A stretch of DNA of 64,000 nt from Chthonomonadia bacterium (GTDB taxonomy: Bacteria > Armatimonadota > HRBIN16): NCBI GenBank assembly GCA_013314755.1, contig JABUFA010000002.1, positions 62,001-126,000 of the forward strand, given 5' to 3'. A program made the position numbers and the translations under genes. Below, piece by piece: positions 1-64,000 of the stretch. Position 1 is the stretch's first letter. Every line of letters begins with the position of its first letter. The notes under the pieces were generated by a model. That model worked only from the letters and a program-made list of their open reading frames with translations, searched no databases and was not told where the DNA came from.

Positions 1-1
1 A

Positions 2-283
2 CGCTTCTCCAAAGCGCTGGTCATCCAGCACATCATCCAGACGCATTCGCTGTCTGGCAGGGAGCTGGTCGCTTTCGGGGATGGGTTCGTGGAGATAGAG
101 AACACCAAGGCGGTCGGCGGGATTGCGGTGGGCGTAGCGTCGGACGAGGTGCGCAAAGAGGGAATCAACGAATGGAAGCGAAATCGCCTTATCGGTGCGG
201 GCGCGGACATCATCGTGCCCGAGTTTCGGGAACAGGAGAAACTGGTGGCGTATCTCTGGAACGAACCACTGGAACAGGAGTGA
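2..283 (+). CDS. HAD family hydrolase, 3' end only
   Basis: The reading frame is open from the window edge to the TGA at 281-283, so only the last 93 or so residues are present. The segment with FGDGFVEIENTK and then GGIAVGVASDE matches the C-terminal motif IV region of HAD-superfamily phosphatases, where the acidic residues bind Mg. The stop lies 3 bases before the next ATG, so the gene is probably the upstream member of a three-gene operon with the DHS-like protein and the PfkB kinase. In that setting a sugar-phosphate phosphatase is plausible, but the substrate cannot be read from the sequence. Confidence 0.75.
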   Translation, partial: RFSKALVIQHIIQTHSLSGRELVAFGDGFVEIENTKAVGGIAVGVASDEVRKEGINEWKRNRLIGAGADIIVPEFREQEKLVAYLWNEPLEQE

Positions 284-286
284 AGG

Positions 287-1261
287 ATGCCCTACCCTCT
301 TTTTGACCGCTCACGCCTGAAGTTGCGCCCGCTTGCCGAGCGGGTGCACGACCTGTCGCTCGACTCTTTCTACGCCCTAACCGACCCCATCCCCCCGTAC
401 GATGCACCCGGCTTTGATACCCTTGCCCAGCGTGTCGCCAATGCGTATCGCAACAGTCGCCCTGTGATACTGATGATGGGCGCACATGTCATCCGCGCGG
501 GCGTCAGCCGTTTCATTATCGACCTGATGGAACGCGGCATCCTCACGCACATCGCCATGAACGGCGCAGGACCCATCCACGATTTCGAACTCGCGCTCAT
601 CGGCAAAACCACCGAAAGCGTGGCGCACTATATCCGCCTGGGACAGTTCGGCTTGTGGGAGGAGACCGGCAGGCTGAACGAGGCAGCGAAGACAGCACAG
701 GCGGAAGGCATCGGCTTTGGCGAGGCGATTGGGCGCATGATAGCCGAGGGTGACTTTCCATACAAAGACATCAGCGTCCTGTGCGCAGGCTATCGCCTGC
801 ATGTGCCAATAACCGTGCACGTCGGCATCGGCTACGACATCATCCACGAGCACCCCAACTGCGACGGCGCCGCGCTTGGTGCTGCCTCTTATACCGACTT
901 TCTGGTCTTCGCCCATACCGTGTCGCAGCTGGAGGGGGGCGTGATGATGGCGTTCGGTTCGGCGGTGATGGCGCCCGAGGTGTACCTGAAAGCGCTGTCT
1001 ATGGCACGCAACGTCGCCCATCAGGAGGGGCGAGAAATCAAGCACTTTACCACTGCCGTGTTTGACCTCATCCCGCTGGAGGGCAACCTGCACCACGAGG
1101 CGCCCAAATCCGACCCGCGCTACTACTATCGCCCGTGGAAAACCATCCTGGTGCGCACCGTTGCTGACGGCGGCGAAAGCTTTTACTTCTGCGGCGACCA
1201 CCGCGTGACGTTCCCGAACCTGTACCACCGCATCCTGCATCATCTGGAGGAGAGCGCATGA
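287..1261 (+). CDS. Deoxyhypusine-synthase-like protein of unknown function
   Basis: This 324-residue protein has the deoxyhypusine synthase-like pattern near residues 66-100: GAHVIRAG, then FIIDLMERG, then HIAMNGAGPIHDFE. In true deoxyhypusine synthases this region forms part of the NAD-binding fold. The motif that carries the catalytic lysine in eukaryotic and archaeal enzymes (GGGVPKH and the downstream NT..E.DGSDSGA block) is not recognisable. The corresponding C-terminal part instead reads LEGGVMMAFGSAVMAPEVYL. Bacteria normally lack hypusine, so another reaction is likely. It starts 3 bases after the HAD gene and overlaps the PfkB kinase by 4 bases, so it probably works with them on a phosphorylated sugar or related compound. 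The family call is fairly safe; the function is unknown. Confidence 0.7.
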   Translation: MPYPLFDRSRLKLRPLAERVHDLSLDSFYALTDPIPPYDAPGFDTLAQRVANAYRNSRPVILMMGAHVIRAGVSRFIIDLMERGILTHIAMNGAGPIHDFELALIGKTTESVAHYIRLGQFGLWEETGRLNEAAKTAQAEGIGFGEAIGRMIAEGDFPYKDISVLCAGYRLHVPITVHVGIGYDIIHEHPNCDGAALGAASYTDFLVFAHTVSQLEGGVMMAFGSAVMAPEVYLKALSMARNVAHQEGREIKHFTTAVFDLIPLEGNLHHEAPKSDPRYYYRPWKTILVRTVADGGESFYFCGDHRVTFPNLYHRILHHLEESA

Positions 1262-2304
1262 CCCGTGAGCGTCTGCAAGAGCTTCTGAACCGCTTCCCCG
1301 AACAAAAGGTGCTGATTGTGGGCGATTTTTTCCTTGACCACTACCTGATGATTGACCGTGCGCTCAGCGAGACCTCGCTGGAGACGGGGCTGGAGGCGTA
1401 TCAGGTGGTGGAGATTCGCAACAGCCCGGGCGCAGGCGGCACGGTCGCCAATAACCTGCGTGCGCTGGGGGTACAGACTTACGCCATCACATTGATCGGG
1501 CAGGACGGGCACGGTTATGAACTCCTGCACGAATTGCGCCAGCGCGGTGTGAATGTGGATGGCATCTTGCAACACCCCGCTCGGTTCACCCCCACCTACA
1601 CCAAGCCAATGCTCCGCGAGCTGGATGGAACCGTACACGAAATCAACCGGCTGGACATCAAGAACCGCACCCCGCTGGAACCCGACTGGGAGGAGCGTAT
1701 CATCGCCCTCCTGCACAACTTCGTGCCCGAAATGGACGGCGTTATCGTGGCGGACCAGGTGGAAGAGCGCAACTGCGGCGTGGTGACCGACCGCGTGCGT
1801 GAGGAGATTTGCCGCCTGGCGCAGGAGTACCCGCAGAAGATATTTTTCGCCGACTCACGCGCCCGCATCGGGGAATATCATCACCTCATGATTAAGCCAA
1901 ATCAGCGCGAGGCAAAGCGTGTCTTTGAACCGAGCTGGGAGGGCGTCTGCACGCTGGACGAAGCCCGCGAAGCAGGCATCCGCCTGCACCGGCGCACCGG
2001 CAAACCCGTCTTCCTCACCGTCGGGGAGTCAGGTGTGCTGGTGATCGATTCCACAGGAGTTGTCCACGTGCCCGCGGTGCCGGTCACGGGAGAGATAGAT
2101 ATCGTGGGCGCGGGGGATAGTACCTCTGCGGGAACCGTCAGCGCACTGTGCAGTGGAGCGAACATCGTAGAGGCCGCCCAGATAGGGCAGCTGGTGGCAT
2201 CCATCACCGTCCAGCAGATTGGCACTACGGGCGTCGCCACCCGCCAGCAGGTGCTTCAGCGTCTGGAAGAAGCCAGAGCGTGGGGATGGAGGGAGGTCGC
2301 TTAG
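1258..2304 (+). CDS. PfkB family carbohydrate kinase, RfaE1/HldE-like
   Basis: A 348-residue ribokinase-fold sugar kinase. The N-terminus reads VLIVGDFFLDHY, followed by SPGAGGTVANNLRALG, the first PfkB signature. The C-terminal signature is DIVGAGDSTSAG near residues 281-292, where GAGD holds the anion hole and catalytic Asp. Overall it resembles the kinase domain of heptose-7-phosphate kinase (COG2870) without the nucleotidyltransferase half. Its ATG overlaps the DHS-like stop (ATGA), which supports translational coupling. It converges on echB on the opposite strand and overlaps its stop by 4 bases. The substrate is not certain: a heptose or other sugar phosphate precursor is the best guess. 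Confidence 0.85.
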   Translation: MTRERLQELLNRFPEQKVLIVGDFFLDHYLMIDRALSETSLETGLEAYQVVEIRNSPGAGGTVANNLRALGVQTYAITLIGQDGHGYELLHELRQRGVNVDGILQHPARFTPTYTKPMLRELDGTVHEINRLDIKNRTPLEPDWEERIIALLHNFVPEMDGVIVADQVEERNCGVVTDRVREEICRLAQEYPQKIFFADSRARIGEYHHLMIKPNQREAKRVFEPSWEGVCTLDEAREAGIRLHRRTGKPVFLTVGESGVLVIDSTGVVHVPAVPVTGEIDIVGAGDSTSAGTVSALCSGANIVEAAQIGQLVASITVQQIGTTGVATRQQVLQRLEEARAWGWREVA

Positions 2305-3164
2305 GGGCGAACCAGATACATCGTCATGAGGTTAATCACCGCCAGCGGGATACCAATCCCCCACCCCACCTGCAACGTCCATCGCCACGTCATGCGTGCA
2401 GTGATGCTGTCCAGCACGATGACCGCAAGATAGCTCACTATCGCCAGCGCCATCCCCACCCACACATTCGTCGCCCACAGCAGAACCGTTAAGCCCAGCA
2501 GAAGCACCAGCTCGTACCAGTGAGTGAGCTCGATAATGCCCAGATAGGGTCCCGAAAACTCCGTCAGGACACCCCGCACAAGCTCCTGATGCGCGTGGTG
2601 TGAGGCGGAGATGTCAAAGGGCGACTTGTTCATCTTCATCGCCAGCACCAGTATCTGCGTCAACCCGAACAGCGGCAGTGTCAGCAAAAGTGGCTGTTCC
2701 AGGCTGAAAATATCCCGCACCATGAAACTGTCCGTCGCCAGGTACACGCCCACCACAAAGAGTGCCAGTAGAGGTTCGTAACTCAACAGCAGGAGCAGTT
2801 CGCGATAGGCGCCGAGCTGGCTGTAGGGAGAACGCACGCTGAACGCACCCAGAATGATGGATACACTGCCCAGCGCCAGCACAAACAGCAGCACCAGCAG
2901 GTCCTGCCCCAGCACCAGCATCACCAGACTCAGCACCACAGAGGTCAGGTACACGTAAACGCTGACCAACTGCATCTTGGTCGAAACCAGCGCGTCCTTC
3001 GAGAAGAGCTTGATGAGGTCATAGAACGGCTGGATGATGGGAGGACCCATTCTGCCCTGCATCCGTGCGCTCAGCTTGCGGTCGATGCCCACCAGCAAGC
3101 CTCCCACCAGCGGCGCAAGCATAATGGTCGCCAGGATAGCCAGAGGAATCTGCCACTCGATCAA
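2301..3164 (-). CDS. echB: Ech/Hyf-type NuoH-like membrane subunit (EchB-like)
   Basis: A 287-residue membrane protein with about eight hydrophobic segments, belonging to the NuoH/HyfC/EchB family. It carries the quinone-site-region pattern RMGPPIIQPFYDLIKLFSKD and the group-4 hydrogenase form KMNKSPFDISASHHAHQELV, which is typical of EchB rather than of complex I NuoH. It links the proton-pumping arm to the hydrophilic arm in Ech and formate hydrogenlyase complexes. Its start overlaps the echA stop by 4 bases, so the two are co-translated. No hydrogenase large or small subunit or ferredoxin-like subunit follows, because the next gene is a convergent kinase. Confidence 0.8.
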   Translation of the reverse strand: MIEWQIPLAILATIMLAPLVGGLLVGIDRKLSARMQGRMGPPIIQPFYDLIKLFSKDALVSTKMQLVSVYVYLTSVVLSLVMLVLGQDLLVLLFVLALGSVSIILGAFSVRSPYSQLGAYRELLLLLSYEPLLALFVVGVYLATDSFMVRDIFSLEQPLLLTLPLFGLTQILVLAMKMNKSPFDISASHHAHQELVRGVLTEFSGPYLGIIELTHWYELVLLLGLTVLLWATNVWVGMALAIVSYLAVIVLDSITARMTWRWTLQVGWGIGIPLAVINLMTMYLVRP

Positions 3165-5071
3165 AGTACCGCCACCCCAAACATGAGGATCAGCAACAGC
3201 ACCGCCACTGCATTCACCCAGCGGTTATGGCGAGCCTCGCCGAAGAAGTACTCGAAATAATGCCCGCCTGCCACCACCTCTTCAATGGAGTCGCCAGCGG
3301 AGCGGAACCGAACATCGGGTACCTCCTCCACCTGCTCACCACACAGGTAAGGCGGCGCGACATCCGCACGACGGATACGAATGAACAGCAGAGGTAGCAG
3401 AAAAGCAAGCACCAGCACCAGAAACAGCATCAGCACCGGGAACCAGCCTACCTCGCTGGCAACCGGCATGTCGGTGGCGAAGCCTGCGCTACCGTAATAG
3501 CGCGTTACAGCAGGTACCACCAGCCGGTTTAACACCTCCGCCACCATCAGGCTGAAGGCGGTCGCGCCGGCGGCAAGCAGTCCCAGTGTGCCCAGATACA
3601 GAGGGTGAAGTCGCTCCATGCGCACAGGCGGGTTGCCGGGCGATACACTGAGCAGTTTGCCCACCCACTTCGTCCAGAACATCACCGTGAACGTACTGCC
3701 GATGACGAACATCACCGTCGCGACGGGCAGTTTCACGGAAGATTCTATCGCCGCCCATTTGGCAATCAGCACCCCGAAAGGCGGAAGCAACATGGAGGCG
3801 ATGCCGATGACTGTTACCGTGGTGGTAAAGGGCATCTTCGCGAAAAGCCCCTCCATGCGCTCAATATCCCGACTGTGGATGCCCTCTTCAATCACGCCCA
3901 CCGCCATAAATAGCAAACCTTTGGAGATAGCATGGAAAATGATAAGCATCACCCCTGCCGAAAGCGCCATCGGCGTATTCAGTCCCGCGCAGGCGACAAT
4001 CAGCCCCAGATTGGATACCGTCGAGTAAGCCAGCACCCGCTTGGCGTTCTGTTGACTGATCGCCAGCATCGCCGCCATGACGAAAGTGAACCCGCCGATG
4101 AGCGCAATCAGGTAGCTGGGGTAGGTGTCGCGAAGCGCAGGAGCAAAACGAAGGATCAGATATGCCCCCGCCTTGACCATGGTGCTGGAGTGCAGTAGAG
4201 CCGAAACGGGGGTGGGCGCAACCATCGCTCCCAGCAGCCACCCATGAAACGGCATCTGCGCCGACTTGGTGAACCCCGCCAAACACAGAAAGACCAGAGG
4301 CAATAGCATCGCCACTGAACTGGAGTGTCCCTCTACGATTTCGCGCACCGACAGCGTGTGCGCCTGATGGTAAAAAAGCACCATCGCCACCGCCAGCCCT
4401 GCCCCACCGATGAGGTTCATCCACAGAGCGCGATACGCGCTCTCCCACGCTGGCTCGGTATCATCATGCGCAATCAGCAGGAAACAGCATAACGTGGTGA
4501 CCTCCCAGAAGAAGAACAACCAGGGCAGGCTGTTCGCCAGCAGTAAGCCGTTCATCGCTCCCAGAAACAACAGCAACAGCAGGAAGAAACGGGGCTGTTT
4601 GCTTCTGGTCAGCTGCAGATGCTCCTCATGCGCCCGCATGTAAGGAATGCTGTAAACCACCACCACCGAGCCGATAATGCCCACTATCAACAGCATGGTG
4701 ATGGTCAACCAGTCTGCCACAAACAGCGGCTGAGCCTCCTCACCGGACACGACCTTCACATAGCCCAGCGCCGCCGCCTGCAGAAGCACCAGAGCCATCA
4801 CAAGCACATTCCTGCGTTTCCATCCGTAGAAGAAAAAGGCCGCCAGCAGAACCGCGTCTGCCCATGTGACCAGAACATGCCAGATACCTGAACGCGGGGT
4901 ATACTCCAGCCCGCCGCGCATGAAAACCAGCATACTGAGCGCTATCAGCAGAAGAGAGGTCAACAGGATGAGTGCATTACGCCATCGCGCCGCAGAGAGG
5001 AAATAGCAAAGCACACCTGCACAGGCAGGAAGGAGAATCAGACCACCTGTCAACCAGCTTGCTGAGCCCAT
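3161..5071 (-). CDS. echA: Ech/Hyf-type proton-translocating subunit (EchA-like, NuoL family)
   Basis: A 636-residue antiporter-like subunit with many transmembrane segments. The two charged residues expected for proton transfer are present: the Glu in LFFFWEVTTLCC (TM5) and the Lys in GFTKSAQMPFHGWL (TM7), followed by APTPVSALLHSSTMVKAG. The C-terminus has the CGEQV segment and a last helix as in EchA/HyfB. It is divergently transcribed from nuoL with about 200 bases between them. On the minus strand a TATAAT-like box lies at 5115-5120 and a Shine-Dalgarno GGAG just before the ATG. Together with echB it forms a two-gene membrane module. The rest of any hydrogenase must be elsewhere, or the pair serves another complex. 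Confidence 0.85.
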   Translation of the reverse strand: MGSASWLTGGLILLPACAGVLCYFLSAARWRNALILLTSLLLIALSMLVFMRGGLEYTPRSGIWHVLVTWADAVLLAAFFFYGWKRRNVLVMALVLLQAAALGYVKVVSGEEAQPLFVADWLTITMLLIVGIIGSVVVVYSIPYMRAHEEHLQLTRSKQPRFFLLLLLFLGAMNGLLLANSLPWLFFFWEVTTLCCFLLIAHDDTEPAWESAYRALWMNLIGGAGLAVAMVLFYHQAHTLSVREIVEGHSSSVAMLLPLVFLCLAGFTKSAQMPFHGWLLGAMVAPTPVSALLHSSTMVKAGAYLILRFAPALRDTYPSYLIALIGGFTFVMAAMLAISQQNAKRVLAYSTVSNLGLIVACAGLNTPMALSAGVMLIIFHAISKGLLFMAVGVIEEGIHSRDIERMEGLFAKMPFTTTVTVIGIASMLLPPFGVLIAKWAAIESSVKLPVATVMFVIGSTFTVMFWTKWVGKLLSVSPGNPPVRMERLHPLYLGTLGLLAAGATAFSLMVAEVLNRLVVPAVTRYYGSAGFATDMPVASEVGWFPVLMLFLVLVLAFLLPLLFIRIRRADVAPPYLCGEQVEEVPDVRFRSAGDSIEEVVAGGHYFEYFFGEARHNRWVNAVAVLLLILMFGVAVL

Positions 5072-5278
5072 TCATATCTCCTGAGATTGTTGCAACTGTT
5101 CTGCTCCTCTATCCATTATATCACAGCATATCAATAGCCGCCCGGAAGTTGGGGTATACTATCAAGATGGTGTGTTCGTTACGATTTGAAGGACTAAGCG
5201 ATACTCCCAGCGAATAAGATAGATGAGTTTACGAAACGAAATAATTCAGAGAGAGGACACGGTCAAGGGTAAAAACGG

Positions 5279-7132
5279 ATGGCAGAGTATTTCTGGACCG
5301 CGCCTTTGTGGTGTGTTGCTGCTTCACTGGTAACAGCCCTGCTGTTTGTACCTCGCCGAAGCACGCGATGGGTGTCTGCTCTACCCACCATCCTCGCCGT
5401 TGCGCTGAGTGCCCTGCTTGCGCTCTCCGCCTGGGGTCGTTACGCCGATGGCTTGCATGTGCAGGCGAAGTGGCTGGTCGTGGGAGACTGGAGCATCTCG
5501 GTAGGAGCACAGTTAGACGGGCTCTCCGCGCTGATGATGGTGATTGTCAGCACGGTAAGCCTCGCGGTACAGGTGTATTCGGTGGGCTACATGGCGGGCG
5601 ATTCGGGATTTGCCCGCTATTTTGCTGTGATGGCGTTATTCACCGCCGCCATGCTCGGTCTGGTGATTGCCGACAACCTGCTCCTGCTCTATATGAGCTG
5701 GGAGCTGGTGGGGCTGTGCTCTTACCTGCTCATCGGCTTCTGGTATCGCAAGCCCGAGGCGGCTAACGCTGCCAAGAAGGCGTTTGTGGTCACTCGCTTC
5801 GGCGATGTGGGCTTCCTGCTGGGTATTATCTTGCTCTCGTACGCCGCCGGCACGTGGCAGATTACCGAGATTGAAGCGAAGGTCGCCAGCGGCACGCTGA
5901 ATCCGCTGTTCGGCTCGCTACCGCAGTTCGTCACCGTGGTTGCCCTGCTGTTGTTCTGTGGAGCGGTGGGCAAGAGTGCGCAGTTCCCGCTGCACATCTG
6001 GCTTCCCGACGCGATGGAAGGTCCCACCCCAGTCTCTGCGCTCATCCACGCGGCGACGATGGTGGCAGCAGGGGTGTTTCTGGTCGCGCGGACATTCTTC
6101 CTGTTCGCCGTTTCCCCAACCGCCATGCAGGTGGTCACGGTGGTCGGTGGTTTCACGGCGTTTATGGCTGCCACCATTGCACTTACGCAGTTTGACATCA
6201 AACGGGTGCTTGCCTACTCTACCATCAGCCAGCTGGGCTATATGATGATGGCGCTGGGGCTGGGCGACCGCGTCGCGGCGATGTTCCATCTCGGCACGCA
6301 TGCCTACTTCAAGTCTCTGCTGTTCCTGACCGCTGGCAGTGTGATACACGCCACGCATACTCAGGACATGCGCGAGATGGGCGGGCTTTACGGCAAGATG
6401 AAGGTGACCGCCATCACCGCGCTGATTGGTGCACTGGCGCTGGCTGGTATCTTCCCGCTCAGTGGCTTCTGGAGCAAAGACGAAATCCTGCTTGCCGCGT
6501 GGCAGGGCGGCCATCCCTTCGCGCTGACGATGGGCGTGCTTACCGCCTTGCTGACCGCTTTCTATATGACACGCCTGTGGGTGCTGACGTTCCTTGGGGA
6601 GCCTCGCAGTGAACATGCCGGGCACGCCCACGAGTCGCCGGCGGTGATGAGCGTTCCCCTTCTCCTGCTGGCGGTCGCCGCTGCCGTCGGTGGACTGGCG
6701 GGAGGTGCCGTGCGCTCTGCGCTGGAGGGCTCAGGGGAACATGCCAGCATCTCCATACCGCTTGCTCTCGGTGCGACAATCGTTGCTCTCATCGGTATCT
6801 TTGCTGGCTACGGGATGTACCGCTCGGCCGGGAAGGAGGAACCTCTGCAGAGGAGGCTTCCTGCGTCTCTCTACACCTTGCTGGAGCGCAAGTGGTTCGT
6901 GGACGACTTTTTCACTTTCGTGGTCGCGCGGCTGGTATTACTGGCTGCCAGCGTCATCGCGTGGGTAGACCGTCATGTCGTGGACGGTATCGTCAACGCG
7001 GTCGCATGGTTCACGGGCGCAACGGGCGCACGCCTGCGCTGGCTGACCAATGGACAGGCTCAGTTTTACGTGCTGGTGCTGGTCATCAGCATTCTGGCGA
7101 CAGTGGCTGCCGTGCTGAACCGTTTTCCGTAA
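5279..7132 (+). CDS. nuoL: NADH-quinone oxidoreductase subunit L
   Basis: A 617-residue complex I antiporter-like subunit, close to the usual NuoL length. The TM5 glutamate (MSWELVGLCSYLL, E142) and TM7 lysine (GKSAQFPLHIWLPDAMEGPT, K232) are both in place. The long C-terminal part includes the stretch KWFVDDFFTF that precedes the last helix, as expected for the lateral-helix region of NuoL. It is the first gene of nuoL-nuoM-nuoN. The other complex I genes (A-K) are not in the window. No strong ribosome-binding site lies close to this ATG, so the start is likely but not certain. Confidence 0.93.
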   Translation: MAEYFWTAPLWCVAASLVTALLFVPRRSTRWVSALPTILAVALSALLALSAWGRYADGLHVQAKWLVVGDWSISVGAQLDGLSALMMVIVSTVSLAVQVYSVGYMAGDSGFARYFAVMALFTAAMLGLVIADNLLLLYMSWELVGLCSYLLIGFWYRKPEAANAAKKAFVVTRFGDVGFLLGIILLSYAAGTWQITEIEAKVASGTLNPLFGSLPQFVTVVALLLFCGAVGKSAQFPLHIWLPDAMEGPTPVSALIHAATMVAAGVFLVARTFFLFAVSPTAMQVVTVVGGFTAFMAATIALTQFDIKRVLAYSTISQLGYMMMALGLGDRVAAMFHLGTHAYFKSLLFLTAGSVIHATHTQDMREMGGLYGKMKVTAITALIGALALAGIFPLSGFWSKDEILLAAWQGGHPFALTMGVLTALLTAFYMTRLWVLTFLGEPRSEHAGHAHESPAVMSVPLLLLAVAAAVGGLAGGAVRSALEGSGEHASISIPLALGATIVALIGIFAGYGMYRSAGKEEPLQRRLPASLYTLLERKWFVDDFFTFVVARLVLLAASVIAWVDRHVVDGIVNAVAWFTGATGARLRWLTNGQAQFYVLVLVISILATVAAVLNRFP

Positions 7133-7148
7133 TGGGTGAGGAGCTGGT

Positions 7149-8627
7149 ATGGATTGGATAACAAAACATGCGCTATCGCTAACGATACTGGTGCCCTTTG
7201 TCACCTGTTTGCTCATTCTGCTGGTGCCGCCGGAGCGCAAAACGGTGGTTCGGGTGATGGCTGCCGTTGCCTCTGGCATTACGCTGCTGATCTCATTGTG
7301 GCTGTGCCTGAACTTTGACGTCGCCAAGGGCGGCATCCAGTTCGAGGAGCGGCTGGAATGGCTGCCGATGACGGGGGTCAGCTATCACCTCGGCGTGGAC
7401 GGCGTGAGCATTACGCTGGTGCTGCTTACCGCCTTCATCATCTTCACGGGTGTGTTTGCTTCGTGGACGATAGAGCACCGCACCAAAGACTTCCTCGCGC
7501 TTCTGCTGTTCCTGGTGACTGGGGTGTTCGGGGTGTTCGTCTCGGTAGACCTGTTCTTCTTCTTTCTGTTCTACGAGATTGCAGTGCTTCCCATGTACCT
7601 GCTGATTGGCATCTGGGGTACCGGGCGCAAAGAGTACGCCGCCATGAAGCTCACGCTGTATCTCCTGCTGGGCAGTGCGTTTATCCTCGTGGGCATGTTA
7701 GCGGTCTATTTCCTCAGCCCGACCAAAACCTTTGACATTCCCGAACTGCTTGCCACCGCGAAGTTCACCACTGAGCAACAGCGCATCCTGTTCCTGCTAT
7801 TTTACGTGGGGTTCGGTATTCTGGCGGGCATCTGGCCCCTGCATACTTGGTCGCCCGATGGTCACGCCAGCGCACCGACGGCGGTCAGTATGCTTCATGC
7901 GGGCGTGCTGATGAAGCTGGGCGCTTTCGGCGTGTTGCGCGTGGGGATGAGCCTCCTGCCCGAAGGTGCGCAGTACTGGGCGCCCCTGATGGGTACCATC
8001 GCCGTCATCAACATCATCTACGGTGCGTTCAGCGCAATGGGACAGACCGACCTGAAATACGTCATCGCGTACTCCAGCGTCAGCCATATGGGTGTGGTCA
8101 TGCTGGGGCTGGCAGGCATGAACGCCATCAGCCTGACCGGTTCCACCATGCAGATGTTTGCACACGGCATCATGACAGGGCTGTTCTTCGCTCTGGTAGG
8201 GCTGGTGTACGAGAAATCGCACACGCGCGACATCCTGAAAATGGGCGGCTTCGCCGAGAAGATGCCCGGTATTGCCGTGGCTTTCGTGATTGGCGGGCTT
8301 TCCTCGTTCGGGTTACCCGGCACTGGGGGCTTCGTGGCGGAGTTCCTGACCTTCTGGGGCGTGTGGCAGACCTATCCGTGGATGACCTACATCGGCGTGG
8401 CAGGCGTTGTCATCACCGCAACCTATGTTCTGCGCGTGGTGCAGAAGGTCTTCTTCGGCAAACGCCCCGAGGGCTACGATGACCTGCCCGACGCCCGAAC
8501 GACCGAATGGGTGGCGCTGGTGGTGCTGGGGGCGGTGATTATCCTCACCGGAGTGATGCCGCGCCTGCTCACCGACTTCCTGAACGTGGGTGTGCATGAC
8601 TACCTGAGACTGCTGGGGAAGGTATAA
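7149..8627 (+). CDS. nuoM: NADH-quinone oxidoreductase subunit M, TM7 Lys replaced
   Basis: A 492-residue complex I subunit M with the usual multi-helix architecture and a GAGGAG ribosome-binding site 8 bases before the ATG. The TM5 Glu is present in FYEIAVLPMYLLIG (E143). The next key position is unusual. In E. coli NuoM this segment reads FAVKMPVVPLHGW with the essential Lys234; here it reads FGILAGIWPLHTWSPD, with Leu at the lysine position (about L225). The TM8 lysine in HAGVLMKLGAFG (K256) is retained. It lies 16 bases after nuoL and 1 base before nuoN, so the three are one transcription unit. Confidence 0.93.
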   Translation: MDWITKHALSLTILVPFVTCLLILLVPPERKTVVRVMAAVASGITLLISLWLCLNFDVAKGGIQFEERLEWLPMTGVSYHLGVDGVSITLVLLTAFIIFTGVFASWTIEHRTKDFLALLLFLVTGVFGVFVSVDLFFFFLFYEIAVLPMYLLIGIWGTGRKEYAAMKLTLYLLLGSAFILVGMLAVYFLSPTKTFDIPELLATAKFTTEQQRILFLLFYVGFGILAGIWPLHTWSPDGHASAPTAVSMLHAGVLMKLGAFGVLRVGMSLLPEGAQYWAPLMGTIAVINIIYGAFSAMGQTDLKYVIAYSSVSHMGVVMLGLAGMNAISLTGSTMQMFAHGIMTGLFFALVGLVYEKSHTRDILKMGGFAEKMPGIAVAFVIGGLSSFGLPGTGGFVAEFLTFWGVWQTYPWMTYIGVAGVVITATYVLRVVQKVFFGKRPEGYDDLPDARTTEWVALVVLGAVIILTGVMPRLLTDFLNVGVHDYLRLLGKV

Positions 8628-8628
8628 G

Positions 8629-10125
8629 ATGGGGGCGAACTGGACGGAAATCATTAACTTAACTCTGCCGCACCTGTGGCTTCTGGCGGGGGCGCTGCTG
8701 GTGCTGCTGGCTGAAGGCATCATCCCGCGCCGCTGGAACGCTGGCGGCTGGACGGCGGTAGGCGTATTTGTCATTGGCACGCTGCTGTGCACCTGGTCCA
8801 CTGCGGACGGCGAGCTGTGGGGTGGCATATACGTCTGGGACGGCTATGCCCGGATGCTGACCGCGCTGGTGATGATGATTGGCGCGCTGGTGTGCCTGTC
8901 GTCGGTGTGCTGTGAAGAATGGCAGAAGACGGGCGACCGGGGCAGTTATTATGCGCTGTTAATCCTCAGTGCGCTCGGGTTCACTCTGCTCTCTTCGGCG
9001 GGGAGCCTGCTGACGCTGTATATTACTCTGGAAATCGGCACGGTCAGCCTGTTTGCTCTCGCGGGACACCGCAAGACCGACCCTCGCAGCGGCGAAGCGG
9101 CGCTGAAACTGCTGATTGTCAGCGCGACCTCTTCAGCAATCCTGCTGTATGGCATCAGCCTGGTCTATGGGGCATACGGAACCACGCTGTACCATCAGTT
9201 GCCCGTTGGACTGCTGCCTGGCACCGGCGGCAATCAGATGGGTCTGCTGGGCGTGCTCGGCATGTTGCTGGTGCTTGGCGGGCTGGCTTTCAAGATTACC
9301 GCCGCGCCGTTCCATCTGTGGGTTGCGGATGTGTATCAGGGCGCGCCCACGCCTATCAGTGCCTTCCTCTCCACCGCGTCGAAGACCGCTGGTTTCGCGG
9401 CGATGCTTCGCCTGCTGATTATCGGACTGCATGGCGCAGAAGACACCTGGGTGACGGTGCTGGTTGCGCTTTCCGCGCTGAGCATGGTGCTGGGCAATCT
9501 GGTTGCGCTGGCACAAAGCAGTTTGAAGCGTCTGCTCGCCTATTCCAGCGTGGCTCAGGCGGGGTATCTGCTGATAGCGGTGGTGTCCGGGCTGGACCTT
9601 GGGCTGGGTGCCACGCTGTTCTACCTGCTCCTCTACGCCTTCGCCAACGCCGGCGCGTTTTTCGTGGCACAGGCTCTGATGGGCAACACCGGCAGCGAAG
9701 AGATAGACGCCCTGCGCGGACTGCGTTACCGTGCGCCCGGACTGGCTTTCGCGATGCTGGTCTTTCTGCTTTCGCTGGGCGGAATCCCCCCGCTGGCGGG
9801 TTTCTGGGGCAAACTGTACCTGTTCTGGGCAGGCGCCTCTGAAGGACACTACACCCTGGTGCTAATCGGCGCGATTACCAGCGTGATTGCGCTCTACTAC
9901 TACCTGATGGTCGCCAAGCGGATGTTCATCGATCCACCGGAGGAGGAAACCCCGTTCCGCTTCCGCCTCTCCCTCAGCGTGGCTATCGCCATCTGCGTGG
10001 TGATGACGGCGGTCATCGGCTTGTACCCGCGCCCATGGCTGGAGTGGAGTTATGCCTCCACCTTCCTGACCGCCCCACCCGACCTGCCACGCTCTGCGGA
10101 ACAGCCGCTGTCGTTATCGCGGTGA
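8629..10125 (+). CDS. nuoN: NADH-quinone oxidoreductase subunit N
   Basis: A 498-residue complex I subunit N. The conserved Glu is in LYITLEIGTVSLFAL (E135) and the TM7 Lys in GLAFKITAAPFHLWVADVYQ (K222), followed by GAPTPISAFLSTASK. Both proton-channel residues are therefore kept, unlike in the adjacent NuoM. It begins one base after the nuoM stop. It is followed by a composite hairpin repeat rather than by further nuo genes, so the L-M-N genes form a separate locus from the rest of complex I. Confidence 0.93.
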   Translation: MGANWTEIINLTLPHLWLLAGALLVLLAEGIIPRRWNAGGWTAVGVFVIGTLLCTWSTADGELWGGIYVWDGYARMLTALVMMIGALVCLSSVCCEEWQKTGDRGSYYALLILSALGFTLLSSAGSLLTLYITLEIGTVSLFALAGHRKTDPRSGEAALKLLIVSATSSAILLYGISLVYGAYGTTLYHQLPVGLLPGTGGNQMGLLGVLGMLLVLGGLAFKITAAPFHLWVADVYQGAPTPISAFLSTASKTAGFAAMLRLLIIGLHGAEDTWVTVLVALSALSMVLGNLVALAQSSLKRLLAYSSVAQAGYLLIAVVSGLDLGLGATLFYLLLYAFANAGAFFVAQALMGNTGSEEIDALRGLRYRAPGLAFAMLVFLLSLGGIPPLAGFWGKLYLFWAGASEGHYTLVLIGAITSVIALYYYLMVAKRMFIDPPEEETPFRFRLSLSVAIAICVVMTAVIGLYPRPWLEWSYASTFLTAPPDLPRSAEQPLSLSR

Positions 10126-10139
10126 AGGATTTTTTCAGA

Positions 10140-10295
10140 CAACCTTGCAATTGGAAATTGCAGGCTACACAAGACAAAACCTGCTGACGCAGGTTAAGGT
10201 TTTGCTGAAGCAAGCTTCAGCACTCCAAAAAGGTTAGCCTCCGCAGGAGGCTTCGTTATGAGTAGCCCGCAACTTCTAGTTGCAGGGTTGCTTTT
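10140..10295 (+). repeat. Composite five-hairpin intergenic repeat, copy A (orientation +)
   Basis: Five perfect or near-perfect short palindromes follow each other. H1 is GCAATT-GGA-AATTGC (10147-10161) and H2 is ACCTGC-TGAC-GCAGGT (about 10179-10195). H3 is GCTGAAGCAAGCTTCAGC (10204-10221) and H4 is AGCCTCC-GCA-GGAGGCT (10236-10252). H5 is GCAACT-TCT-AGTTGC (10269-10283). The linkers GGCTACAC, CACTCCAAA and TAGCC recur in the other copies. The ends (H1 and H5) are related as inverted repeats. The element fills most of the gap between nuoN and the PhyH gene. Short reading frames across it are artefacts of the repeat. Confidence 0.9.
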
Positions 10296-10403
10296 TCTCC
10301 CCTGCCGTCTTGGGTAGCCTGGGATGTCCTCATCCTTGCAGGATTCTTCATTTTCCTTCGCAAAATAAGAGGCTATCATTACCATTTTACGGAGGTCGCA
10401 TCC

Positions 10404-11138
10404 ATGCAGGCACGAAAGCTCACGCCCGCCGAACTGAAACACTACGAAGAGCAGGGATACCTGGTGTACGGCAAAATCCTCACCGATGAGGAACTGCACG
10501 AACTGCGCACCTATGTGGACGACCTGATTGCCAGCCTGCCGCCAGGGCGCCGCCCAGAAGGGCTGGACCATCCCCACTTCGACGACCCCTACCTGATGAA
10601 ATGGTGCCAGCACCCGCGCATTCTGGACGTGGTGGAACAGATTATTGGTCCCAATATTGTGCTCTTCTCCAGCCACTTTATCGCCAAGCCGGGCGGGGAT
10701 GGACTGCCCGTGCCCTGGCACCAGGACGCCACCTACTGGCCCCTTTCGCCCATGAAGGTGGTCACCGTCTGGCTGGCAGTGGATGACTCGGATGCGGAGA
10801 ACGGCTGTATGCAGGTCATTCCGGGCACGCATCGAATGGGAGCGGTACAGCATCACCGGGTAGACGACCCGTCGCGCTACGTGCTGGACCTGGAGACCGA
10901 GGTGGACGAATCAAAGGCAGTGGACATCGTGCTGAAAGCAGGCGAGATGTCCCTGCACGATGCGTGGCTTCTGCACGGTTCCAAAGCCAATCATTCGCCC
11001 CGCCGACGGTGCGGTTACACCATGCGTTACATGCCGACAGAGGTGGTTCTGGATCGCACGAAGTGGCCCGATTGGAAGCTGTGGCTGGTGCGCGGGGAGG
11101 ATAGAGAGGGTAACAATCGGTACGAGAACGCAGGGTAA
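10404..11138 (+). CDS. Phytanoyl-CoA dioxygenase (PhyH) family oxygenase
   Basis: A 244-residue Fe(II)/2-oxoglutarate oxygenase of the PhyH family. The iron-binding HxD is in PWHQDATYWPL (H106, D108) and the distal His in DAWLLHGSKANHSP (H191). The Arg a few residues later (about R201) is the probable 2-oxoglutarate ligand. The segment VIPGTHRMG is typical of the family. The start is supported by GGAGGT 7 bases upstream of the ATG. The gene stands alone after a repeat region. Family members hydroxylate varied lipids and small molecules, so the substrate is open. Confidence 0.88.
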   Translation: MQARKLTPAELKHYEEQGYLVYGKILTDEELHELRTYVDDLIASLPPGRRPEGLDHPHFDDPYLMKWCQHPRILDVVEQIIGPNIVLFSSHFIAKPGGDGLPVPWHQDATYWPLSPMKVVTVWLAVDDSDAENGCMQVIPGTHRMGAVQHHRVDDPSRYVLDLETEVDESKAVDIVLKAGEMSLHDAWLLHGSKANHSPRRRCGYTMRYMPTEVVLDRTKWPDWKLWLVRGEDREGNNRYENAG

Positions 11139-11252
11139 CGGAGATTTTTCGAAAAATCCTCTGTGGGCTGTCACATTTCGCAGGGTGGCGTCGATTTAAT
11201 ATTATGGATATGCGGGAAAGGCAAAGTGTTTTGCTGCAAGGAGGTATAAACC

Positions 11253-11738
11253 ACGCAAAGACCTATTCGTCTGCTAACAACAGCGCTGGTGTTGACGCTG
11301 GCAAATCTTGTGATGTTGCCACAAACCGTGCGCGCACTTGTTCCAAACGGAGTTTTGGAGGGAAAGGCAGATGCAGCCCCAAGCGACACGTGTGGAGGCA
11401 CCCGTGGAACCGTTGGAGCAAGCGGAACAACTAGTGGTAACGGTTCCACCATAATCGTGGTCCCCAACCAAGCAGTGGACTGCACAGGGTGCAGGAAAAT
11501 ATATAATGAAGAGCAACAATGGTGCAATGCCAGTCTGTACTGCAGCTCCCCGCCCTATAGGCTGCTCGTGCGAAATAAATGCTGGTACAACTGCGGTGAC
11601 GGAAACGTATATGTCTATTGTCCTCTTAGGTGGCAGCCTACAAATCTCTGCTGCAGTCCGGGCAGATATACGGAGCCTCCTTGCGACAGTTCAGGACAGA
11701 TAATGTGCACAAGCGTCGCACCGGGCAGTTGTCCTTAA
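11253..11738 (+). CDS. Cys-rich secreted protein, apparent ACG start
   Basis: The frame encodes a short N-terminal basic segment (QRPIR), a hydrophobic stretch ending VMLPQTVRA, and then a mature part with about 13 cysteines in the last 90 residues (patterns CTGC, NCGDG, LCC). This looks like a Sec signal peptide followed by a disulfide-rich domain. The first ATG-like start in frame is GTG at 11289, inside the hydrophobic stretch, which would destroy the signal peptide. A strong AGGAGG lies at 11239-11244, and the codon at the ideal distance is ACG at 11253. The frame is closed by TAA at 11247. The start is therefore either a rare ACG or a mutated or misread ATG. No family is recognised. It is followed closely by a membrane protein and a pseudopilin. 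Confidence 0.5.
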   Translation, partial: TQRPIRLLTTALVLTLANLVMLPQTVRALVPNGVLEGKADAAPSDTCGGTRGTVGASGTTSGNGSTIIVVPNQAVDCTGCRKIYNEEQQWCNASLYCSSPPYRLLVRNKCWYNCGDGNVYVYCPLRWQPTNLCCSPGRYTEPPCDSSGQIMCTSVAPGSCP

Positions 11739-11751
11739 GAGCGGGACAAAG

Positions 11752-12240
11752 ATGCAAGCCGCAGTATGGTTGGCAGCGATTACCCTCGGGATGGCGACCT
11801 ACATCGTGCGAAAGATGATACAGGTCTCCCTGACCGGGGCGTTGTATACGGTATGGGCAGGTCCCTACCCGCCGTACCTGAAGGCACCGACTCCTTTGCA
11901 GGAGGTCCAGATGCACCTTCTGAACTGGTGGCATCACCTGTCGTGGCAGGAGTGGCTGACCATTACCGCCTTCGGGGCTATCACAGCAGTTTTACTGCGT
12001 GTTCGGTATCGAAACCCAGCCAGTCGTCTGCTGTGCAGTCCATGGTTCATCCCAGCGCTGGCACTTTTGATCGTATACATAGACTATCCGCTTCATCAAT
12101 GGATACAGCGAACAGGTATCGTGTGGCTGGGTTTCTTGCTCTTGATGGCGCTGGTGTTTGCAATCAACCTTATCTGGATCGGGCTACTGGAACAGCTCTT
12201 ACCCATCTTAGAAGGGAGAATGACAGAATGGTTCTCATGA
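11752..12240 (+). CDS. Small multi-pass membrane protein of unknown function
   Basis: A 162-residue protein with about four hydrophobic helices: residues 3-18, 66-81, 97-108 and 121-146. It starts 13 bases after the Cys-rich gene and overlaps the pseudopilin gene by 13 bases, so the three are probably co-expressed. No conserved family or catalytic motif is recognisable. It may help insert or process its secreted neighbours, but this is only a guess from position. Confidence 0.6.
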   Translation: MQAAVWLAAITLGMATYIVRKMIQVSLTGALYTVWAGPYPPYLKAPTPLQEVQMHLLNWWHHLSWQEWLTITAFGAITAVLLRVRYRNPASRLLCSPWFIPALALLIVYIDYPLHQWIQRTGIVWLGFLLLMALVFAINLIWIGLLEQLLPILEGRMTEWFS

Positions 12241-12887
12241 AACGAACAGCGTTTACCGTCTTGGAACTGCTTGTAGTGATTGTGATTATTCTGTTGATAG
12301 CGGCGCTGATGTTTCCTGTGTTCTCCAGCGTGCGCAAACGGGCGCGCGAGACTTCCTGTATCAACAACCTGCGCCAGATATACGCGGCGTGGAGCCTGTA
12401 CACCAGCGACCACGACGGCACTCCACCCTGGGATTTCCACATGCTTGTGCCCTACATCAAATCCCGCGAGGTACTGTTATGTCCAGACGACGTTTACGGC
12501 GGTTTCAACTCCGATACTACTGCCAGAGCGGGATTGCCCGTCAGCTACGATTATAAAGCGTTCATGTTCGAACGGGTTCTGCCCAGGCCCTTTCAGCTGA
12601 TCCGTGATGCAGATCCCAATTTCGGCTTCTTACTCTGCTATCTGCATGGTCGTCTCTACGACGCTCGTATCGGTGGAAAGCCAACGGAAGCAAATTACTG
12701 CGGCAAAGTGCTGCGCGTGCGGCGGGACGGCTCTGTAAAGGCTGTGGACGTCCCCCTGCGAAGATACGAATATGGACAGGGACGATGCATGTGGGAATTA
12801 CTCACGGACGAACCAATGCCCAAAGATTACGGGCAGATGGATAGTATTGGCAAACTCTGCGCGGGCGAGATAGTTTGCGCAAGGTAA
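12228..12887 (+). CDS. Prepilin-type N-terminal cleavage/methylation domain protein
   Basis: The N-terminus MVLMKRTAFTVLELLVVIVI is a type IV prepilin-like leader with the processing motif before FTVLELL, then a hydrophobic helix. The rest (INNLRQIYAAWSLYTSDHDG) is typical of pseudopilins of the DUF1559/H-X9-DG class common in Planctomycetes and Armatimonadota. The start at 12228 is chosen because GGGAG lies about 10 bases upstream. A longer open frame back to 11766 has no leader-like start and overlaps the membrane gene. The length is 219 residues. It probably sits at the cell surface or in a type II secretion or pilus assembly. Confidence 0.8.
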   Translation: MVLMKRTAFTVLELLVVIVIILLIAALMFPVFSSVRKRARETSCINNLRQIYAAWSLYTSDHDGTPPWDFHMLVPYIKSREVLLCPDDVYGGFNSDTTARAGLPVSYDYKAFMFERVLPRPFQLIRDADPNFGFLLCYLHGRLYDARIGGKPTEANYCGKVLRVRRDGSVKAVDVPLRRYEYGQGRCMWELLTDEPMPKDYGQMDSIGKLCAGEIVCAR

Positions 12888-12951
12888 GTCACGAGGGAGG
12901 GGAACACGACTCCCTTGATTTCCGCCTGTCTTTCCTGTATATTATTTGCTC

Positions 12952-13044
12952 GGAGAGGTCGCATAGTGGCCTAGTGCGCCCGCCTCGAAAGCGGGTACCC
13001 TGCGAAGAGCGGGGTCGCGGGTTCGAATCCCGCCCTCTCCGCCA
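12952..13044 (+). tRNA. tRNA-Ser (anticodon CGA)
   Basis: A class II tRNA of 93 bases including an encoded CCA. The acceptor stem GGAGAGG pairs with CCTCTCC. The anticodon stem-loop is CCCGC-CTCGAAA-GCGGG, giving anticodon CGA (serine, UCG codons). A long variable arm (TACCCTGCGAAGAGCGGGG region) separates it from the T arm, which contains GGTTCGAATCC. The discriminator is G, as usual for serine. Confidence 0.96.
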
Positions 13045-13104
13045 TTTTGTACCCAAGTGCATCATCGCGTGACCACCGTACCCGAAGGGAAAGACTGGCA
13101 GTCC

Positions 13105-14097
13105 ATGCTCCACCGTTTTATGCAGACGGTGCCTGACCCCTCGCACCTGCGCCTCAACGAGCCTCTTGCCCAGTATACCACCCTGCGCGTGGGCGGTCCC
13201 GCTGACCTGTTCTATCGCGCCACCGAGGTGGAGGAGTTCGCCCAGGTGGTCATTTCGGCACACCAGATGAACATCCCGACCTTCATCCTTGGGCTGGGCA
13301 GTAACCTGCTGGTCAGCGACAGGGGCATCCGCGGGCTGGTGGTGTACAACTGCTGTCGGCGCATCCGCGTGGGCGAGCTCACCTATTCCGAATCGGGCGC
13401 TTCGTTCCAGCAGCTCTTCCTGAAAACCGCGCAGGCGGGGCTGTCGGGGCTGGAGTTTGCGGTGGGCATTCCCGGCACGGTCGGCGGCGCGCTGGTCTCG
13501 AACGCGGGCGCGTTTCGCGAGAATATCTGCGACCTCGTGGAGAACATTGATATCGTCGTGGAGGGAGAACGCAAGCTGGTGGGCAAAGAGTGGATGCAGT
13601 TCTCGTATCGCGACAGTATCCTGCGCCGCCCCAACCCTCCACGTGCGGCTATTCTGGCGGTAACCCTGCGCCTGCGTCCGGGCGACCGTCGCCAGATTTT
13701 CGCCAAAGCGCGTGAACTGCAACGCTGGCGCATCGAGCGACAGCCCCCTAACCCCTCGGCGGGCAGCTTTTTCAAGAACGTGTACGACGCGGAACTGGCA
13801 CAGCGTCTGCCGAACCTGCCCCCTGCGCTGAAGGAGGCTGGCGTCGTGCCGGCGGGCTACCTGATTGCCGAAGCGGGGCTGAAGGGACTGCGTATCGGTG
13901 GGGCGATGGTCTCGCCAAAGCACGCCAACTTTCTCATCAACGCCGGCGGGGCAACCGCTACCGACCTGCGCCGCCTCGCCGACATGGTGAAGCAGACGGT
14001 GTACGAAAAGTTCGGCGTGGTGCTGGAAGAGGAGGTGCTGACCGTCGGCGAATGGGATGCACCAGACGTTTCGCGGGCTAGCTCCGCTGTGCTATAA
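13105..14097 (+). CDS. murB: UDP-N-acetylmuramate dehydrogenase
   Basis: A flavoprotein of peptidoglycan synthesis that reduces UDP-GlcNAc-enolpyruvate to UDP-MurNAc. FAD-binding patterns are LRVGGPADLFY, GLGSNLLVSDRGIRG and GIPGTVGGALVSNAGAF. Active-site regions are FSYRDSIL, the Ser in NPSAGSFFKN, and AEAGLKGLRIGGA followed by KHANFLIN. The frame is open to a GTG at 13057, just after the tRNA. The ATG at 13105, with GAAGGGA upstream, gives a more usual N-terminus of 330 residues, so it is preferred. The stop overlaps a TATAAT box that probably serves the next gene. Confidence 0.93.
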   Translation: MLHRFMQTVPDPSHLRLNEPLAQYTTLRVGGPADLFYRATEVEEFAQVVISAHQMNIPTFILGLGSNLLVSDRGIRGLVVYNCCRRIRVGELTYSESGASFQQLFLKTAQAGLSGLEFAVGIPGTVGGALVSNAGAFRENICDLVENIDIVVEGERKLVGKEWMQFSYRDSILRRPNPPRAAILAVTLRLRPGDRRQIFAKARELQRWRIERQPPNPSAGSFFKNVYDAELAQRLPNLPPALKEAGVVPAGYLIAEAGLKGLRIGGAMVSPKHANFLINAGGATATDLRRLADMVKQTVYEKFGVVLEEEVLTVGEWDAPDVSRASSAVL

Positions 14098-14098
14098 T
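14089..14098 (+). promoter_or_regulatory. Extended -10 promoter element before the Uma2 gene
   Basis: TGTGCTATAAT ends at 14098 and combines an extended -10 TG with a perfect TATAAT. It is 20 bases before the Uma2 ATG and overlaps the murB stop. No good -35 is seen. The same TGTGCTATAAT string precedes the nicotinamidase gene at 17603-17613. Confidence 0.5.
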
Positions 14099-14117
14099 TG
14101 GGGACAGGTGATGACAC

Positions 14118-14783
14118 ATGGCATTGCAGAGTGCTTTGAGGCAGATACACTATCCGGAAAGCGATGGAAAGCCCATAGCGGATAACACGAGGCAGCTGGA
14201 AACCATTGTCTACCTGTATGACAACCTGTCCGCCCTTTTTGCCGAGCGTGAAGACGTGTTTGTCGCCGCCGACCTGCTTTGGTATCCGGTGGAGGGACAT
14301 CCCGAGATCTGCACGGCGCCGGACGTGTTTGTGGCGATTGGTCGCCCCAAAGGACATCGCGGACGTTATCTGCAGTGGGAAGAGGGGAACATAGCCCCTC
14401 AGGTGGTGTTCGAGGTGGTCTCGCCAAGCAATCAGGTGGGCGATCTGGTGGAAAAGTTTCGATTCTATGAACGGTATGGCGTGCAGGAGTATTACGTGTA
14501 CAATCCGCAGGCGGGAACGCTGGACGGCTGGATACGGCGTAACGGGTCGCTGACTCGCGTGAACGAGATGAACGGCTGGGTCAGTCCCTTGCTGGGGGTT
14601 CGTTTCGGACTGGAGAACGGGGAGCTGTCCCTGTACCGCCCCGATGGTGAACCGTTTGTGCCCTATGTGGAACTGCGCCGCCGGTATGAGCAGGCTCAGC
14701 ACGAGGCAGACTACCAGCGTCAGCGGGCGGAGCGACTGGCTCAACGCCTGCGGGAACTGGGTATTGAGGTGGACGAAGCATGA
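14118..14783 (+). CDS. Uma2 family endonuclease-like protein (DUF820)
   Basis: A 221-residue protein of the Uma2/DUF820 family, a PD-(D/E)XK nuclease fold. The acidic residues expected at the active site are in TAPDVFVAI (D) and FEVVSPSN (E), near residues 72 and 97. A charged, probably coiled C-terminus (QAQHEADYQRQRAERLAQRL) is common in the family. The family is spread by duplication in cyanobacteria and other phyla and its biological role is unclear. Its stop overlaps the start of the nitrilase gene, so it may be transcribed with the NAD genes. Confidence 0.85.
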   Translation: MALQSALRQIHYPESDGKPIADNTRQLETIVYLYDNLSALFAEREDVFVAADLLWYPVEGHPEICTAPDVFVAIGRPKGHRGRYLQWEEGNIAPQVVFEVVSPSNQVGDLVEKFRFYERYGVQEYYVYNPQAGTLDGWIRRNGSLTRVNEMNGWVSPLLGVRFGLENGELSLYRPDGEPFVPYVELRRRYEQAQHEADYQRQRAERLAQRLRELGIEVDEA

Positions 14784-15682
14784 AGATTCGCGTGGTGGCG
14801 GTGCAATTCAAGCCGCGCAAAGGCGATGTGGAACACAATCTGGACCGCGTGGCGGAGGTGCTTCAGCAGGTATGCGAGGAGAACATCCCCGCCGACGTAG
14901 TGGTGTTCCCCGAAACCATTCTGTCGGGCTATTTTCTGGAAGGTGGCGTGCGCGAAGCGGCGCGCCCGCGCGAGCAGGTGCTGACGGAGCTGGTGCGACG
15001 CTACCAGCCGTTTGCCCGCCCCGAACCGCTGGATGTGGTGCTTGGGTTTTATGAGCTGTGGCACGGGAAGTACTACAACTCCGCCCTCTACCTGACGCTG
15101 GAGCGCGAAGCCGAACGGTGCCGCATCGTGCACACGCATCGCAAGTTCTTCCTGCCCACCTACGGCGTGTTTCAGGAGAAACGTTTTGTGGCGCGAGGGA
15201 GAAATATTGAGGTTTTTCGCACACGCTTTGGTCCCGCCACCGTATTAATCTGTGAGGACGTGTGGCACTCCATCACGGGAGCCATTGCGGCGTTAAAGGG
15301 CGCCGAGGTGTTCTACGTGATTGCCGCCTCGCCCGGGCGCGGCTTTCACGGCGAGAACGTGGGCAACGTGATGAAGTGGCAGGAGATCCTGTGCAATATG
15401 GCGGAAGAGCATGGGATATGGGTGGTGAACGCCAGCCTGGTGGGCTTCGAGGGCGGCAAAGGCTTCGTTGGCAATTCGATGGTGGTGAACCCATTCGGAC
15501 AGGTGGTGGTATCTGCCCCGCTGATGAAGGAGGCGATGGTTACCGCCACCATCGACACCGAAGAGATAGCCATCGCCCGCGCCAACGCCCCCCTGCTGGC
15601 AGACCTGGAGTCGGGGCTGGCAGACCTCTTGATAGAGATGCAGGAGATTGCCTCCGAGCAACACGCGAGGGACCGACAATGA
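14780..15682 (+). CDS. Carbon-nitrogen hydrolase, probable glutaminase partner of NadE
   Basis: A 300-residue nitrilase-superfamily enzyme. The catalytic triad is visible: Glu in VVFPETILSGY, Lys in HRKFFLPTYGVFQE and Cys in TVLICEDVWH. The PTYGVFQEKRF segment is typical of the glutaminase domain of glutamine-dependent NAD synthetases. Its stop overlaps the nadE start (ATGA), so it probably supplies ammonia from glutamine to NadE as a separate polypeptide. This partner role is inferred from sequence type and position. An independent amidase remains possible. Confidence 0.8.
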   Translation: MKIRVVAVQFKPRKGDVEHNLDRVAEVLQQVCEENIPADVVVFPETILSGYFLEGGVREAARPREQVLTELVRRYQPFARPEPLDVVLGFYELWHGKYYNSALYLTLEREAERCRIVHTHRKFFLPTYGVFQEKRFVARGRNIEVFRTRFGPATVLICEDVWHSITGAIAALKGAEVFYVIAASPGRGFHGENVGNVMKWQEILCNMAEEHGIWVVNASLVGFEGGKGFVGNSMVVNPFGQVVVSAPLMKEAMVTATIDTEEIAIARANAPLLADLESGLADLLIEMQEIASEQHARDRQ

Positions 15683-16542
15683 ACCGATTAGAAGTGGTCA
15701 AAGCACCTGAGCGCACACACGATGCGGAAGAGCTGCTGCGCATCAACGCGCCGCTGGTCACCGAGTGGCTGGTGGAGTTCCTGCGCGACGAGATGATTCG
15801 GCGGCGAGGCTTCCGTCGGGCGGTGGTTGGACTGTCGGGGGGCGTGGATTCGTCGGTGACGGCGTTTCTATGCGCACGCGCGCTGGGACCTGAAAACGTG
15901 TGGGGCATCCGAATGCCCTACCGCACCAGCAGCGCCGAAAGCCTCGAGCACGCGCAGCTGGTGATTGACCAGCTGGGCATCAACTCGCGCACAATAGACA
16001 TCACCCCGGCGGTGGACGGCTACCTGCAGTATGAACCCGATGCCGACGGCAGGCGGCGCGGCAACGTGATGGCGCGAATGCGCATGATTGTGCTGTTTGA
16101 CCTCTCCGCCGCGCTGAACGCCCTGCCAGTGGGCACGGGCAACAAAACCGAGCGGCTGTTCGGCTACTTCACCTGGCACGCGGACGATTCGCCGCCGATT
16201 AACCCGCTGGGCGACCTGTTCAAAACGCAGGTATGGCAGCTCGCGCGGTATCTGGGCGTGCCCGAGGTGATTGTCTCCAAGCCCGCTACCGCCGACCTGA
16301 TTGTCGGACAGACGGACGAGGACGACCTGGGCATCTCCTACCATCTCGCCGACCAGATACTGTACTTCCTTCTGCGCGGGTACCGCGTGGAACAGATTGA
16401 GGAGATGGGCTATCCGCGCGAGAAGATACTGCTGGTGAAAGGCAGGCTGGAGAGCACCCACTGGAAGCGTCACCTGCCCACCACAGCGATGCTCTCCACC
16501 ACCTCCATCAACGACTACTACCTGCGCCCGGTGGACTATTGA
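15679..16542 (+). CDS. nadE: NAD+ synthetase, synthetase domain only
   Basis: A 287-residue NH3-type NAD synthetase that amidates nicotinic acid adenine dinucleotide to NAD+. The ATP pyrophosphatase P-loop is VVGLSGGVDSSVTAF. Substrate-site patterns include GTGNKTERLFGYFTWHADDS and NPLGDLFKTQVWQLARYLGVP. It overlaps the upstream glutaminase-like gene by 4 bases. Together they make a split version of what is one fused protein in many bacteria. The longer frame upstream is the same frame read through the nitrilase gene and is not real. Confidence 0.93.
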   Translation: MNRLEVVKAPERTHDAEELLRINAPLVTEWLVEFLRDEMIRRRGFRRAVVGLSGGVDSSVTAFLCARALGPENVWGIRMPYRTSSAESLEHAQLVIDQLGINSRTIDITPAVDGYLQYEPDADGRRRGNVMARMRMIVLFDLSAALNALPVGTGNKTERLFGYFTWHADDSPPINPLGDLFKTQVWQLARYLGVPEVIVSKPATADLIVGQTDEDDLGISYHLADQILYFLLRGYRVEQIEEMGYPREKILLVKGRLESTHWKRHLPTTAMLSTTSINDYYLRPVDY

Positions 16543-16907
16543 TGTACGATTTGATGGTAGAGCCTGAAGATGAAGACACCGAATGGTGCTGGCAGGAGGT
16601 GGAGGGTGCACTGCAGGCTATCGGCATCCTGCCGGTGGGAGGGACGTGTCTGCCCGCCAACGCTGAGGGCACAGTGTGGGTAGACGTTGGCTCGCTTGAC
16701 AGCCCGGCTGTCATGCTTATCGCCGTTCGAGCAAAGGTGGACAGGCGGGTGGAGACCATACGGCAGGCTCTGGACATCGCTTTTCATCTGGCGGACCGAC
16801 TGGGCGGCATCGTGATTGACATGCAGTTCGGCGCGCGTATCATGCCGGAAAACCGTGAGTGGATTGAAAACGAGTTCATACGCGAGGGGAGCATACGGCG
16901 GTCCTGA
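16542..16907 (+). CDS. Small soluble protein of unknown function
   Basis: A 121-residue acidic protein starting at an ATG that overlaps the nadE stop (TGATG) and ending on the start of the next gene. No family is recognised. The middle reads WVDVGSLDSPAVMLIAVRAKV, a beta-strand-rich pattern, and no catalytic motif is apparent. Tight coupling to nadE suggests co-expression with NAD biosynthesis. Confidence 0.6.
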   Translation: MYDLMVEPEDEDTEWCWQEVEGALQAIGILPVGGTCLPANAEGTVWVDVGSLDSPAVMLIAVRAKVDRRVETIRQALDIAFHLADRLGGIVIDMQFGARIMPENREWIENEFIREGSIRRS

Positions 16908-17566
16908 TGGATATTTCCTTCGTGATCGGGGCAATAGTGGGTGCGGGTAGCGCGGCGGGAACCTACTATCTGTTCAAGCGGTGGGAGGTGTACCGCGAGC
17001 GCACGCGCGAGGAATCGCGCCGGCAGGACATCCTGCATCGTCTGGTGGTCGAGTCGCTGGACAATGCCGCATGGAACGCCTACATTGAATCCATCATTGA
17101 CGGCTGGCTGAAGGCGCACGAATCCCGGATACTCACTCCGCAGGAGGTGCAGGACGCCCTGTATCGCTGGGTCGCCGAACCTTACGCCCTGCGCTACCAT
17201 CGCGACGCGATGCAGGCGTATACCAGCCTGCCCATCCGAGACGAAAAGGAGCAGGAGCTGTACGTCGCCGTGACCAGCGTATATAATGACCTGACGCTGA
17301 ACACCCTTACCCTGCGGATGCTTCGCCTGTTTCAGGAGCTGGAGGGCGCGGAGACGCCGTGCATCTCGCCGGAGAATCTCGTGTTATTGCTACAGCGTGT
17401 CGCCCAGGAGTTCAAAGCCAACGGGGAACGCTTTTACGCGCTCGCCGTGCGTCTGGTGGAACGCTATCCCTTCCTCGCCGAGACCCATGCCCGCAAGATG
17501 CGCCTCCTGCTGGAACAGCTGGAAAACTACCAGAAGCACACCGCCTCCCCTGAGAGTGACCATTAA
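16907..17566 (+). CDS. Membrane-anchored helical protein of unknown function
   Basis: A 219-residue protein. The first 20 residues (ISFVIGAIVGAGSAAGTYYL) form one membrane helix, and the rest is charged and mostly helical, probably cytoplasmic. No known domain is recognised. It is the last gene of the nadE run, with overlap on both ends. A promoter element for the next group begins about 40 bases after its stop. Confidence 0.6.
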   Translation: MDISFVIGAIVGAGSAAGTYYLFKRWEVYRERTREESRRQDILHRLVVESLDNAAWNAYIESIIDGWLKAHESRILTPQEVQDALYRWVAEPYALRYHRDAMQAYTSLPIRDEKEQELYVAVTSVYNDLTLNTLTLRMLRLFQELEGAETPCISPENLVLLLQRVAQEFKANGERFYALAVRLVERYPFLAETHARKMRLLLEQLENYQKHTASPESDH

Positions 17567-17602
17567 GCCTTTCGCGATAGATTCTCCGGTCCGCATCAGA
17601 TG

Positions 17603-17613
17603 TGTGCTATAAT
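17603..17613 (+). promoter_or_regulatory. Extended -10 promoter element before the nicotinamidase gene
   Basis: TGTGCTATAAT, identical to the element before the Uma2 gene, lies about 60 bases upstream of the nicotinamidase ATG. No clear -35 box is present, which is tolerated by extended -10 promoters. It probably starts the nicotinamidase, nicotinate phosphoribosyltransferase and AGE transcript. Confidence 0.5.
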
Positions 17614-17671
17614 AGGGAGGCGCGACGAGCACCAGATTTTGTAGGCACAACGGGACAACACGGAAGGCGTG

Positions 17672-18388
17672 ATGACAGAGAGAGATTCCGACAGCGGTGA
17701 CCCTCTGCACTTTGTAGACGAATGGTTTGCACGTCTGCCCGAATGGCAATGGGAGACCAATATACTGCTTCCTGCCGGTAGGGCGGAGGCGGTTGCCCTT
17801 TTTGCGGTGGACACGATAAACGCTTTCGCGCATGAGGGGATGCTTGCAGGTGAACGGATGCGCAGGATGCTGGAGCGTCTGCGTCGCCTCTTTATCCGCG
17901 CGCACGAGTGGGGCGTGCCGCACTTCATCCTCCTGCTGGACAGCCACAACGACGACGCCGAAGAGTTTCGCTACTTCCCCGCCCATGCCGTTCGTGGCAC
18001 CACCGAAGCGCGTCTGGCGTCCGAAATAGAAAGTCTGCCCTTCCGCGACCGCTTCACCGTGTTCGTAAAGAACTCGTTCCACCCCGCAAACGCCACCAGC
18101 CTAGAGCCCTGGCTGATGGACAACCCACAGGTCACCCACTTTGTGGTCACGGGCTGTGGCACCGACCTGGGCGTCTATCTGCTGGCGACCTACCTGCACA
18201 CCCACCTGCTGGCGCACAACGCTCCCGGACGGGTTATCGTGCCCGCCGAGTGCACCGACACGTACCACATGGACGCCAGCTTCGCCGCCGGGCGGGGAAG
18301 CCTGCCCCACCCCGCAGACCTGTTCCACAAAATCGCCCTGTACCATCTGGCAATCCACGGGATAACGGTGGTAAAAGATATTCGGTGA
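17672..18388 (+). CDS. pncA: Nicotinamidase-like cysteine hydrolase
   Basis: A 238-residue isochorismatase-fold hydrolase. The triad is Asp in ALFAVDTINAF (D47), Lys in FVKNSFHPAN (K133) and Cys in VTGCGTDLGVYLLA (C162). Metal-site residues of true nicotinamidases are also suggested by LLLDSHNDDAEEFRYFPAHA, giving the D-H-H pattern before a GT. The enzyme would convert nicotinamide to nicotinate. This fits its neighbour, nicotinate phosphoribosyltransferase, which begins 8 bases downstream. ATG 17672 is preferred over the overlapping GTG at 17669 because GGAAGG is at a usable distance. Confidence 0.82.
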   Translation: MTERDSDSGDPLHFVDEWFARLPEWQWETNILLPAGRAEAVALFAVDTINAFAHEGMLAGERMRRMLERLRRLFIRAHEWGVPHFILLLDSHNDDAEEFRYFPAHAVRGTTEARLASEIESLPFRDRFTVFVKNSFHPANATSLEPWLMDNPQVTHFVVTGCGTDLGVYLLATYLHTHLLAHNAPGRVIVPAECTDTYHMDASFAAGRGSLPHPADLFHKIALYHLAIHGITVVKDIR

Positions 18389-18395
18389 GGATAAC

Positions 18396-19760
18396 ATGAG
18401 CATCTTTGACGGCAGAAGGATACCCGCAGACCAGCTGAACATGGACTGGGAAGGCATTCGCCGGGGCGCCTACAGCGACCGCTACTTCTGGAACGGGATG
18501 ACCATTCTCACCCGGCTGGCGCAGGAGGGCTACTGTTTCGCTGGTACGTCCACTATTCTGGAAGCGCAGGGCATCCACGACTACAGTCACGTGCATACAG
18601 GCGACATGGTGGTGGAGATGCAATGGTTCCCCCGACGCAAGCCGTTTACGGTGGTGGCGGGCGTGGACGTGGCGATTGCCATCCTGCAGAGATGCTGTGG
18701 CGAGTGGGATGGCGACCGTTTCATCCCGGCGGGCGACAGCTTAGAGATTCTGGCGGTGCAGGACGGCACGCTTGCACCCTACGAGGGCAACCCGCAGGAG
18801 ATTACCCCGGTGCTGAAAGTGAGGGGACCTTATCGCCACTTCGCCATTCTGGAGACGCCCACGCTGGGCGTGCTCACCCGCGCCAGCCGCATCGCCACCA
18901 ATACCTATTATCTTATTAAGGCGGCGCGAGGCAAACCGGTGCTGTTCTTCCCTGCCCGCTTCGACCTGCCCGCCACGCAGGCGATAGACGGCTATGCCTA
19001 CTTCATCGGCGTGCAGAGATACAACAGGGACTTCGGCGCCCAGACGGTTCCCTTCGTTTCCACGCCGGCGCAGGCATCGTTCTGGGGCGGACAGGCTGGG
19101 GGCACGGTGGCGCACGCCATGATTGCCTGCTTTCTGGGCGACACCACCGAGCTGATGTTGCAGTTCGCGCGAATCATGCCCCCTGCCGTGCCGCGCATCG
19201 CGCTGGTGGACTTTCATAACGACTGTGTGACCACCTCTTTACAGGTCGCAAAAGCATTTTTCGCTCGCTACCGGCAGGCGATAGAATCGGGCGATGCCGA
19301 GGGCGCACAGCGTTACAAACTGTATGGTGTTCGCCCCGACACAGGGGGAGAGCTGCGCGACCGAAGCCTGAGCCACCTGCCCGACGACCCTGCGCTTTAC
19401 GGAGTCAGCCCTGCACTCATTCGCACCCTGCGGGACGCACTGGACAATGCGTGGAAAGACTGGGACCTGCCTGGCGAATGGCGCGAGCGGGCGGGCGAAT
19501 ACTGTCGGCAGGTCAAAATTGTGGCAACGGGAGGCTTCAACTTGCAGCGCATCCAGCAGTTCGAGGAGCAGGGCGTGCCCGTGGACATCTACGGCGTCGG
19601 CTCGTCCTTCTTCTCCAACAGCTCGGTAGAGGGCACGGTGACCGACTTCACCGCCGATGTGGTGCGCGTGAAGATAGGCGACCGCTGGATACACATGGCG
19701 AAAGAGGGGCGCCGTGCCTGTGATAATCCTGAACTGCAACGAGTGGAGGATCCGCTGTGA
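18396..19760 (+). CDS. pncB: Nicotinate phosphoribosyltransferase
   Basis: A 454-residue enzyme that makes nicotinate mononucleotide from nicotinate and PRPP. The N-terminal pattern RRGAYSDRYFWN, the middle GGTVAHAMIACFLGDTTELM, and the phosphate-binding end VATGGFNLQRIQQFEEQGVP followed by IYGVGSSFFSN match the type II phosphoribosyltransferase fold of NAPRTase. It follows the nicotinamidase closely and overlaps the epimerase start by 4 bases. With pncA and nadE it covers salvage from nicotinamide to NAD+, except the adenylyltransferase step, which is not in the window. Confidence 0.9.
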   Translation: MSIFDGRRIPADQLNMDWEGIRRGAYSDRYFWNGMTILTRLAQEGYCFAGTSTILEAQGIHDYSHVHTGDMVVEMQWFPRRKPFTVVAGVDVAIAILQRCCGEWDGDRFIPAGDSLEILAVQDGTLAPYEGNPQEITPVLKVRGPYRHFAILETPTLGVLTRASRIATNTYYLIKAARGKPVLFFPARFDLPATQAIDGYAYFIGVQRYNRDFGAQTVPFVSTPAQASFWGGQAGGTVAHAMIACFLGDTTELMLQFARIMPPAVPRIALVDFHNDCVTTSLQVAKAFFARYRQAIESGDAEGAQRYKLYGVRPDTGGELRDRSLSHLPDDPALYGVSPALIRTLRDALDNAWKDWDLPGEWRERAGEYCRQVKIVATGGFNLQRIQQFEEQGVPVDIYGVGSSFFSNSSVEGTVTDFTADVVRVKIGDRWIHMAKEGRRACDNPELQRVEDPL

Positions 19761-20944
19761 GCGAGCAGATTCTACCTTCCGCAGAGGAGATAAAACGACA
19801 CGTATTAAGTAACCTGACCTTCTGGGCGGAACACGCTGTAGACCGCGACGGAGGCGGTTTCTGGACGCACCTGAACCGCGACGGCTCCCGCTACGGCGAC
19901 GGGCAGAAGTTTCTGGTGATGCAGGCACGGATGACCTACGCCTTCGCCATCGCTACCCTTTGGAGCGGTGATAGTGCATGGCGGGAGCTGGTAGAGCATG
20001 GCGTGTACTTCCTGCGAGAGAAGATGCATGACCCCAAATGCGGAGGCTGGTTCTGGACGGTCTCGCGCGAGGGTGAACTGACCAACGGCAGTAAAATGGC
20101 GTATGGACACGCCTTTGTGGTGTACGCTCTCGCCTATGCGGGACACGCCCTGCGCGATGACGCGCTTCTGCACGATGCCGAGCGAGCACTGGAGTGGATG
20201 CATGAGCACCTGTGGGATGCAGACCGCGGCGGATACGTGCAGTCGCTCACCCGCTGTCTGTTCCCCCTGGACAACACCAAACGTCTGGACACGCAACTGC
20301 ATAGTATGGAAGCCGCTTCGGCGGTGATGGCGTTTTGCGGTTCTCCCTTCGCCCGGAAACACCTGCGCGAGCTGGCGCAAATCGTGGCACACCGGGCAAT
20401 CCATCCCAACGGCAGGTGCGCGCGCGAGTGGTTCCTGAACGACTGGCAGGAGCACACGGAAGCCACCGGCGGCAACGTCAGTATTGGGCACAATCTGGAG
20501 GCTGCGTGGTTCCTGCGCATGGCTGGTCTGCAACTGGATACCGACGCCTTTAACGCCACTGCCGATACGCTCCTGCAGTTTTGCCTACAGCACGGCTGGC
20601 ACGAAGGACAGCAGGCTTTCCTGCAGACCACCACCCCGGAGGGCAAGCCAGTCAACACGCAGTTTATCTACTGGACACAGGGCGAGGCGATGGGAGCACT
20701 GTCGCTGTGGTGGCGGCTAACAGGCGAGGAGCTCTATTTGCAGCGGCTGGCGCAGGTCTGCCGTACCGTGCTTGACCGCTTCCACGACAGGGAGTATGGG
20801 GAATACTTTGAGGTGCTGGACGAGACAGGCGCCCCCACTCACACCCACAAAGGAAGCGCGTGGAAAGCGGCGTATCACCTGACGCAGGCATGGTGGCACG
20901 TAGCCGGGAATCTCTATGAAACCACGTTGAGGGCAGTGCTGTAG
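19757..20944 (+). CDS. AGE (N-acylglucosamine 2-epimerase) family isomerase
   Basis: A 395-residue (alpha/alpha)6-barrel protein of the AGE family, related to cellobiose 2-epimerase and sugar isomerases. Recognisable parts are GGGFWTHLNRDGS near the N-terminus, KMAYGHAFVVYALA, TGGNVSIGHNLEAAWFL with the conserved His, and KGSAWKAAYHLTQAWWH at the end, where the second catalytic His lies. It overlaps pncB by 4 bases although no link to NAD metabolism is evident. The convergent beta-mannosidase downstream makes a mannose or manno-oligosaccharide substrate attractive. Confidence 0.85.
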   Translation: MSEQILPSAEEIKRHVLSNLTFWAEHAVDRDGGGFWTHLNRDGSRYGDGQKFLVMQARMTYAFAIATLWSGDSAWRELVEHGVYFLREKMHDPKCGGWFWTVSREGELTNGSKMAYGHAFVVYALAYAGHALRDDALLHDAERALEWMHEHLWDADRGGYVQSLTRCLFPLDNTKRLDTQLHSMEAASAVMAFCGSPFARKHLRELAQIVAHRAIHPNGRCAREWFLNDWQEHTEATGGNVSIGHNLEAAWFLRMAGLQLDTDAFNATADTLLQFCLQHGWHEGQQAFLQTTTPEGKPVNTQFIYWTQGEAMGALSLWWRLTGEELYLQRLAQVCRTVLDRFHDREYGEYFEVLDETGAPTHTHKGSAWKAAYHLTQAWWHVAGNLYETTLRAVL

Positions 20945-20948
20945 TGAA

Positions 20949-20973
20949 CGGGGGCAACCGAGCGGTTGCCCCC
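20949..20973. terminator. Bidirectional hairpin between convergent genes
   Basis: CGGGGGCAACC-GAGC-GGTTGCCCCCG forms an 11-bp perfect stem in the 40-base gap between the epimerase stop and the beta-mannosidase stop. There is no T-run, so an intrinsic terminator is only probable. The GGGGCAACC/GGTTGCCCC core also occurs as a repeat near 31.2-31.35 kb. Confidence 0.55.
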
Positions 20974-20984
20974 GACTGTGTGCC

Positions 20985-23519
20985 TTACGGATACTCTGCC
21001 TGAACCTTCTTCACGTTCAATCCCCACACCTGCACCTGTCGCGGGTCGCAGGGCTCGGGGCTGGTGAACTCGATGGTACGTGTCTCCCCAGGCAGGAGGA
21101 ACAGGTAGTTGTCGCTGACCTGCACGGCATCCTGCGGGAACACCAGATGCACGAAGTGCGCGTACTTGTCCGCGCTCAGCTCGCACCCCCAGCGACAGCC
21201 CTCCTCGCCGAGCGGAGTAAACACGGCGCGAACCGTCGCCTTCGGCATCTTCAGCCGCTTCCACTCCTCAAAGAAGTGGACATTATCAGGTGCGCCGTTG
21301 CCGCGGGTTACCTGCACCACCAGAAACTCCGTTCTGGCATCGCCAGCGGGGTCAAGACGCAGCAATTGCTCGCTGCTGTTCGCCGGCACTTTCACCCGGT
21401 GTACCTCGTCCGAAAGCACCGTGCCATCCAGGCGCATTCGCCGGATACGCAGGTCGCTGGAGGCTGGCTGTAAAGTATCATTGACGCCCCACAGCGTGAC
21501 CGAGCCGTCCTCTTCCTGCCGGAAGGTGTACAGCAGAGGTGCAAAGGCGCGGGTGACGTAATGGTACGCGCCCTTCGGGTTGAGGTAGTAATCAATCACG
21601 CTCCACGAGATGCCGGGCCAGCAGTCGTTCAGCTGCCAGAACAGGGCGCCGCTGCACTCGAACTTGCGCCGGCGGTAGTGCTCAATGCCGAACTTCAGCC
21701 CCTCCGCCTGCACCATCTGCGACAGCAGCACGAACTCCTGAATGTCCTTCGGCTGCCACACATGCGCCTCGAACATCCGCTCCTTGCGCGAGGTGTCGGG
21801 GTCTTTGATGCGGTACAGCATTCCCTCGCTGTCGTAGAAGAACTGTTCGGGCGGAATGTTGCGCTGAAGGGTGCGTAAGGCGGGCGCACCGTGCATCCCG
21901 AACTCGCTGATGAATCGCCCTTTATCGTGCGCATAGTGGCGGTACGAGACGCCTTCCGGGGTCGGGTTGGAGCGAGGTTCTTCACGGCTGATGCGCGGGT
22001 AAATCATGCCCGCCCACACCTGCCAGTTGTGTTTGTCGCCCGCTTTGTCGCTGTTGGCGTCGTCACCGCCCCAGGGACTGCCCGGCCAGTAGAGGCGCGA
22101 CGGGTCGTGGCGAGCACAGGCTTCTGGAAGTATCTCCTCGTAGATGCGCCTGCCGAAGAAGGGGAAGTCGGGTTCGTTCCAGTGAATCATGCTGTCAATC
22201 CACTGGTTCTCGTTGTTGCCGCACCACAGCGCGATGCAGGGATGGTTGCGCAGCTCCTTTACCACTATCTCCGCCTCCCGGCGCACCTCCCTGACAAACT
22301 CTTCGTCGTCGTCGGGATAGGCGGCGCAGCTGAACATGAAATCCTGCCACACCAGAATGCCCAACTCGTCGCACGCGTTGTAGAACTCTGGCGACTCGTA
22401 GATGCCTCCGCCCCACACCCTCAGCATGTTCATGTTGGCATCACGAGCCATCTGCACCAGCTTGCGGTAGCGCTCGGCGGGGATGGAGCCAATCAGGTTG
22501 TCCGCAGGGATCCAGTCTGCACCCTTAGCGAACAGTTTGACACCGTTCAGCACGAAGGTGAAGTTCGTGGTGTCCGGCTCCAGCCCCGGCGACTGGTCCA
22601 CCTCAATGGTGCGCACTCCAAACCGGGTGCTCTGGGTGTGTATCACTTTTGCACCGTCCAGCAGTTCCGCTTCCAGCACATAAAGATGCGGAGTGCCCAG
22701 GTCATGCGTCCACCACACCTGCGCCGACTCCATCCACAGCGTGGTTTCCGCCCTGCCGTCTATCACGGGCGCGCTCACCCGCCAGTCCTGTCCATGGTCG
22801 TGGATGGCGAAGCTCACCACCAGCTGGCGACCCTGCTCACCGATGGGTTCCACCTCCGCCAGCAGGCGCACTTCCGCCCCGTTTTCGTCAAGCCGTGTGG
22901 TGTACGCGAAGAGATGGGCAATGCGGGCGGTGGTATGCGCCTCCAGCCGCACCGGTCGCCACACGCCAACGGTCACCAGACGCGGACCCCAGTCCCATCC
23001 CCAGTTCATCTGTGCCTTGCGCACCCACACGCGCGGCTTGTAGAAGGCAGACCAGTAGCGCGAGACGTCCTTTTTCTCTGCCTCCAGCACCACCGGGTGG
23101 AAACACACCGCCAGCACGTTCTCCTCGCCCTGGCGCAGATGAGCGGTCACGTCGAACCGATACGGAGTGAACATGTTCTGCGCGGAGCCGACCTTCTCGC
23201 CGTTCAGGTAGACGTCGGCAAAGGTATCCAGCCCCTCAAACACGAGGTCAAACCGCTCGCCGTGCATCTGGGTGGGAACGGTAAAGCGCGTGCGATACCA
23301 CCACTCGTAATCCTCCACCCAGCCGCACGCTTCAGGGTTTTCATCGTAGTAGGGGTCGGGCAGAACGCCCGCGCGAATCAGTGCGGTATGAACATCGCCC
23401 GGCACGGAAACGCTGATGGCTTCTCGCTCGTCAAAGTCGGGCGCATATGCCCGCTTCTGCGCTCCCTGCCCCGGCTCAAAATAGAAGAGTTTCCACTCTC
23501 CGTCCAGCGATAACTGCAT
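20985..23519 (-). CDS. Beta-mannosidase, glycoside hydrolase family 2
   Basis: An 844-residue GH2 enzyme. It opens with MQLSLDGEWKLF, continues with the jelly-roll sandwich (VPGDVHTALIRAGVLPDPYY, the beta-mannosidase form), then the immunoglobulin-like and TIM-barrel domains. The acid/base Glu is in LWCGNNENQWID (about residue 435) and the nucleophile Glu in FISEFGMHG (about 538). The start at 23519 has AGGAGG 9 bases upstream. A longer frame to 23552 has no ribosome-binding site. No signal peptide, so it probably works in the cytoplasm on imported manno-oligosaccharides. Confidence 0.92.
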   Translation of the reverse strand: MQLSLDGEWKLFYFEPGQGAQKRAYAPDFDEREAISVSVPGDVHTALIRAGVLPDPYYDENPEACGWVEDYEWWYRTRFTVPTQMHGERFDLVFEGLDTFADVYLNGEKVGSAQNMFTPYRFDVTAHLRQGEENVLAVCFHPVVLEAEKKDVSRYWSAFYKPRVWVRKAQMNWGWDWGPRLVTVGVWRPVRLEAHTTARIAHLFAYTTRLDENGAEVRLLAEVEPIGEQGRQLVVSFAIHDHGQDWRVSAPVIDGRAETTLWMESAQVWWTHDLGTPHLYVLEAELLDGAKVIHTQSTRFGVRTIEVDQSPGLEPDTTNFTFVLNGVKLFAKGADWIPADNLIGSIPAERYRKLVQMARDANMNMLRVWGGGIYESPEFYNACDELGILVWQDFMFSCAAYPDDDEEFVREVRREAEIVVKELRNHPCIALWCGNNENQWIDSMIHWNEPDFPFFGRRIYEEILPEACARHDPSRLYWPGSPWGGDDANSDKAGDKHNWQVWAGMIYPRISREEPRSNPTPEGVSYRHYAHDKGRFISEFGMHGAPALRTLQRNIPPEQFFYDSEGMLYRIKDPDTSRKERMFEAHVWQPKDIQEFVLLSQMVQAEGLKFGIEHYRRRKFECSGALFWQLNDCWPGISWSVIDYYLNPKGAYHYVTRAFAPLLYTFRQEEDGSVTLWGVNDTLQPASSDLRIRRMRLDGTVLSDEVHRVKVPANSSEQLLRLDPAGDARTEFLVVQVTRGNGAPDNVHFFEEWKRLKMPKATVRAVFTPLGEEGCRWGCELSADKYAHFVHLVFPQDAVQVSDNYLFLLPGETRTIEFTSPEPCDPRQVQVWGLNVKKVQAEYP

Positions 23520-23614
23520 ATGCCAATTCCTCCTTACCGCTCTTTTATACACGACGAAACGGCTGAAGTCAAGCCTGTATTGTTGCGAGGCAACGGTGCC
23601 GGGGAGGTCTCAAT

Positions 23615-23826
23615 CTGCTCCAGCAGGTTTCGCCAAGTGTTGCCTGCGATTTCCAATCACAAGGTTGCCTCAAGAAACATCCCTGCAACTGGAAGTTGCG
23701 GGCTACTCAAAACAAAGCCTCCTGCGGAGGCTGACCTTTTTGGAGTGCTGAAGCTTGCTTCAGCAACCCCTAACCTGCGTCAGCAGGTTTCGTCCTGTGT
23801 AGCCTGCGACCTCCAGTCGCAAGGGC
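23615..23826 (-). repeat. Composite hairpin repeat, copy B (orientation -)
   Basis: Read on the minus strand the order is H1 (GCGACT-GGA-GGTCGC), H2 (AACCTGC-TGAC-GCAGGTT), H3 (GCTGAAGCAAGCTTCAGC), H4 (AGCCTCCGCAGGAGGCT) and H5 (GCAACTTCCAGTTGC). A further H1-H2 pair follows (23615-23665), so the element is one and a half units. It occupies the gap between the divergent beta-mannosidase and Tricorn genes. This 405-base gap holds nothing else recognisable apart from the two ribosome-binding sites. Confidence 0.9.
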
Positions 23827-23924
23827 AGAAATAGTAGAGGAATAGACACCCCAGCAAGCAGGCTTGACCCTACCGAATGGCGAAAAGAAAGGGGCAAAAC
23901 TGGTCACGGAGGTTACCAAACGGG

Positions 23925-26900
23925 ATGAAGTTGCTTCTGCGGTTGTCTGCGTTGACGGCACTCATTGGCATCATGGCTGTCACGGGTGTTGCCCAAACGC
24001 CCGTTCGTTTTGCCCGCTATCCCGCCCCATCTCCCGACGGCAAACAGATTGCCTTCTGCTGGCAGGGAGACCTGTGGCTGGTCAGCAGTTCGGGCGGAGA
24101 GGCGAAGCGCCTGACGGTTCATGAAGGCTACGACTTCGCCCCCGTCTGGTCGCCCGACGGCACGCGCATCGCCTTCACCTCCGACCGCTACGGCAACGAT
24201 GATGTGTTCGTGCTGAACCTGCGAAACGGCAGCATCCAGCGATTGACGTTCTGGTCGGGAAGAGACCGTGCGCTCGGCTGGACACCAGATGGCAAGGCGG
24301 TCATCTTCGAGTCTAGCCGGGATTGGGAACCCTACGGTGCGGAAGCCTGCGCCTATGTGGCGCCGCTGAGCGGAGGCACACCTTATCGCTTACACGACGT
24401 GCCTGGCGTCTATGTTGCCCTCTCTCCCGATGGTACGCAGGCGGCTTTCGTTCGGCGCGACGGCTCCTGGTGGCGCAAGGGCTACCGCGGTAGCGCTTCG
24501 GGAGACATCTGGATACACCACCTGAAGGAGGGGCGCTTCGTTCGCCTTACCGACGACAACATCCCCGACACTCAGCCGATGTGGTCGCCCGACGGCAAGA
24601 CGCTCTACTTCCTCTCCGAACGTGACGGCACAGCCAACCTCTGGGCGATGGGCACGGATGGCAAAGGCGCGAAGCAGCTAACCCGCTATCGCGGCGACGG
24701 CGTGCGCTTTCCACAAATCGCCCGCAACGGCAGTCTCATCGCCTACGAGCAGGGCATGGATATCTGCACCCTGAACCCCGCTTCTGGCGAGATAAACATC
24801 CTGCAGATAACCGCACCCGCCGGCGACGTGCGCCGGCGCGAAGACCTCTGGCTACAGGTGCGCGGGGATGTGTCCGAGTTTGCGATTGCTCCCAGCGGGA
24901 AGGAGGTCGCCTTCGTCGTGCGGGGAGAGGTGTTTGTCACCCGTTACCCGGACGGCGGTCCCGCCCGCCGCCTGACCGAAACGGTGGAGCCAGAATACGG
25001 CTTAACCTGGTCGCCCGACAGCAAGTCGCTGGTGTTCGCCTCCGAGCGTGGGGGCACGACCAGCCTGTATCTGGTGACCTCTGATGACCCCGAAGAGCCG
25101 CGCCTGCGCCGCACGAGCAAACTCAAGACCGAACGCCTGACGAACTCGCCTCAACCCGACACCTCGCCCGTCTTCTCGCCCGACGGCAAGAAGATTGCCT
25201 TCCGCCGAGGCAACGGTAACCTGGTGATACTGGACCTGGAAACGAAACAGGAACGCACCCTGGTTACGCACTGGAACCTCGGGCAGTTCGTGTGGTCGCC
25301 CGACAGCCGATGGATTGCCTTTGAGATGGAAGATAACGAGTACAACAGCGACATTTATATTCTTTCGGTGGAGGACGGCAAAACGGTCAACGTGAGCCGC
25401 CATCCGAACAACGACATCAACCCTTCGTGGTCGGCAAACGGCAGGGCGCTGGCGTTCCTGTCCCAGCGTGATGGGCGCAACTTCAACATCTGCTATCTCT
25501 ACCTGCGCCGGGCGGACGACGAGAAGAGCAAAGCCGACTGGCAGGACGAAGAGGACGCGAAATACGACGCTCCCAAAAGGCCCGACGAGAAACCTGCCAA
25601 AACCGAGAAGGAACCTGTGCAGATAGACTTCGAGGACATCCACGACCGCGTGCGGCAGGTCACGCGCTACGTCGGAGGCGTGCAGGAGGTTGCGCTCTCG
25701 CCCGACGGCAAAAAGATAGCCTTCCGCAGCGCGTATCAGGGGCAGAGCGACCTCTACGTGATAGACTGGGACGGCAGTAACGAAAAACGCCTGACAACAG
25801 GGGGAACCTCCCCGTCCGACATCCGCTGGAGCAGTGACGGCAATACTCTGACCTTCCTCAGCCGGGGGCGCATCTCGCGCATTCCTGCGGCGGGAGGAAG
25901 TGTGCAGTCCACCGACTTCAGTGCCCAGATGCGAGTAGACCTGCTCGCCGAGCGCGAATATGTGTTTGACGCCGTCTGGCGCACGCTCAACGAAGTCTTC
26001 TACGACCCGAAGTTTCACGGCACGGACTGGGCAAGCATGCGCCTGAAATATCGCCCATACCTCCAGCACGTGACCGAAGACCGCGACTTCAGCGCGGTGG
26101 TGTACATGATGCTGGGCGAGCTGAACTCCTCTCACGTGGGCTTTACACCGCGCCAGAGCACCACCGCTCAAAGCGTAGAGACGGGAATGCTGGGCGTGGT
26201 GTGGGCGAACACGCGCGACGGCGAGGGATTGGTAATCGAATCGGTCATCCCGAACACACCCGCTTCGCGCTCCGATGCGGACCTGAAGCCTGGCGAGCGC
26301 GCGCTGGCAATTAACGACCGGCGGATCACCCCAACCACCAACGTCTGGGAGCTGCTCAACGGCACGGTCGGCGAGAAGACCACCCTGCTGGTGCGTTCCA
26401 CCGACGGCAAGGAGCGCACGGTTATTCTGCGCCCGATTTCCCCTGCCGATTTTCGTCGCGCCCGCTACGAACACTGGACGAAGCGCAACCGCCAGTGGGT
26501 AGAGGAGCAATCGCGGGGCGAGCTGGGCTATGCCCACATCCAGGGCATGGGCGAACTGAACGTATACGAGTTCATTCGGCAGCTTCACGCGGCGGCATAC
26601 GGCAAGAAGGGACTGGTAATAGACGTGCGCTTCAACGGCGGCGGCTGGACCACCGATTACCTGCTGGCGGTTCTGATGGCGAAGCGCCACGCCTATACCC
26701 TCTCGCGCGGAGGGGAACCGGGCTATCCCCAGGATCGTCTGCCGCTGTACGTGTGGACAAAACCCATTGCGGTGTTGTGCAACGAGCGCAGCTTCAGCAA
26801 CGCCGAAATCTTCACCCACGCCATCAAGACGCTGAAGCGCGGACCGGTTATCGGGTTGCCCACCGCCGGCGGGGTTATCAGCACGGGAAGGCGCACCCTG

Positions 26901-27119
26901 TTCGAGGGAAGCAGTGTCGCTACACCGGGGCGCGGCTGGTTTACCATTGACAAAGGGGTGAACATGGAGCACAACGGCGCTGTGCCCGACTACATCGTGG
27001 AGGACCTGCCCCAGGACATTGCCGAGGGGCGCGACCGCCAGCTGGCAAAGGCGGTGGAAGTGCTGATGCAGATAGTGCGCGAAACGCCACCCGAGTTCCC
27101 CGAGCACCGGGAGAGGTAA
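23925..27119 (+). CDS. Tricorn-like S41 protease with beta-propeller and PDZ domains, secreted
   Basis: A 1064-residue protein. The start at 23925 follows GGAGGT by 11 bases and gives a clean signal peptide (KLLLRLSALTALIGIMAV, cut after VAQ). The upstream ATG at 23877 does not. The first 650 residues hold TolB/Tricorn-type propeller repeats with many SPDGK and WSPDG units, including a lysine/glutamate-rich linker. A helical C1-like part, a PDZ domain (VIPNTPASRSDADLKPGERA) and an S41 peptidase core follow. Catalytic regions are the His in LNSSHVGF (about 735) and the Ser in CNERSFSNAEIF (about 955). It likely degrades peptides in the periplasm or outside. Hairpin repeats flank it on both sides. 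Confidence 0.92.
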   Translation: MKLLLRLSALTALIGIMAVTGVAQTPVRFARYPAPSPDGKQIAFCWQGDLWLVSSSGGEAKRLTVHEGYDFAPVWSPDGTRIAFTSDRYGNDDVFVLNLRNGSIQRLTFWSGRDRALGWTPDGKAVIFESSRDWEPYGAEACAYVAPLSGGTPYRLHDVPGVYVALSPDGTQAAFVRRDGSWWRKGYRGSASGDIWIHHLKEGRFVRLTDDNIPDTQPMWSPDGKTLYFLSERDGTANLWAMGTDGKGAKQLTRYRGDGVRFPQIARNGSLIAYEQGMDICTLNPASGEINILQITAPAGDVRRREDLWLQVRGDVSEFAIAPSGKEVAFVVRGEVFVTRYPDGGPARRLTETVEPEYGLTWSPDSKSLVFASERGGTTSLYLVTSDDPEEPRLRRTSKLKTERLTNSPQPDTSPVFSPDGKKIAFRRGNGNLVILDLETKQERTLVTHWNLGQFVWSPDSRWIAFEMEDNEYNSDIYILSVEDGKTVNVSRHPNNDINPSWSANGRALAFLSQRDGRNFNICYLYLRRADDEKSKADWQDEEDAKYDAPKRPDEKPAKTEKEPVQIDFEDIHDRVRQVTRYVGGVQEVALSPDGKKIAFRSAYQGQSDLYVIDWDGSNEKRLTTGGTSPSDIRWSSDGNTLTFLSRGRISRIPAAGGSVQSTDFSAQMRVDLLAEREYVFDAVWRTLNEVFYDPKFHGTDWASMRLKYRPYLQHVTEDRDFSAVVYMMLGELNSSHVGFTPRQSTTAQSVETGMLGVVWANTRDGEGLVIESVIPNTPASRSDADLKPGERALAINDRRITPTTNVWELLNGTVGEKTTLLVRSTDGKERTVILRPISPADFRRARYEHWTKRNRQWVEEQSRGELGYAHIQGMGELNVYEFIRQLHAAAYGKKGLVIDVRFNGGGWTTDYLLAVLMAKRHAYTLSRGGEPGYPQDRLPLYVWTKPIAVLCNERSFSNAEIFTHAIKTLKRGPVIGLPTAGGVISTGRRTLFEGSSVATPGRGWFTIDKGVNMEHNGAVPDYIVEDLPQDIAEGRDRQLAKAVEVLMQIVRETPPEFPEHRER

Positions 27120-27127
27120 CCCTGTGG

Positions 27128-27405
27128 ACGGAAGTTGCGGACTGCTTTGGAGTGCTGAAGCTCGCTTCAGCAAAACCTTAACCTGCCTTAGCAGGTTTCG
27201 TTCTGTGTAGCCTGCGATTTCCAATCGCAAGGTTGCCTTAAAAAGCATCCCTGCAACTGGAAGTTGCGGGCTACCCTTGGCGAAGCCTCCTTCGGAGGCT
27301 CATCTTTTTGGAGTGCTGAAGCTTGCTTCAGCATAGTGGTGAAGCTAACTTGCTTGAGCAGGTTTTGCCTTGTGTAGCCTGCGGTTTTCAGTCGTAGAGT
27401 AAGGA
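27128..27405 (-). repeat. Composite hairpin repeat, copy C (orientation -, almost two units)
   Basis: Going along the plus strand the order is part of H5, then H3, H2, H1 (GCGATT-TCC-AATCGC), H5 (GCAACTGGAAGTTGC), H4 (AGCCTCC-TTC-GGAGGCT), H3, a diverged H2 and a diverged H1. This is the cyclic order of the family read in reverse. It fills the 388-base gap between the Tricorn gene and tpx; the tpx promoter begins just after it. Confidence 0.88.
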
Positions 27406-27433
27406 AGGGAGAAGACATCTCAAGATGTTTACC

Positions 27434-27463
27434 TTGATTAAACGCCTGTCAAAGTGCTATACT
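27434..27463 (+). promoter_or_regulatory. Sigma70-type promoter of tpx
   Basis: A TTGATT -35 at 27434-27439 and TATACT -10 at 27458-27463 are separated by 18 bases, and the -10 is preceded by TGC (extended -10). The tpx ATG is 45 bases downstream with AAAGGAG as ribosome-binding site. Confidence 0.6.
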
Positions 27464-27507
27464 TATCCCGTACACAGCATACCAAACCCGGAAAGGAGTC
27501 TGGAAAG

Positions 27508-28026
27508 ATGCCAGTAGAACGCCCTGGTGCGGTGACCTTTAAAGGACAACCGTTAACCCTGGTCGGACCCGAGCTCAAACCAGGCGACAAGGCGCCCGAT
27601 TTCACCATTATCGACCAGTCGCTCAACCCTGTGTCGTTGAAGGATTATGCGGGCAAGATAGTCCTGCTCAGCGTAGTGCCCTCGCTGGACACTGGGATCT
27701 GCTCCGCGCAGACGAAGCGGTTCAACGAAGAGGCGGCTAAACTGCCGGAGGATGTAGCCATCCTGACGGTGAGTATGGACCTGCCCTTTGCGCAGGCACG
27801 GTTTTGTGGCGCCGAGAACATCGACCGCGTGAAGGTGCTTTCTGACCATCGCGACGCCTCTTTCGCGCAGGCATACGGCACGCTGGTGAAGGAGCTGCGG
27901 CTGGAGTCGCGCGCTATCTTCGTGATAGACCGCGACGGCACCATCCGCTACGTGGAGTACGTGCCCGAAATCGCCAGCCATCCGAACTACGATGCTGCTC
28001 TGCAGGCGGTGAAATCCCTGCTGTAG
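27508..28026 (+). CDS. tpx: Thiol peroxidase
   Basis: A 172-residue atypical 2-Cys peroxiredoxin of the Tpx family that reduces peroxides at thioredoxin's expense. The peroxidatic Cys is in SLDTGICSAQTKRFNE (C65) and the resolving Cys in AQARFCGAENI (C100), as in E. coli Tpx (C61/C95). The start is set by AAAGGAG 9 to 10 bases upstream. It is a single-gene unit with its own promoter and a downstream hairpin terminator. Confidence 0.94.
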   Translation: MPVERPGAVTFKGQPLTLVGPELKPGDKAPDFTIIDQSLNPVSLKDYAGKIVLLSVVPSLDTGICSAQTKRFNEEAAKLPEDVAILTVSMDLPFAQARFCGAENIDRVKVLSDHRDASFAQAYGTLVKELRLESRAIFVIDRDGTIRYVEYVPEIASHPNYDAALQAVKSLL

Positions 28027-28043
28027 AGACGAGCAACCTGCGT

Positions 28044-28079
28044 CCCCTCTCTCGCCTTAACGGGAGAGGGGATTGTTTT
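28044..28079 (+). terminator. Intrinsic terminator after tpx
   Basis: CCCCTCTC and GAGAGGGG form an 8-bp stem with a 12-base loop, followed by ATTGTTTT. It starts 17 bases after the tpx stop. Confidence 0.65.
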
Positions 28080-28107
28080 CGATTCGAGACCCTTCGCTTC
28101 AGAGTGA

Positions 28108-28254
28108 CTGGAAACGTTAGGAACCGCTGCCGCACGCATCTGGGAGCCTATAGAAGCGATAGCAGTCTCTCCAGAAGAGCTGCAACAGGTGGAGCCGTCG
28201 GACTTCCTCTCCGAGGTACTTCGTACCGGTAAAGTGGTCTGGGAAGAAGGATAA
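28108..28254 (+). pseudogene. Remnant: C-terminal end of a minimal nucleotidyltransferase
   Basis: An open frame without a usable start encodes GTAARIWEPIEAIAV, then SPEELQQVEPSDFLSEV and LRTGKVVWEEG before TAA. The last part resembles the usual end of MNT-type nucleotidyltransferases (RTGKVLYE). The N-terminal catalytic half is gone, as the frame is closed by TGA at 28105. A related, fuller gene lies at 31277-31702. The rest of the 311-base gap between tpx and the PIG-L gene holds only the tpx terminator. Confidence 0.45.
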
Positions 28255-28337
28255 GGCGTGTGGGCGCAGGAGCGCAAATCTGCCCACGCCAGATTGCGAG
28301 CCGATAGACCGACCACTGCGTTACCTCCGGCAGGGTT

Positions 28338-29039
28338 TCACGGCAACAGGCGTTTGACTGTGCCCCTGCCCCATGCTTCCAGCCGTCGGAAGCCTTCAGC
28401 GTACATCACGCCCGCGCTCAAGCCCCGAAATCGCCCCATGACCCGGATGAAGTCGGTGATGTCAATGTTGTCGTGTTCCTTCAGCCATCTCACCTGGCTC
28501 TGGTGGCACTCCATCATAGCAATCTTCTGCTCTATCACAGGCGTTATGTCCACATATTCAGTTGGGATGAACTGCGCTCCCGCGAGGCTATCCATATAAT
28601 AAATCACCGGCAGGCGGGCGGTCGGTGGGCTTTTGGTCTCCACGTGGGGTAGCGTCGCCATGAAGGTGCTGACAAACACCAGTTCCGACACCACGCGGTG
28701 GTCCATGTGGTAATCCTCCGGGTTGTGGGTAATCACCACACCGGGACGCGCCTTACGCACCATCTCGATGAACGCCATGCGGGTTTCGTGGTCGTGGTAG
28801 ATGAACTCGTCCGGGATGTCCATCCAGATGAGCTCTGCCCCGCAAAGGTTCGCCGACGCCTGCGCTTCCTGATGGCGTATCTCGCGAAGCTCCTCCGGCT
28901 TCAGCACAAAATGCCCCTGCTCGCCGTTGGTCGCCACGCAGATGACCACCTCATGCCCTTCCTGCCGGTAGCGCAGAAGCGTGCCTGCGCACAGAATTTC
29001 GATATCGTCGGGGTGTGCCCCCACAGCCAGAACGCGCAT
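28338..29039 (-). CDS. PIG-L family deacetylase (LmbE-like)
   Basis: A 233-residue Zn-dependent N-acetylglucosaminyl deacetylase-type enzyme. The zinc motif AHPDD sits at residues 9-12 and the third ligand region is DYHMDHRVVSELV. It is the last gene of a minus-strand run of NagB-like, Gfo/Idh and this gene, with 15 bases to the gene before. Removal of an acetyl group from an amino sugar fits with the deaminase-like neighbour. Confidence 0.88.
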   Translation of the reverse strand: MRVLAVGAHPDDIEILCAGTLLRYRQEGHEVVICVATNGEQGHFVLKPEELREIRHQEAQASANLCGAELIWMDIPDEFIYHDHETRMAFIEMVRKARPGVVITHNPEDYHMDHRVVSELVFVSTFMATLPHVETKSPPTARLPVIYYMDSLAGAQFIPTEYVDITPVIEQKIAMMECHQSQVRWLKEHDNIDITDFIRVMGRFRGLSAGVMYAEGFRRLEAWGRGTVKRLLP

Positions 29040-29054
29040 ACAGACCTCCTCTCG

Positions 29055-30086
29055 CTATATCGCCGACGCCTCGTAGAGCATCTTCACCGGTTTGCCCGTG
29101 GCGGCGGACTCGTCAATCGCGTAGATGACCTCATGCGTCTTCGCGGCGTCAAACAGGCTCACGTGGCTCTCCACGTTGTTGCGCACGCAATCCACGAAAT
29201 GGTCTATCTCGCCGTGGAACGGGTGGTGCGTCACATCGCCACTGTCGGGGCGGATGGTGGGAACCGTAATCCAATCGGTTTGACCGGGGAACAGGTCTTT
29301 TGCCCAGATGCGGTTATCGCGCAGGGTTCCCCGCTCGCCCAGCAGGTCAATGTTGAACGCATACGGACACCGGCAGTCCAGAATCGACGACAGTTTGCCG
29401 ATTGCCCCGCCTTTGAATCGCACCGCCGCCACGACGTTGGTGTCGTACTCGTAGTTGGGGTCGGTGTTGTTGGAGTACGCCATCACCTCATCAATTTCGT
29501 CCTGCACAAAGTAGCGGATGGCGTCCACCGCGTGGCATCCCGCGCTCAGGAACGAACTGCCCGCCACGTCCTTCTTGACGTTTCACTCGTACTGCCGGTA
29601 GTGCGGTCCGATGTGGTGCCAGTAGTCCACCTCCGCATAGAAGATGCGCCCGATAGCGTTCTCTTCCAGCAGTCGCTTGATGGTCATGAACTGCGGGTTC
29701 CAGCGCAGGACGAAACTCACCACCGTCTTCACGCCCGCTTTGCGCACCGCCTGCACCATCGCCTTCAGCTCCTCGCGCGTGTTGGCGACCGCTTTTTCAA
29801 TCAGGATATGCTTGCCCGCCTGCGCCGCCAGAATGGTCTCGCGCGGATGCAGGTTTGGCGGGGTGCAGATGGACACCAGGTGCACATCCGGGTCTGCCAG
29901 CGCCTGCTCGTAATCGGTGTAGATGCGGGCACCGGTTGCGCCGGTCATCTCGCGCACACGTTCTGCGCTCTCCCGCGTGCGACTGCTGATGGCAACCACT
30001 TCGGTATAGGGGTTACGCTGATAGGCGCGGATGTGCTCGGAAGACACCCACCCTGCGCCGTGAACCAGCACACCGTACTCCGCCAT
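29055..30086 (-). pseudogene. Gfo/Idh/MocA family oxidoreductase with in-frame UGA
   Basis: Both halves lie in the same frame, separated only by TGA at 29583-29585. The first 167 residues hold the Rossmann motif (VLVHGAGWVSSEHIRAY) and the EKAVANT loop. The rest holds LSAGCHAVDAIRYF, the family's His-containing active-site region, and the C-terminal beta-sheet domain. The interrupted spot reads RQYE-stop-NVKKDVAGSSF. A Trp (TGG) there is plausible from family patterns, so this may be one G-to-A change. No frameshift is involved. It may be a recent pseudogene, a readthrough gene or a sequence error. It lies between the NagB-like and PIG-L genes of an amino-sugar operon. Other genes here end normally in TGA, so the code is standard. 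Confidence 0.75.
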
Positions 30087-30098
30087 GAGAGCACCTCC

Positions 30099-31016
30099 TC
30101 AGCTCATGTGAATTTCCACGCTGTCCGCAACGCCGCCCAGCAGGGTGTAATCGGTTCGGGCGAGCTGCAGGATGCTTCCGGGCACGTACGTGTTGACGGG
30201 ACCGTGCGCTACCAGCCGCGCGATAAACCTCTGCCACGAGACGCCGCCGCCCAGGTCGCCATCCAGCCAGAAACTGCGGTGCTTTGCGCCCAGAATCTCC
30301 GCCGGACCAATGGTGTTCGCCTTCGGTGGCACCCAGGACCAGTCTCCCCCGAACGAGTGCAGGGCGTTCTGCATGATGGTCATTGGATGCAGTTCCACCA
30401 GTCGCGGACCCGCCTGCTTGTAAGCCTCGAGGTCATCGCCGAACTCGTCGCCGAGGTGCGCTTCCCAGAAGGCGATGTGCCCGCACCAGCCGATGCCGCC
30501 GTAGCACACATCTGCCCCGCCCATATCGGCAATCATCTTGCCGTAGTCGCGGATGACCTCTTTGGTCGGGAAATGAATCTGGTTCTCAGGCGGGCGCAGG
30601 TCGGGGTCAATGCGCAGGAAAAAGCTTTCCCACATCGCTCGCTGGAAAGAACCTTCCCAGTCGGCAGGGGCGGTGTTGCCATCCTGGTCGGCGTATTCGT
30701 CCATGTTGAAGGTGTGCACATGCTTCATGGGGATGCGCAGGCGGTTAATCATCTCCGCCGCGATGGGGTACTGTGGCATCGGACCGACGGGGAAAATGCC
30801 CACAAACTGCCTTCCTTCGTCCAGCGCCTGCTTGATGCGGGTCACGATATCGGTGGCGAAGGCGGCGTAGAACTCCGCCCGGTCGTCGATGACGCGGATA
30901 CGAAAATCCGGGTTGGGGTGTTCGGTGATACGCTCTCGCGGAATAGCGCGAACACGGGCGCACACCTCTGCATCGCGAAACGGGATGAAACGCGCTAAAT
31001 CGTAACGGAATGCCAT
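30099..31016 (-). CDS. NagB-like glucosamine-6-phosphate isomerase/deaminase family protein
   Basis: A 305-residue protein of the NagB/RpiA/6-phosphogluconolactonase superfamily. Family features are FVGIFPVGPMPQYP (phosphate loop), HVHTFNMDEYADQDG with the catalytic-type Asp, and CYGGIGWCGHIAFWEAHLGD. In true NagB these read GLPTG, FNMDEY and GIGxDGHIAFNEP, so the last motif is altered (CGHIAFWE). The start at 31016 has GGAGGGGG upstream. The longer frame to 31049 is less likely. It begins an operon with an oxidoreductase and a deacetylase, consistent with amino-sugar catabolism. Confidence 0.78.
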   Translation of the reverse strand: MAFRYDLARFIPFRDAEVCARVRAIPRERITEHPNPDFRIRVIDDRAEFYAAFATDIVTRIKQALDEGRQFVGIFPVGPMPQYPIAAEMINRLRIPMKHVHTFNMDEYADQDGNTAPADWEGSFQRAMWESFFLRIDPDLRPPENQIHFPTKEVIRDYGKMIADMGGADVCYGGIGWCGHIAFWEAHLGDEFGDDLEAYKQAGPRLVELHPMTIMQNALHSFGGDWSWVPPKANTIGPAEILGAKHRSFWLDGDLGGGVSWQRFIARLVAHGPVNTYVPGSILQLARTDYTLLGGVADSVEIHMS

Positions 31017-31187
31017 CTCGAGTCCCCCTCCTGTGCTGAAATTCACCACGACGGCTTACCGAGAAGCTCGCCGTTCAGCTTGATACGATTCTCCGGGAAG
31101 GCTAATCCTCCTGCCAGTTCGTGTAAGCCTAACCATCAACTAGCGTCGCGGAGAGGTTGGAAGAGGGGTTTCCGCTCTGTCTCAGGA

Positions 31188-31354
31188 GTGGGCAACCACA
31201 GGGGGTTGCCCCTACAGCATCCTTTGGAGGGCGAGGCTCTTGCCGAGCCGTTTTGCCCTCTCCTCGTGGGACAGGGTCAGGGTGAGGGCTTTCGCAGGGA
31301 GGTCAAGTGGGGCTGTTCTATGTTCGTGGGCAACCACAGAGGGTTGCCCCTACA
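31188..31354 (+). repeat. Two REP-like GGGCAACC palindromes and a shared GC-rich segment
   Basis: Two copies of GTGGGCAACCACAGNGG followed by GTTGCCCCTACA lie at 31188-31218 and 31324-31354. Their arms GGGCAACC/GGTTGCCC pair around a short loop. Between them TTTGGAGGGCGAGGCTCTTG resembles a piece at 43900-43920. The 260-base gap upstream of the MntA-like stop holds nothing else recognisable. The second copy lies inside the 3' end of the MntA-like frame. Confidence 0.65.
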
Positions 31355-31702
31355 TACGGTGTGTCTGCTGAAGAGCACCCTGCCGTTGGTCACGCTGTGT
31401 TTAAAGCCAAGCGGGGCATCGTTTAACGCCTGCACATCCACCGGCAGCCTCACCCGCGCTTGTATCTCGTCGGCAAGGCGAAAGCACCACCGAAGCCGTT
31501 TATCCTGTGGTATCTTCCCATCCTGAAGGTACACCGCGATATCGATATCCCGGAAGGGAAGCCCCTCCGCAAACGAGCCGTGCAGATACGCGAAAACCAC
31601 CTCCTCCCGCTCCGCCAGCAGGTCGGCTATCTGCTGAGCAATACGCTCCCTCTCTTCGGGCGGCAGGTCATAGCGCACCTGGTCGGGAATGCTCTCGCTC
31701 AT
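31277..31702 (-). CDS. MntA-like minimal nucleotidyltransferase, repeat-derived C-terminus
   Basis: About 141 residues. The nucleotidyltransferase core is GSFAEGLPFRDIDIAVYL, with the paired Asp residues expected to bind metal. Such proteins act as MntA antitoxins that AMPylate HEPN (HepT) toxins, or as orphan enzymes. No HEPN gene is adjacent. After GRVLFSRHTV the last 20 or so residues are encoded by a GGGCAACC repeat, so the native C-terminus was probably replaced. The ATG at 31702 gives the start MSESIPDQ; the longer frame is unlikely. Confidence 0.65.
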   Translation of the reverse strand: MSESIPDQVRYDLPPEERERIAQQIADLLAEREEVVFAYLHGSFAEGLPFRDIDIAVYLQDGKIPQDKRLRWCFRLADEIQARVRLPVDVQALNDAPLGFKHSVTNGRVLFSRHTVCRGNPLWLPTNIEQPHLTSLRKPSP

Positions 31703-31743
31703 ATCACCACCATCTAACAGCATACGCCCACCTGCACCCACGG

Positions 31744-32937
31744 TCAACCGTTGCGAAGCCCTCGCGCAATGCGCCAGATGAACAACAGTCCGACCGCCAT
31801 CACCACCCAGACCAGCGCCACCGAAACACCGGGCGTCTGCGGTGCAATCCGATCTCCCACAAACGCCAGCGTCGCCCCCGAGGCAAGCCCCAAGCCGATA
31901 AACGACTCGTGGAAGCCGCCGTGCGCGCCCTTCTGCTCACTGCCAGCCATTGAGTAGAACAGCGAAGACTGGTAGAGCAAGCCGATACTGAGCCCGAAGA
32001 GCACCTGCGCCACCAGATGCATCCCCAGCGATGGCGCCAGCATCATGCTCGTGAAGGATAGGACCATCACGCCGAAAGCTGCCATCAGCAAGCCCGGACG
32101 ATAGTGCCATCCGCTCCAGCGACGGAGCAGGTCAAAAGCCAGCATACGCACGTAAAACCACAGGCTGAACCAGCTGCTGGCGGTGGCAAAGCTGACGCCG
32201 ATGCGCTGAGCGACCAGCGGATTATAGGTCACAATCACGTTAATCGCCACGTACGCCATCGGGTTCGCCAGCCAGCCCATCAGGCGGAAAGCGTGGCGCT
32301 GTTGCGGGGTTAGCTCCACGCCTTCGGGGTCTACCACCGTGTGCTCCTCGTCGGGCAGGCTGTCGTAGTCGGGCAGAACTTTCCACACCATGAACATATT
32401 GAACAGATACAGCAGCAGGGGCAGAGCGAACATCGCCCGCAAGCCGAATGCGCTCATCAACGGCGTGGTGATGAAAAAGGAGAATCCGCTCGCTCCCGAC
32501 CATCCGAGGTTGTACAGCCCGACCAGATACTGAACCCGATGTTGCGGCTCCCCCCGGTTCATAGCGGCTTCAATAGCGGGCCAGATGAAGCCCTGAAAGC
32601 ATCCCACCAGCGCGATGGCGACCACCATGTTCCAGCCTTCGGGCAGAGATAAGCCCGCCAGTGCGCCTGTTCCCACCCCCAGCAGACCAACCTTCATCGA
32701 CGCCCGACAGCCGCGCCGTTCAATCAACCGCCCTCCAAGCACCGAGCCGATAGCGGTGAGCACTCCGATGGTGATTTGCGCGAGCGCAATAGACGAAGGC
32801 GCCCAGCCCAGCGCACGTTTGGCATAGTAGGGCTGACCATAAAGGATCATGGTGGTGGCAACCGACTGCCCCACCTGAAGCACCTGCAGTTGCCATTTGG
32901 GAAGGGTTGTGGTCATCCTGTTGCTCATGTCAGACAT
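31744..32937 (-). CDS. MFS family transporter
   Basis: A 397-residue membrane protein with twelve predicted hydrophobic segments in two halves. The loop after TM2 reads GGRLIERRGCRAS, a variant of the MFS G-x3-D/E-R-x-G-R/K-R/K motif. The second half starts after an acidic central loop (LPDEEHTVVDPEGVELTPQQ). The start overlaps the fruK-like stop (TGATG), so it is translationally coupled to a sugar-phosphate kinase. A sugar or sugar-derived substrate is plausible. Confidence 0.83.
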   Translation of the reverse strand: MSDMSNRMTTTLPKWQLQVLQVGQSVATTMILYGQPYYAKRALGWAPSSIALAQITIGVLTAIGSVLGGRLIERRGCRASMKVGLLGVGTGALAGLSLPEGWNMVVAIALVGCFQGFIWPAIEAAMNRGEPQHRVQYLVGLYNLGWSGASGFSFFITTPLMSAFGLRAMFALPLLLYLFNMFMVWKVLPDYDSLPDEEHTVVDPEGVELTPQQRHAFRLMGWLANPMAYVAINVIVTYNPLVAQRIGVSFATASSWFSLWFYVRMLAFDLLRRWSGWHYRPGLLMAAFGVMVLSFTSMMLAPSLGMHLVAQVLFGLSIGLLYQSSLFYSMAGSEQKGAHGGFHESFIGLGLASGATLAFVGDRIAPQTPGVSVALVWVVMAVGLLFIWRIARGLRNG

Positions 32938-33887
32938 CAGGCAGCAACCCTCTCACACTCCACCTTCGGCACCAGCTGCTCAATCTGCTCTCTTGTGCAA
33001 AAGCCTGCCCCGAACACCGCCGCGTTCGCCGCGCCCGCTGCCACACCCCAGCGAAGCACCTCGGCAGGCGGCATCTCATGAATCATCGCATACAGCATCG
33101 CCGCCAGCATCGAATCGCCCGACCCCACCGCGCTCACAAACTCCACCTCCGGCGGACGGGCGAACCATTCTCCCTCTGCACTTACCCAGACCGCGCCCTG
33201 CTTGCCCAGCGTCACCACTACAATCTGGATGCCTTTCTTCCTCAACTGCCTCGCCATCTGCACTGTCTCCTGTAGAGACGCCGGCTCACGCCCGAAGACG
33301 GCAGACAGCTCCGCACGGTTGGGCTTTACCATGTACGGGACAGCCTCTATACCCTGTCTGAGCAGGTCGCCGCTGCTGTCCAGTACCACCTTCACGCCCA
33401 TCTCGTGCCCCATGCGAATCACTCGCGCATGGAAATCCGCTGGCACGCCGGGCGGCGCACTGCCCGAAAGAGTAACGTAGCCGAAGCGCGGGAGCAGATG
33501 GGCAAGCTTTTCTTCCAGCGCCGCAACCTCGTCGGGATGAATCTCGGGACCTATCTCGTTCAACTCGGTTTGCGTGCCCCCAATGGGGTCAATCACCGCA
33601 AGGCATACCCGGCTCTCGCCGCGAGTCCATACGAAGTCGCCCGGAATGCCCTCCTCCTTCAGGCTATCCAGAATGAACGCGCCGTTGTGACCGCCCAGAA
33701 AGCCCGTCGCGACCACCGGCACGCCCAGCGTATGCAGTACACGGGCAACGTTGATGCCCTTGCCGCCCGCCACAATCCTGCCCGCTTCCACCCGAAACAC
33801 CCGGTCAAGACAAAACCCCTCTACCCGATAGGTCTTGTCCACTGCCGCGTTCAGGGTAACGGTCAACACCGATGTTTCACAGCTCAT
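32937..33887 (-). CDS. fruK: 1-phosphofructokinase / PfkB family hexose-phosphate kinase
   Basis: A 316-residue PfkB kinase of the FruK/LacC type. It begins with VLTVTLNAAVDKTYRV (family pattern TLNPAxD), has AGGKGINVARVLHTLG, and ends with SAVGSGDSMLAAMLYAM, where GSGD carries the catalytic Asp. The substrate is probably fructose-1-phosphate or tagatose-6-phosphate. The ATG overlaps the stop of the TlpA-like gene (ATGA) and the stop overlaps the MFS start, so the three genes form one operon. No fructose PTS gene is next to it. Confidence 0.85.
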   Translation of the reverse strand: MSCETSVLTVTLNAAVDKTYRVEGFCLDRVFRVEAGRIVAGGKGINVARVLHTLGVPVVATGFLGGHNGAFILDSLKEEGIPGDFVWTRGESRVCLAVIDPIGGTQTELNEIGPEIHPDEVAALEEKLAHLLPRFGYVTLSGSAPPGVPADFHARVIRMGHEMGVKVVLDSSGDLLRQGIEAVPYMVKPNRAELSAVFGREPASLQETVQMARQLRKKGIQIVVVTLGKQGAVWVSAEGEWFARPPEVEFVSAVGSGDSMLAAMLYAMIHEMPPAEVLRWGVAAGAANAAVFGAGFCTREQIEQLVPKVECERVAA

Positions 33888-34387
33888 GGCACACCCAGTT
33901 CCTGCCTGATGCGCTTCTCCATCTGCTCTATCGATTCCCCGTCTGCCAGAACTCTGCCGTCCTTCCCTACCAGCACCAGATGTGGAATGCCCACGATGCG
34001 GTAAGCAGAAAAGGTGCTGCGGTCATCGGTATCGCGCATCACTGGATACTTGATCCCCTTTTCACGCAGAACCTGCGCGATGTCGTCGGGCTTACCCGAA
34101 GCGTCATGCACGCCGACCACCACCAGCCCTCGTGAGGAGTACCGCGCGTATAGTCGGGCTACCTCCGGCAGCCCAGCCATGCAGCTTCCTCACCACACCG
34201 CCCAGAAGTCCAGCAGAACCAGCTTGCCCCGCAACGACTGCATCTGCACCGCTTCACCGTTGAACCACCGAGACGCGCTAAGTTCCGGCGCAGGCATTTG
34301 CGTCATCGGGCGGCGAAAGCAGACCCGCAACTGCATCCCTACCACGACGACCAGCCCCAGCATGACCAACAGCCGTATTACCTTCAT
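33884..34387 (-). CDS. TlpA-like thioredoxin with UGA at first Cys of CxxC (candidate selenoprotein)
   Basis: One continuous frame of 167 codons is interrupted only by TGA at 34190-34192. Residues 1-24 form a membrane anchor or signal. After APELSASRWFNGEAV comes the thioredoxin strand LVLLDFWAVW, then TGA, then GSCMAGLPEVARLY. The family has WCxxC here, so TGA stands exactly for the first cysteine, giving UGSC if read as selenocysteine (residue 66). The cis-Pro loop (IVGIPHLVLV) and the rest are intact. A hairpin with a GGA loop begins 15 bases after the UGA. It could also be a nonsense mutation or an error. It leads an operon with fruK and an MFS gene. Confidence 0.7.
34156..34174 (-). promoter_or_regulatory. 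Candidate bacterial SECIS-like hairpin
   Basis: On the minus strand GGGCTGCC-GGA-GGTAGCCC forms an 8-bp stem (one G-U pair) with a 3-base loop beginning with G. The loop starts 23 bases after the UGA at 34190-34192. Bacterial SECIS elements are generally a short stem-loop with G at the first loop positions, about 16-37 bases from the UGA, so this fits. GC-rich coding DNA can form such hairpins by chance, so it is supportive only. Confidence 0.45.
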
Positions 34388-34474
34388 TCTCTGCCAATCG
34401 CCTCCGTACTGCCTATTCTACCAGACTTACGCAGCGACGTGTATGGATATCTCCGCTGCCTAAGGCAACGGCGA

Positions 34475-34545
34475 GCCGAAGTTGTGGGCTGCGGAAACCT
34501 GCTCTATCAGGTTTTGCCAAGTGTTGCCTGCGATTTCGGGGCGCG
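34475..34545 (-). repeat. Partial composite hairpin repeat, copy E
   Basis: A degraded fragment with GAAGTTGTGGGCT (H5 end), AAACCTGCTCTATCAGGTTT (H2) and TGTTGCCTGCGATTTC (H1 linker and arm), on the order seen in copies B and C. It lies in the gap between the divergent TlpA-like gene and the secreted-protein gene at 34681. Confidence 0.6.
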
Positions 34546-34610
34546 AGGGCAAACAAAAAACTGCCCTCCTGATGCCTCGGCATTTCAGCCGCTATGTTGG
34601 TCAAAAACCC

Positions 34611-34638
34611 TTGACAAAAGCAAGGGGGGGGGTAGAAT
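34611..34638 (+). promoter_or_regulatory. Sigma70-type promoter of the secreted-protein gene
   Basis: A perfect TTGACA (34611-34616) and TAGAAT (34633-34638) are spaced 16 bases apart, the spacer holding a run of nine G. A strong AAGGAGG follows at 34665-34671, before the ATG at 34681. Confidence 0.75.
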
Positions 34639-34680
34639 GAATATCAGAAAGGACAAAAACTCGAAAGGAGGTTTGCTTCC

Positions 34681-36219
34681 ATGTGGCGCAACACCCTTTA
34701 CCTTGCTGTCATGATGCTGAGTGTGCTCCCTATAGCATCGGCACAATCCGTCTCCCTCAAGCCTCTACATGTCGATGCGAACCTTCGCGCAGCGATTGCC
34801 GTCTCCGGTCAATTCAACAGCCTCATTGTAGATGAAGGGCGCAACCTCACCCTGCCAGTGTGGGTTGCCGACTTCACCCCAGATGAAGAGGTAGACTTTG
34901 ACCAGATTGTTAGCCGCTCGTTCAGCCAGCTGGAGCTGCCGGAGGAGCCGGGCTGGGGGCTGTTCACGCCGGCAGGAAACTTCATGCAGTTACAGGTTCG
35001 CCTGACCGACACGCAGGGTCGTCTGGGGCGTGTGGAGTTTCGCGACCCGGAGACGTGGCAATTGATTGCCAGCCTGTGGGCGAACGCACAGCGCACGGAG
35101 GTATCGGGCACATTCTCCATTCCGTGGGACAGGCGGGAGCTGGTGGCGGAGGTTCTGAATGACACGGGCGGGGTTCTGGCGCGACTTGCGGTAGACGTGG
35201 GCAAGTTTGATACGGTGGTTCCGGTGTTGATTGAAAGTCCCTTCGAGCCGTTTTGTCTGGAGCCTAAAGGCTGTGCGCATTTTGGCATACAGCCAGAGGA
35301 CTTTTACGGCACGGTCGGCAACCCGTATCATCCTCCCGGTGTGAAAATCTCGCTGGAGTCTCTGGGACGCAGTTATAGCACTGTGTACCTGGACTTCGCC
35401 AACGACAGCTCAGGCACTTTGAGCATTTACCCCCCGTCTTCGCTATGGAATCTATGGCGTAAGAGGGTAATAGCCGACACGGTGAACCTCAGCAAGTTCA
35501 GAGTGGCAGACCCCCAGTCCTATGCTCAGCTGTCGCAGGCATTGAGCCAGGCGAGGCAGCAAGATGATTCCCGTCCAGTTTTGCCGGTGGAGGCGCTTCC
35601 CTACTCAGAAGGATGTGCCAGATGGAGAGTCAACTTCACTGGTCATGCAAAAGCAGTGCTGGCGATACCCTATGAGCGCAAGAAGCGAGACCGCACGCTG
35701 GATGCGTTCATCGCTGGCTTGGCAACGTATCTTGCCACACAGAAAGGTTTTCTCTCGGTACTGGTAGCTGCTGCCGCCAACAATTGGCTTCAATCTGAAG
35801 CGAACCAGCAGACATCTGGATTGAAACCGGGTGAGGTGATAGCATGGGGTGATGTGTATTCTGTAGTGGTAGACAGTGGTAAAGACGTAGCCCGTTGGGC
35901 AAACCTGACGCAGGAAGTTAGGATACTGGTGAAGGTGCGCTACCCCGACGGCTCGGAAGCACCGGCGACGGGTACTGTCAGCATTACCAGAGTTGAGCCT
36001 GACGTCCAACCGGCACCACCACCCGGACCAGTGTATGAAGTCGCCGTGCCGCATGAGGGGGTCACCGTGCAGGTGGGCAAAGGCTGGAAATATCGCTTCA
36101 AGCTGACGGCTGGCGGTGATGAACACATCTACGCTATACCGATGGTGGGCAATCCTCCTACCGTCACCCTCTACGTTCAGGTTGCCACCCCGCCGTCTCA
36201 GCCGCCGGGCGGTGAGTAG
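34681..36219 (+). CDS. Secreted protein of unknown function
   Basis: A 512-residue protein with a Sec signal peptide (LAVMMLSVLPIASA, cut before QS). The mature part looks beta-rich, with several strands of the form VRLTDTQGRLGRVEF and VRILVKVRYPDGSE, like sandwich domains. One helix-prone hydrophobic stretch lies near residue 350 (FIAGLATYLATQKGFLSVLV), and there is a proline-rich link (QPAPPPGP) before a last beta domain. No catalytic motif or family is recognised. It has its own strong promoter and a perfect hairpin after the stop, so it is a monocistronic exported protein. Confidence 0.72.
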   Translation: MWRNTLYLAVMMLSVLPIASAQSVSLKPLHVDANLRAAIAVSGQFNSLIVDEGRNLTLPVWVADFTPDEEVDFDQIVSRSFSQLELPEEPGWGLFTPAGNFMQLQVRLTDTQGRLGRVEFRDPETWQLIASLWANAQRTEVSGTFSIPWDRRELVAEVLNDTGGVLARLAVDVGKFDTVVPVLIESPFEPFCLEPKGCAHFGIQPEDFYGTVGNPYHPPGVKISLESLGRSYSTVYLDFANDSSGTLSIYPPSSLWNLWRKRVIADTVNLSKFRVADPQSYAQLSQALSQARQQDDSRPVLPVEALPYSEGCARWRVNFTGHAKAVLAIPYERKKRDRTLDAFIAGLATYLATQKGFLSVLVAAAANNWLQSEANQQTSGLKPGEVIAWGDVYSVVVDSGKDVARWANLTQEVRILVKVRYPDGSEAPATGTVSITRVEPDVQPAPPPGPVYEVAVPHEGVTVQVGKGWKYRFKLTAGGDEHIYAIPMVGNPPTVTLYVQVATPPSQPPGGE

Positions 36220-36229
36220 TCCCTTTACT

Positions 36230-36260
36230 ATCTCCTGCAGGCTGTGCGCCTGCAGGAGAT
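36230..36260. terminator. Bidirectional terminator-like hairpin
   Basis: A perfect 12-bp stem ATCTCCTGCAGG / CCTGCAGGAGAT with a 7-base loop lies between the convergent stops of the secreted-protein gene (36219) and the ProRS gene (36266). No T-run follows on either strand. Confidence 0.6.
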
Positions 36261-36265
36261 CTGCC

Positions 36266-37849
36266 TCACTGTTCCTGGGATCCGCGATACAGCAGCTCCT
36301 CCACCACAATCGCCACATCTTCCATCGCCACACGATGCGGGGCATGGTCACGACGCAGGCGCACCTCCACCACCCCTTCCGACGCGGAACGCCCAACCAC
36401 CACCTGCACCGGCACGCCTATCAGGTCGGCATCCTTGAACTTCGCGCCCGCCCGCTCATCGCGGTCATCAAACAGCACATCCACTCCCCGTTCGCGCAGG
36501 GTTGCATAGATACTCTCTGCCACCTGTTGAGATGCTTCGTCTGAGGGGTTCAGCAACAGGATGACCGCCTCAAAGGGGGCAATCTGCCTGTGCCAGACCA
36601 AGCCGTCGGTGTCGGCTCGCGCTTCCACCACCGTCGCCAGCAGACGCATCAGGTTCAATTCGCCAAAGGTTACCTGTATCGCCCGTTGCACCCCATCGGC
36701 GTCATCGTACGTTAGGTCGTGCGCTTCCTTCGGGCACCCAACCCAGCCGATGCTCGTGCCTGTCTTTTCCTCAAGACTCCCTCCGCAATGCACGCAGGCA
36801 TCCCCTTCCCCGCCGACGCGCACATCCGCCCAGCTCGGCTCGGCGAAATCGCGCCCCCAGCACACATGCACCCGATGCGCATCCGCCAGATTCGCCCCCA
36901 CCACAAAGCCCTGCATCTGCCGAACCGCCCAGTCGGCTATCAGCGGCACGCCCTCCAGCCCCACCGGACCCGCAAAGCCCACCGGCGCACGGCTGATTGC
37001 CTCTACCTGCTCTGCTGAAAGCATCTGCACCGTTTCCGCTCCCAGCACGCGCCCCACCTTGGGCAAACTTAGCTCGTGGTCCCCCCGCACCAGTACCGCC
37101 ACCGCCCTGCCATCCGCCTCCACCAGCAGTGTCTTGACCAGCGCAGAGGGCGGCACGTTCAGAAACGGCGCAACCTCCTCCACCGTACGCAGGTTGGGCG
37201 TTTGCACGACCTCCGCTGGCGGAACGCCATCACACGAAGCAGAACTTTCAGAGGGAACCGGCAGAGGACACCATTCGGGCAGAAACGCTCGTCCACACTG
37301 AGAACATCTTAGTAATCTGTCCTCACCGTCCTGCACCACGCCCACAATCTGCCAGCCATCTCCTTCTCCTGCCAGCACCTCCAGCCCCATCTGCCGGCAG
37401 GCATGAACAAGCGTATCGCGCACGAGAATCTCCGCCTCAGCTGCAGACTCCTCATCCGCCGTGAATGCCCACACCTGAAGAAGGAGGCGCTCCCGTGTTT
37501 CCAGCAAGCCCCCGCGCGGCTCCATCTGCTCGTCGCGATAACGGTTCCACGCATACCAGCGAAGCGGCAGCGCACGCCACGAACGCGCCACCGCCCCAAC
37601 CGCACGAAGCACCGCCTGTGCCGGCTCCTCTGTGGGCGTGACCACCTGCTCGAACCCTGCTCCCTCGAAAGCCTGCTCCAGCAGATGAACCATCCTGCGC
37701 AGGACACGCGCCCCCAGTGGCAGGAAGGTGTAGACCCCGCCCGCTTCCTTGCGCATAAAGCCCGCCCGGCGCAACAACCGTTCGTGCGTGCTGACCGCAT
37801 CGGCAGGCGCCTCCCGCAAAGTGTTCAGAAGGCTTGGTGAGGCACGCAT
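36266..37849 (-). CDS. proS: Divergent prolyl-tRNA synthetase (ProS-like)
   Basis: A 527-residue class II synthetase of bacterial ProRS type, with the YbaK-like editing insert in the middle (QTPNLRTVEEVAPFL and LVRGDHELSLPKVGRVLGAE). Motif 1 is clear (GVYTFLPLGARVLRRM). The catalytic motifs are altered. Motif 2, normally REF.MKD.YSF, reads RERLLLQVWAF. The GHIF.LGT.YS block reads GWVGCPKEAHDLTY, and motif 3, normally GIGVSR, reads FGELNLMRLLATVVE. The anticodon-binding domain is present. It may be a second, non-canonical ProRS or a fast-evolving functional one. It has AGGAGGC as ribosome-binding site. No T-box leader is seen. Confidence 0.8.
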   Translation of the reverse strand: MRASPSLLNTLREAPADAVSTHERLLRRAGFMRKEAGGVYTFLPLGARVLRRMVHLLEQAFEGAGFEQVVTPTEEPAQAVLRAVGAVARSWRALPLRWYAWNRYRDEQMEPRGGLLETRERLLLQVWAFTADEESAAEAEILVRDTLVHACRQMGLEVLAGEGDGWQIVGVVQDGEDRLLRCSQCGRAFLPEWCPLPVPSESSASCDGVPPAEVVQTPNLRTVEEVAPFLNVPPSALVKTLLVEADGRAVAVLVRGDHELSLPKVGRVLGAETVQMLSAEQVEAISRAPVGFAGPVGLEGVPLIADWAVRQMQGFVVGANLADAHRVHVCWGRDFAEPSWADVRVGGEGDACVHCGGSLEEKTGTSIGWVGCPKEAHDLTYDDADGVQRAIQVTFGELNLMRLLATVVEARADTDGLVWHRQIAPFEAVILLLNPSDEASQQVAESIYATLRERGVDVLFDDRDERAGAKFKDADLIGVPVQVVVGRSASEGVVEVRLRRDHAPHRVAMEDVAIVVEELLYRGSQEQ

Positions 37850-38078
37850 GGGAAGCCTCCTTAAAATATAAAAGATTTTGCGTTACATAATACGTCGCTG
37901 ACAGCTTGCCCTCCTGCACCATCTACAAGTGGCAGATGACGGATTCTCAGGAAGTATGCTGTTTGGCAATCATTGCAAAACCGACCCTTCCTGTTGCCCC
38001 CTGAAAACTGAGGAAAAGAGGCTTTCTGAGCCCTCTTGTCCAAGAAGCCTTCGGTGAGTTATAATCGCGCTACTACAG

Positions 38079-38160
38079 GGATATGGAGACAGAGTTACTG
38101 TTACTCACCCATCGCTACCTTGCCCCGCCGCAGGCAGGTTCTTGACGCGAGACCCGATTG
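38079..38160 (+). pseudogene. Frameshifted RHS core remnant
   Basis: The plus strand reads YRDMETELLLLTHRYLAP, then shifts frame within CCGCCGCAGGCAGG, and continues as AGRFLTRDPIGVERGVNLYA. This is the same RHS C-terminal core that occurs on the minus strand at 57.1, 58.6 and 60.0 kb (YYRDMETGLLLL, then RYLDPATGRFLTRDPIGV). The second half runs into the ankyrin frame that starts at 38142. The 290 bases before it, up to the ProRS start, hold nothing else clear. Confidence 0.7.
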
Positions 38161-38726
38161 GGGTGGAAAGAGGGGTGAACTTGTATGCGCACACGCGCAA
38201 CCAGCCCGTGGCGGTGCAGGGTAGAAGAGGCACTTTCGCGTGGGGTCCTGGCTTCAGGACCTCCTCTGGGAAGAGACCTAACCCTGGGGTCATCCGTTCG
38301 TTGGTTCGCGCAGGAGCGAAGTTGGATACTCGAGACAAGCTGGGCTATACCGCGCTAATGCACGCGGCGATTTGTGGCGAAGAGGAGCACGTTCGGTTGC
38401 TCCTGCAACTGGGTGCTAATCCCAACATGCCCAATGATGTGGGCGAGACCCCCCTGACTGCTGCCGCCCACTACGGTTTTGCCAGCATTGTGGAGACGTT
38501 GATTCGGCACGGTGCCGATGTCCACCACCGAGACGAGGCAGGATACACTCCGTTGATGTATGCAGCGTGCAGTGGCGTGCCGCGCTGCTTCTGGGTTCTT
38601 GTTCGCGCTGGAGCAGATATTGGAGCAGTGAGCAAGGATGGGCACACTGTGCTTTCTTTGGCGCGCGGACGGTTCGGCGACGATGTGCTCAAATTTCTGG
38701 TGGAACGCATCGGAGGCAGTTCATAA
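38142..38726 (+). CDS. Ankyrin-repeat protein joined to an RHS tip remnant
   Basis: A 194-residue frame. Residues 1-17 (MTRDPIGVERGVNLYAH) are RHS core. From about residue 50 there are four or so ankyrin repeats, with units such as GYTALMHAAICGEEEHVRLL, GETPLTAAAHYG and GYTPLMYAACSG. The ankyrin lipoprotein gene at 55729 also sits next to an orphan RHS tip, so ankyrin proteins and RHS tips are paired twice in this window. The start codon may not be genuine, because the RHS part is a remnant. It could be a displaced immunity gene fused by recombination to the tip. Confidence 0.55.
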   Translation: MTRDPIGVERGVNLYAHTRNQPVAVQGRRGTFAWGPGFRTSSGKRPNPGVIRSLVRAGAKLDTRDKLGYTALMHAAICGEEEHVRLLLQLGANPNMPNDVGETPLTAAAHYGFASIVETLIRHGADVHHRDEAGYTPLMYAACSGVPRCFWVLVRAGADIGAVSKDGHTVLSLARGRFGDDVLKFLVERIGGSS

Positions 38727-38730
38727 AACG

Positions 38731-38800
38731 ACATGGAGACGGGGTGACTGTTACTCACCCATCACTACCTTGCTCCCGCCACGGGCAGATTCCTGACCTG
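38731..38800 (+). pseudogene. Second, decayed RHS core remnant
   Basis: DNA reading DMETG-stop-LLLTHHYLAPATGRFLT-stop matches the RHS core block again, right after the ankyrin gene, with two stops. The ankyrin gene is therefore bracketed by two direct copies of the block. Confidence 0.6.
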
Positions 38801-38815
38801 AACCCGCCACCCACC

Positions 38816-39604
38816 TCAACTGCTGGCGCTGGAGTAGTGACGGGTGGCAAACCGCCAGAACGCCACCGCACACATCAGCAGGAACGCCGCCAGCCCCACG
38901 CCCACGGGCAACAGCCACCACTCCATCCTGCCCAGCATCGCTTTGGAAGGTATCGTGGCGATGAACGCTAACGGGATGACGAAGGTCAGGATGCGCTGGA
39001 CGATGCCCCGAAAGATGTCCGTCGGGAAGCGAGCCATATACAGGATGGTATCAATCAACGCGGAGAGGTTGTCCACCCGCACCAGCCAGAAAGAGAGGGT
39101 CATGGTGAGCAGGTAGAGCGAATAGTACATCGTCAGCCCGCTGAAGCACAGCACAAAGTACTCCACCACCTGTTCCAGCCCGGGCAGAGGGCGGATGCGC
39201 GACACCGCATACCCCAGCATCGCGAAAGAGCCTATCAGCGTGCCGATTTCGTCCATGTTCACAAAGCGGAACGACACCCAGAACAGGCTGGACACCGGCT
39301 TCACCACCACAAAGTCAAACGTGCCGAGCCGAATCAGGCTCGGCAACATGCCCAGGTTGCGGAAAAAGGTAATGCTGGCAACCGAACCCATCCAGTAGCT
39401 GGTCGCAACCAACAGAAAGGCATCGTTGCGGTCCCAGCCGGCGATGGCGTTCGTGCGGGCGTAAATCACCTCCACCAGCGCAACGAAGAAGAACAGCCAT
39501 GCGAAGTTCGTCAGCACCTTCGCCCAGAAGTTCGCGCGGAACTCAATCTCCCGCCGGAAGCCGTTGCGCCAGAACACCTTATACAACCGCCAGTAGCGAC
39601 GCAT
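38816..39604 (-). CDS. ABC-2 type transporter permease
   Basis: A 262-residue membrane protein with six hydrophobic segments, of the ABC-2 permease class often annotated as COG3694/DUF990. The start MRRYWRLYKVFWRNG at 39604 follows the upstream permease stop directly. A longer frame upstream is the opposite reading of that gene and is discarded. It probably pairs with the preceding permease as a heterodimer. No ATP-binding gene is adjacent. Confidence 0.82.
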   Translation of the reverse strand: MRRYWRLYKVFWRNGFRREIEFRANFWAKVLTNFAWLFFFVALVEVIYARTNAIAGWDRNDAFLLVATSYWMGSVASITFFRNLGMLPSLIRLGTFDFVVVKPVSSLFWVSFRFVNMDEIGTLIGSFAMLGYAVSRIRPLPGLEQVVEYFVLCFSGLTMYYSLYLLTMTLSFWLVRVDNLSALIDTILYMARFPTDIFRGIVQRILTFVIPLAFIATIPSKAMLGRMEWWLLPVGVGLAAFLLMCAVAFWRFATRHYSSASS

Positions 39605-39605
39605 C

Positions 39606-40430
39606 CTACATACCCACCCCTGTGTAGTACAGCAGACCCTTGCGCCAGAAGACCTTCGCCAGCAGATACAGAAACACCGTCCACACCACCTGCACGCCGA
39701 TACTCTGCCACGCCACCGATTCGGGCACTCGCGCCATGAATATCTCCGTCGGAAGGGCAACCGTGTACTGGAACGGCATATAGCGGCTCAGAGCCTGCAA
39801 CCACTCCGGGAACACGCCCACAGGCACCAGCTGCCCCGACAGGAACAGCATGGGAATATAGTAGATATTGTAGACGCTGAACACCTCCTGAAAGAACAGC
39901 GCGAGCAACCCCAGCGTATACGCCAGCATGAACGATACCACATGCCCCATCACCAGCGACAGCCAGAAGGTTACCCCCCAGTGGAACCGCACGTTCGTCA
40001 GATGGGGAGCATACAGCCATACCACCAGCGCCAGCATCGGCACAAACACCATCAGCCGAAACACCCGCCATGCCAGATTGCGGATGAAAGTGGTCTGCAG
40101 ATAGCTGAAGGGGCGCACCAGATACACCGAAAACTGCCCCTCTTTAATCTCCATCGCCACGTCCCACATCAGATGCGCGACGATGAAGTTGGTGAAGGTG
40201 ACCATACACAGGTAATACAGCACCATCTCGCCCGGCGCATACCCTCCGATGGAGGCGCGCCCGTTGTACGCGGATAGCCACACCAGCGGCATCACCACCG
40301 CCGGTATCACGTCAGTCAGAATCCAGATTACCGCCTGCCCGCGATACGCCAGCGAGTCCTGAAAATAGATGCTGAAAATCGCCCGAGCCTTGCGAAACCA
40401 AGTAACCCAACGCCTGCGCACTTCACTCAC
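39606..40430 (-). CDS. ABC-2 type transporter permease
   Basis: A 274-residue six-helix permease of the COG4587 type (MSEVRRRWVTWFRKAR start, GTG codon). It contains EIKEGQFSVYLVRPFSYL, typical of this family. Its GTG start overlaps the stop of the GHL10 gene and it is followed within a few bases by the second permease. The expected ATPase, usually upstream in such operons, is replaced here by a glycoside-hydrolase-like gene. The substrate is unknown. Confidence 0.82.
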   Translation of the reverse strand: MSEVRRRWVTWFRKARAIFSIYFQDSLAYRGQAVIWILTDVIPAVVMPLVWLSAYNGRASIGGYAPGEMVLYYLCMVTFTNFIVAHLMWDVAMEIKEGQFSVYLVRPFSYLQTTFIRNLAWRVFRLMVFVPMLALVVWLYAPHLTNVRFHWGVTFWLSLVMGHVVSFMLAYTLGLLALFFQEVFSVYNIYYIPMLFLSGQLVPVGVFPEWLQALSRYMPFQYTVALPTEIFMARVPESVAWQSIGVQVVWTVFLYLLAKVFWRKGLLYYTGVGM

Positions 40431-42603
40431 CGCTTAACCCGAAACTGCTGACCAGGATGCCGAAATCGTAAAGCGTCACCTCGCCGTCGCCGTCCAGGTC
40501 GGCATTGGGGTTCCAGTTCGAGTCGCCAGAGGCACTGCCAAACGCCTGCACGAGAGCGGCGAAGTCGTAGAGCGTAACGTCGTTATCGCCGTCTATGTCC
40601 CCGTTCACTAAGGAGACGCTGACCGCGCCTGTGGTGGGCAAGAAAATATCCCTCAACCGGGTAGACAGCCAGTGCGAGCTCTTCACCCGGATATCGTACC
40701 AGCCGGGCGCTATTGCCGTGTCTCTGGGCAGAACGACGATTCCTCCCTCGTCCGGCGAGAGGGTGTAACGCCTGACCAGCGTGCCGTCCGCACGCAGAAC
40801 GTCCACCTGCACGGGCACGCTCCCGCCCAGCCAGTTCTGCCATTCTACCTGTAACTGCAGGGAGTGTTCCGCCGGCAGTTCCACCCCCACCAGCCTCACC
40901 GCCGAGGGGACGATTACCCGCTCGCCCCCCTGTGTGGACAGAGTGCCCAGTATGCACACCCTGTCGCCCTCAATCCACGGCACCGCCGGGTTGGTCAGCA
41001 CACGTACGGCTGTTGGCGACTGCCCATCCTCCACGTAAATTGCCCCGCCCAGCACGTCGTTGCCCGCCACCACGCGCACATCCGAAAGCATCACCACCTG
41101 TCCATCGCTCTGCTGTAGCAGCTCGGACATGGGACAGATGTTTCCCCCCGCACTGCCTGCCAGCACGGTCTCGCGCCACACGCTGCCGGCGGAGACGTGA
41201 ACCGTCCTGTTCACCGGCGATAATCCCGCCGCGCTGACGCGCAGGGTGTAAGTACCCGGCGGCACGTCAATAAAGGCAAATGCGCCGTTGCCATCGGTAT
41301 ACATGGAGCGCGAAAAGCCGCTTCGGAAGAGCGTCACCGTTGCCCTGTCAAGCGGTTGAAGGTTGGAACCTCGAAGCGCCACGCCCGTCACGATGCCGGT
41401 GGTGGGGTTGGTTTTCCATGGCAGTTCCGGCGTCGGCACCCACTGCCCGAAGTAGTTTCCGAAGGTGGTATACGCGGTGGGATTATACCACTGGATGTTG
41501 CCGGAGCTGTCCACGTTGGGCGCAGCGTAGGAGTAGAACACCACGCCATCTGAGTATCCCCCCTGTGAGGTGGTGGCCCGAGCGAGGTCTATCTGCGTCA
41601 GCGTGCTGGAGAGCGTATTCATGTATGCGCCCAGCCCAATCGCCACCGCGCGATTGTACCGATGGTTCTTTGTCCACGTAATCCAGTTGTTGAAGTAGGT
41701 GCGGTAGGTGGAGCTGGAATGATTGTAGTAGCACATGGGAATGGCGATGTCCAGAATCCCTTCCTCCGTCCACGCGCGCCAGTCCTGAAAGACACTACTG
41801 TACGCCGAGGTAGAAGTCCACGCCGACTCGCTGGTCGGACCGTTTCCCCAGGTGATGAGTGCCGCGGTTACCTTACACCACGGCTTGATGGCGACCGCCG
41901 AGGCATAGATTCGGCGCACCAGCTGCGTCACCTGGTCGCGTCGCCACTGTGACCACGTGCTATCGTTATGGGCGGGCTGTCCCGTGCGCCCGTAAGCGCT
42001 ATTGAATCTGCTGACGCTGACAGGGTTATAGCCCCAGCGGTTGCCCGCAAAGCGGATATAGTCAAAGTGGATGCCGTCCACGTCATAGTGCCTCAGCACA
42101 TCCAGCGCGACGCGATACAGATAGTCCGCCGCTTCGGGGTTGCCCGGGTCAAAGCTGGAGTTACTGCCGTCAAAATTGGAGCCGCTGTCGTTCAGCGTCA
42201 GCCACTGGGGGAAGCGGTTGTACGGATGCGCCGGGTTGGATGGTGGTGTCGTAGAGTTCCACACCGGAAGCATCACCAGCCAAGCGTGCACCTCCATACG
42301 AGGCGACTCGTTGTGCGCACGCTGGATGAGGTAGGCTAACGGGTCAAACCCTGCGGCAACATCGCTTGCCTTTGGCTCGTAGTGGGAAAGGTAGTAGGCA
42401 TCGCCGCGTTTGCGCACCTCCACAAACAGCGCGTTCGCCTTAGCAGTGCGTGCCCTCTGAATCAGCGCGTCTACTTCTGCAGGGGTACGCAGCGCCTCAT
42501 GCCACGTATCCACCCAGAAGCCCCGTAGCTCCTGCGAGCAAGCCATGCCACCCACAATCAACCATAAACCTAAAAGAACGATACCTCTGCTGAACCTGCT
42601 CAT
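40423..42603 (-). CDS. GHL10-type glycoside hydrolase-like protein with dockerin domain, secreted
   Basis: A 726-residue exported protein. It has a signal peptide (IVLLGLWLIVGGMACS), then a family 10-like hydrolase-like barrel (DUF187/GHL10) with ELRGFWVDTWHEALRTPAEV, FVEVRKRGDAYYLSHYEP, DVDGIHFDYIRFAGNRWGYN and later PMCYYN. A carboxypeptidase-regulatory-like domain (GVALRGSNLQPLDRATV) follows, then a C-terminal type I dockerin with two EF-like loops, GDIDGDNDVTLYDFAALV and ADLDGDGEVTLYDFGILV. Such dockerins are frequent outside cellulosomes. The start at 42603 has an AGGGGGG upstream. It is coupled to the ABC-2 permeases by overlap. Confidence 0.88.
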   Translation of the reverse strand: MSRFSRGIVLLGLWLIVGGMACSQELRGFWVDTWHEALRTPAEVDALIQRARTAKANALFVEVRKRGDAYYLSHYEPKASDVAAGFDPLAYLIQRAHNESPRMEVHAWLVMLPVWNSTTPPSNPAHPYNRFPQWLTLNDSGSNFDGSNSSFDPGNPEAADYLYRVALDVLRHYDVDGIHFDYIRFAGNRWGYNPVSVSRFNSAYGRTGQPAHNDSTWSQWRRDQVTQLVRRIYASAVAIKPWCKVTAALITWGNGPTSESAWTSTSAYSSVFQDWRAWTEEGILDIAIPMCYYNHSSSTYRTYFNNWITWTKNHRYNRAVAIGLGAYMNTLSSTLTQIDLARATTSQGGYSDGVVFYSYAAPNVDSSGNIQWYNPTAYTTFGNYFGQWVPTPELPWKTNPTTGIVTGVALRGSNLQPLDRATVTLFRSGFSRSMYTDGNGAFAFIDVPPGTYTLRVSAAGLSPVNRTVHVSAGSVWRETVLAGSAGGNICPMSELLQQSDGQVVMLSDVRVVAGNDVLGGAIYVEDGQSPTAVRVLTNPAVPWIEGDRVCILGTLSTQGGERVIVPSAVRLVGVELPAEHSLQLQVEWQNWLGGSVPVQVDVLRADGTLVRRYTLSPDEGGIVVLPRDTAIAPGWYDIRVKSSHWLSTRLRDIFLPTTGAVSVSLVNGDIDGDNDVTLYDFAALVQAFGSASGDSNWNPNADLDGDGEVTLYDFGILVSSFGLSGE

Positions 42604-42759
42604 CTTTGCCCCCCTGTTATTTCGGAAACTCGCTCCTTCTATTGTAGCAGATGCGCCAGATAGGGGCAACCCGAACCCAGAGAGACCCGGCAGGAGGTAC
42701 ACACACCCATCACGAATGCACCTTCTGGAAACTTCGCTTTGTCAGGAGGTGATTGACGG

Positions 42760-43761
42760 ATGAACTGGAGGCCGGTTGGTCTGTTTTTGCCTGCTCTGCT
42801 CACCGCTGCATCGGCAGGGGGACAGGTGCAGTTTCAGGAGAAGGTGAATTATGGAGGCTGGCCCAACTGCGTTCGACTGACCAACGGCAATATCGAGTTG
42901 ATTGTCACCACCGACGTCGGTCCACGTGTTATTCGCTTTGGATTCGTGGGTGGACAGAACCTGTTTCACGAGGTGAAGGAGGATCTGGGCAAGATCGGCG
43001 GAAACGAATGGCGCCCCTATGGAGGACACCGCCTCTGGCACGCTCCCGAGGCGATGCCGCGCACCTATGCGCCCGACAATGAACCGGTGCAATACACCTG
43101 GGACGGGCGAACGCTCATCCTGACCCAGCCGGTGGAAGCCTCTACGGGCATCATGAAGCAGATTGAGATTACGCTCTCTCCGAATGAAAACCACGTGAAG
43201 CTGGTGCATCGCCTGACCAACAAGAACCTGTGGGATGTGGAGGCGGCGCCGTGGTGCCTTACTGTGATGGCGCCGGGTGGGCGCGCTATTCTCCCCCAGG
43301 AGCCATATCGCCCACACTCGGAGTACCTCCTCCCCGCTCGTCCTCTGGTGCTGTGGTATTACACCGACATGCGCGACCCCCGATGGACCTGGGGTAGCCG
43401 GTATATCCAGCTCCGGCAGGACCCAACCGTGCCCAAAGACGACCGGGGCAAGCAGAAGGTGGGCATGTTGAACAAACAGGGCTGGATGGCGTACGCGCTA
43501 AAGGGCGAGGTGTTCCTCAAGCGCTATGGCTACGACCCCAGCGCCACCTATCCTGACTATGGCTGTAACACCGAGGTCTTCACCAACGCCGATATGCTGG
43601 AAATGGAGACGCTGGGACCGCTGAGCAAGATACCGGCTGGCGGCTCGGTGGAGCATGTGGAGCACTGGTTCCTGTTTAAGGCAGATGTGGGCACGGAGGA
43701 GAGCGATATCGACGCGAATCTGCTGCCGCTGGTTCAGGATACGGATAAGGTCACGCGATAG
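42760..43761 (+). CDS. Secreted DUF4380-like protein (mutarotase-like fold)
   Basis: A 333-residue protein with a signal peptide (GLFLPALLTAASAGGQ). The body begins with NGNIELIVTTDVGPRVIRFG, includes GGHRLWHAPEAMPRTYAPDN and ITLSPNENHVKLVHRLTN, and ends with GGSVEHVEHWFLF. These match DUF4380 proteins, which resemble galactose mutarotases. The conserved His and Glu residues suggest sugar binding, but no reaction is established. An AGGAGGTG precedes the ATG. The gene diverges from the GHL10 gene. Confidence 0.68.
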   Translation: MNWRPVGLFLPALLTAASAGGQVQFQEKVNYGGWPNCVRLTNGNIELIVTTDVGPRVIRFGFVGGQNLFHEVKEDLGKIGGNEWRPYGGHRLWHAPEAMPRTYAPDNEPVQYTWDGRTLILTQPVEASTGIMKQIEITLSPNENHVKLVHRLTNKNLWDVEAAPWCLTVMAPGGRAILPQEPYRPHSEYLLPARPLVLWYYTDMRDPRWTWGSRYIQLRQDPTVPKDDRGKQKVGMLNKQGWMAYALKGEVFLKRYGYDPSATYPDYGCNTEVFTNADMLEMETLGPLSKIPAGGSVEHVEHWFLFKADVGTEESDIDANLLPLVQDTDKVTR

Positions 43762-44042
43762 CCAATTGCGGCACCCCTCTCCCGACCTCTCCCCGACGCG
43801 GAGAGAGGCGATGCGCCCCTTCCCTCGCAGGGAAGGGGCTGGGAGTTAGGTTGACAACGGCTCGGCGGGAGCCTCGCCCCAGGGCATGATGCATCCCCCT
43901 TTGGAGGGCGAACCTCCCGGTGAGTTGATTCCTCTTCCAACCTCTCCCCGCGCCAGGGAGAGGGGAACCTTTCCTTCCTTTGCAGCGCCGGGGGTCAGGC
44001 TGACAGAGGCCTGGTATCTGCCCTGCCCCCCAGAGATGAAGC
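43762..44042. repeat. GC-rich intergenic repeat segments
   Basis: The 281-base gap between convergent genes holds several short inverted pieces. Examples are CCTCTCCCCGACGCGGAGAG, CCCTTCCCTCGCAGGGAAGG, and CTCTCCCCGCGCCAGGGAGA. A segment TTTGGAGGGCGAACCTCCCG is related to 31220-31245. They look like decayed dispersed repeats, not genes. Confidence 0.5.
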
Positions 44043-45218
44043 TTACATCAACCCGTTCTTCAGCCGGGCATACGCTCCCAGGATGCACTGGTGCAGAGGC
44101 ATGTCCGGGGTAATGCCGGCAATCTTTTCCAGCACGGTGGATACCCCTTCCTCCGCGATGCGCCTCTGCAGGGCAACAGCGGATACATCCTCCGGGTTGT
44201 CGTAGAGCAGGGCAGCGGCAATCGCCGTGCAGAAGCCCGCAGGCTCCAGCCCGGAGTCCAGCAGGAAGCGCACCGTCCCAACCAGACGGTCATCCGGACG
44301 CAGTTTGCGTTCGGGGTCGCGGGCAACTCGCGCGATGGTATCGCCGAGCGCCGCGTTCTGGAAGCGGCGATACAGGTCGTTCAGATGTTCCTGCATCTCC
44401 TCACGTGTGAAACCATGTTTGCGGATAAGGGCTTCGCTCACCTCCTGCATCGCCCCGTCCAGCAGAGTGCGTATCTGCTCGTCCGCCATCGCCTCGTGTA
44501 CATAGGTATAGCCCTTAAGCCATCCGAGATAGCCCAGGATAGCGTGCGCCGCGTTGTGCACATAGATTTTACGCTCCGCATATCCCAGGAAGTTCTCCAC
44601 CGGCTCCAGTCCCACAATGGGCGGAACCTCGCCTTTGATGGCTTTGGCATTGACGGGAAGACGTTTATAAGCCTCCACTTTAATCGCCAGCGGGTCGGCA
44701 CGCTTCTCCTCCGGGGTCATCAGGGGCACCATCCGGCTCACCACGCACAGCACAAAGCCAACATGCGAGTTCACATACTCGTGCAGTTCAGCGGGAAGGT
44801 GGCTCAGGACGGCGTCGCGCAGTATCTGGTCGGCATCCAGCTGGTTCTCACAGATGAAGACGTTCAGGGGCGGAGCATCGGCATTCTGGCTGCGAAGGGC
44901 AATTCCCTGTGCCAGCGACGGCGCAACCTGCTTCAGCACGCTGACCCCAACCGCCGTACAGGCGATACCCGCGCGGGCAATCTCCTGAGCCACCAGGTCC
45001 ACCCTCTCACTGTGTATGGCCCGCACATCGGAAATCTGCACGTCTTCCGCGCCATCGCCCACAATATGGATGGTGTACTTTCCGCGGCGGTTAATCTCGT
45101 CCACGATGGTGGGCACGGACTCCACAAACACCACTTCGTACCCCGACTCGTGGAACAGCTGCGCCGTAAACCCCCGTCCGATATTGCCAGCGCCAAACTG
45201 TACGGCAACAGGTTTCAT
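44043..45218 (-). CDS. mtlD: Mannitol-1-phosphate 5-dehydrogenase
   Basis: A 391-residue polyol dehydrogenase of the MtlD family that interconverts mannitol-1-phosphate and fructose-6-phosphate with NAD. The N-terminal FGAGNIGRGFTAQLFHESG is the diagnostic dinucleotide-binding motif. The catalytic Lys region (EVEAYKRLPVNAKAIKGE-type) and the HNAAHAILGYLGWLKGYTYV block are present. It lies 3 bases after cytidine deaminase on the same strand. No mannitol PTS gene is in the window. Confidence 0.9.
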   Translation of the reverse strand: MKPVAVQFGAGNIGRGFTAQLFHESGYEVVFVESVPTIVDEINRRGKYTIHIVGDGAEDVQISDVRAIHSERVDLVAQEIARAGIACTAVGVSVLKQVAPSLAQGIALRSQNADAPPLNVFICENQLDADQILRDAVLSHLPAELHEYVNSHVGFVLCVVSRMVPLMTPEEKRADPLAIKVEAYKRLPVNAKAIKGEVPPIVGLEPVENFLGYAERKIYVHNAAHAILGYLGWLKGYTYVHEAMADEQIRTLLDGAMQEVSEALIRKHGFTREEMQEHLNDLYRRFQNAALGDTIARVARDPERKLRPDDRLVGTVRFLLDSGLEPAGFCTAIAAALLYDNPEDVSAVALQRRIAEEGVSTVLEKIAGITPDMPLHQCILGAYARLKNGLM

Positions 45219-45221
45219 CGT

Positions 45222-45671
45222 TTACGTCCCTCCCAGAATCAGTTCGTCTTCGCCAGTCTGCCGGGGCTGCAGGTTGAATGCATCGGGCAATAACTCGCCC
45301 AGACGGTACTCCCGAACCTCTTCATCCTCGTCGGAGGCGCACCAGACCAGAGCATCTTCATCGGCGAACTCTGCCAGCACCTGCCGGCACGCGCCGCACG
45401 GTGTGCCACCGTCGCGGCTTACCACCGCTACCGCCCGGATGCGCCGAACCCCATCGCCAACCGCTCGAAGGACCGCTGCCCGTTCGGCACAGATACTCAA
45501 GCCATAGCTGGCGTTCTCCACATTGGCGCCCGTAAAAATGCGCGCATCCTCGCCCAGTACCGCCGCTCCGACCGTGTAGCCAGAGTATGGGGCATAGGCG
45601 TTGCGCCGTGCTTCCCGCGCTGCCGTCAGCAGCTTCTCGCGCAGGGTATCGGTTTCGGGCCCAAAGGTCAT
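45222..45671 (-). CDS. cdd: Cytidine deaminase
   Basis: A 149-residue zinc hydrolase that turns cytidine and deoxycytidine into uridine forms. The zinc and catalytic motif is SICAERAAVLRAV (Cys-Ala-Glu) with TPCGACRQVLAEF giving the other two Cys ligands. GANVENASYGLS is also typical. The ATG at 45671 is preferred over GTG 45680; neither has a strong ribosome-binding site. Confidence 0.92.
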   Translation of the reverse strand: MTFGPETDTLREKLLTAAREARRNAYAPYSGYTVGAAVLGEDARIFTGANVENASYGLSICAERAAVLRAVGDGVRRIRAVAVVSRDGGTPCGACRQVLAEFADEDALVWCASDEDEEVREYRLGELLPDAFNLQPRQTGEDELILGGT

Positions 45672-45789
45672 CGCCGTCACCCGGCAAACGATATTTTTCC
45701 CTTATAGTTATTATACCCTTAGCCAGCAGAGGAACTTTTTCCTTTTGCTCGAAAGGGAACACGGATAACTCTGACAGGAGGAAAAGGGC

Positions 45790-46758
45790 ATGAGCGTGCG
45801 TGTTGCCGTTGTTGGCTACGGGATGGGCAGATACCATTGTTCGGATATCAGCAAGACGCCCGGATTGAAACTGTACGCGGTGTGCGATATTGACGCCGAA
45901 AAGCGTCGGTCGGCGCAAGAGGAGTGGAAGGTCAGGACCTACGCCAGCTACGAGGAGGTGCTGGCTGATGACAAGGTAGACCTGGTGGTTCTGGTGACCC
46001 CTCATGACACCCACGCCCCGATGGCTGTTTCTGCGCTGGAGGCAGGCAAGCACGTGGTCACCGAAAAGGTCATGTGCCTGAACGTCGCCGAGGCGGATGC
46101 GATGATTTCTGCGGCGAAGCGGGCGGGCAAACTGCTCTCCGTCTTCCAGAACCGCCGATGGGACAGCGATTACGTTACCGTGAAACACGTCATCGAGCAG
46201 GGTATGCTGGGCGAGGTGTTCCAAATAGCCAGCTGCGTGGACGGCTACGGACAGCCGGGCGGCTGGCGAGCGCACAAAAAGCATGGCGGCGGTCTGCTGT
46301 ACGACTGGGGCGCGCACCTGACCGACCAGATGGTGCAATTAGCCCAGAGCGACCCCGATACGGTGTTCGCCCAGATAGAGAGCCGCGTGTGGAACGTGGA
46401 TGTGGACACGTTCGCGAAGGTGATAGTGCGTTTTAAGAATGGGATGGTGGGCGAGATAGAGGTAGGATGCATCTCATGGATACCGCGTCCGCGCTGGCAC
46501 GTTCGTGGCGAGAAAGGTGCGCTCCTGCTGGAAGGCTGGGATGACCAGTTCCGCCTGCGCACGGAGGTGAACGGCATCCGCACCGACATGCGCTTCGACA
46601 AGCTGCCCTCCTCATGGCAGGAGTATTATCGCAACATCTCGGCGGTGCTGAACGAAGGTGCGGAGCTGGCGGTGAAACCCGAACAGGTGCGCAAGGCGAT
46701 ACAGATTATCGAAGCCGCGTTTCGCTCGGTGGAGACGGGAGTCTCCGTGAAGATATAG
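45790..46758 (+). CDS. Gfo/Idh/MocA family oxidoreductase
   Basis: A 322-residue NAD(P)-dependent oxidoreductase. The Rossmann motif is VAVVGYGMGRYHCSDI and the catalytic Lys region is HVVTEKVMCLNVAEAD. The second domain has GGGLLYDWGAHLTDQMVQLA, with the His-Asp pair of the family. AGGAGG lies 10 bases before the ATG. Unlike the copy at 29-30 kb this one is intact. It stands alone between divergent and convergent neighbours; the substrate is unknown. Confidence 0.9.
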   Translation: MSVRVAVVGYGMGRYHCSDISKTPGLKLYAVCDIDAEKRRSAQEEWKVRTYASYEEVLADDKVDLVVLVTPHDTHAPMAVSALEAGKHVVTEKVMCLNVAEADAMISAAKRAGKLLSVFQNRRWDSDYVTVKHVIEQGMLGEVFQIASCVDGYGQPGGWRAHKKHGGGLLYDWGAHLTDQMVQLAQSDPDTVFAQIESRVWNVDVDTFAKVIVRFKNGMVGEIEVGCISWIPRPRWHVRGEKGALLLEGWDDQFRLRTEVNGIRTDMRFDKLPSSWQEYYRNISAVLNEGAELAVKPEQVRKAIQIIEAAFRSVETGVSVKI

Positions 46759-46762
46759 TCCG

Positions 46763-48442
46763 CTACCGTGCGGTCATCTGCTGGATAGATTCCATCGCCA
46801 GTTTGGCGACGTCAGAACCCGGCGCGGCTTCAATGGCGCGCTGCCAGTAGTCCACGGCGTCCAGACGGTTGCCGCGCCGGAACGCTTCAACCCCTTTCAT
46901 GTACAGCTCCTGCGCCAGCTGTTCGTTGGCAGGCGAGCGTGGAGGGGGCGCAAAAGGGGCGGGCGTCTGCTCCCATCTGGCAGGAGGCGGCGGCTGAGGT
47001 ATCTCTACGCCCCCGGAAAAGGTGCGCGACACCTGCTCCAGCCTCTGCTGGGCGGCGACGGAGCTGGGGTCGTACTGCAAAGCCTGCTGGTAGTACTGCA
47101 CGGCAAGAGCGGGGTTGCCGGCACTCAACGCCTGGTCGCCCAGATGCACCAGGCATACCGAAGCGTTGCGCGCTGCAGTAGCTCGTGTGCTTGGGTCGGT
47201 GGCGTGCTGGTAGACGTTCACAAAGCGTGCCAGCGCCTCGCGGTAGTTGCCCGCCTGCGCCAGCTTCACCCCATCGCTCATCTGCGTGTTGAGCATCTCC
47301 ATCCGCTGAATCATCGCGTAACGCTCGTACGCGACGTTGATGCCGAACGCAATCAGCACGATGAGCACGCCAACGAACAGTACCAGCACGATTTGCTTCA
47401 TGGCTTCACGCTCCCTTGGGGTAAGAAGCGGGTCTCGCGGTTTGGGCAGAGGAGGCGGCGGCTTCTTCTGCTGAGCCTGCGGCAGGGAAGGTACAGATGC
47501 CTGCCCCCCCATCGGCGCGGGGTTCGGCACAGGGTTCAACAGAGGCGGCAGCGACGAAGAACCGGCGGGAGCGGTAGACGGTACCGGACCGACAACAGGT
47601 GGCGGAGCCGGCATCACCAGCGCGCCCGGTTCCATCGCCCGCTTCAGGTCCTCGCTCATCTCCCGCGCAGAGGCATAGCGGTCAATGGGGCGTTTCGCCA
47701 TTGCACGCATCAGCACCCGCTCAATGCCGTAGGGCACGCCCGGCGGCGGGGTTGGCTCCTTGTGCATGATGTTGTAGGTGATGGTAACGATGCTCTCGCC
47801 CGTAAACGGCTTGCGACCGGTGAGCATCTCGTACAGCACCACCCCGACCGAGAAGATGTCCGTGCGCTGGTCAATTTCGCCGCCTTCAATCTGTTCGGGT
47901 GACATGTAGCTGGGCGTGCCGAATATCTGCCCGTCGATGGTGATGTTGGGTTCAAAGATGATGCGGGCGATGCCGAAGTCGGTCAGTTTCACCAGTCCAT
48001 CGGGCAGGAGGTGGATGTTTTCGGGCTTGATGTCGCGGTGCACCACGCCCATGCGGTGCGCGTGTTCCAGCGCGGCGAGCACCTGCAGGGTGATGTCCAC
48101 CGCTTCCTTGAGGGGGATAGCACCCTGTCGCTGCAGGCGTTCGCGCAGGTTCTCTCCCTCCAGATACTCCATCACGATGTAGTGGCGCCCCCCATCCACC
48201 CCCACTTCGTGGATGGTCACGATGTTGGGATGGCTCAGACGCCCCGCCGCCTTCGCCTCGCGGAGGAAGCGGTTGATACGCTCCTGACGCTGTGCTTCGG
48301 TGACACCTTCGGGCAGATCGAGCTCCTTAATCGCCACGCGCCGACCCAGCTCGGGGTCCACCGCCTCCCACACGATGTCGTTGCTGCGGGCGATTTCGCG
48401 CACAATCTGATATTTGCCCAGCGTGTTCACCGAAGACTGCAT
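46763..48442 (-). CDS. Membrane Ser/Thr protein kinase with C-terminal TPR-like region
   Basis: A 559-residue Hanks-type kinase. The ATP Lys is in RRVAIKELDL (K39), the catalytic loop is VVHRDIKPENIHLL and the metal motif is LTDFGIAR. The glycine-rich loop is poor in glycine (EIARSNDIVWEA). A proline-rich linker (residues 280-340), one membrane helix (IVLVLFVGVLIVLIAFGINV) and an external part with two or three TPR-like repeats follow, the last ending GNRLDAVDYWQRAIEAAP. It is the last gene of the VWA, J-like/FHA, PP2C, kinase cassette and lies 3 bases after the phosphatase. Confidence 0.9.
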   Translation of the reverse strand: MQSSVNTLGKYQIVREIARSNDIVWEAVDPELGRRVAIKELDLPEGVTEAQRQERINRFLREAKAAGRLSHPNIVTIHEVGVDGGRHYIVMEYLEGENLRERLQRQGAIPLKEAVDITLQVLAALEHAHRMGVVHRDIKPENIHLLPDGLVKLTDFGIARIIFEPNITIDGQIFGTPSYMSPEQIEGGEIDQRTDIFSVGVVLYEMLTGRKPFTGESIVTITYNIMHKEPTPPPGVPYGIERVLMRAMAKRPIDRYASAREMSEDLKRAMEPGALVMPAPPPVVGPVPSTAPAGSSSLPPLLNPVPNPAPMGGQASVPSLPQAQQKKPPPPLPKPRDPLLTPREREAMKQIVLVLFVGVLIVLIAFGINVAYERYAMIQRMEMLNTQMSDGVKLAQAGNYREALARFVNVYQHATDPSTRATAARNASVCLVHLGDQALSAGNPALAVQYYQQALQYDPSSVAAQQRLEQVSRTFSGGVEIPQPPPPARWEQTPAPFAPPPRSPANEQLAQELYMKGVEAFRRGNRLDAVDYWQRAIEAAPGSDVAKLAMESIQQMTAR

Positions 48443-48445
48443 CGG

Positions 48446-49345
48446 TTACACCCAGCCTATCTGCTGTGCCTGTTCCCAGCTCAGAATGTCCAGAATGTGT
48501 ATCACGATAACCGTCACGTTATCCGAGCCGCCCTCCTCCAGCGCCATTTCCACCAGCTTCTGCGCCGCGGCAGAAGGTGAGTGCGTGCGCACCACTTCGG
48601 CAATCTGTTCATCCGAGACGTGCGTGGTTAAACCGTCCGTACAGAGCACCAGGCGGTCGCCAGCCTCCAGCACCACCCGGTAGATGTCGGGTTCCACCTG
48701 TTCCATGCCGATGGAGCGGGTAATCACGTTGCGATAGGGCGAATACTGCGCTTCCTGCAGGCTCATCAAGCCCTGTCGCACCTGCTCCATCACGTACGAG
48801 TGGTCATCGGTTATCTGCTGGATGACCTCGCCGCGCACCAGATAGCACCGGCTATCGCCCACATGCACCACGTGCGCCTCGTTCTCCAGCAGGATGGCGG
48901 CGGTCAGCGTCGTGCCCATACCACGCCTGCCCGGTATCGCCTGCGCCACCTCGCGCACCAGCGCATTGGCGGAAAGCACCGCGGAATGCAGGGCGGTGTC
49001 GACATCGGGCAGTTCCAGATCATAATACGTTTTCAGGAAGGTCTTCAGAGCCAGCTCGCTGGCAATCTGCCCTGCGCTGTGCCCGCCCATGCCGTCGCAC
49101 ACGGCGTACACACTGCCCCGCTCCGCCAGAAGGGTCGGCTCGGTCGGCTCAAAGAAGTCAAACTTGTCCTCGTTGTTCTCGCGCACGTTGCCCAGGTCGG
49201 TTTTGGCGCCGAAGCGCACAAAGGGCACCACTTCGGGATGCGCTTTCGGTTCGCGCGGCGGTTGTGCCAGCACCTCGCGGCGCTGGAACTTGGCGGTAAT
49301 TTCCACCTCGTTGGCTACACTCTGTTCGCTACTGTTGGCTTGCAT
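48446..49345 (-). CDS. PP2C-family protein phosphatase
   Basis: A 299-residue Stp1-like phosphatase. The metal-binding motifs are GNVRENNEDKFDFFE, YAVCDGMGGHSAGQIAS, HVGDSRCYLVRGE and LCTDGLTTHVSDEQI, with GGSDNVTVIVIHI at the end. It would reverse the action of the adjacent kinase, perhaps on FHA-bound proteins. Its start lies inside the end of the FHA gene and it ends 3 bases before the kinase ATG. Confidence 0.92.
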   Translation of the reverse strand: MQANSSEQSVANEVEITAKFQRREVLAQPPREPKAHPEVVPFVRFGAKTDLGNVRENNEDKFDFFEPTEPTLLAERGSVYAVCDGMGGHSAGQIASELALKTFLKTYYDLELPDVDTALHSAVLSANALVREVAQAIPGRRGMGTTLTAAILLENEAHVVHVGDSRCYLVRGEVIQQITDDHSYVMEQVRQGLMSLQEAQYSPYRNVITRSIGMEQVEPDIYRVVLEAGDRLVLCTDGLTTHVSDEQIAEVVRTHSPSAAAQKLVEMALEEGGSDNVTVIVIHILDILSWEQAQQIGWV

Positions 49346-50573
49346 CGTCTATGTCCTCTTCGCTTGCCGTTTGGGTCGCTTCGGCTGTCTCCTCGTCGGA
49401 CGGTAACGCCCTCTCCGCCGCTTCCAGGTAGAAAGTGCCCTGCCCGATTTGCACCTTCACGCCGAACGGCAGGGGCGCCGCCACATGCGCGATGAGTTTG
49501 GTTTCATCCACAAAGGTGCCGTTGGTGCTGCCCACGTCCTCAATGTGTATCAGGTCTGGCTCTACCAGCAGAATGGCATGGTTGCCGGACACGTAGGGGT
49601 CGGGAATGACGATATGGTTGGACGGTCGGCGCCCGATGGTGTACATGCCCGGCGACAGGGGAACGCGCATCGTGCCGTCCTCACTGCACCAGTACGCCAC
49701 CACCTCTGCCTCCTCGGGAGCCTCTTCCGATGGCGTCTCCTGCTCCTCTGCGGTGACCGTCAGCGTCTGTGTGACGGGCGCGGAGGTCGCCAGCACCGCC
49801 TCTGAGACTGCCGGTTGGACAGGAGGCGCAACGGGTATCCGCAGGGTCATCCTGGTGCCGCCGAAGGTGATTTCCGCGCCGTCCGCCAGCGGTACAGGAA
49901 CCTGCGGGGTGAGCTTCTGCCCGTTGACGAACGTACCGTTGGTGCTCCCGACGTCCTCTATGGTCACCGTGCCATTCTGCACGATGATGCGCGCATGACT
50001 GCGCGACACGCTGGGGTCGCTCAGGAGTACATCGGCGTTCAGCCGTCCCACGGTGTTCACTCCCGGGCGCAGGGTGTAGGTGTTCCCCTGCATGTCCACC
50101 AGCACAGGCAGCTCCGCAACATCAGGCGGCGTCAGCTCCTGCACCCCCTCTGCCCCTGATAGCGCAAAGCCGCACTCCTCGCAGTAGCCATCTATTGCCG
50201 AGGTTTCGGTCTTGCACACGGGACAGGTCACGCGAACGCCCATCTGCGTGCGCTGGACGTCCGCAATCTGCTGAGTCGCCAGCAAATCCGGCGCGGGAGC
50301 ACCCACGATAGTGGGCGCAGTCTCAGGGGGTGGTGCAGCCAGCGTGCTCAGGTCGGGACGGGGGCGGGCTATCGCCGCCTGTTTGTCGTACTCGGCACGC
50401 AGTTCGGGGTTGCTCAGCACCTCAAAGGCGCGGTTCAGCCTGGCGAACTTCTCGCGGTCCCACAGGTATTGCTGTACCAGCTTGCGGTACTGCTCGCGAA
50501 TCTGTTCGTCCGAGGCATCGGGCGGAACCTCCAGCAGAGCGTAAAGGTCTTCATGTGGGTCAAAGGTACTCAT
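49329..50573 (-). CDS. J-like, zinc-ribbon and double FHA domain protein
   Basis: A 414-residue scaffold-type protein. Residues 6-65 resemble a J-domain (DLYALLEVPPDASDEQIREQ, then FEVLSNPELRAEYDKQ), but the HPD tripeptide that activates DnaK is replaced by LWD in QQYLWDREKF. A zinc ribbon (CPVCKTETSAIDGYCEECGF) follows. FHA domain 1 has VGRLNADVLLSDPSVSRSHA and GSTNGTFVNG. FHA domain 2 has IGRRPSNHIVIPDPYVSGNH and GSTNGTFVDE. FHA domains bind phosphothreonine, matching the kinase and phosphatase downstream. Its ATG overlaps the VWA stop. Confidence 0.9.
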   Translation of the reverse strand: MSTFDPHEDLYALLEVPPDASDEQIREQYRKLVQQYLWDREKFARLNRAFEVLSNPELRAEYDKQAAIARPRPDLSTLAAPPPETAPTIVGAPAPDLLATQQIADVQRTQMGVRVTCPVCKTETSAIDGYCEECGFALSGAEGVQELTPPDVAELPVLVDMQGNTYTLRPGVNTVGRLNADVLLSDPSVSRSHARIIVQNGTVTIEDVGSTNGTFVNGQKLTPQVPVPLADGAEITFGGTRMTLRIPVAPPVQPAVSEAVLATSAPVTQTLTVTAEEQETPSEEAPEEAEVVAYWCSEDGTMRVPLSPGMYTIGRRPSNHIVIPDPYVSGNHAILLVEPDLIHIEDVGSTNGTFVDETKLIAHVAAPLPFGVKVQIGQGTFYLEAAERALPSDEETAEATQTASEEDIDDASQQ

Positions 50574-51919
50574 CGCTGTTTACTCTTCCCTACCTCCAGA
50601 GAGTATGCCGTTCCCATCAGCGTCTTCTCCACCACCGTGCTATCGGAGCCAAGCGCCGACAGCGCCTGCTGTATCTCCTGCGCCTCCTGCAGTCTGCCCT
50701 GTCGGGTGAGCATCGCCATGGTGCGCTCCAGCTCCTGTCGCACTTCGGCGGGGGAGAGCTGCTGGGTTTTCAAGCCCAGCACGGTGCGCTCCAGGTTGCG
50801 CGAAAGCTGCTGTATCTCGATCTCGCGCTGAACGCGAGGATTGACCTCCTGCGGAATGCGCGACACATCCTGCGTGAACTCCATCACCGCGTCCGCTTCG
50901 ATACGCTCGACCCTGCCGGTTACCGTGTCGTCGTAAACCAGCGCGACCTTCGCCACACGATACTTGCCCGGCGGGCGCATCTGCAGGTCCAGCTCCACCA
51001 GCTGCGTAACCACTGCCCCGCGTTCGATATCCACCTGCGGGATTTCCACCACTCTGCCCTGAACGCTGGGTTGTGCGCCATACACCTGCCGAATCTGGGT
51101 GAAGCGAGGGAGAGTGAGAATCAATCGCACGTTTTTGGCAACCACCGTCATCAGCAGTTCCAGCTCGCGCCGAAAGACCTCGGGGATGAGCTCCGGTCGC
51201 TGGATGTAGTAGTAGTTGCCGCCGCTGCGCCGGGCGATGCCCGCCAGCAGTTCCTCGTTGAACTCGGGCCCGAAGCCCAGCACGGTGATGGTGATGCCTC
51301 GCGCCTTCTGTTCCGCCGCCAGCTGCACGATGGAGGCGAAATCCTTGATGCCCGATGTCGGCTCGCCGTCGGTAAACACCAGCACGCGCGTGAGCACCTG
51401 CTCGCTCATCACGGCAGATACCTGCTGTGCACCCACCAGCATCCCGTCGTACAGGTTGGTGGTGTTGCCAATCTCGATACGCTGGATGTGCTCTTTGATG
51501 AGTGTTTTGTTCACCACGCGCCGGGCGGGCATTACCACGTCCACGGTGTCGGAGAAGGTGATGATAGAGAGGATGTCGTTCTGGTCCAGCAGGTCCACCA
51601 CATAGCCGCAGGCGCGTTTGACGTATTCAATCGGTTCGCCTTCCATTGAACCGCTGCGGTCAATCACGAGACAGAGGTTCAACGGCAGCCGCCTGCCCAC
51701 GCCCGCGCTGGTGCCGGTGATTTCCACCAGCAGGTGCTCGCGCCCACCGTAGGCATTGCCCACCTCCCTGCCCAGCAGGCATTCCATCTGCAGAGCGCGG
51801 GTGGGTACGCCCATTACCGTTGGTGTGCCCGCTCCGACCTGCTGGGTACGCTCGGACATGGCGGGCATCTGCTGGGTCGGCTGAGCGCCAGACGGGTCCA
51901 ATCGTTGTGTGAACTCCAT
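50570..51919 (-). CDS. VWA domain protein
   Basis: A 449-residue protein with a von Willebrand A domain from about residue 75. The MIDAS metal site is NLCLVIDRSGSMEGEP, with later TNLYDGMLVGAQ and VLVFTDGEPTSGIKD. A beta-rich part and a helical C-terminus (RVQREIEIQQLSRNLERTVL) follow. There is no signal peptide, so it is cytoplasmic. It starts the four-gene cassette and overlaps the J-like/FHA gene by 4 bases. It probably forms a phospho-regulated assembly with its neighbours. GGAAGG precedes the ATG. Confidence 0.9.
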   Translation of the reverse strand: MEFTQRLDPSGAQPTQQMPAMSERTQQVGAGTPTVMGVPTRALQMECLLGREVGNAYGGREHLLVEITGTSAGVGRRLPLNLCLVIDRSGSMEGEPIEYVKRACGYVVDLLDQNDILSIITFSDTVDVVMPARRVVNKTLIKEHIQRIEIGNTTNLYDGMLVGAQQVSAVMSEQVLTRVLVFTDGEPTSGIKDFASIVQLAAEQKARGITITVLGFGPEFNEELLAGIARRSGGNYYYIQRPELIPEVFRRELELLMTVVAKNVRLILTLPRFTQIRQVYGAQPSVQGRVVEIPQVDIERGAVVTQLVELDLQMRPPGKYRVAKVALVYDDTVTGRVERIEADAVMEFTQDVSRIPQEVNPRVQREIEIQQLSRNLERTVLGLKTQQLSPAEVRQELERTMAMLTRQGRLQEAQEIQQALSALGSDSTVVEKTLMGTAYSLEVGKSKQR

Positions 51920-51997
51920 TATCCTTCCCCCTGCAAAAGGAATAGTACGCCTTCTGAAGTGCTCCGTCCGCCGTGTGCACTCCTTCCAGCTTTTAGA

Positions 51998-52658
51998 CTA
52001 AAACAGGGTGGTTTTGGGTTCCTTTTTGGCTTCAATCACTTTTTGTCGCGCCGCGGCGATGTCCTGAACCAGCAGGCGGTAGTTCTGCTGGTAGCTTTCG
52101 CCCTCCTGTCGCAGGATGTATGCAGGATGAAGCGTCGCCATCGCGTAGCGCGCGTATTTGCAGGGGAACCAGATGCCCCGTTCCTGGGTCATCTTGAAGT
52201 TCTTGTGTATCAGCGTGTTGGCGGCGGGTGCGCCCAGACAGACGATAACCAGCGGCTGGATGATGGTCAACTGCCTGTCCAGCCAGGGGTGGCACGCGGC
52301 AATCTCGTCCGCATAGGGTGGTCGGTTGCGCACGCGCCCGTTCTCCACCACCGACGCGCGGCACTTGATGACGTTGCAGATATAGACATGCTTGCGGCTG
52401 AGACCGTTCTCGCGCAGTGCCTGGTCGAGCAGTGCGCCCGCTCGCCCCACGAAGGGACGTCCGGTGGCGTCTTCGTGCTCGCCTGGTCCCTCGCCCACGA
52501 ACACCAGCGGCGCGCGGGTTGCCCTCGCCGAACACCACGTTGGTGCGCGTCTCCGCCAGTCGGCAGGCGGTACAGGTCATTGCCTGCTGGCGCACCTTTT
52601 CCAGCTCCTCTTCGGGGTTCTCCACTCCCCACAGGTCAAGGGTCAGGTCGGTTTCCAT
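51998..52658 (-). pseudogene. Uracil-DNA glycosylase, family 4/5 type, frameshifted
   Basis: The N-terminal half starts at 52658 (METDLTLDLWG, then CTACRLAETRTNVVFGEG) and the rest, from about 52507, reads VFVGEGPGEHEDATGRPF, ICNVIKCR and MATLHPAYILRQ in another frame. Together they make a complete Fe-S uracil-DNA glycosylase that removes uracil from DNA. The break lies in a GC-dinucleotide tract at 52507-52518. Restoring one GC gives the expected NPRAPLVFVGEG. It may be a true frameshift, a slippage-prone gene or an error. The start overlaps the HIT gene by 23 bases. Confidence 0.8.
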
Positions 52659-53148
52659 CGCGTTGACTCAGCACCTGGCGCAGTTTGGTATAGGTGTTTT
52701 CCAGGCTATCGGGGATGACGCGCACGTCTGCCAGCACGGGCATGAAGTTGGTGTCGCCGTTCCAGCGCGGCACGATATGCCAGTGGATATGGTCTTCAAT
52801 GCCTGCCCCCGCCGCCCTGCCGAGGTTGACGCCGATATTGAAGCCGTCGGGACGGTATGCCTCGCGCAGGAGGTTGACGCACTCGCGCACGAAATGCGCT
52901 ACCGCCAGCAGTTCGGCATCGGAAAGGTCGTTCAGGTCGGCGGTGTGACGAACGGGTGCAACCATCAGATGCCCGTTGGTATACGGAAAGGCGTTGAGCA
53001 TCACCAGCGCGTGCTCGTCGCGCCACAGCACCATGTTCTCGGCGGAACAGGGTTCCTGCGCCCGCTGGCAGAACAGACAACCTTCTGGCTTGTCGCGGGT
53101 GGAGGAGACGTACTGCATCCTCCACGGCGCCCACAGACGTTCCGTCAT
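52636..53148 (-). CDS. HIT family protein (nucleotide hydrolase/phosphorylase type)
   Basis: A 170-residue histidine-triad protein. The nucleotide-binding motif is EDHIHWHIVPRWNGD with HxHxH. The N-terminus MTERLWAPWRMQYVS and the zinc-like CLFCQRAQEPCSAEN are typical of Ap4A phosphorylase-like HIT proteins. It probably cleaves dinucleoside polyphosphates or AMP conjugates. The uracil-DNA glycosylase starts within its end, and the pair is a common bacterial neighbour arrangement. Confidence 0.92.
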   Translation of the reverse strand: MTERLWAPWRMQYVSSTRDKPEGCLFCQRAQEPCSAENMVLWRDEHALVMLNAFPYTNGHLMVAPVRHTADLNDLSDAELLAVAHFVRECVNLLREAYRPDGFNIGVNLGRAAGAGIEDHIHWHIVPRWNGDTNFMPVLADVRVIPDSLENTYTKLRQVLSQRDGNRPDP

Positions 53149-53286
53149 GCCCCTTGCTACTCCTACCAGTATGTGTTTTCAGTTTACCGTATGCGGGCGA
53201 GAGGGTCAAGAGGGGGGCGGGTATTTGTGAGTCGTGGGGGCACAGGAGGTAGAACGGTTGGTATTATCTCACCTCGTAACCGCAGC

Positions 53287-53676
53287 TTAATCCCATATTC
53301 GTTGTACACCGTAAGCATCCAACACTGTATCGCGACTGGCAACCATCACTTTTTCCACGCGCGCTTGAGCCACCAGCAGACGGTCAAAGGGGTCGCGATG
53401 ATGGAAAGGAAGCTGCAATAGCTCCGACAGGTGCGACACTTTGATGTCTAAAAGCTCTATGTTGTTTATCTCCAACTGGGTACGGACAAATATATCAAAC
53501 GGTTGGGCAAGCATCAGTCGTCCAAGGCTAATCTTGATCGCCATTTCCCACAAACTGGCAACACTGAGGAGTACCCTGTTCTCTGGCGTCTCAATAGCCT
53601 TGCGAGCAGCTACCGGCAAACGCTCATCGCCTGCCACAAACCAGAGAAAGGTATGCGTGTCCAGCAGAATGGTCAT
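53287..53676 (-). CDS. vapC: PIN domain toxin, VapC type
   Basis: A 129-residue PIN nuclease. The acidic residues are in ILLDTHTFLWF (D6), SLWEMAIKISLG (E), HHRDPFDRLLVAQA (D) and SRDTVLDAY (D). These proteins cut RNA. The ATG overlaps the antitoxin stop (ATGA), the usual arrangement of antitoxin first. Confidence 0.92.
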   Translation of the reverse strand: MTILLDTHTFLWFVAGDERLPVAARKAIETPENRVLLSVASLWEMAIKISLGRLMLAQPFDIFVRTQLEINNIELLDIKVSHLSELLQLPFHHRDPFDRLLVAQARVEKVMVASRDTVLDAYGVQRIWD

Positions 53677-53894
53677 TGCATATAGGGAAGAAAGTCGTCT
53701 AATGGTGCGTCGAAATCCTCGCCAAAGGTAACCATTCCTCGAGCACTACCGAATTGACGCTGGCGGGGTGCAGAGATGGCGGTGAGTTGCACCATGCCTT
53801 CCTTGGTGGCGATAAGTACGGTATCACCTTTCAACACGGAAATCAGCAGGTCGCTTAGCTGCTCGCGTGCCTCTTCTGGGGTTACAATGCGCAT
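53673..53894 (-). CDS. Phd/YefM-like antitoxin
   Basis: A 73-residue protein (MRIVTPEEAREQLSDLLISV) followed by GDTVLIATKEGMVQLTAISA, the usual layout of a Phd/VapB-type antitoxin: an N-terminal DNA-binding fold and a C-terminal toxin-binding tail (FDAPLDDFLPYMQ). The start at 53894 has GGAGGG upstream. A longer frame to 54038 reads into the repeat region and is rejected. Confidence 0.82.
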   Translation of the reverse strand: MRIVTPEEAREQLSDLLISVLKGDTVLIATKEGMVQLTAISAPRQRQFGSARGMVTFGEDFDAPLDDFLPYMQ

Positions 53895-53974
53895 ATGATA
53901 AATCCCTCCGCCGCGAAGCTTCTTGATTACTATAGCATAAAGCCGGGAAGCATTGCAACGCGACATTAAACATC

Positions 53975-54395
53975 TGGAGTGTTGAAGCCATGTTTCAGCA
54001 GATACTCCCCTTGCGATTGGAAATCGCAGGCTACACAAAACAAAACCTGCTCAAGCAGGTTACTGTGGATTGCTGAAGCCATGCTTCAGCGGTACAAAAT
54101 CGTCCCCCCCCTTTTTACCTCAACCTTGCGATTGGAAATCGCAGGCTACACAGGACGAAACCTGCTGACGCAGGTTAAAGGTCTGCTGAAGCAAGCTTCA
54201 GCACTCCAAAGAGGTCAGTCTCCCAAGGAGGCTTCGTCATGGCTAGCCCGCAACTTCCAGTTGCAGGGGTGTTTTTCAAAGGCAACCTTGCGACTGGAAG
54301 TCGCAGGCTACACTTGGCAAAACCTGCTCGCAGGTTATAAGTCTCCGCCCATATGGATTGCTGAAGCCATGCTTCAGCGCCCCTTTCCACTCTTT
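53975..54395 (+). repeat. Composite hairpin repeat array, copy D (orientation +, about three units)
   Basis: The order along the plus strand is H3 (diverged), H1 (GCGATT-GGA-AATCGC), H2, H3 (GCTGAAGC-CAT-GCTTCAGC), H1, H2 (ACCTGC-TGAC-GCAGGT), H3, H4 (diverged), H5 (GCAACT-TCC-AGTTGC), H1 (GCGACT-GGA-AGTCGC), H2 and H3. The stems change together between copies while staying paired. The array fills the 527-base gap between the antitoxin and the small membrane protein at 54422. Nothing else is seen there. Confidence 0.92.
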
Positions 54396-54421
54396 TATCC
54401 TGTCCTTCAGGCAGGCGCCGG

Positions 54422-54727
54422 TCAGGGGAGCGGTGGGGCAATCCAGAATGCCCTGCTGACCCCCACAATCGCTGCCGCCGTCAATAATACCACAATCAGG
54501 CTTACGCGTTCAGAGAAGCCCTTCTCCTGCGGTCGCCTGTACCACAACCAGAACAGAACAGAATATATCAGCCCGCCGGCTATCGCGCTGCCAACCCACA
54601 GGGTAACCGTCCTGCCCCAGCCTGTGAAGCGCGGATACCACCATGTTTGGCTCGCCACGATGCCCAGTGAGAGCACTGCATAGAATAGCATGTTGCTAAG
54701 ATGATGCTTCATCGCTCCGTCTACCAT
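54422..54727 (-). CDS. Small three-helix membrane protein, unknown
   Basis: A 101-residue protein with three hydrophobic helices (LFYAVLSLGIVASQ, TVTLWVGSAIAGGLIYSVLF, LIVVLLTAAAIVGVS). It starts 12 bases after the previous gene, possibly at the inner ATG at 54712. No family is recognised. With the two preceding genes it forms a small operon of exported or membrane proteins downstream of the RHS array. Confidence 0.55.
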   Translation of the reverse strand: MVDGAMKHHLSNMLFYAVLSLGIVASQTWWYPRFTGWGRTVTLWVGSAIAGGLIYSVLFWLWYRRPQEKGFSERVSLIVVLLTAAAIVGVSRAFWIAPPLP

Positions 54728-54739
54728 CAGGCGCCCCTG

Positions 54740-55096
54740 TCACCGACCGAACCACCGCAGAGACAATCGCGCCAGCCAGTAGCCCACCGCCCATCCGAGC
54801 ACGATACAGTAGATATGCAGATATTCCACCACAGCACGCGGTGCAGGCAAACGAACCATCTCACCAAGAACCAGCCAAACTGCGCTCCAGCCCACTGGCA
54901 AGAGCCATCGGTACGGGAGGGCTATCCCCACACACAGCGCGCCCAACCCCAGCGAGACAAGAGCAAGCCAGAAGAGGAGCACCAGAGACCCTGCAGAATA
55001 CGCCAGCACCGCTTGCCCGCTCCAGCGTACGGCAAGCCACCAGATGGTGAGCCAAATCGCCATTCTCCAGCCATCACGGTGCGCTACGTTTTCCAT
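54740..55096 (-). CDS. Small multi-pass membrane protein, unknown
   Basis: A 118-residue protein (start MENVAHRDGWRMAIW) with about four hydrophobic segments. The ATG at 55096 overlaps the end of the previous gene by 13 bases. The longer frame to 55264 would run into that gene and is not used. No motif is recognised. Confidence 0.55.
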   Translation of the reverse strand: MENVAHRDGWRMAIWLTIWWLAVRWSGQAVLAYSAGSLVLLFWLALVSLGLGALCVGIALPYRWLLPVGWSAVWLVLGEMVRLPAPRAVVEYLHIYCIVLGWAVGYWLARLSLRWFGR

Positions 55097-55581
55097 ACGC
55101 CCACCATACACCCTACCACGCCATGCGCAGGATGCACGAGGATGATGTATTGCACATTCGGGTACGATGCGCCCAGGTCGTAAACCTGCAGCGGCACTGA
55201 GAGACGGGGGTTGTCGCGCAGGCGGATACGAACCAGGTCCAGTGTCCCCTGCGAATACCACCATCCATCGTTGCGGGCGCTAACAGGTTTCAGTGACCAT
55301 GTGCCCACAAGCGCATCTCCACGATAGAAGTGCCAGACGCAGCCCGCATCGCCCCTGAAGGTGCGTATCTGCTGGGCAGTCGAGGGGTTTCCGCGCGTCA
55401 TCATCACTTCAAGCGCGGGGCTTGCTCCGTGCCATTCGGAAGCAACAGTCTCACAGGCGCGAATTGCCTGATACAGAAGCACCACCCGCGCCAACCACCA
55501 GCCATCATGGCGCGGTATCCATGTCTCCACAAATCCAGCAAGCAGAACCAGAGGAACCAACCACCGTTTCGCCCGATTCAT
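55084..55581 (-). CDS. Membrane-anchored or secreted protein, unknown
   Basis: A 165-residue protein with an N-terminal hydrophobic stretch (RWLVPLVLLAGFVETW) after MNRAK, so probably exported. The rest is beta-rich and has GDAGCVWHFYRGDALVGTW and a late VQYIILVHPAHGVVGC. No family is recognised. The start region overlaps a DUF433-like remnant. Confidence 0.55.
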   Translation of the reverse strand: MNRAKRWLVPLVLLAGFVETWIPRHDGWWLARVVLLYQAIRACETVASEWHGASPALEVMMTRGNPSTAQQIRTFRGDAGCVWHFYRGDALVGTWSLKPVSARNDGWWYSQGTLDLVRIRLRDNPRLSVPLQVYDLGASYPNVQYIILVHPAHGVVGCMVGVWKT

Positions 55582-55599
55582 CTATTTCCATCCCTTCTT

Positions 55600-55663
55600 C
55601 CTGTTTGCCGCGACAGATTTCGGGGTCTATCACCACCCGCTTACGCCAGTCAGTAGATGCCAT
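55600..55663 (-). pseudogene. DUF433-like antitoxin remnant, N-terminal piece
   Basis: An ATG at 55663 opens a frame reading MASTDWRKRVVIDPEICRGK. This resembles the start of DUF433 proteins (RIVIDPEICHGKPVIRGTR). After this point the similarity ends, and the frame runs into the next gene's start region. Only a small piece remains. Confidence 0.4.
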
Positions 55664-55728
55664 CTCTAAGCCCTCCTCACAACCCGATTATACGTGCCTA
55701 CCCTGCGGGAGTCAATATCCGTATACGG

Positions 55729-56697
55729 CTATTTGATGCCGTGTTCCGCCAGTATGCTGATAGCGGTTTGGTTGCCGCGGCTCTTTGCTATATCGAGGGG
55801 AAGCCGTCCCTGCTCATCCCTGATATCCGCCTTCGCGCCTTTCTGAAGCAGAACTCGCACTACCTCAGCCCCTTTGTCGCTGGAAACATTACACGCCTTA
55901 TGCAGGGCGGTTTGTCCCTGCCAATCCCTGTGGTTAACCTGTGCCCCGTGCGCTAAGAGATGTTCGACCGTTTTCACTGCTCCTCTTGACGCGGCAGACA
56001 TCAGGGGAGTCTCACCTGCTCGATTAGCTGCATTCACGTCAGCGCCGTGATGTACAAGCCAGTCTACTACCCCGACCCGGTCGAATGCGGCAGCCCAATG
56101 CAAAGCCGTGTTACCCCCTTTATCTCTGTCATCCAGGCTTTTGCAGTAAGGGCGCAGTCTGTCCAATAACCTCACACATCCTCCCATACATGCACTGAAA
56201 AAGACGCTCCGCCCCATCTCGTCTCGCGCTTTGGGGTTTGCACCAGCACGAAGCAGCTGTTCGAAGATGTCGGTGGCACAGTAAGCCGCTGCCGTGTGAA
56301 GAGGGGTAGCCCCTCCTGCAGACCGGGCATTGGGATCAGCTCCCGCCTGCATCAGTAACTGTACTGCCTTCTGATTGTGGTTCATGACTGCCCAAAATAG
56401 CGGTGTAGCCCCCGCTTTATCGGAGGCGTTGACGTTGGCGCGGGCGTTAACCAGCAGACGCAACACTGCATCTGAGCTGTTTAAACATGCGTAGTGCAAC
56501 GGGGTAGCACCTCGTTGGGCATCTCGCTGGTGCACGACTTCAGGATGGGTCCTCAGCAAAGCGCGCAGACCCCTGACATCGTTCTGCTTTACCATGTGAA
56601 ACACATCGGGCGGATTGTGCTGACAAGCCACTATGCTTGACAGCAATGCCAGCACAGTTGCTACTGCCACCAGGCGCCCAAAGTATCGCATCTTCAC
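55729..56697 (-). CDS. Ankyrin-repeat lipoprotein, candidate RHS immunity protein
   Basis: A 322-residue protein. The N-terminus VATVLALLSSIVACQ is a lipoprotein signal with the lipobox Cys at about residue 25. At least seven ankyrin repeats follow, for example GATPLHYACLNS, GATPLFWAVMNH, GNTALHWAAAFD and GETPLMSAASRG. It lies immediately downstream of an orphan RHS tip (16 bases from its stop). In polymorphic toxin loci this is the place of an immunity gene, and ankyrin immunity proteins are known. The immunity role is inferred from position. Confidence 0.82.
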   Translation of the reverse strand: MKMRYFGRLVAVATVLALLSSIVACQHNPPDVFHMVKQNDVRGLRALLRTHPEVVHQRDAQRGATPLHYACLNSSDAVLRLLVNARANVNASDKAGATPLFWAVMNHNQKAVQLLMQAGADPNARSAGGATPLHTAAAYCATDIFEQLLRAGANPKARDEMGRSVFFSACMGGCVRLLDRLRPYCKSLDDRDKGGNTALHWAAAFDRVGVVDWLVHHGADVNAANRAGETPLMSAASRGAVKTVEHLLAHGAQVNHRDWQGQTALHKACNVSSDKGAEVVRVLLQKGAKADIRDEQGRLPLDIAKSRGNQTAISILAEHGIK

Positions 56698-56712
56698 TCA
56701 CTCCTCTGTAAC

Positions 56713-57234
56713 CTATGAAGGAAGGCCCACCAGAAGACAGGCGTTATCGCAATCGCTCCGCTGCCTCCATGACCATCCTAAACCATTGCCTACCGCTTCA
56801 CAACATTCTAAGCAGAGGTCCCGCATGGGTTCGCCTCCGATGAGCGGGTTGAATACTCTAAGGCAATCCGCCGGCGAACCCAGACAGAATCCGTAAAATG
56901 GCCATTTGCCAGCGGGACACGGAAAACGTCTGTAACGCGGGGGGTCTTTCGGAGGGCGAGGGAGTGGTGGATTTCTATAGCATGATACTCCTCTGCATGG
57001 ACTGGGTGCTGGTGTCTTTCCGTTACAGGGGATTGGAACTATCCACAGCATTAAGCCTGCCGGGTCCGCGTTGACCACCACCCCATTGCCCACATACGCA
57101 TACAGGTTCACCCCTCCTTCCACCCCAATCGGGTCTCGCGTCAGGAACCTGCCCGTGGCGGGGTCAAGGTAGCGAAAGGTTAACAGCAGCAACCCTGTCT
57201 CCATGTCCCTGTAGTAGCCCCATTGTTTACTCAT
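56713..57234 (-). CDS. Orphan RHS tip 2 with Cys-rich C-terminal domain
   Basis: A 173-residue protein. It starts at the ATG right after the propeller gene stop, reading MSKQWGYYRDMETGLLLL. The RHS core end (TRDPIGVEGGVNLYAYVGNG) follows, almost identical to the full RHS protein. Then a different C-terminus starts after NADPAGLMLWIV, with about 14 cysteines (e.g. CLECCEAVG and CDNACLLVG) and proline-rich pieces. This is the layout of orphan RHS toxin tips that can replace the current tip by recombination. The toxin type is not recognised. An ankyrin gene follows. Confidence 0.78.
   Translation of the reverse strand: MSKQWGYYRDMETGLLLLTFRYLDPATGRFLTRDPIGVEGGVNLYAYVGNGVVVNADPAGLMLWIVPIPCNGKTPAPSPCRGVSCYRNPPLPRPPKDPPRYRRFPCPAGKWPFYGFCLGSPADCLRVFNPLIGGEPMRDLCLECCEAVGNGLGWSWRQRSDCDNACLLVGLPS
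57069..57228 (-). repeat. RHS core repeat block 1
   Basis: About 150 bases coding for the RHS end (YYRDMETGLLLL to YAYVGNG) are nearly identical to blocks at 58580-58722 and 59945-60104, all in the same direction. Such blocks are the homology used for tip exchange. Confidence 0.85.
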
Positions 57235-57236
57235 CC

Positions 57237-58184
57237 TTAGAAACTCGGACGCCCGGCACCAACAGGAAGGCTCTCCCGACCGTCCGCCCTCGTCCACTGC
57301 CATGAACCATCTCTAATTACCGACACCCAAAGATGACCGGCACGGTCCACGCTGCATCCCTGTATGTTCTCCATCCCTACTTCACGTATTGCGCCACCGA
57401 AAGAAGGCAACCAATCACGCGATTTAGCCAATTGCCCGCCTTGGTAAGGAAAATATCCATACTGTGACACCCCAGTTCCCCAAAATCGCCCCACCCAATA
57501 CACCAGTCTGCTCCTTTTTGCATCCCATGCCAGCATCAGAGCTCCGCTTCCCGCCCTGCAAGCCCCTATACTCTGCAGGTCTAAACCCCTTCCGAGACGC
57601 TGAACCAACTTCGGCGCGTGTACCCTGCCAGAGGGCTCATCAAAGCCCACCTCATAAAGGTCCCCTGCGTGCAAGAACCAGATAACCTGCCCATCAGGAG
57701 AAAACAACGGCTCATACACGCCAGATGCCTCCAGCTGAAAGGTTTTATATAACAAGTCAAATTGTCCAAACGGGGAAAGCACTTGTCTGCAATGACCACT
57801 CGGAAGGTGAACCAACCAGATACTCGCAATCCCCACCGCCTCTTTCTGCCACTTGTCCAAACGCCTCAAGCGCTGCGTGCGCCTATCATAAAGGTATGCC
57901 TGTATGTGCGTAAAAAGCAGATAATTCTCGCCCGGATGCCAGGCAATTTTGATGGGGAAGAAAGAACGTTGAGGAGCAGATGTCTGAATGCGCGTTACCT
58001 GCTTGACCATACCGTCAGCATTCGAATATAAGAGGATATTGCCTGCCTGCAGAAAGGCAAGCTTGTCCCCTGAAGGAGATATGGCTGGTGCATTCCCGTT
58101 GCCTATCTTCCTAATCCGACCGCTCTGTTCTTTCAACAAAACGTCGCCTCGCAAGGTATACGCACATTGCCACATGCTGTCCAC
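57237..58184 (-). CDS. TolB-like beta-propeller protein, candidate immunity protein
   Basis: A 315-residue protein with propeller-type repeats (APAISPSGDKLAFLQAGNIL, FSPDGQVIWFLHAGDLYEV, VDRAGHLWVSVIRDG). No signal peptide is clear, so it may stay in the cytoplasm, or it may lack its leader. It sits between orphan tip 1 and orphan tip 2, 1 base after the former. Its position suggests an immunity partner for tip 1, though a propeller in that role is unusual. Confidence 0.65.
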   Translation of the reverse strand: MDSMWQCAYTLRGDVLLKEQSGRIRKIGNGNAPAISPSGDKLAFLQAGNILLYSNADGMVKQVTRIQTSAPQRSFFPIKIAWHPGENYLLFTHIQAYLYDRRTQRLRRLDKWQKEAVGIASIWLVHLPSGHCRQVLSPFGQFDLLYKTFQLEASGVYEPLFSPDGQVIWFLHAGDLYEVGFDEPSGRVHAPKLVQRLGRGLDLQSIGACRAGSGALMLAWDAKRSRLVYWVGRFWGTGVSQYGYFPYQGGQLAKSRDWLPSFGGAIREVGMENIQGCSVDRAGHLWVSVIRDGSWQWTRADGRESLPVGAGRPSF

Positions 58185-58185
58185 C

Positions 58186-58761
58186 TCAGTAGGCTGCTTT
58201 AGATTGGATCACTTTCACGCATCTCCAGCCTGTTTTAAAACCTGAGCAGTCTTCTTTCCAGACATCAAGCCACGCGAAGTCCGCCTCCTCTTTTTTCGGA
58301 GGCCAATAGTATGCTCCGCAATCTTCGACTCTGCATCGCCCGTAACCGGGTACCTCGACTATCGTACCCGGAGGGAATGTTGGCTTACCATATTTTGGAC
58401 AAAAGGTTGCACAGGTGCCAGGTTGTCCCTGCGCTGGCTCGCGCGGAGGTTTGCCTGTGTAAGCACATTTGCCCTTCGTTTCATAGCACGTTATCCAAAC
58501 AGGTGTTTGTCCCTTTGGGCATTTGGGTGGGTTAGTCGGTTTCTTTTGCAAGCCCAGAGTGTCCGCGCCGTTAGGGGGATTATTTCCGACATACGCATAC
58601 AAATTCACCCCTCCTTCCACCCCAATCGGGTCTCGCGTCAAAAACCTGCCCGTGGCGGGGTCAAGGTAGCGATGGGTTAACAGCAGTAGCCTGGTCTCCA
58701 TGTCCCTGTAGTAGCCCTCTCGCATCTTACGAGCGCAAGAGATAGCCCCGGTCACGTTCAC
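58186..58761 (-). CDS. Orphan RHS tip 1 with 3D/double-psi barrel-like domain
   Basis: A 191-residue protein beginning with the RHS core (MREGYYRDMETRLLLL to NLYAYVGNN). The unique C-terminus has FPPGTIVEVPGYGRCRVEDC, then AWLDVWKEDC. This matches the 3D domain pattern (PxGTxVxVxGYGxxxxxDxG, then DV), a double-psi beta-barrel found in lytic transglycosylases and RpfB/YabE-type cell-wall proteins. A peptidoglycan-cleaving toxin activity is therefore plausible, but the second conserved Asp-Gly appears as DCGAYYW. The start overlaps the M48-like gene by 4 bases (GTG 58761, or ATG 58725). Confidence 0.75.
   Translation of the reverse strand: MNVTGAISCARKMREGYYRDMETRLLLLTHRYLDPATGRFLTRDPIGVEGGVNLYAYVGNNPPNGADTLGLQKKPTNPPKCPKGQTPVWITCYETKGKCAYTGKPPREPAQGQPGTCATFCPKYGKPTFPPGTIVEVPGYGRCRVEDCGAYYWPPKKEEADFAWLDVWKEDCSGFKTGWRCVKVIQSKAAY
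58580..58722 (-). repeat. RHS core repeat block 2
   Basis: Second direct copy of the RHS core end, at the start of orphan tip 1. It ends after NLYAYVGNN, where the similarity to block 1 stops. Confidence 0.85.
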
Positions 58762-59570
58762 GAATGGTCACTGGCTTTGATTAATGCTTGACGCTCCTCG
58801 GCGGTTGGCTCCTTCACGTAGTGTACAAAGTCCAAAGGCTGGAACTTTCCCTGCTCCCGCAGTGCCTCTATGTAAGTTAGCATGTTCTGCACCACGTCAA
58901 CCGCTAATCTATCTGCCTCAAACTCCTGTTCGCGAGCCAAATGCCTCGCATCCCCGTCTGAAAGAAGATGGTACAGACCAATACCTACGCTACCGATGGC
59001 AGCAAGCCATGTCGCAGAAAACTTAAAACTGGTTAGGGATACACCCGTAGCGACATGCATTAAAAACACGGCTCCTGCCATCAATGACCAACTTGCCCAC
59101 CACTGCAGAAAAAATTTTGTCCATTTACGAGGATGTTCCAGCTTCAGGTGACAGGCTAAGTGCACCAGAACACAGTCGAGATGAACCGGAGAAAGAACAT
59201 CCAGGAGGACATCGGGCACGTAGACATAACATCGGTCCGGCGCAGTGCCAATTATCTTAGCAGTATATGCGTCCCGTCCTAAACGCATATAAATCGGGCA
59301 GATGTCCACCTCTACCTGCTGACAAGCCTGACGCCAGCGCTCGCTCAACGCTGGGTATTCACACAAGTGACCGTGAATGTGAGCCACCCACCACGTCTGC
59401 AGGAGGTGAAACAGCAAAGGCGTCCCCCCTACCAGTATCAGCATAACACCCTGAGCCCAAAAAGGCACAGGATAACGGCTCAGCAACCACGCAGATAGCC
59501 ACACCACAACGAGAGACGGAAGCAGTGGCGATATCCGATGGCAACACTGATACATCCGCTCATCCTCCAT
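58758..59570 (-). CDS. M48-like membrane protein with inactive HLACH site
   Basis: A 270-residue protein with two or three N-terminal and two central membrane helices. It has the shape of M48 (HtpX/STE24) peptidases, but the zinc motif HExxH is HLACH in LVHLACHLKLEHP, so the catalytic Glu is lost. The third-ligand region EQEFEADRLAVDVV (ExxxD) is kept. It lies directly after the full RHS gene (6 bases) and before orphan tip 1. Its position is that of the immunity gene for the RHS C-terminus. A catalytically dead peptidase as immunity or chaperone factor is inference. Confidence 0.7.
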   Translation of the reverse strand: MEDERMYQCCHRISPLLPSLVVVWLSAWLLSRYPVPFWAQGVMLILVGGTPLLFHLLQTWWVAHIHGHLCEYPALSERWRQACQQVEVDICPIYMRLGRDAYTAKIIGTAPDRCYVYVPDVLLDVLSPVHLDCVLVHLACHLKLEHPRKWTKFFLQWWASWSLMAGAVFLMHVATGVSLTSFKFSATWLAAIGSVGIGLYHLLSDGDARHLAREQEFEADRLAVDVVQNMLTYIEALREQGKFQPLDFVHYVKEPTAEERQALIKASDHS

Positions 59571-59576
59571 ACAGGG

Positions 59577-62500
59577 CTAACGTGCCAGTACTGCTGGAAC
59601 TAATACGGGCCCCTCCTCAGCTGCACCTCCAAGCACAGGACCGAGCACACGACCGAGGGCATAGGCAATACAGGCACCGCACCCTCTGCATATCCATTTG
59701 CTGAACGACCCACTACAGCATTCGTCAATCAGACAATCGATCGTACGGCGCAACCGCTCCCAAAATCCGCGCTCCTTACCGGGTTTACGCAAAAATCCAG
59801 CACATGGTTGGGTTTCCCATCGGATCTCAGGGTCGTTCCAGCACTTGTTCCAGTTGTCTATGAAACAGACTGCCACCACAGCACACGCAAATCCGCATGC
59901 TGCCCCGATGATGGCACCAACAGCAATGCGTCCACTCGGATCCTTTTTCACCACCACCCCATTGCCCACATACGCATACAAATTCACCCCTCCTTCCACC
60001 CCAATCGGGTCTCGCGTCAGGAACCTGCCCGTGGCGGGGTCAAGGTAGCGATGGGTGAGTAGCAGTAACCCTGTTTCCATGTCCTTGTAGTAGCCCCATT
60101 GCCCTTTGTAACCATACGGGGTGGGGTTACTGCCCCATTTTAACTCGCCCCAGGCGTCGTAGACAAGGTGTGCATCTGCATAGCCGTTATCGTTGAGAAG
60201 GTGCGTGGCGTTGCCCTGCGGGTCAAACTGATAACCCACAGTGCCATACACCAGCAAACCGTTTGCGCCGTGCACTACCCCTGCAACCACGTTGCCGCTG
60301 GCGTCTAACTCACACACCAGCTCTTCGCCGTCATACAGGAAATACCTCCTGCCACCTGCCGTCTGCTTCCACGCACGCAAACCGTCCCCATTGTAGCCTG
60401 CCGTCAGCACGTTGCCATACGCGACCAGACGGTTCTCCACGTCAAACTGCAAACCGACCCCCTTATACAGCACCGGGTTGCCGTTGCCATCATACCCAAA
60501 GCCCATGCCGACCAACTGGTTGTTGGAGTTATAGGTGCGGCTCTGACCCTTGAACAGTGTGGGGTTCTGCGCCGGGTCATAGCCGAAATTGTACGTGTAG
60601 CCCCCTGCCCGCGTGCTCTGCTCCTGCAGTAACTGGTTCTTGGTGTCGTAACTGTAACTCACCGTGCCTGCCAGACTGGGCTGGGCGGGAAACGCCACCG
60701 CCATCCCCAACCGGTTACCTACCCCATCATACAGAATGTTCTGAAAATCCGACAGAACGCTACCCCCCGCATCGCGGTTGGTCAGCTGCGTCAGAAAACC
60801 GCGCGCGTTGTAGGTGTAACTGGTCGTAGCGCCGTTGAGGCTCTGCGTCAACAGCCATCCGTTGGGCGCATAACTCCAGCTTGCGCTCCAGCCCAGCGCC
60901 GTCAACCCCACCAGCCGACCCGCTCCATCGTAACTGTAGGCGTAGGTGCCTGCAGGCGTGGTCATGCTCTGCCGACTGCCATCCGCATAGTAACTGTAAC
61001 TGATGGTGCGGGTCGGTAACCCATTATAGGTCACGCTTACGCTCAGCAGGTTACCCACATGGTCGTAACTATATGTGGTCGAGCCTGTGCTGTCGGTCAT
61101 GCTTGCCCGACGCCCGTCGCTATCGTAACTGAAACTGACGTTGAGCGCAGGATAGGCAGGATACTGGATGGCGGTCAACAACCCCTCGGGGTCATTGTAA
61201 ACGTAGTTGGTCACAATGCCGCGACCGTCCACCCGCTGTAACAGCCTGCCCGCGTTATCATACGCCGTGAAGCGCATGGTATCCCCACCCGGATAGGTGA
61301 TCTGCGTCAGGTAGCCGTTCGTGTTGTAACTGAACCACATGGTGTTACCCTTGCCATCGCGCACTGCACGCACCCGATATGCCCCGTCATAGGTGTAACT
61401 GACCACCTCCGTGCTACCCGTGCGCGACAACAACTCTCCCTCTGCTCCATAGGCATAACTCACCTGCCGAATCTGTGAGCCGCTCTCATCATACTCCAGC
61501 ACCTGCCGCAGCGGTCCGCCCGGATACAGATACACGTTCACCGTGCGCGCCCGACCGCTGCCCTGCTGACCCGACGGGGGATACTGCACCTCCACTAACT
61601 GGTCTACAGTGTTGTACACAAAGTCGGTCTGGTTGCCACTGGCATCTATCACCAGAACCCGATTGCCCCGTGCATCATACCGGTAATGCGTCACATTGCC
61701 CAGATTGTCCGTCACCGTCAGCGGCTGTCCCACCTTCGCCGGCTGGGTGTAACCGCCATCCTGAGTGTAGTTGTAGGTGGTCACTATCGTCGGCGTGGCG
61801 TTGTTGCCCGGCGAGGTCACCGTCAGCACGTTGCCCAGACTATCATACGTGTAGGTGGTGGTAACCGTCTCGCCGTTCACAGAGCCCGGTTTGGGTGAGG
61901 TGACACTCTGCACCAGACCTGATGGCTCATAATAGGTATACGTGGTGGGAGGTTTGTTCCCCTCCTGTACCTGCACCAGTCGCCCCAGAGGGAACACCGA
62001 ATAGTCGTAGGTGTAGGTGGTCACGATGCCGCGCGGATTGGTTACCGTCAGCACATTGCCATACTGGTCATAGGTGTAGGTGGTCACCTTGCCGTCCCGG
62101 TCGGTGATGCGAGTGGGTCTGCCCGGGTTAGCCGGGTCTTCATACTCGATGGTGAGGCGATTGCCGTTGGCATCCGCCGTTCCCGTGTTGCGCCGAAACT
62201 CGTTGAAATACTGTGTCCACTGGTAGACAACGGTGCCGGAACTATCCTTCACCGTCACCGACGTCTGACCTGGTGTGCTGTAATTATATTCTGTGCGGTT
62301 GCCGTTGGCATCTACCCGCGCTACCACCCGTCCATTTGCATACTGCAGGGTAGAAGTGGCAACGCCAGAGCCGGTCGGGCTGGGCACGGTGATGCTGGAA
62401 AGCAGAGGCTTGTTGGAAGCATACGCCACATAGCCGTAGCTGTAACGCATGGGCGGATTGGGTGTGCCTGCCGGTACTACCTGTGATACCCAGGTCAGAC

Positions 62501-63392
62501 ACAGCGTTGTGCCCATATTAGCGGGCACTGAAAAGGCGTACGCCACCTGCCTGCCGTAGGCATCGGTCACCATGGACAGTTTATTGTTAGCCCCATACGT
62601 CAAACTCAACAGAACCATCCCACTACCCGCTTCGGTTACCGAAACCAGACGACGCAGGGAATCCCAGGTGAAAGTGATGGAACGTCCCACCCGATTGATA
62701 ATGGCTTGCAGCACATACAGGTCCGACGAGAAAGGCACAAATACCCACTGGGTTTGGTCACGCCAGGTGATGGTAATAGACTGCCACACATAAGGTGTGG
62801 AAGAGGGAACACCGCGCACAAAATATGGACATCCGGAAGGCGGGACAAGCACCCCGGTCGGCTGTCCGTTCGCATCCAGCTGCGCCGTTAATACTTCGGA
62901 GGCACCATAGGGATAGACCAGGCTGACCGACCATGTTCCTGCCGTCTGGTGCAGGGTGATGTCGTAGGAGTGCACCCAGCCCGGCGAAAGACCGGGGGAG
63001 CCATACTCATCCCCTGCGGCGAGGCCTCCATAGTAGTGTCGCCTCCACACCACCCGCGGTCCGTAAGGATTATACACTACCAGGTCGTCTGCTGGGCGAT
63101 AGGCTTCCACCCCAGCCGCCAGGTTCACCGGGTCGCCCGAAGAGGGAGCGTACACAGGATACAATGCACCCCCGCCGCACGAACCTCCACCGCCCGGAGG
63201 CTCACCACCATCACCAGGGTCGAGCACCGGGCAACCCGGCGGGTCAAAAGGACAACTGCCTTCCCAGGGAGAGGGCGGAGGGTCGGTAACCGGAGGGGGG
63301 TCCCCAGCTTTGTTCTTGTCTGCCCACGCTCCACCCGATAGTATGAGTAATAGAACACTCAACATGCACCAGCGATGAAGCTTGCCGTTCAT
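59577..63392 (-). CDS. Full-length secreted RHS/YD-repeat protein
   Basis: A 1271-residue protein. It has a signal peptide (CMLSVLLLILSGGAWA), a proline/glycine-rich linker (residues 20-60), and a DUF6531-like start (GDPVNLAAGVEAYRPADDLV). About twenty YD repeats (such as TTYTYDQYGNVLTVTNP and ISYSYYADGSRQSM) follow, then the RHS core end (RYLDPATGRFLTRDPIGV and NLYAYVGNG). The C-terminal tip from DPSGRIAVGAIIG has a glycine-rich hydrophobic helix and a Cys-rich part (IDECCSGSFSKWICRGCGAC), not matching a known toxin. The ATG at 63392 has GAGGGG upstream. It follows a TPR gene by 14 bases. Confidence 0.93.
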   Translation of the reverse strand: MNGKLHRWCMLSVLLLILSGGAWADKNKAGDPPPVTDPPPSPWEGSCPFDPPGCPVLDPGDGGEPPGGGGSCGGGALYPVYAPSSGDPVNLAAGVEAYRPADDLVVYNPYGPRVVWRRHYYGGLAAGDEYGSPGLSPGWVHSYDITLHQTAGTWSVSLVYPYGASEVLTAQLDANGQPTGVLVPPSGCPYFVRGVPSSTPYVWQSITITWRDQTQWVFVPFSSDLYVLQAIINRVGRSITFTWDSLRRLVSVTEAGSGMVLLSLTYGANNKLSMVTDAYGRQVAYAFSVPANMGTTLCLTWVSQVVPAGTPNPPMRYSYGYVAYASNKPLLSSITVPSPTGSGVATSTLQYANGRVVARVDANGNRTEYNYSTPGQTSVTVKDSSGTVVYQWTQYFNEFRRNTGTADANGNRLTIEYEDPANPGRPTRITDRDGKVTTYTYDQYGNVLTVTNPRGIVTTYTYDYSVFPLGRLVQVQEGNKPPTTYTYYEPSGLVQSVTSPKPGSVNGETVTTTYTYDSLGNVLTVTSPGNNATPTIVTTYNYTQDGGYTQPAKVGQPLTVTDNLGNVTHYRYDARGNRVLVIDASGNQTDFVYNTVDQLVEVQYPPSGQQGSGRARTVNVYLYPGGPLRQVLEYDESGSQIRQVSYAYGAEGELLSRTGSTEVVSYTYDGAYRVRAVRDGKGNTMWFSYNTNGYLTQITYPGGDTMRFTAYDNAGRLLQRVDGRGIVTNYVYNDPEGLLTAIQYPAYPALNVSFSYDSDGRRASMTDSTGSTTYSYDHVGNLLSVSVTYNGLPTRTISYSYYADGSRQSMTTPAGTYAYSYDGAGRLVGLTALGWSASWSYAPNGWLLTQSLNGATTSYTYNARGFLTQLTNRDAGGSVLSDFQNILYDGVGNRLGMAVAFPAQPSLAGTVSYSYDTKNQLLQEQSTRAGGYTYNFGYDPAQNPTLFKGQSRTYNSNNQLVGMGFGYDGNGNPVLYKGVGLQFDVENRLVAYGNVLTAGYNGDGLRAWKQTAGGRRYFLYDGEELVCELDASGNVVAGVVHGANGLLVYGTVGYQFDPQGNATHLLNDNGYADAHLVYDAWGELKWGSNPTPYGYKGQWGYYKDMETGLLLLTHRYLDPATGRFLTRDPIGVEGGVNLYAYVGNGVVVKKDPSGRIAVGAIIGAACGFACAVVAVCFIDNWNKCWNDPEIRWETQPCAGFLRKPGKERGFWERLRRTIDCLIDECCSGSFSKWICRGCGACIAYALGRVLGPVLGGAAEEGPVLVPAVLAR
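59945..60104 (-). repeat. RHS core repeat block 3
   Basis: Third direct copy, inside the full RHS gene. Blocks 1 and 3 are most alike, including GNGVVVNADP versus GNGVVVKKDP at the break point. Confidence 0.85.
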
Positions 63393-63406
63393 CTTGTTCC
63401 CCTCCC

Positions 63407-64000
63407 TCAACGCGATGACTGCGACGGCGAAACGTTCGCGGGTAGATGTTGTTCTATCTGTGACGCTACACGGCGTAGTTCAGCCAGTTTCTGTTCTCGC
63501 TCCTTTGAACGCGCCACCACCCGACGCATTCCCTCCAGCCACTTCTGAGCCTGCGTTAATAGAACCGCATTGCGGCTACCCGCTAACCGCTGGGGGCGAC
63601 TCAGGCTCTGTTCCAGCGCCGACAACGAACGCTCGGCATCCCCTAACCGCGACCAGATGGCAGCCTGCCACATCCATGCCCGCTCAGGAAGCGCATTACC
63701 CAGCGCTAACGACCGTAGAACTATCCCCTCCCCGACCTCTCCAATCTTTTTCACCTGCTCAAAGGCTTCCAGCGCCTGCCCATACTTGCGCTGACGATAC
63801 AGGGATACGCCCAGGGCATACCAACCCTGCGCCAGCACTACTGGATGAATCCCCTCCGGCTCAGCCAAAATCTTCCGATACGCTACCTCTGCCTGCTCTG
63901 GTAAACCCTGGTACAGATATGCTTCACCAACCCCTAACAGCGCGTAGCCCGCCGCTGTGCGCCCAACTTCGTCCTTGCGCGTGGAGAGCTTCTGGGCAAT
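63407..64000 (-). CDS. TPR-repeat protein, 3' part
   Basis: The frame is open to the right edge, so the N-terminus lies outside the window. About 197 residues remain. They hold tetratricopeptide-like helices (YALLGVGEAYLYQGLPEQAE, then GWYALGVSLYRQRKYGQALE) and a basic coiled tail (RVVARSKEREQKLAELRRVA). The stop is 14 bases before the RHS ATG, so they are probably co-transcribed. It may help the RHS protein out of the cell or store it, but this is only a guess from position. Confidence 0.75.
   Translation of the reverse strand: MAQKLSTRKDEVGRTAAGYALLGVGEAYLYQGLPEQAEVAYRKILAEPEGIHPVVLAQGWYALGVSLYRQRKYGQALEAFEQVKKIGEVGEGIVLRSLALGNALPERAWMWQAAIWSRLGDAERSLSALEQSLSRPQRLAGSRNAVLLTQAQKWLEGMRRVVARSKEREQKLAELRRVASQIEQHLPANVSPSQSSR

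Follow-up and report, generated by a model that had tools for sequence, protein, structure and literature searches.

Can a UGA codon that interrupts a thioredoxin-like gene, exactly where a catalytic cysteine is expected, be read as selenocysteine (Sec)? The question is raised by a locus in a 64,000-nucleotide stretch of a Chthonomonadia bacterium genome (the window), whose source assembly spans 3.95 Mb and is 98.7% complete. The initial annotation had described a 167-codon frame with a single TGA at 34190-34192, at the first catalytic Cys of a TlpA-like protein in which the second Cys and the cis-proline were intact. This description is confirmed by the sequence, the Pfam matches and the alignment, and we add that the frame lies on the minus strand, which had been left out; the plus-strand frame at 33884-34387 is meaningless. 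The gene comprises:

34387..33884, minus strand: coding sequence of the putative Sec-containing TlpA-like protein, 167 aa, with UGA66 read as Sec and a terminal TGA
34328..34378, minus strand: hydrophobic N-terminal anchor, about residues 4-20, from sequence and alignment, with the invariant Cys23 next
34192-34190, minus strand: in-frame UGA, predicted Sec66, first residue of U-G-S-C, TGA in 6/6 orthologs
34181..34183, minus strand: TGC codon of the resolving Cys69, lying before the nearest ATG downstream, at 34180
33983..33985, minus strand: codon of the cis-proline, Pro135 in GIPHL, invariant in the alignment

The internal TGA is the only one in the frame and stands in the context LLDFWAVW-U-GSCMAGLPEV, so that UGA stands in the CxxC motif of a TlpA/ResA-like protein in place of the first Cys (W-UGA-G-S-C). 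Three Pfam families match the 167-aa protein above their gathering cut-offs, namely AhpC-TSA (54.9 bits), Thioredoxin_8 and Redoxin. An AlphaFold2 model, for which residue 66 was set to Cys and 24 Cys homologs were aligned, predicts the fold with a mean pLDDT of 92, and a PDB comparison finds ResA and DipZ to be the closest solved structures. Cys23 (codon 34319-34321, minus strand) is invariant in all six orthologs and comes right after the anchor, without a normal lipobox.

Decoding of the in-frame UGA

The genome encodes SelA (491 bits), SelB (434 bits), SelD and a tRNA-Sec with anticodon UCA, the last called by both Infernal and ARAGORN and scoring 72.9 bits against a gathering threshold of 47. 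The components that a bacterial selenoprotein requires of its genome, which the initial annotation had proposed looking for, are thus all present. SelD is itself a UGA selenoprotein (C47:36348-37274, L140); its gene carries one UGA in all 10 genomes of the genus, in the context CAG-UGA-ASK in the eight loci read. The SelD genes of the genus (L135-L142) also have a conserved hairpin downstream of the UGA, in which a G-U/A-U change preserves the pair. Formate dehydrogenase was sought as a further Sec client, and its homologs score under the cut-off and lack a UGA. The residue inserted at a UGA is not evident from sequence data, and readthrough mainly as Cys or another residue, by a mischarged tRNA-Sec or a near-cognate tRNA, is conceivable on that account. 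We regard it as very improbable: SelA and SelD are both present, the latter with its own UGA, and UGA serves as an ordinary stop elsewhere, including at the end of the selenoprotein gene itself.

Orthologs occur in five of the nine other species of the genus, at 66-70% identity, and each has one TGA, at the same codon; with the window gene included, UGA occupies codon 66 in six of six. The motif is UGSC in the window protein and UGGC in its congeners. After the UGA, comparison with the window gene gives pS of 0.54-0.58, with silent sites heavily changed, and pN of 0.14-0.19, so that the region downstream is constrained at the protein level by purifying selection; such selection is found before the UGA as well. 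The relatives therefore keep the UGA without decay, and the claim that the codons after the TGA are not decayed holds for the window gene. Four congeners possess the Sec machinery and show no ortholog of the selenoprotein gene, so that the gene is dispensable.

Could the UGA instead be a true or regulated stop, dividing the gene into two products, a short peptide from its N-terminal part and a protein of 98 aa translated from the ATG at 34180, 9 nt past the UGA? The residue encoded by this ATG, Met70, is kept in all six orthologs, and the frame from it is open. However, such a division would run through the active site of the thioredoxin fold, and the downstream piece would lack the resolving Cys69, which precedes the ATG, even though Cys69 does not vary among the six orthologs or across a 25-row alignment of relatives. 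Distant homologs have UGA or Cys at the position of codon 66 (see below), and the Sec machinery is at hand. We consider this arrangement no better than the readthrough just discussed, that is, highly unlikely.

Least probable of all, at a barely appreciable chance, is a nonsense mutation, pseudogene or sequencing error at a Cys codon: the genomes are draft assemblies, but the same UGA recurs in six separate ones, which makes sequencing error very unlikely, and the frame is otherwise intact with purifying selection downstream. The window itself offers a case for contrast. On the minus strand, a Gfo/Idh/MocA-type gene (29055-30086) has an in-frame UGA at 29585-29583, and in all eight of its orthologs, which are 91-93% identical, this codon is TGG (Trp). 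The MocA-type UGA is therefore a private nonsense change or an assembly error, an undoubted W-to-UGA case that lends the idea some plausibility for this assembly, and one that the thioredoxin UGA, judged by its conservation, does not resemble. Returning to Sec, because five sister species keep the codon and the genome holds the full Sec machinery, we conclude that the UGA would be read as Sec and that the gene is almost certainly intact.

A SECIS-like hairpin downstream of the UGA

Folding and ortholog alignment locate one further element of the gene:

34174-34156, minus strand: SECIS-like hairpin GGGCUGCC-GGA-GGUAGCCC, 8 bp, with the GGA loop at 34166-34164

The hairpin starts 15 nt past the UGA and its loop starts 23 nt past it, exactly as the initial annotation had it, and its folding energy is -13.5 kcal/mol. 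Published rules for bacterial SECIS elements call for a loop of 3-9 nt with a G in its first two positions, a stem of 4-16 bp, a spacing of 16-37 nt and a minimum free energy of at most -7.5 (PMC13188914). With its GGA loop, 8-bp stem, 23-nt spacing and energy of -13.5 kcal/mol, the hairpin lies within every one of these constraints.

Energy by itself is not exceptional against dinucleotide shuffles (z = -1.08), nor significant against synonymous reshuffles, 8.5% of which fold equally well, and for this reason third-base conservation was taken as the evidence for the hairpin. Among the six orthologs, four-fold sites are invariant at 4/4 positions in the hairpin compared with 6/36 elsewhere (hypergeometric p = 0.0023). 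Likewise, at degenerate codons with a fixed residue, the third base is kept in 5/5 cases in the hairpin and in 16/69 elsewhere (p = 0.0013). The sole amino-acid change within the hairpin, Ala77 to Val in one congener (G004), leaves G-U in place of a G-C pair; this is the only pair change among the six related sequences, which contain no compensatory covariation. An extended lower stem was rejected, as pairs of the consensus fold are broken in several sequences, and the claim is restricted to the upper stem of 8 bp. A scan of the gene region with Rfam gave no match.

Sec/Cys exchange among relatives and known selenoproteins

Homologs were searched for in 291 genomes of the phylum Armatimonadota. 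The next relative, from another family (G176), reads FFTFW-UGA-GGC, that is UGGC, in a genome with Sec machinery. Two further relatives have CGPC: G082, with Sec machinery present, and G130, in which SelA and tRNA-Sec were searched for and not found. Alternation of Sec and Cys at one site is a classic hallmark of a selenoprotein family. Conservation of the UGA in orthologs and its alignment to Cys in homologs, which together identify bacterial selenoproteins, both apply here. Across named genomes, a broad search yielded Cys proteins only, most of them 25-40% identical, and none of the matched genes had UGA at its catalytic Cys. In a tree of 63 TlpA-like proteins, the six orthologs, G176, G082 and G130 form one nine-row group (89/91), and well-supported branches force at least two changes between the Sec and Cys states.

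Other UGA-containing thioredoxins occur in the phylum. Four TlpA-like proteins of families f21 and f18 (L166, L168, L170 and L171) have UGA at the first catalytic Cys, in FFAHW-UGA-GPCNAEAPRLE, and have a common GCGGAGGCUCCGC hairpin. They share with the window protein the UGA at the first Cys and a hairpin downstream, but fall in a clade of their own (99/97), separate from the nine-row group, and apparently represent another Sec-TlpA clade in Armatimonadota. One genome (G055) has two genes of this type near each other. Neither tRNA-Sec nor SelA was found on searching G055 and G028, both of which are incomplete assemblies. A further type is seen in DipZ-like domains where a UGA turns the CCINC motif into CUINC (L167 at G045:C14 and L169 at G032:C45); these proteins make up a third clade (99/99). 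G032 has a second tRNA-Sec-like match (L184, G032:C22:52032-52122) of 55.9 bits, above gathering, beside one of 78.3 bits. Taken together, Armatimonadota may harbour an unlisted radiation of Sec TlpA/DipZ-like oxidoreductases with at least two, and by the tree probably three, UGA lineages, including the proS-trxU-pfkB cassette described below; we offer this tentatively, at somewhat less than even confidence.

The initial annotation stated that UxxC thioredoxin-like selenoproteins exist in bacteria, and the literature agrees. A thiol-disulfide isomerase-like selenoprotein with UxxC (cd02966) was first listed from the Sargasso Sea selenoproteome (PMC1088965) and appears in Table 1 of PMC13188914. 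Since such proteins have been listed from that survey onwards, the kind is already known and the window protein is an added member. The two have in common UxxC in a TlpA-like thioredoxin domain with Sec at the first catalytic Cys; by description, the window group differs in its source, Armatimonadota, in its UGSC/UGGC motif and in its N-terminal hydrophobic anchor. The predicted TlpA/ResA-like thioredoxin fold, the cis-proline and UxxC would make the window protein a TlpA-like (cd02966) UxxC selenoprotein, with placement in cd02966 by way of its ResA/TlpA matches.

NCBIfam alignments of the window protein to ResA, StoA, TlpA, DsbE and NF041054 are all under cut-off, and its group has no NCBIfam model of its own. 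NF041054, a ResA-like WAxxUGC selenoprotein, shares the ResA-like domain and Sec after a WAxx motif. However, its motif is UGC and its profile has 354 positions, whereas the window protein has UGSC/UGGC and 167 aa, and a score of 49.8 bits, far under the 300-bit cut-off, shows that it is not a member. The Cys forms of ResA/TlpA/DsbE (PDB 1st9, 4nmu) have the same fold, WxxWCxxC context and cis-proline, with Cys where the window protein has Sec. An N-terminal anchor is typical of them too. The window protein is not a member of ResA (NF002854) either, with 69 bits against a 170-bit cut-off and UxxC, not CxxC. The UGSC-containing protein NF041046 is absent from the NCBIfam matches at E <= 0.01, and the UGSC string that it has in common with the window protein is probably coincidental.

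Genomic neighbourhood and proposed function

Three neighbouring genes bear on the history of the locus:

32937..33887, minus strand: PfkB-family sugar kinase, with a 4-nt ATGA overlap with the selenoprotein gene stop
31744..32937, minus strand: MFS transporter, the next gene downstream, after pfkB
36266..37849, minus strand: ProS-like protein with tRNA_edit and HGTP_anticodon domains, located immediately upstream of the selenoprotein gene (trxU) in G003 and G004

The order in G003 and G004 is proS, trxU, pfkB, with proS and trxU adjacent. In the window, proS and trxU are separated by a 512-aa ORF (34681-36219, plus strand), which appears to have a signal peptide and has no Pfam match. In three congeners (G001, G007 and G009) proS directly adjoins pfkB and the trx gene is absent from that spot. 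No kinase ortholog was found in the incomplete assembly of G008, and none of the genomes read has a Cys version at the proS-pfkB locus. This pattern of presence and absence between proS and pfkB indicates that the selenoprotein gene was cleanly gained or lost. It also divides the claim that the gene is coupled to the sugar kinase and MFS genes: the gene order stands, down to the overlap with pfkB, but the absence of the trx gene in the three congeners that retain pfkB makes a functional tie to the kinase doubtful.

The earlier proposal of a candidate selenoprotein is supported by the Sec machinery, the hairpin, the UGA in relatives and the Sec/Cys exchange in distant homologs. We are highly confident that the gene encodes a membrane-anchored TlpA/ResA-like thiol-disulfide oxidoreductase with Sec66 as the attacking residue, its UGA presumably decoded by SelB and Sec-tRNA(UCA) with the aid of the 8-bp GGA-loop hairpin that begins 15 nt downstream. 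By analogy with TlpA/ResA, the Sec66 selenolate would attack the disulfide of a substrate, most likely a partner outside the cytoplasmic membrane, Cys69 would resolve the mixed selenenylsulfide, and a reductant would recharge the protein, which would then act in the direction of reduction. Arg21 and Arg25 lie beyond the anchor and thus place positive residues on both of its flanks, which makes the probable N-in/C-out topology less than certain. Sec should yield a faster enzyme or one that is harder to inactivate by oxidation.

A search of the open-access literature found no selenoprotein reports for Armatimonadota, to which the present locus adds a well-supported selenoprotein with a SECIS-like element and Sec/Cys pairs. 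In every one of these genomes, standard annotation would record the gene as a pseudogene or as a fragment of 98 aa. The locus also shows that the gene for a Sec thioredoxin can be gained or lost as a clean cassette without loss of the Sec machinery. Finally, if the radiation of Sec TlpA/DipZ-like proteins proves true, parts of the phylum would be selenium-dependent specialists in envelope redox chemistry.
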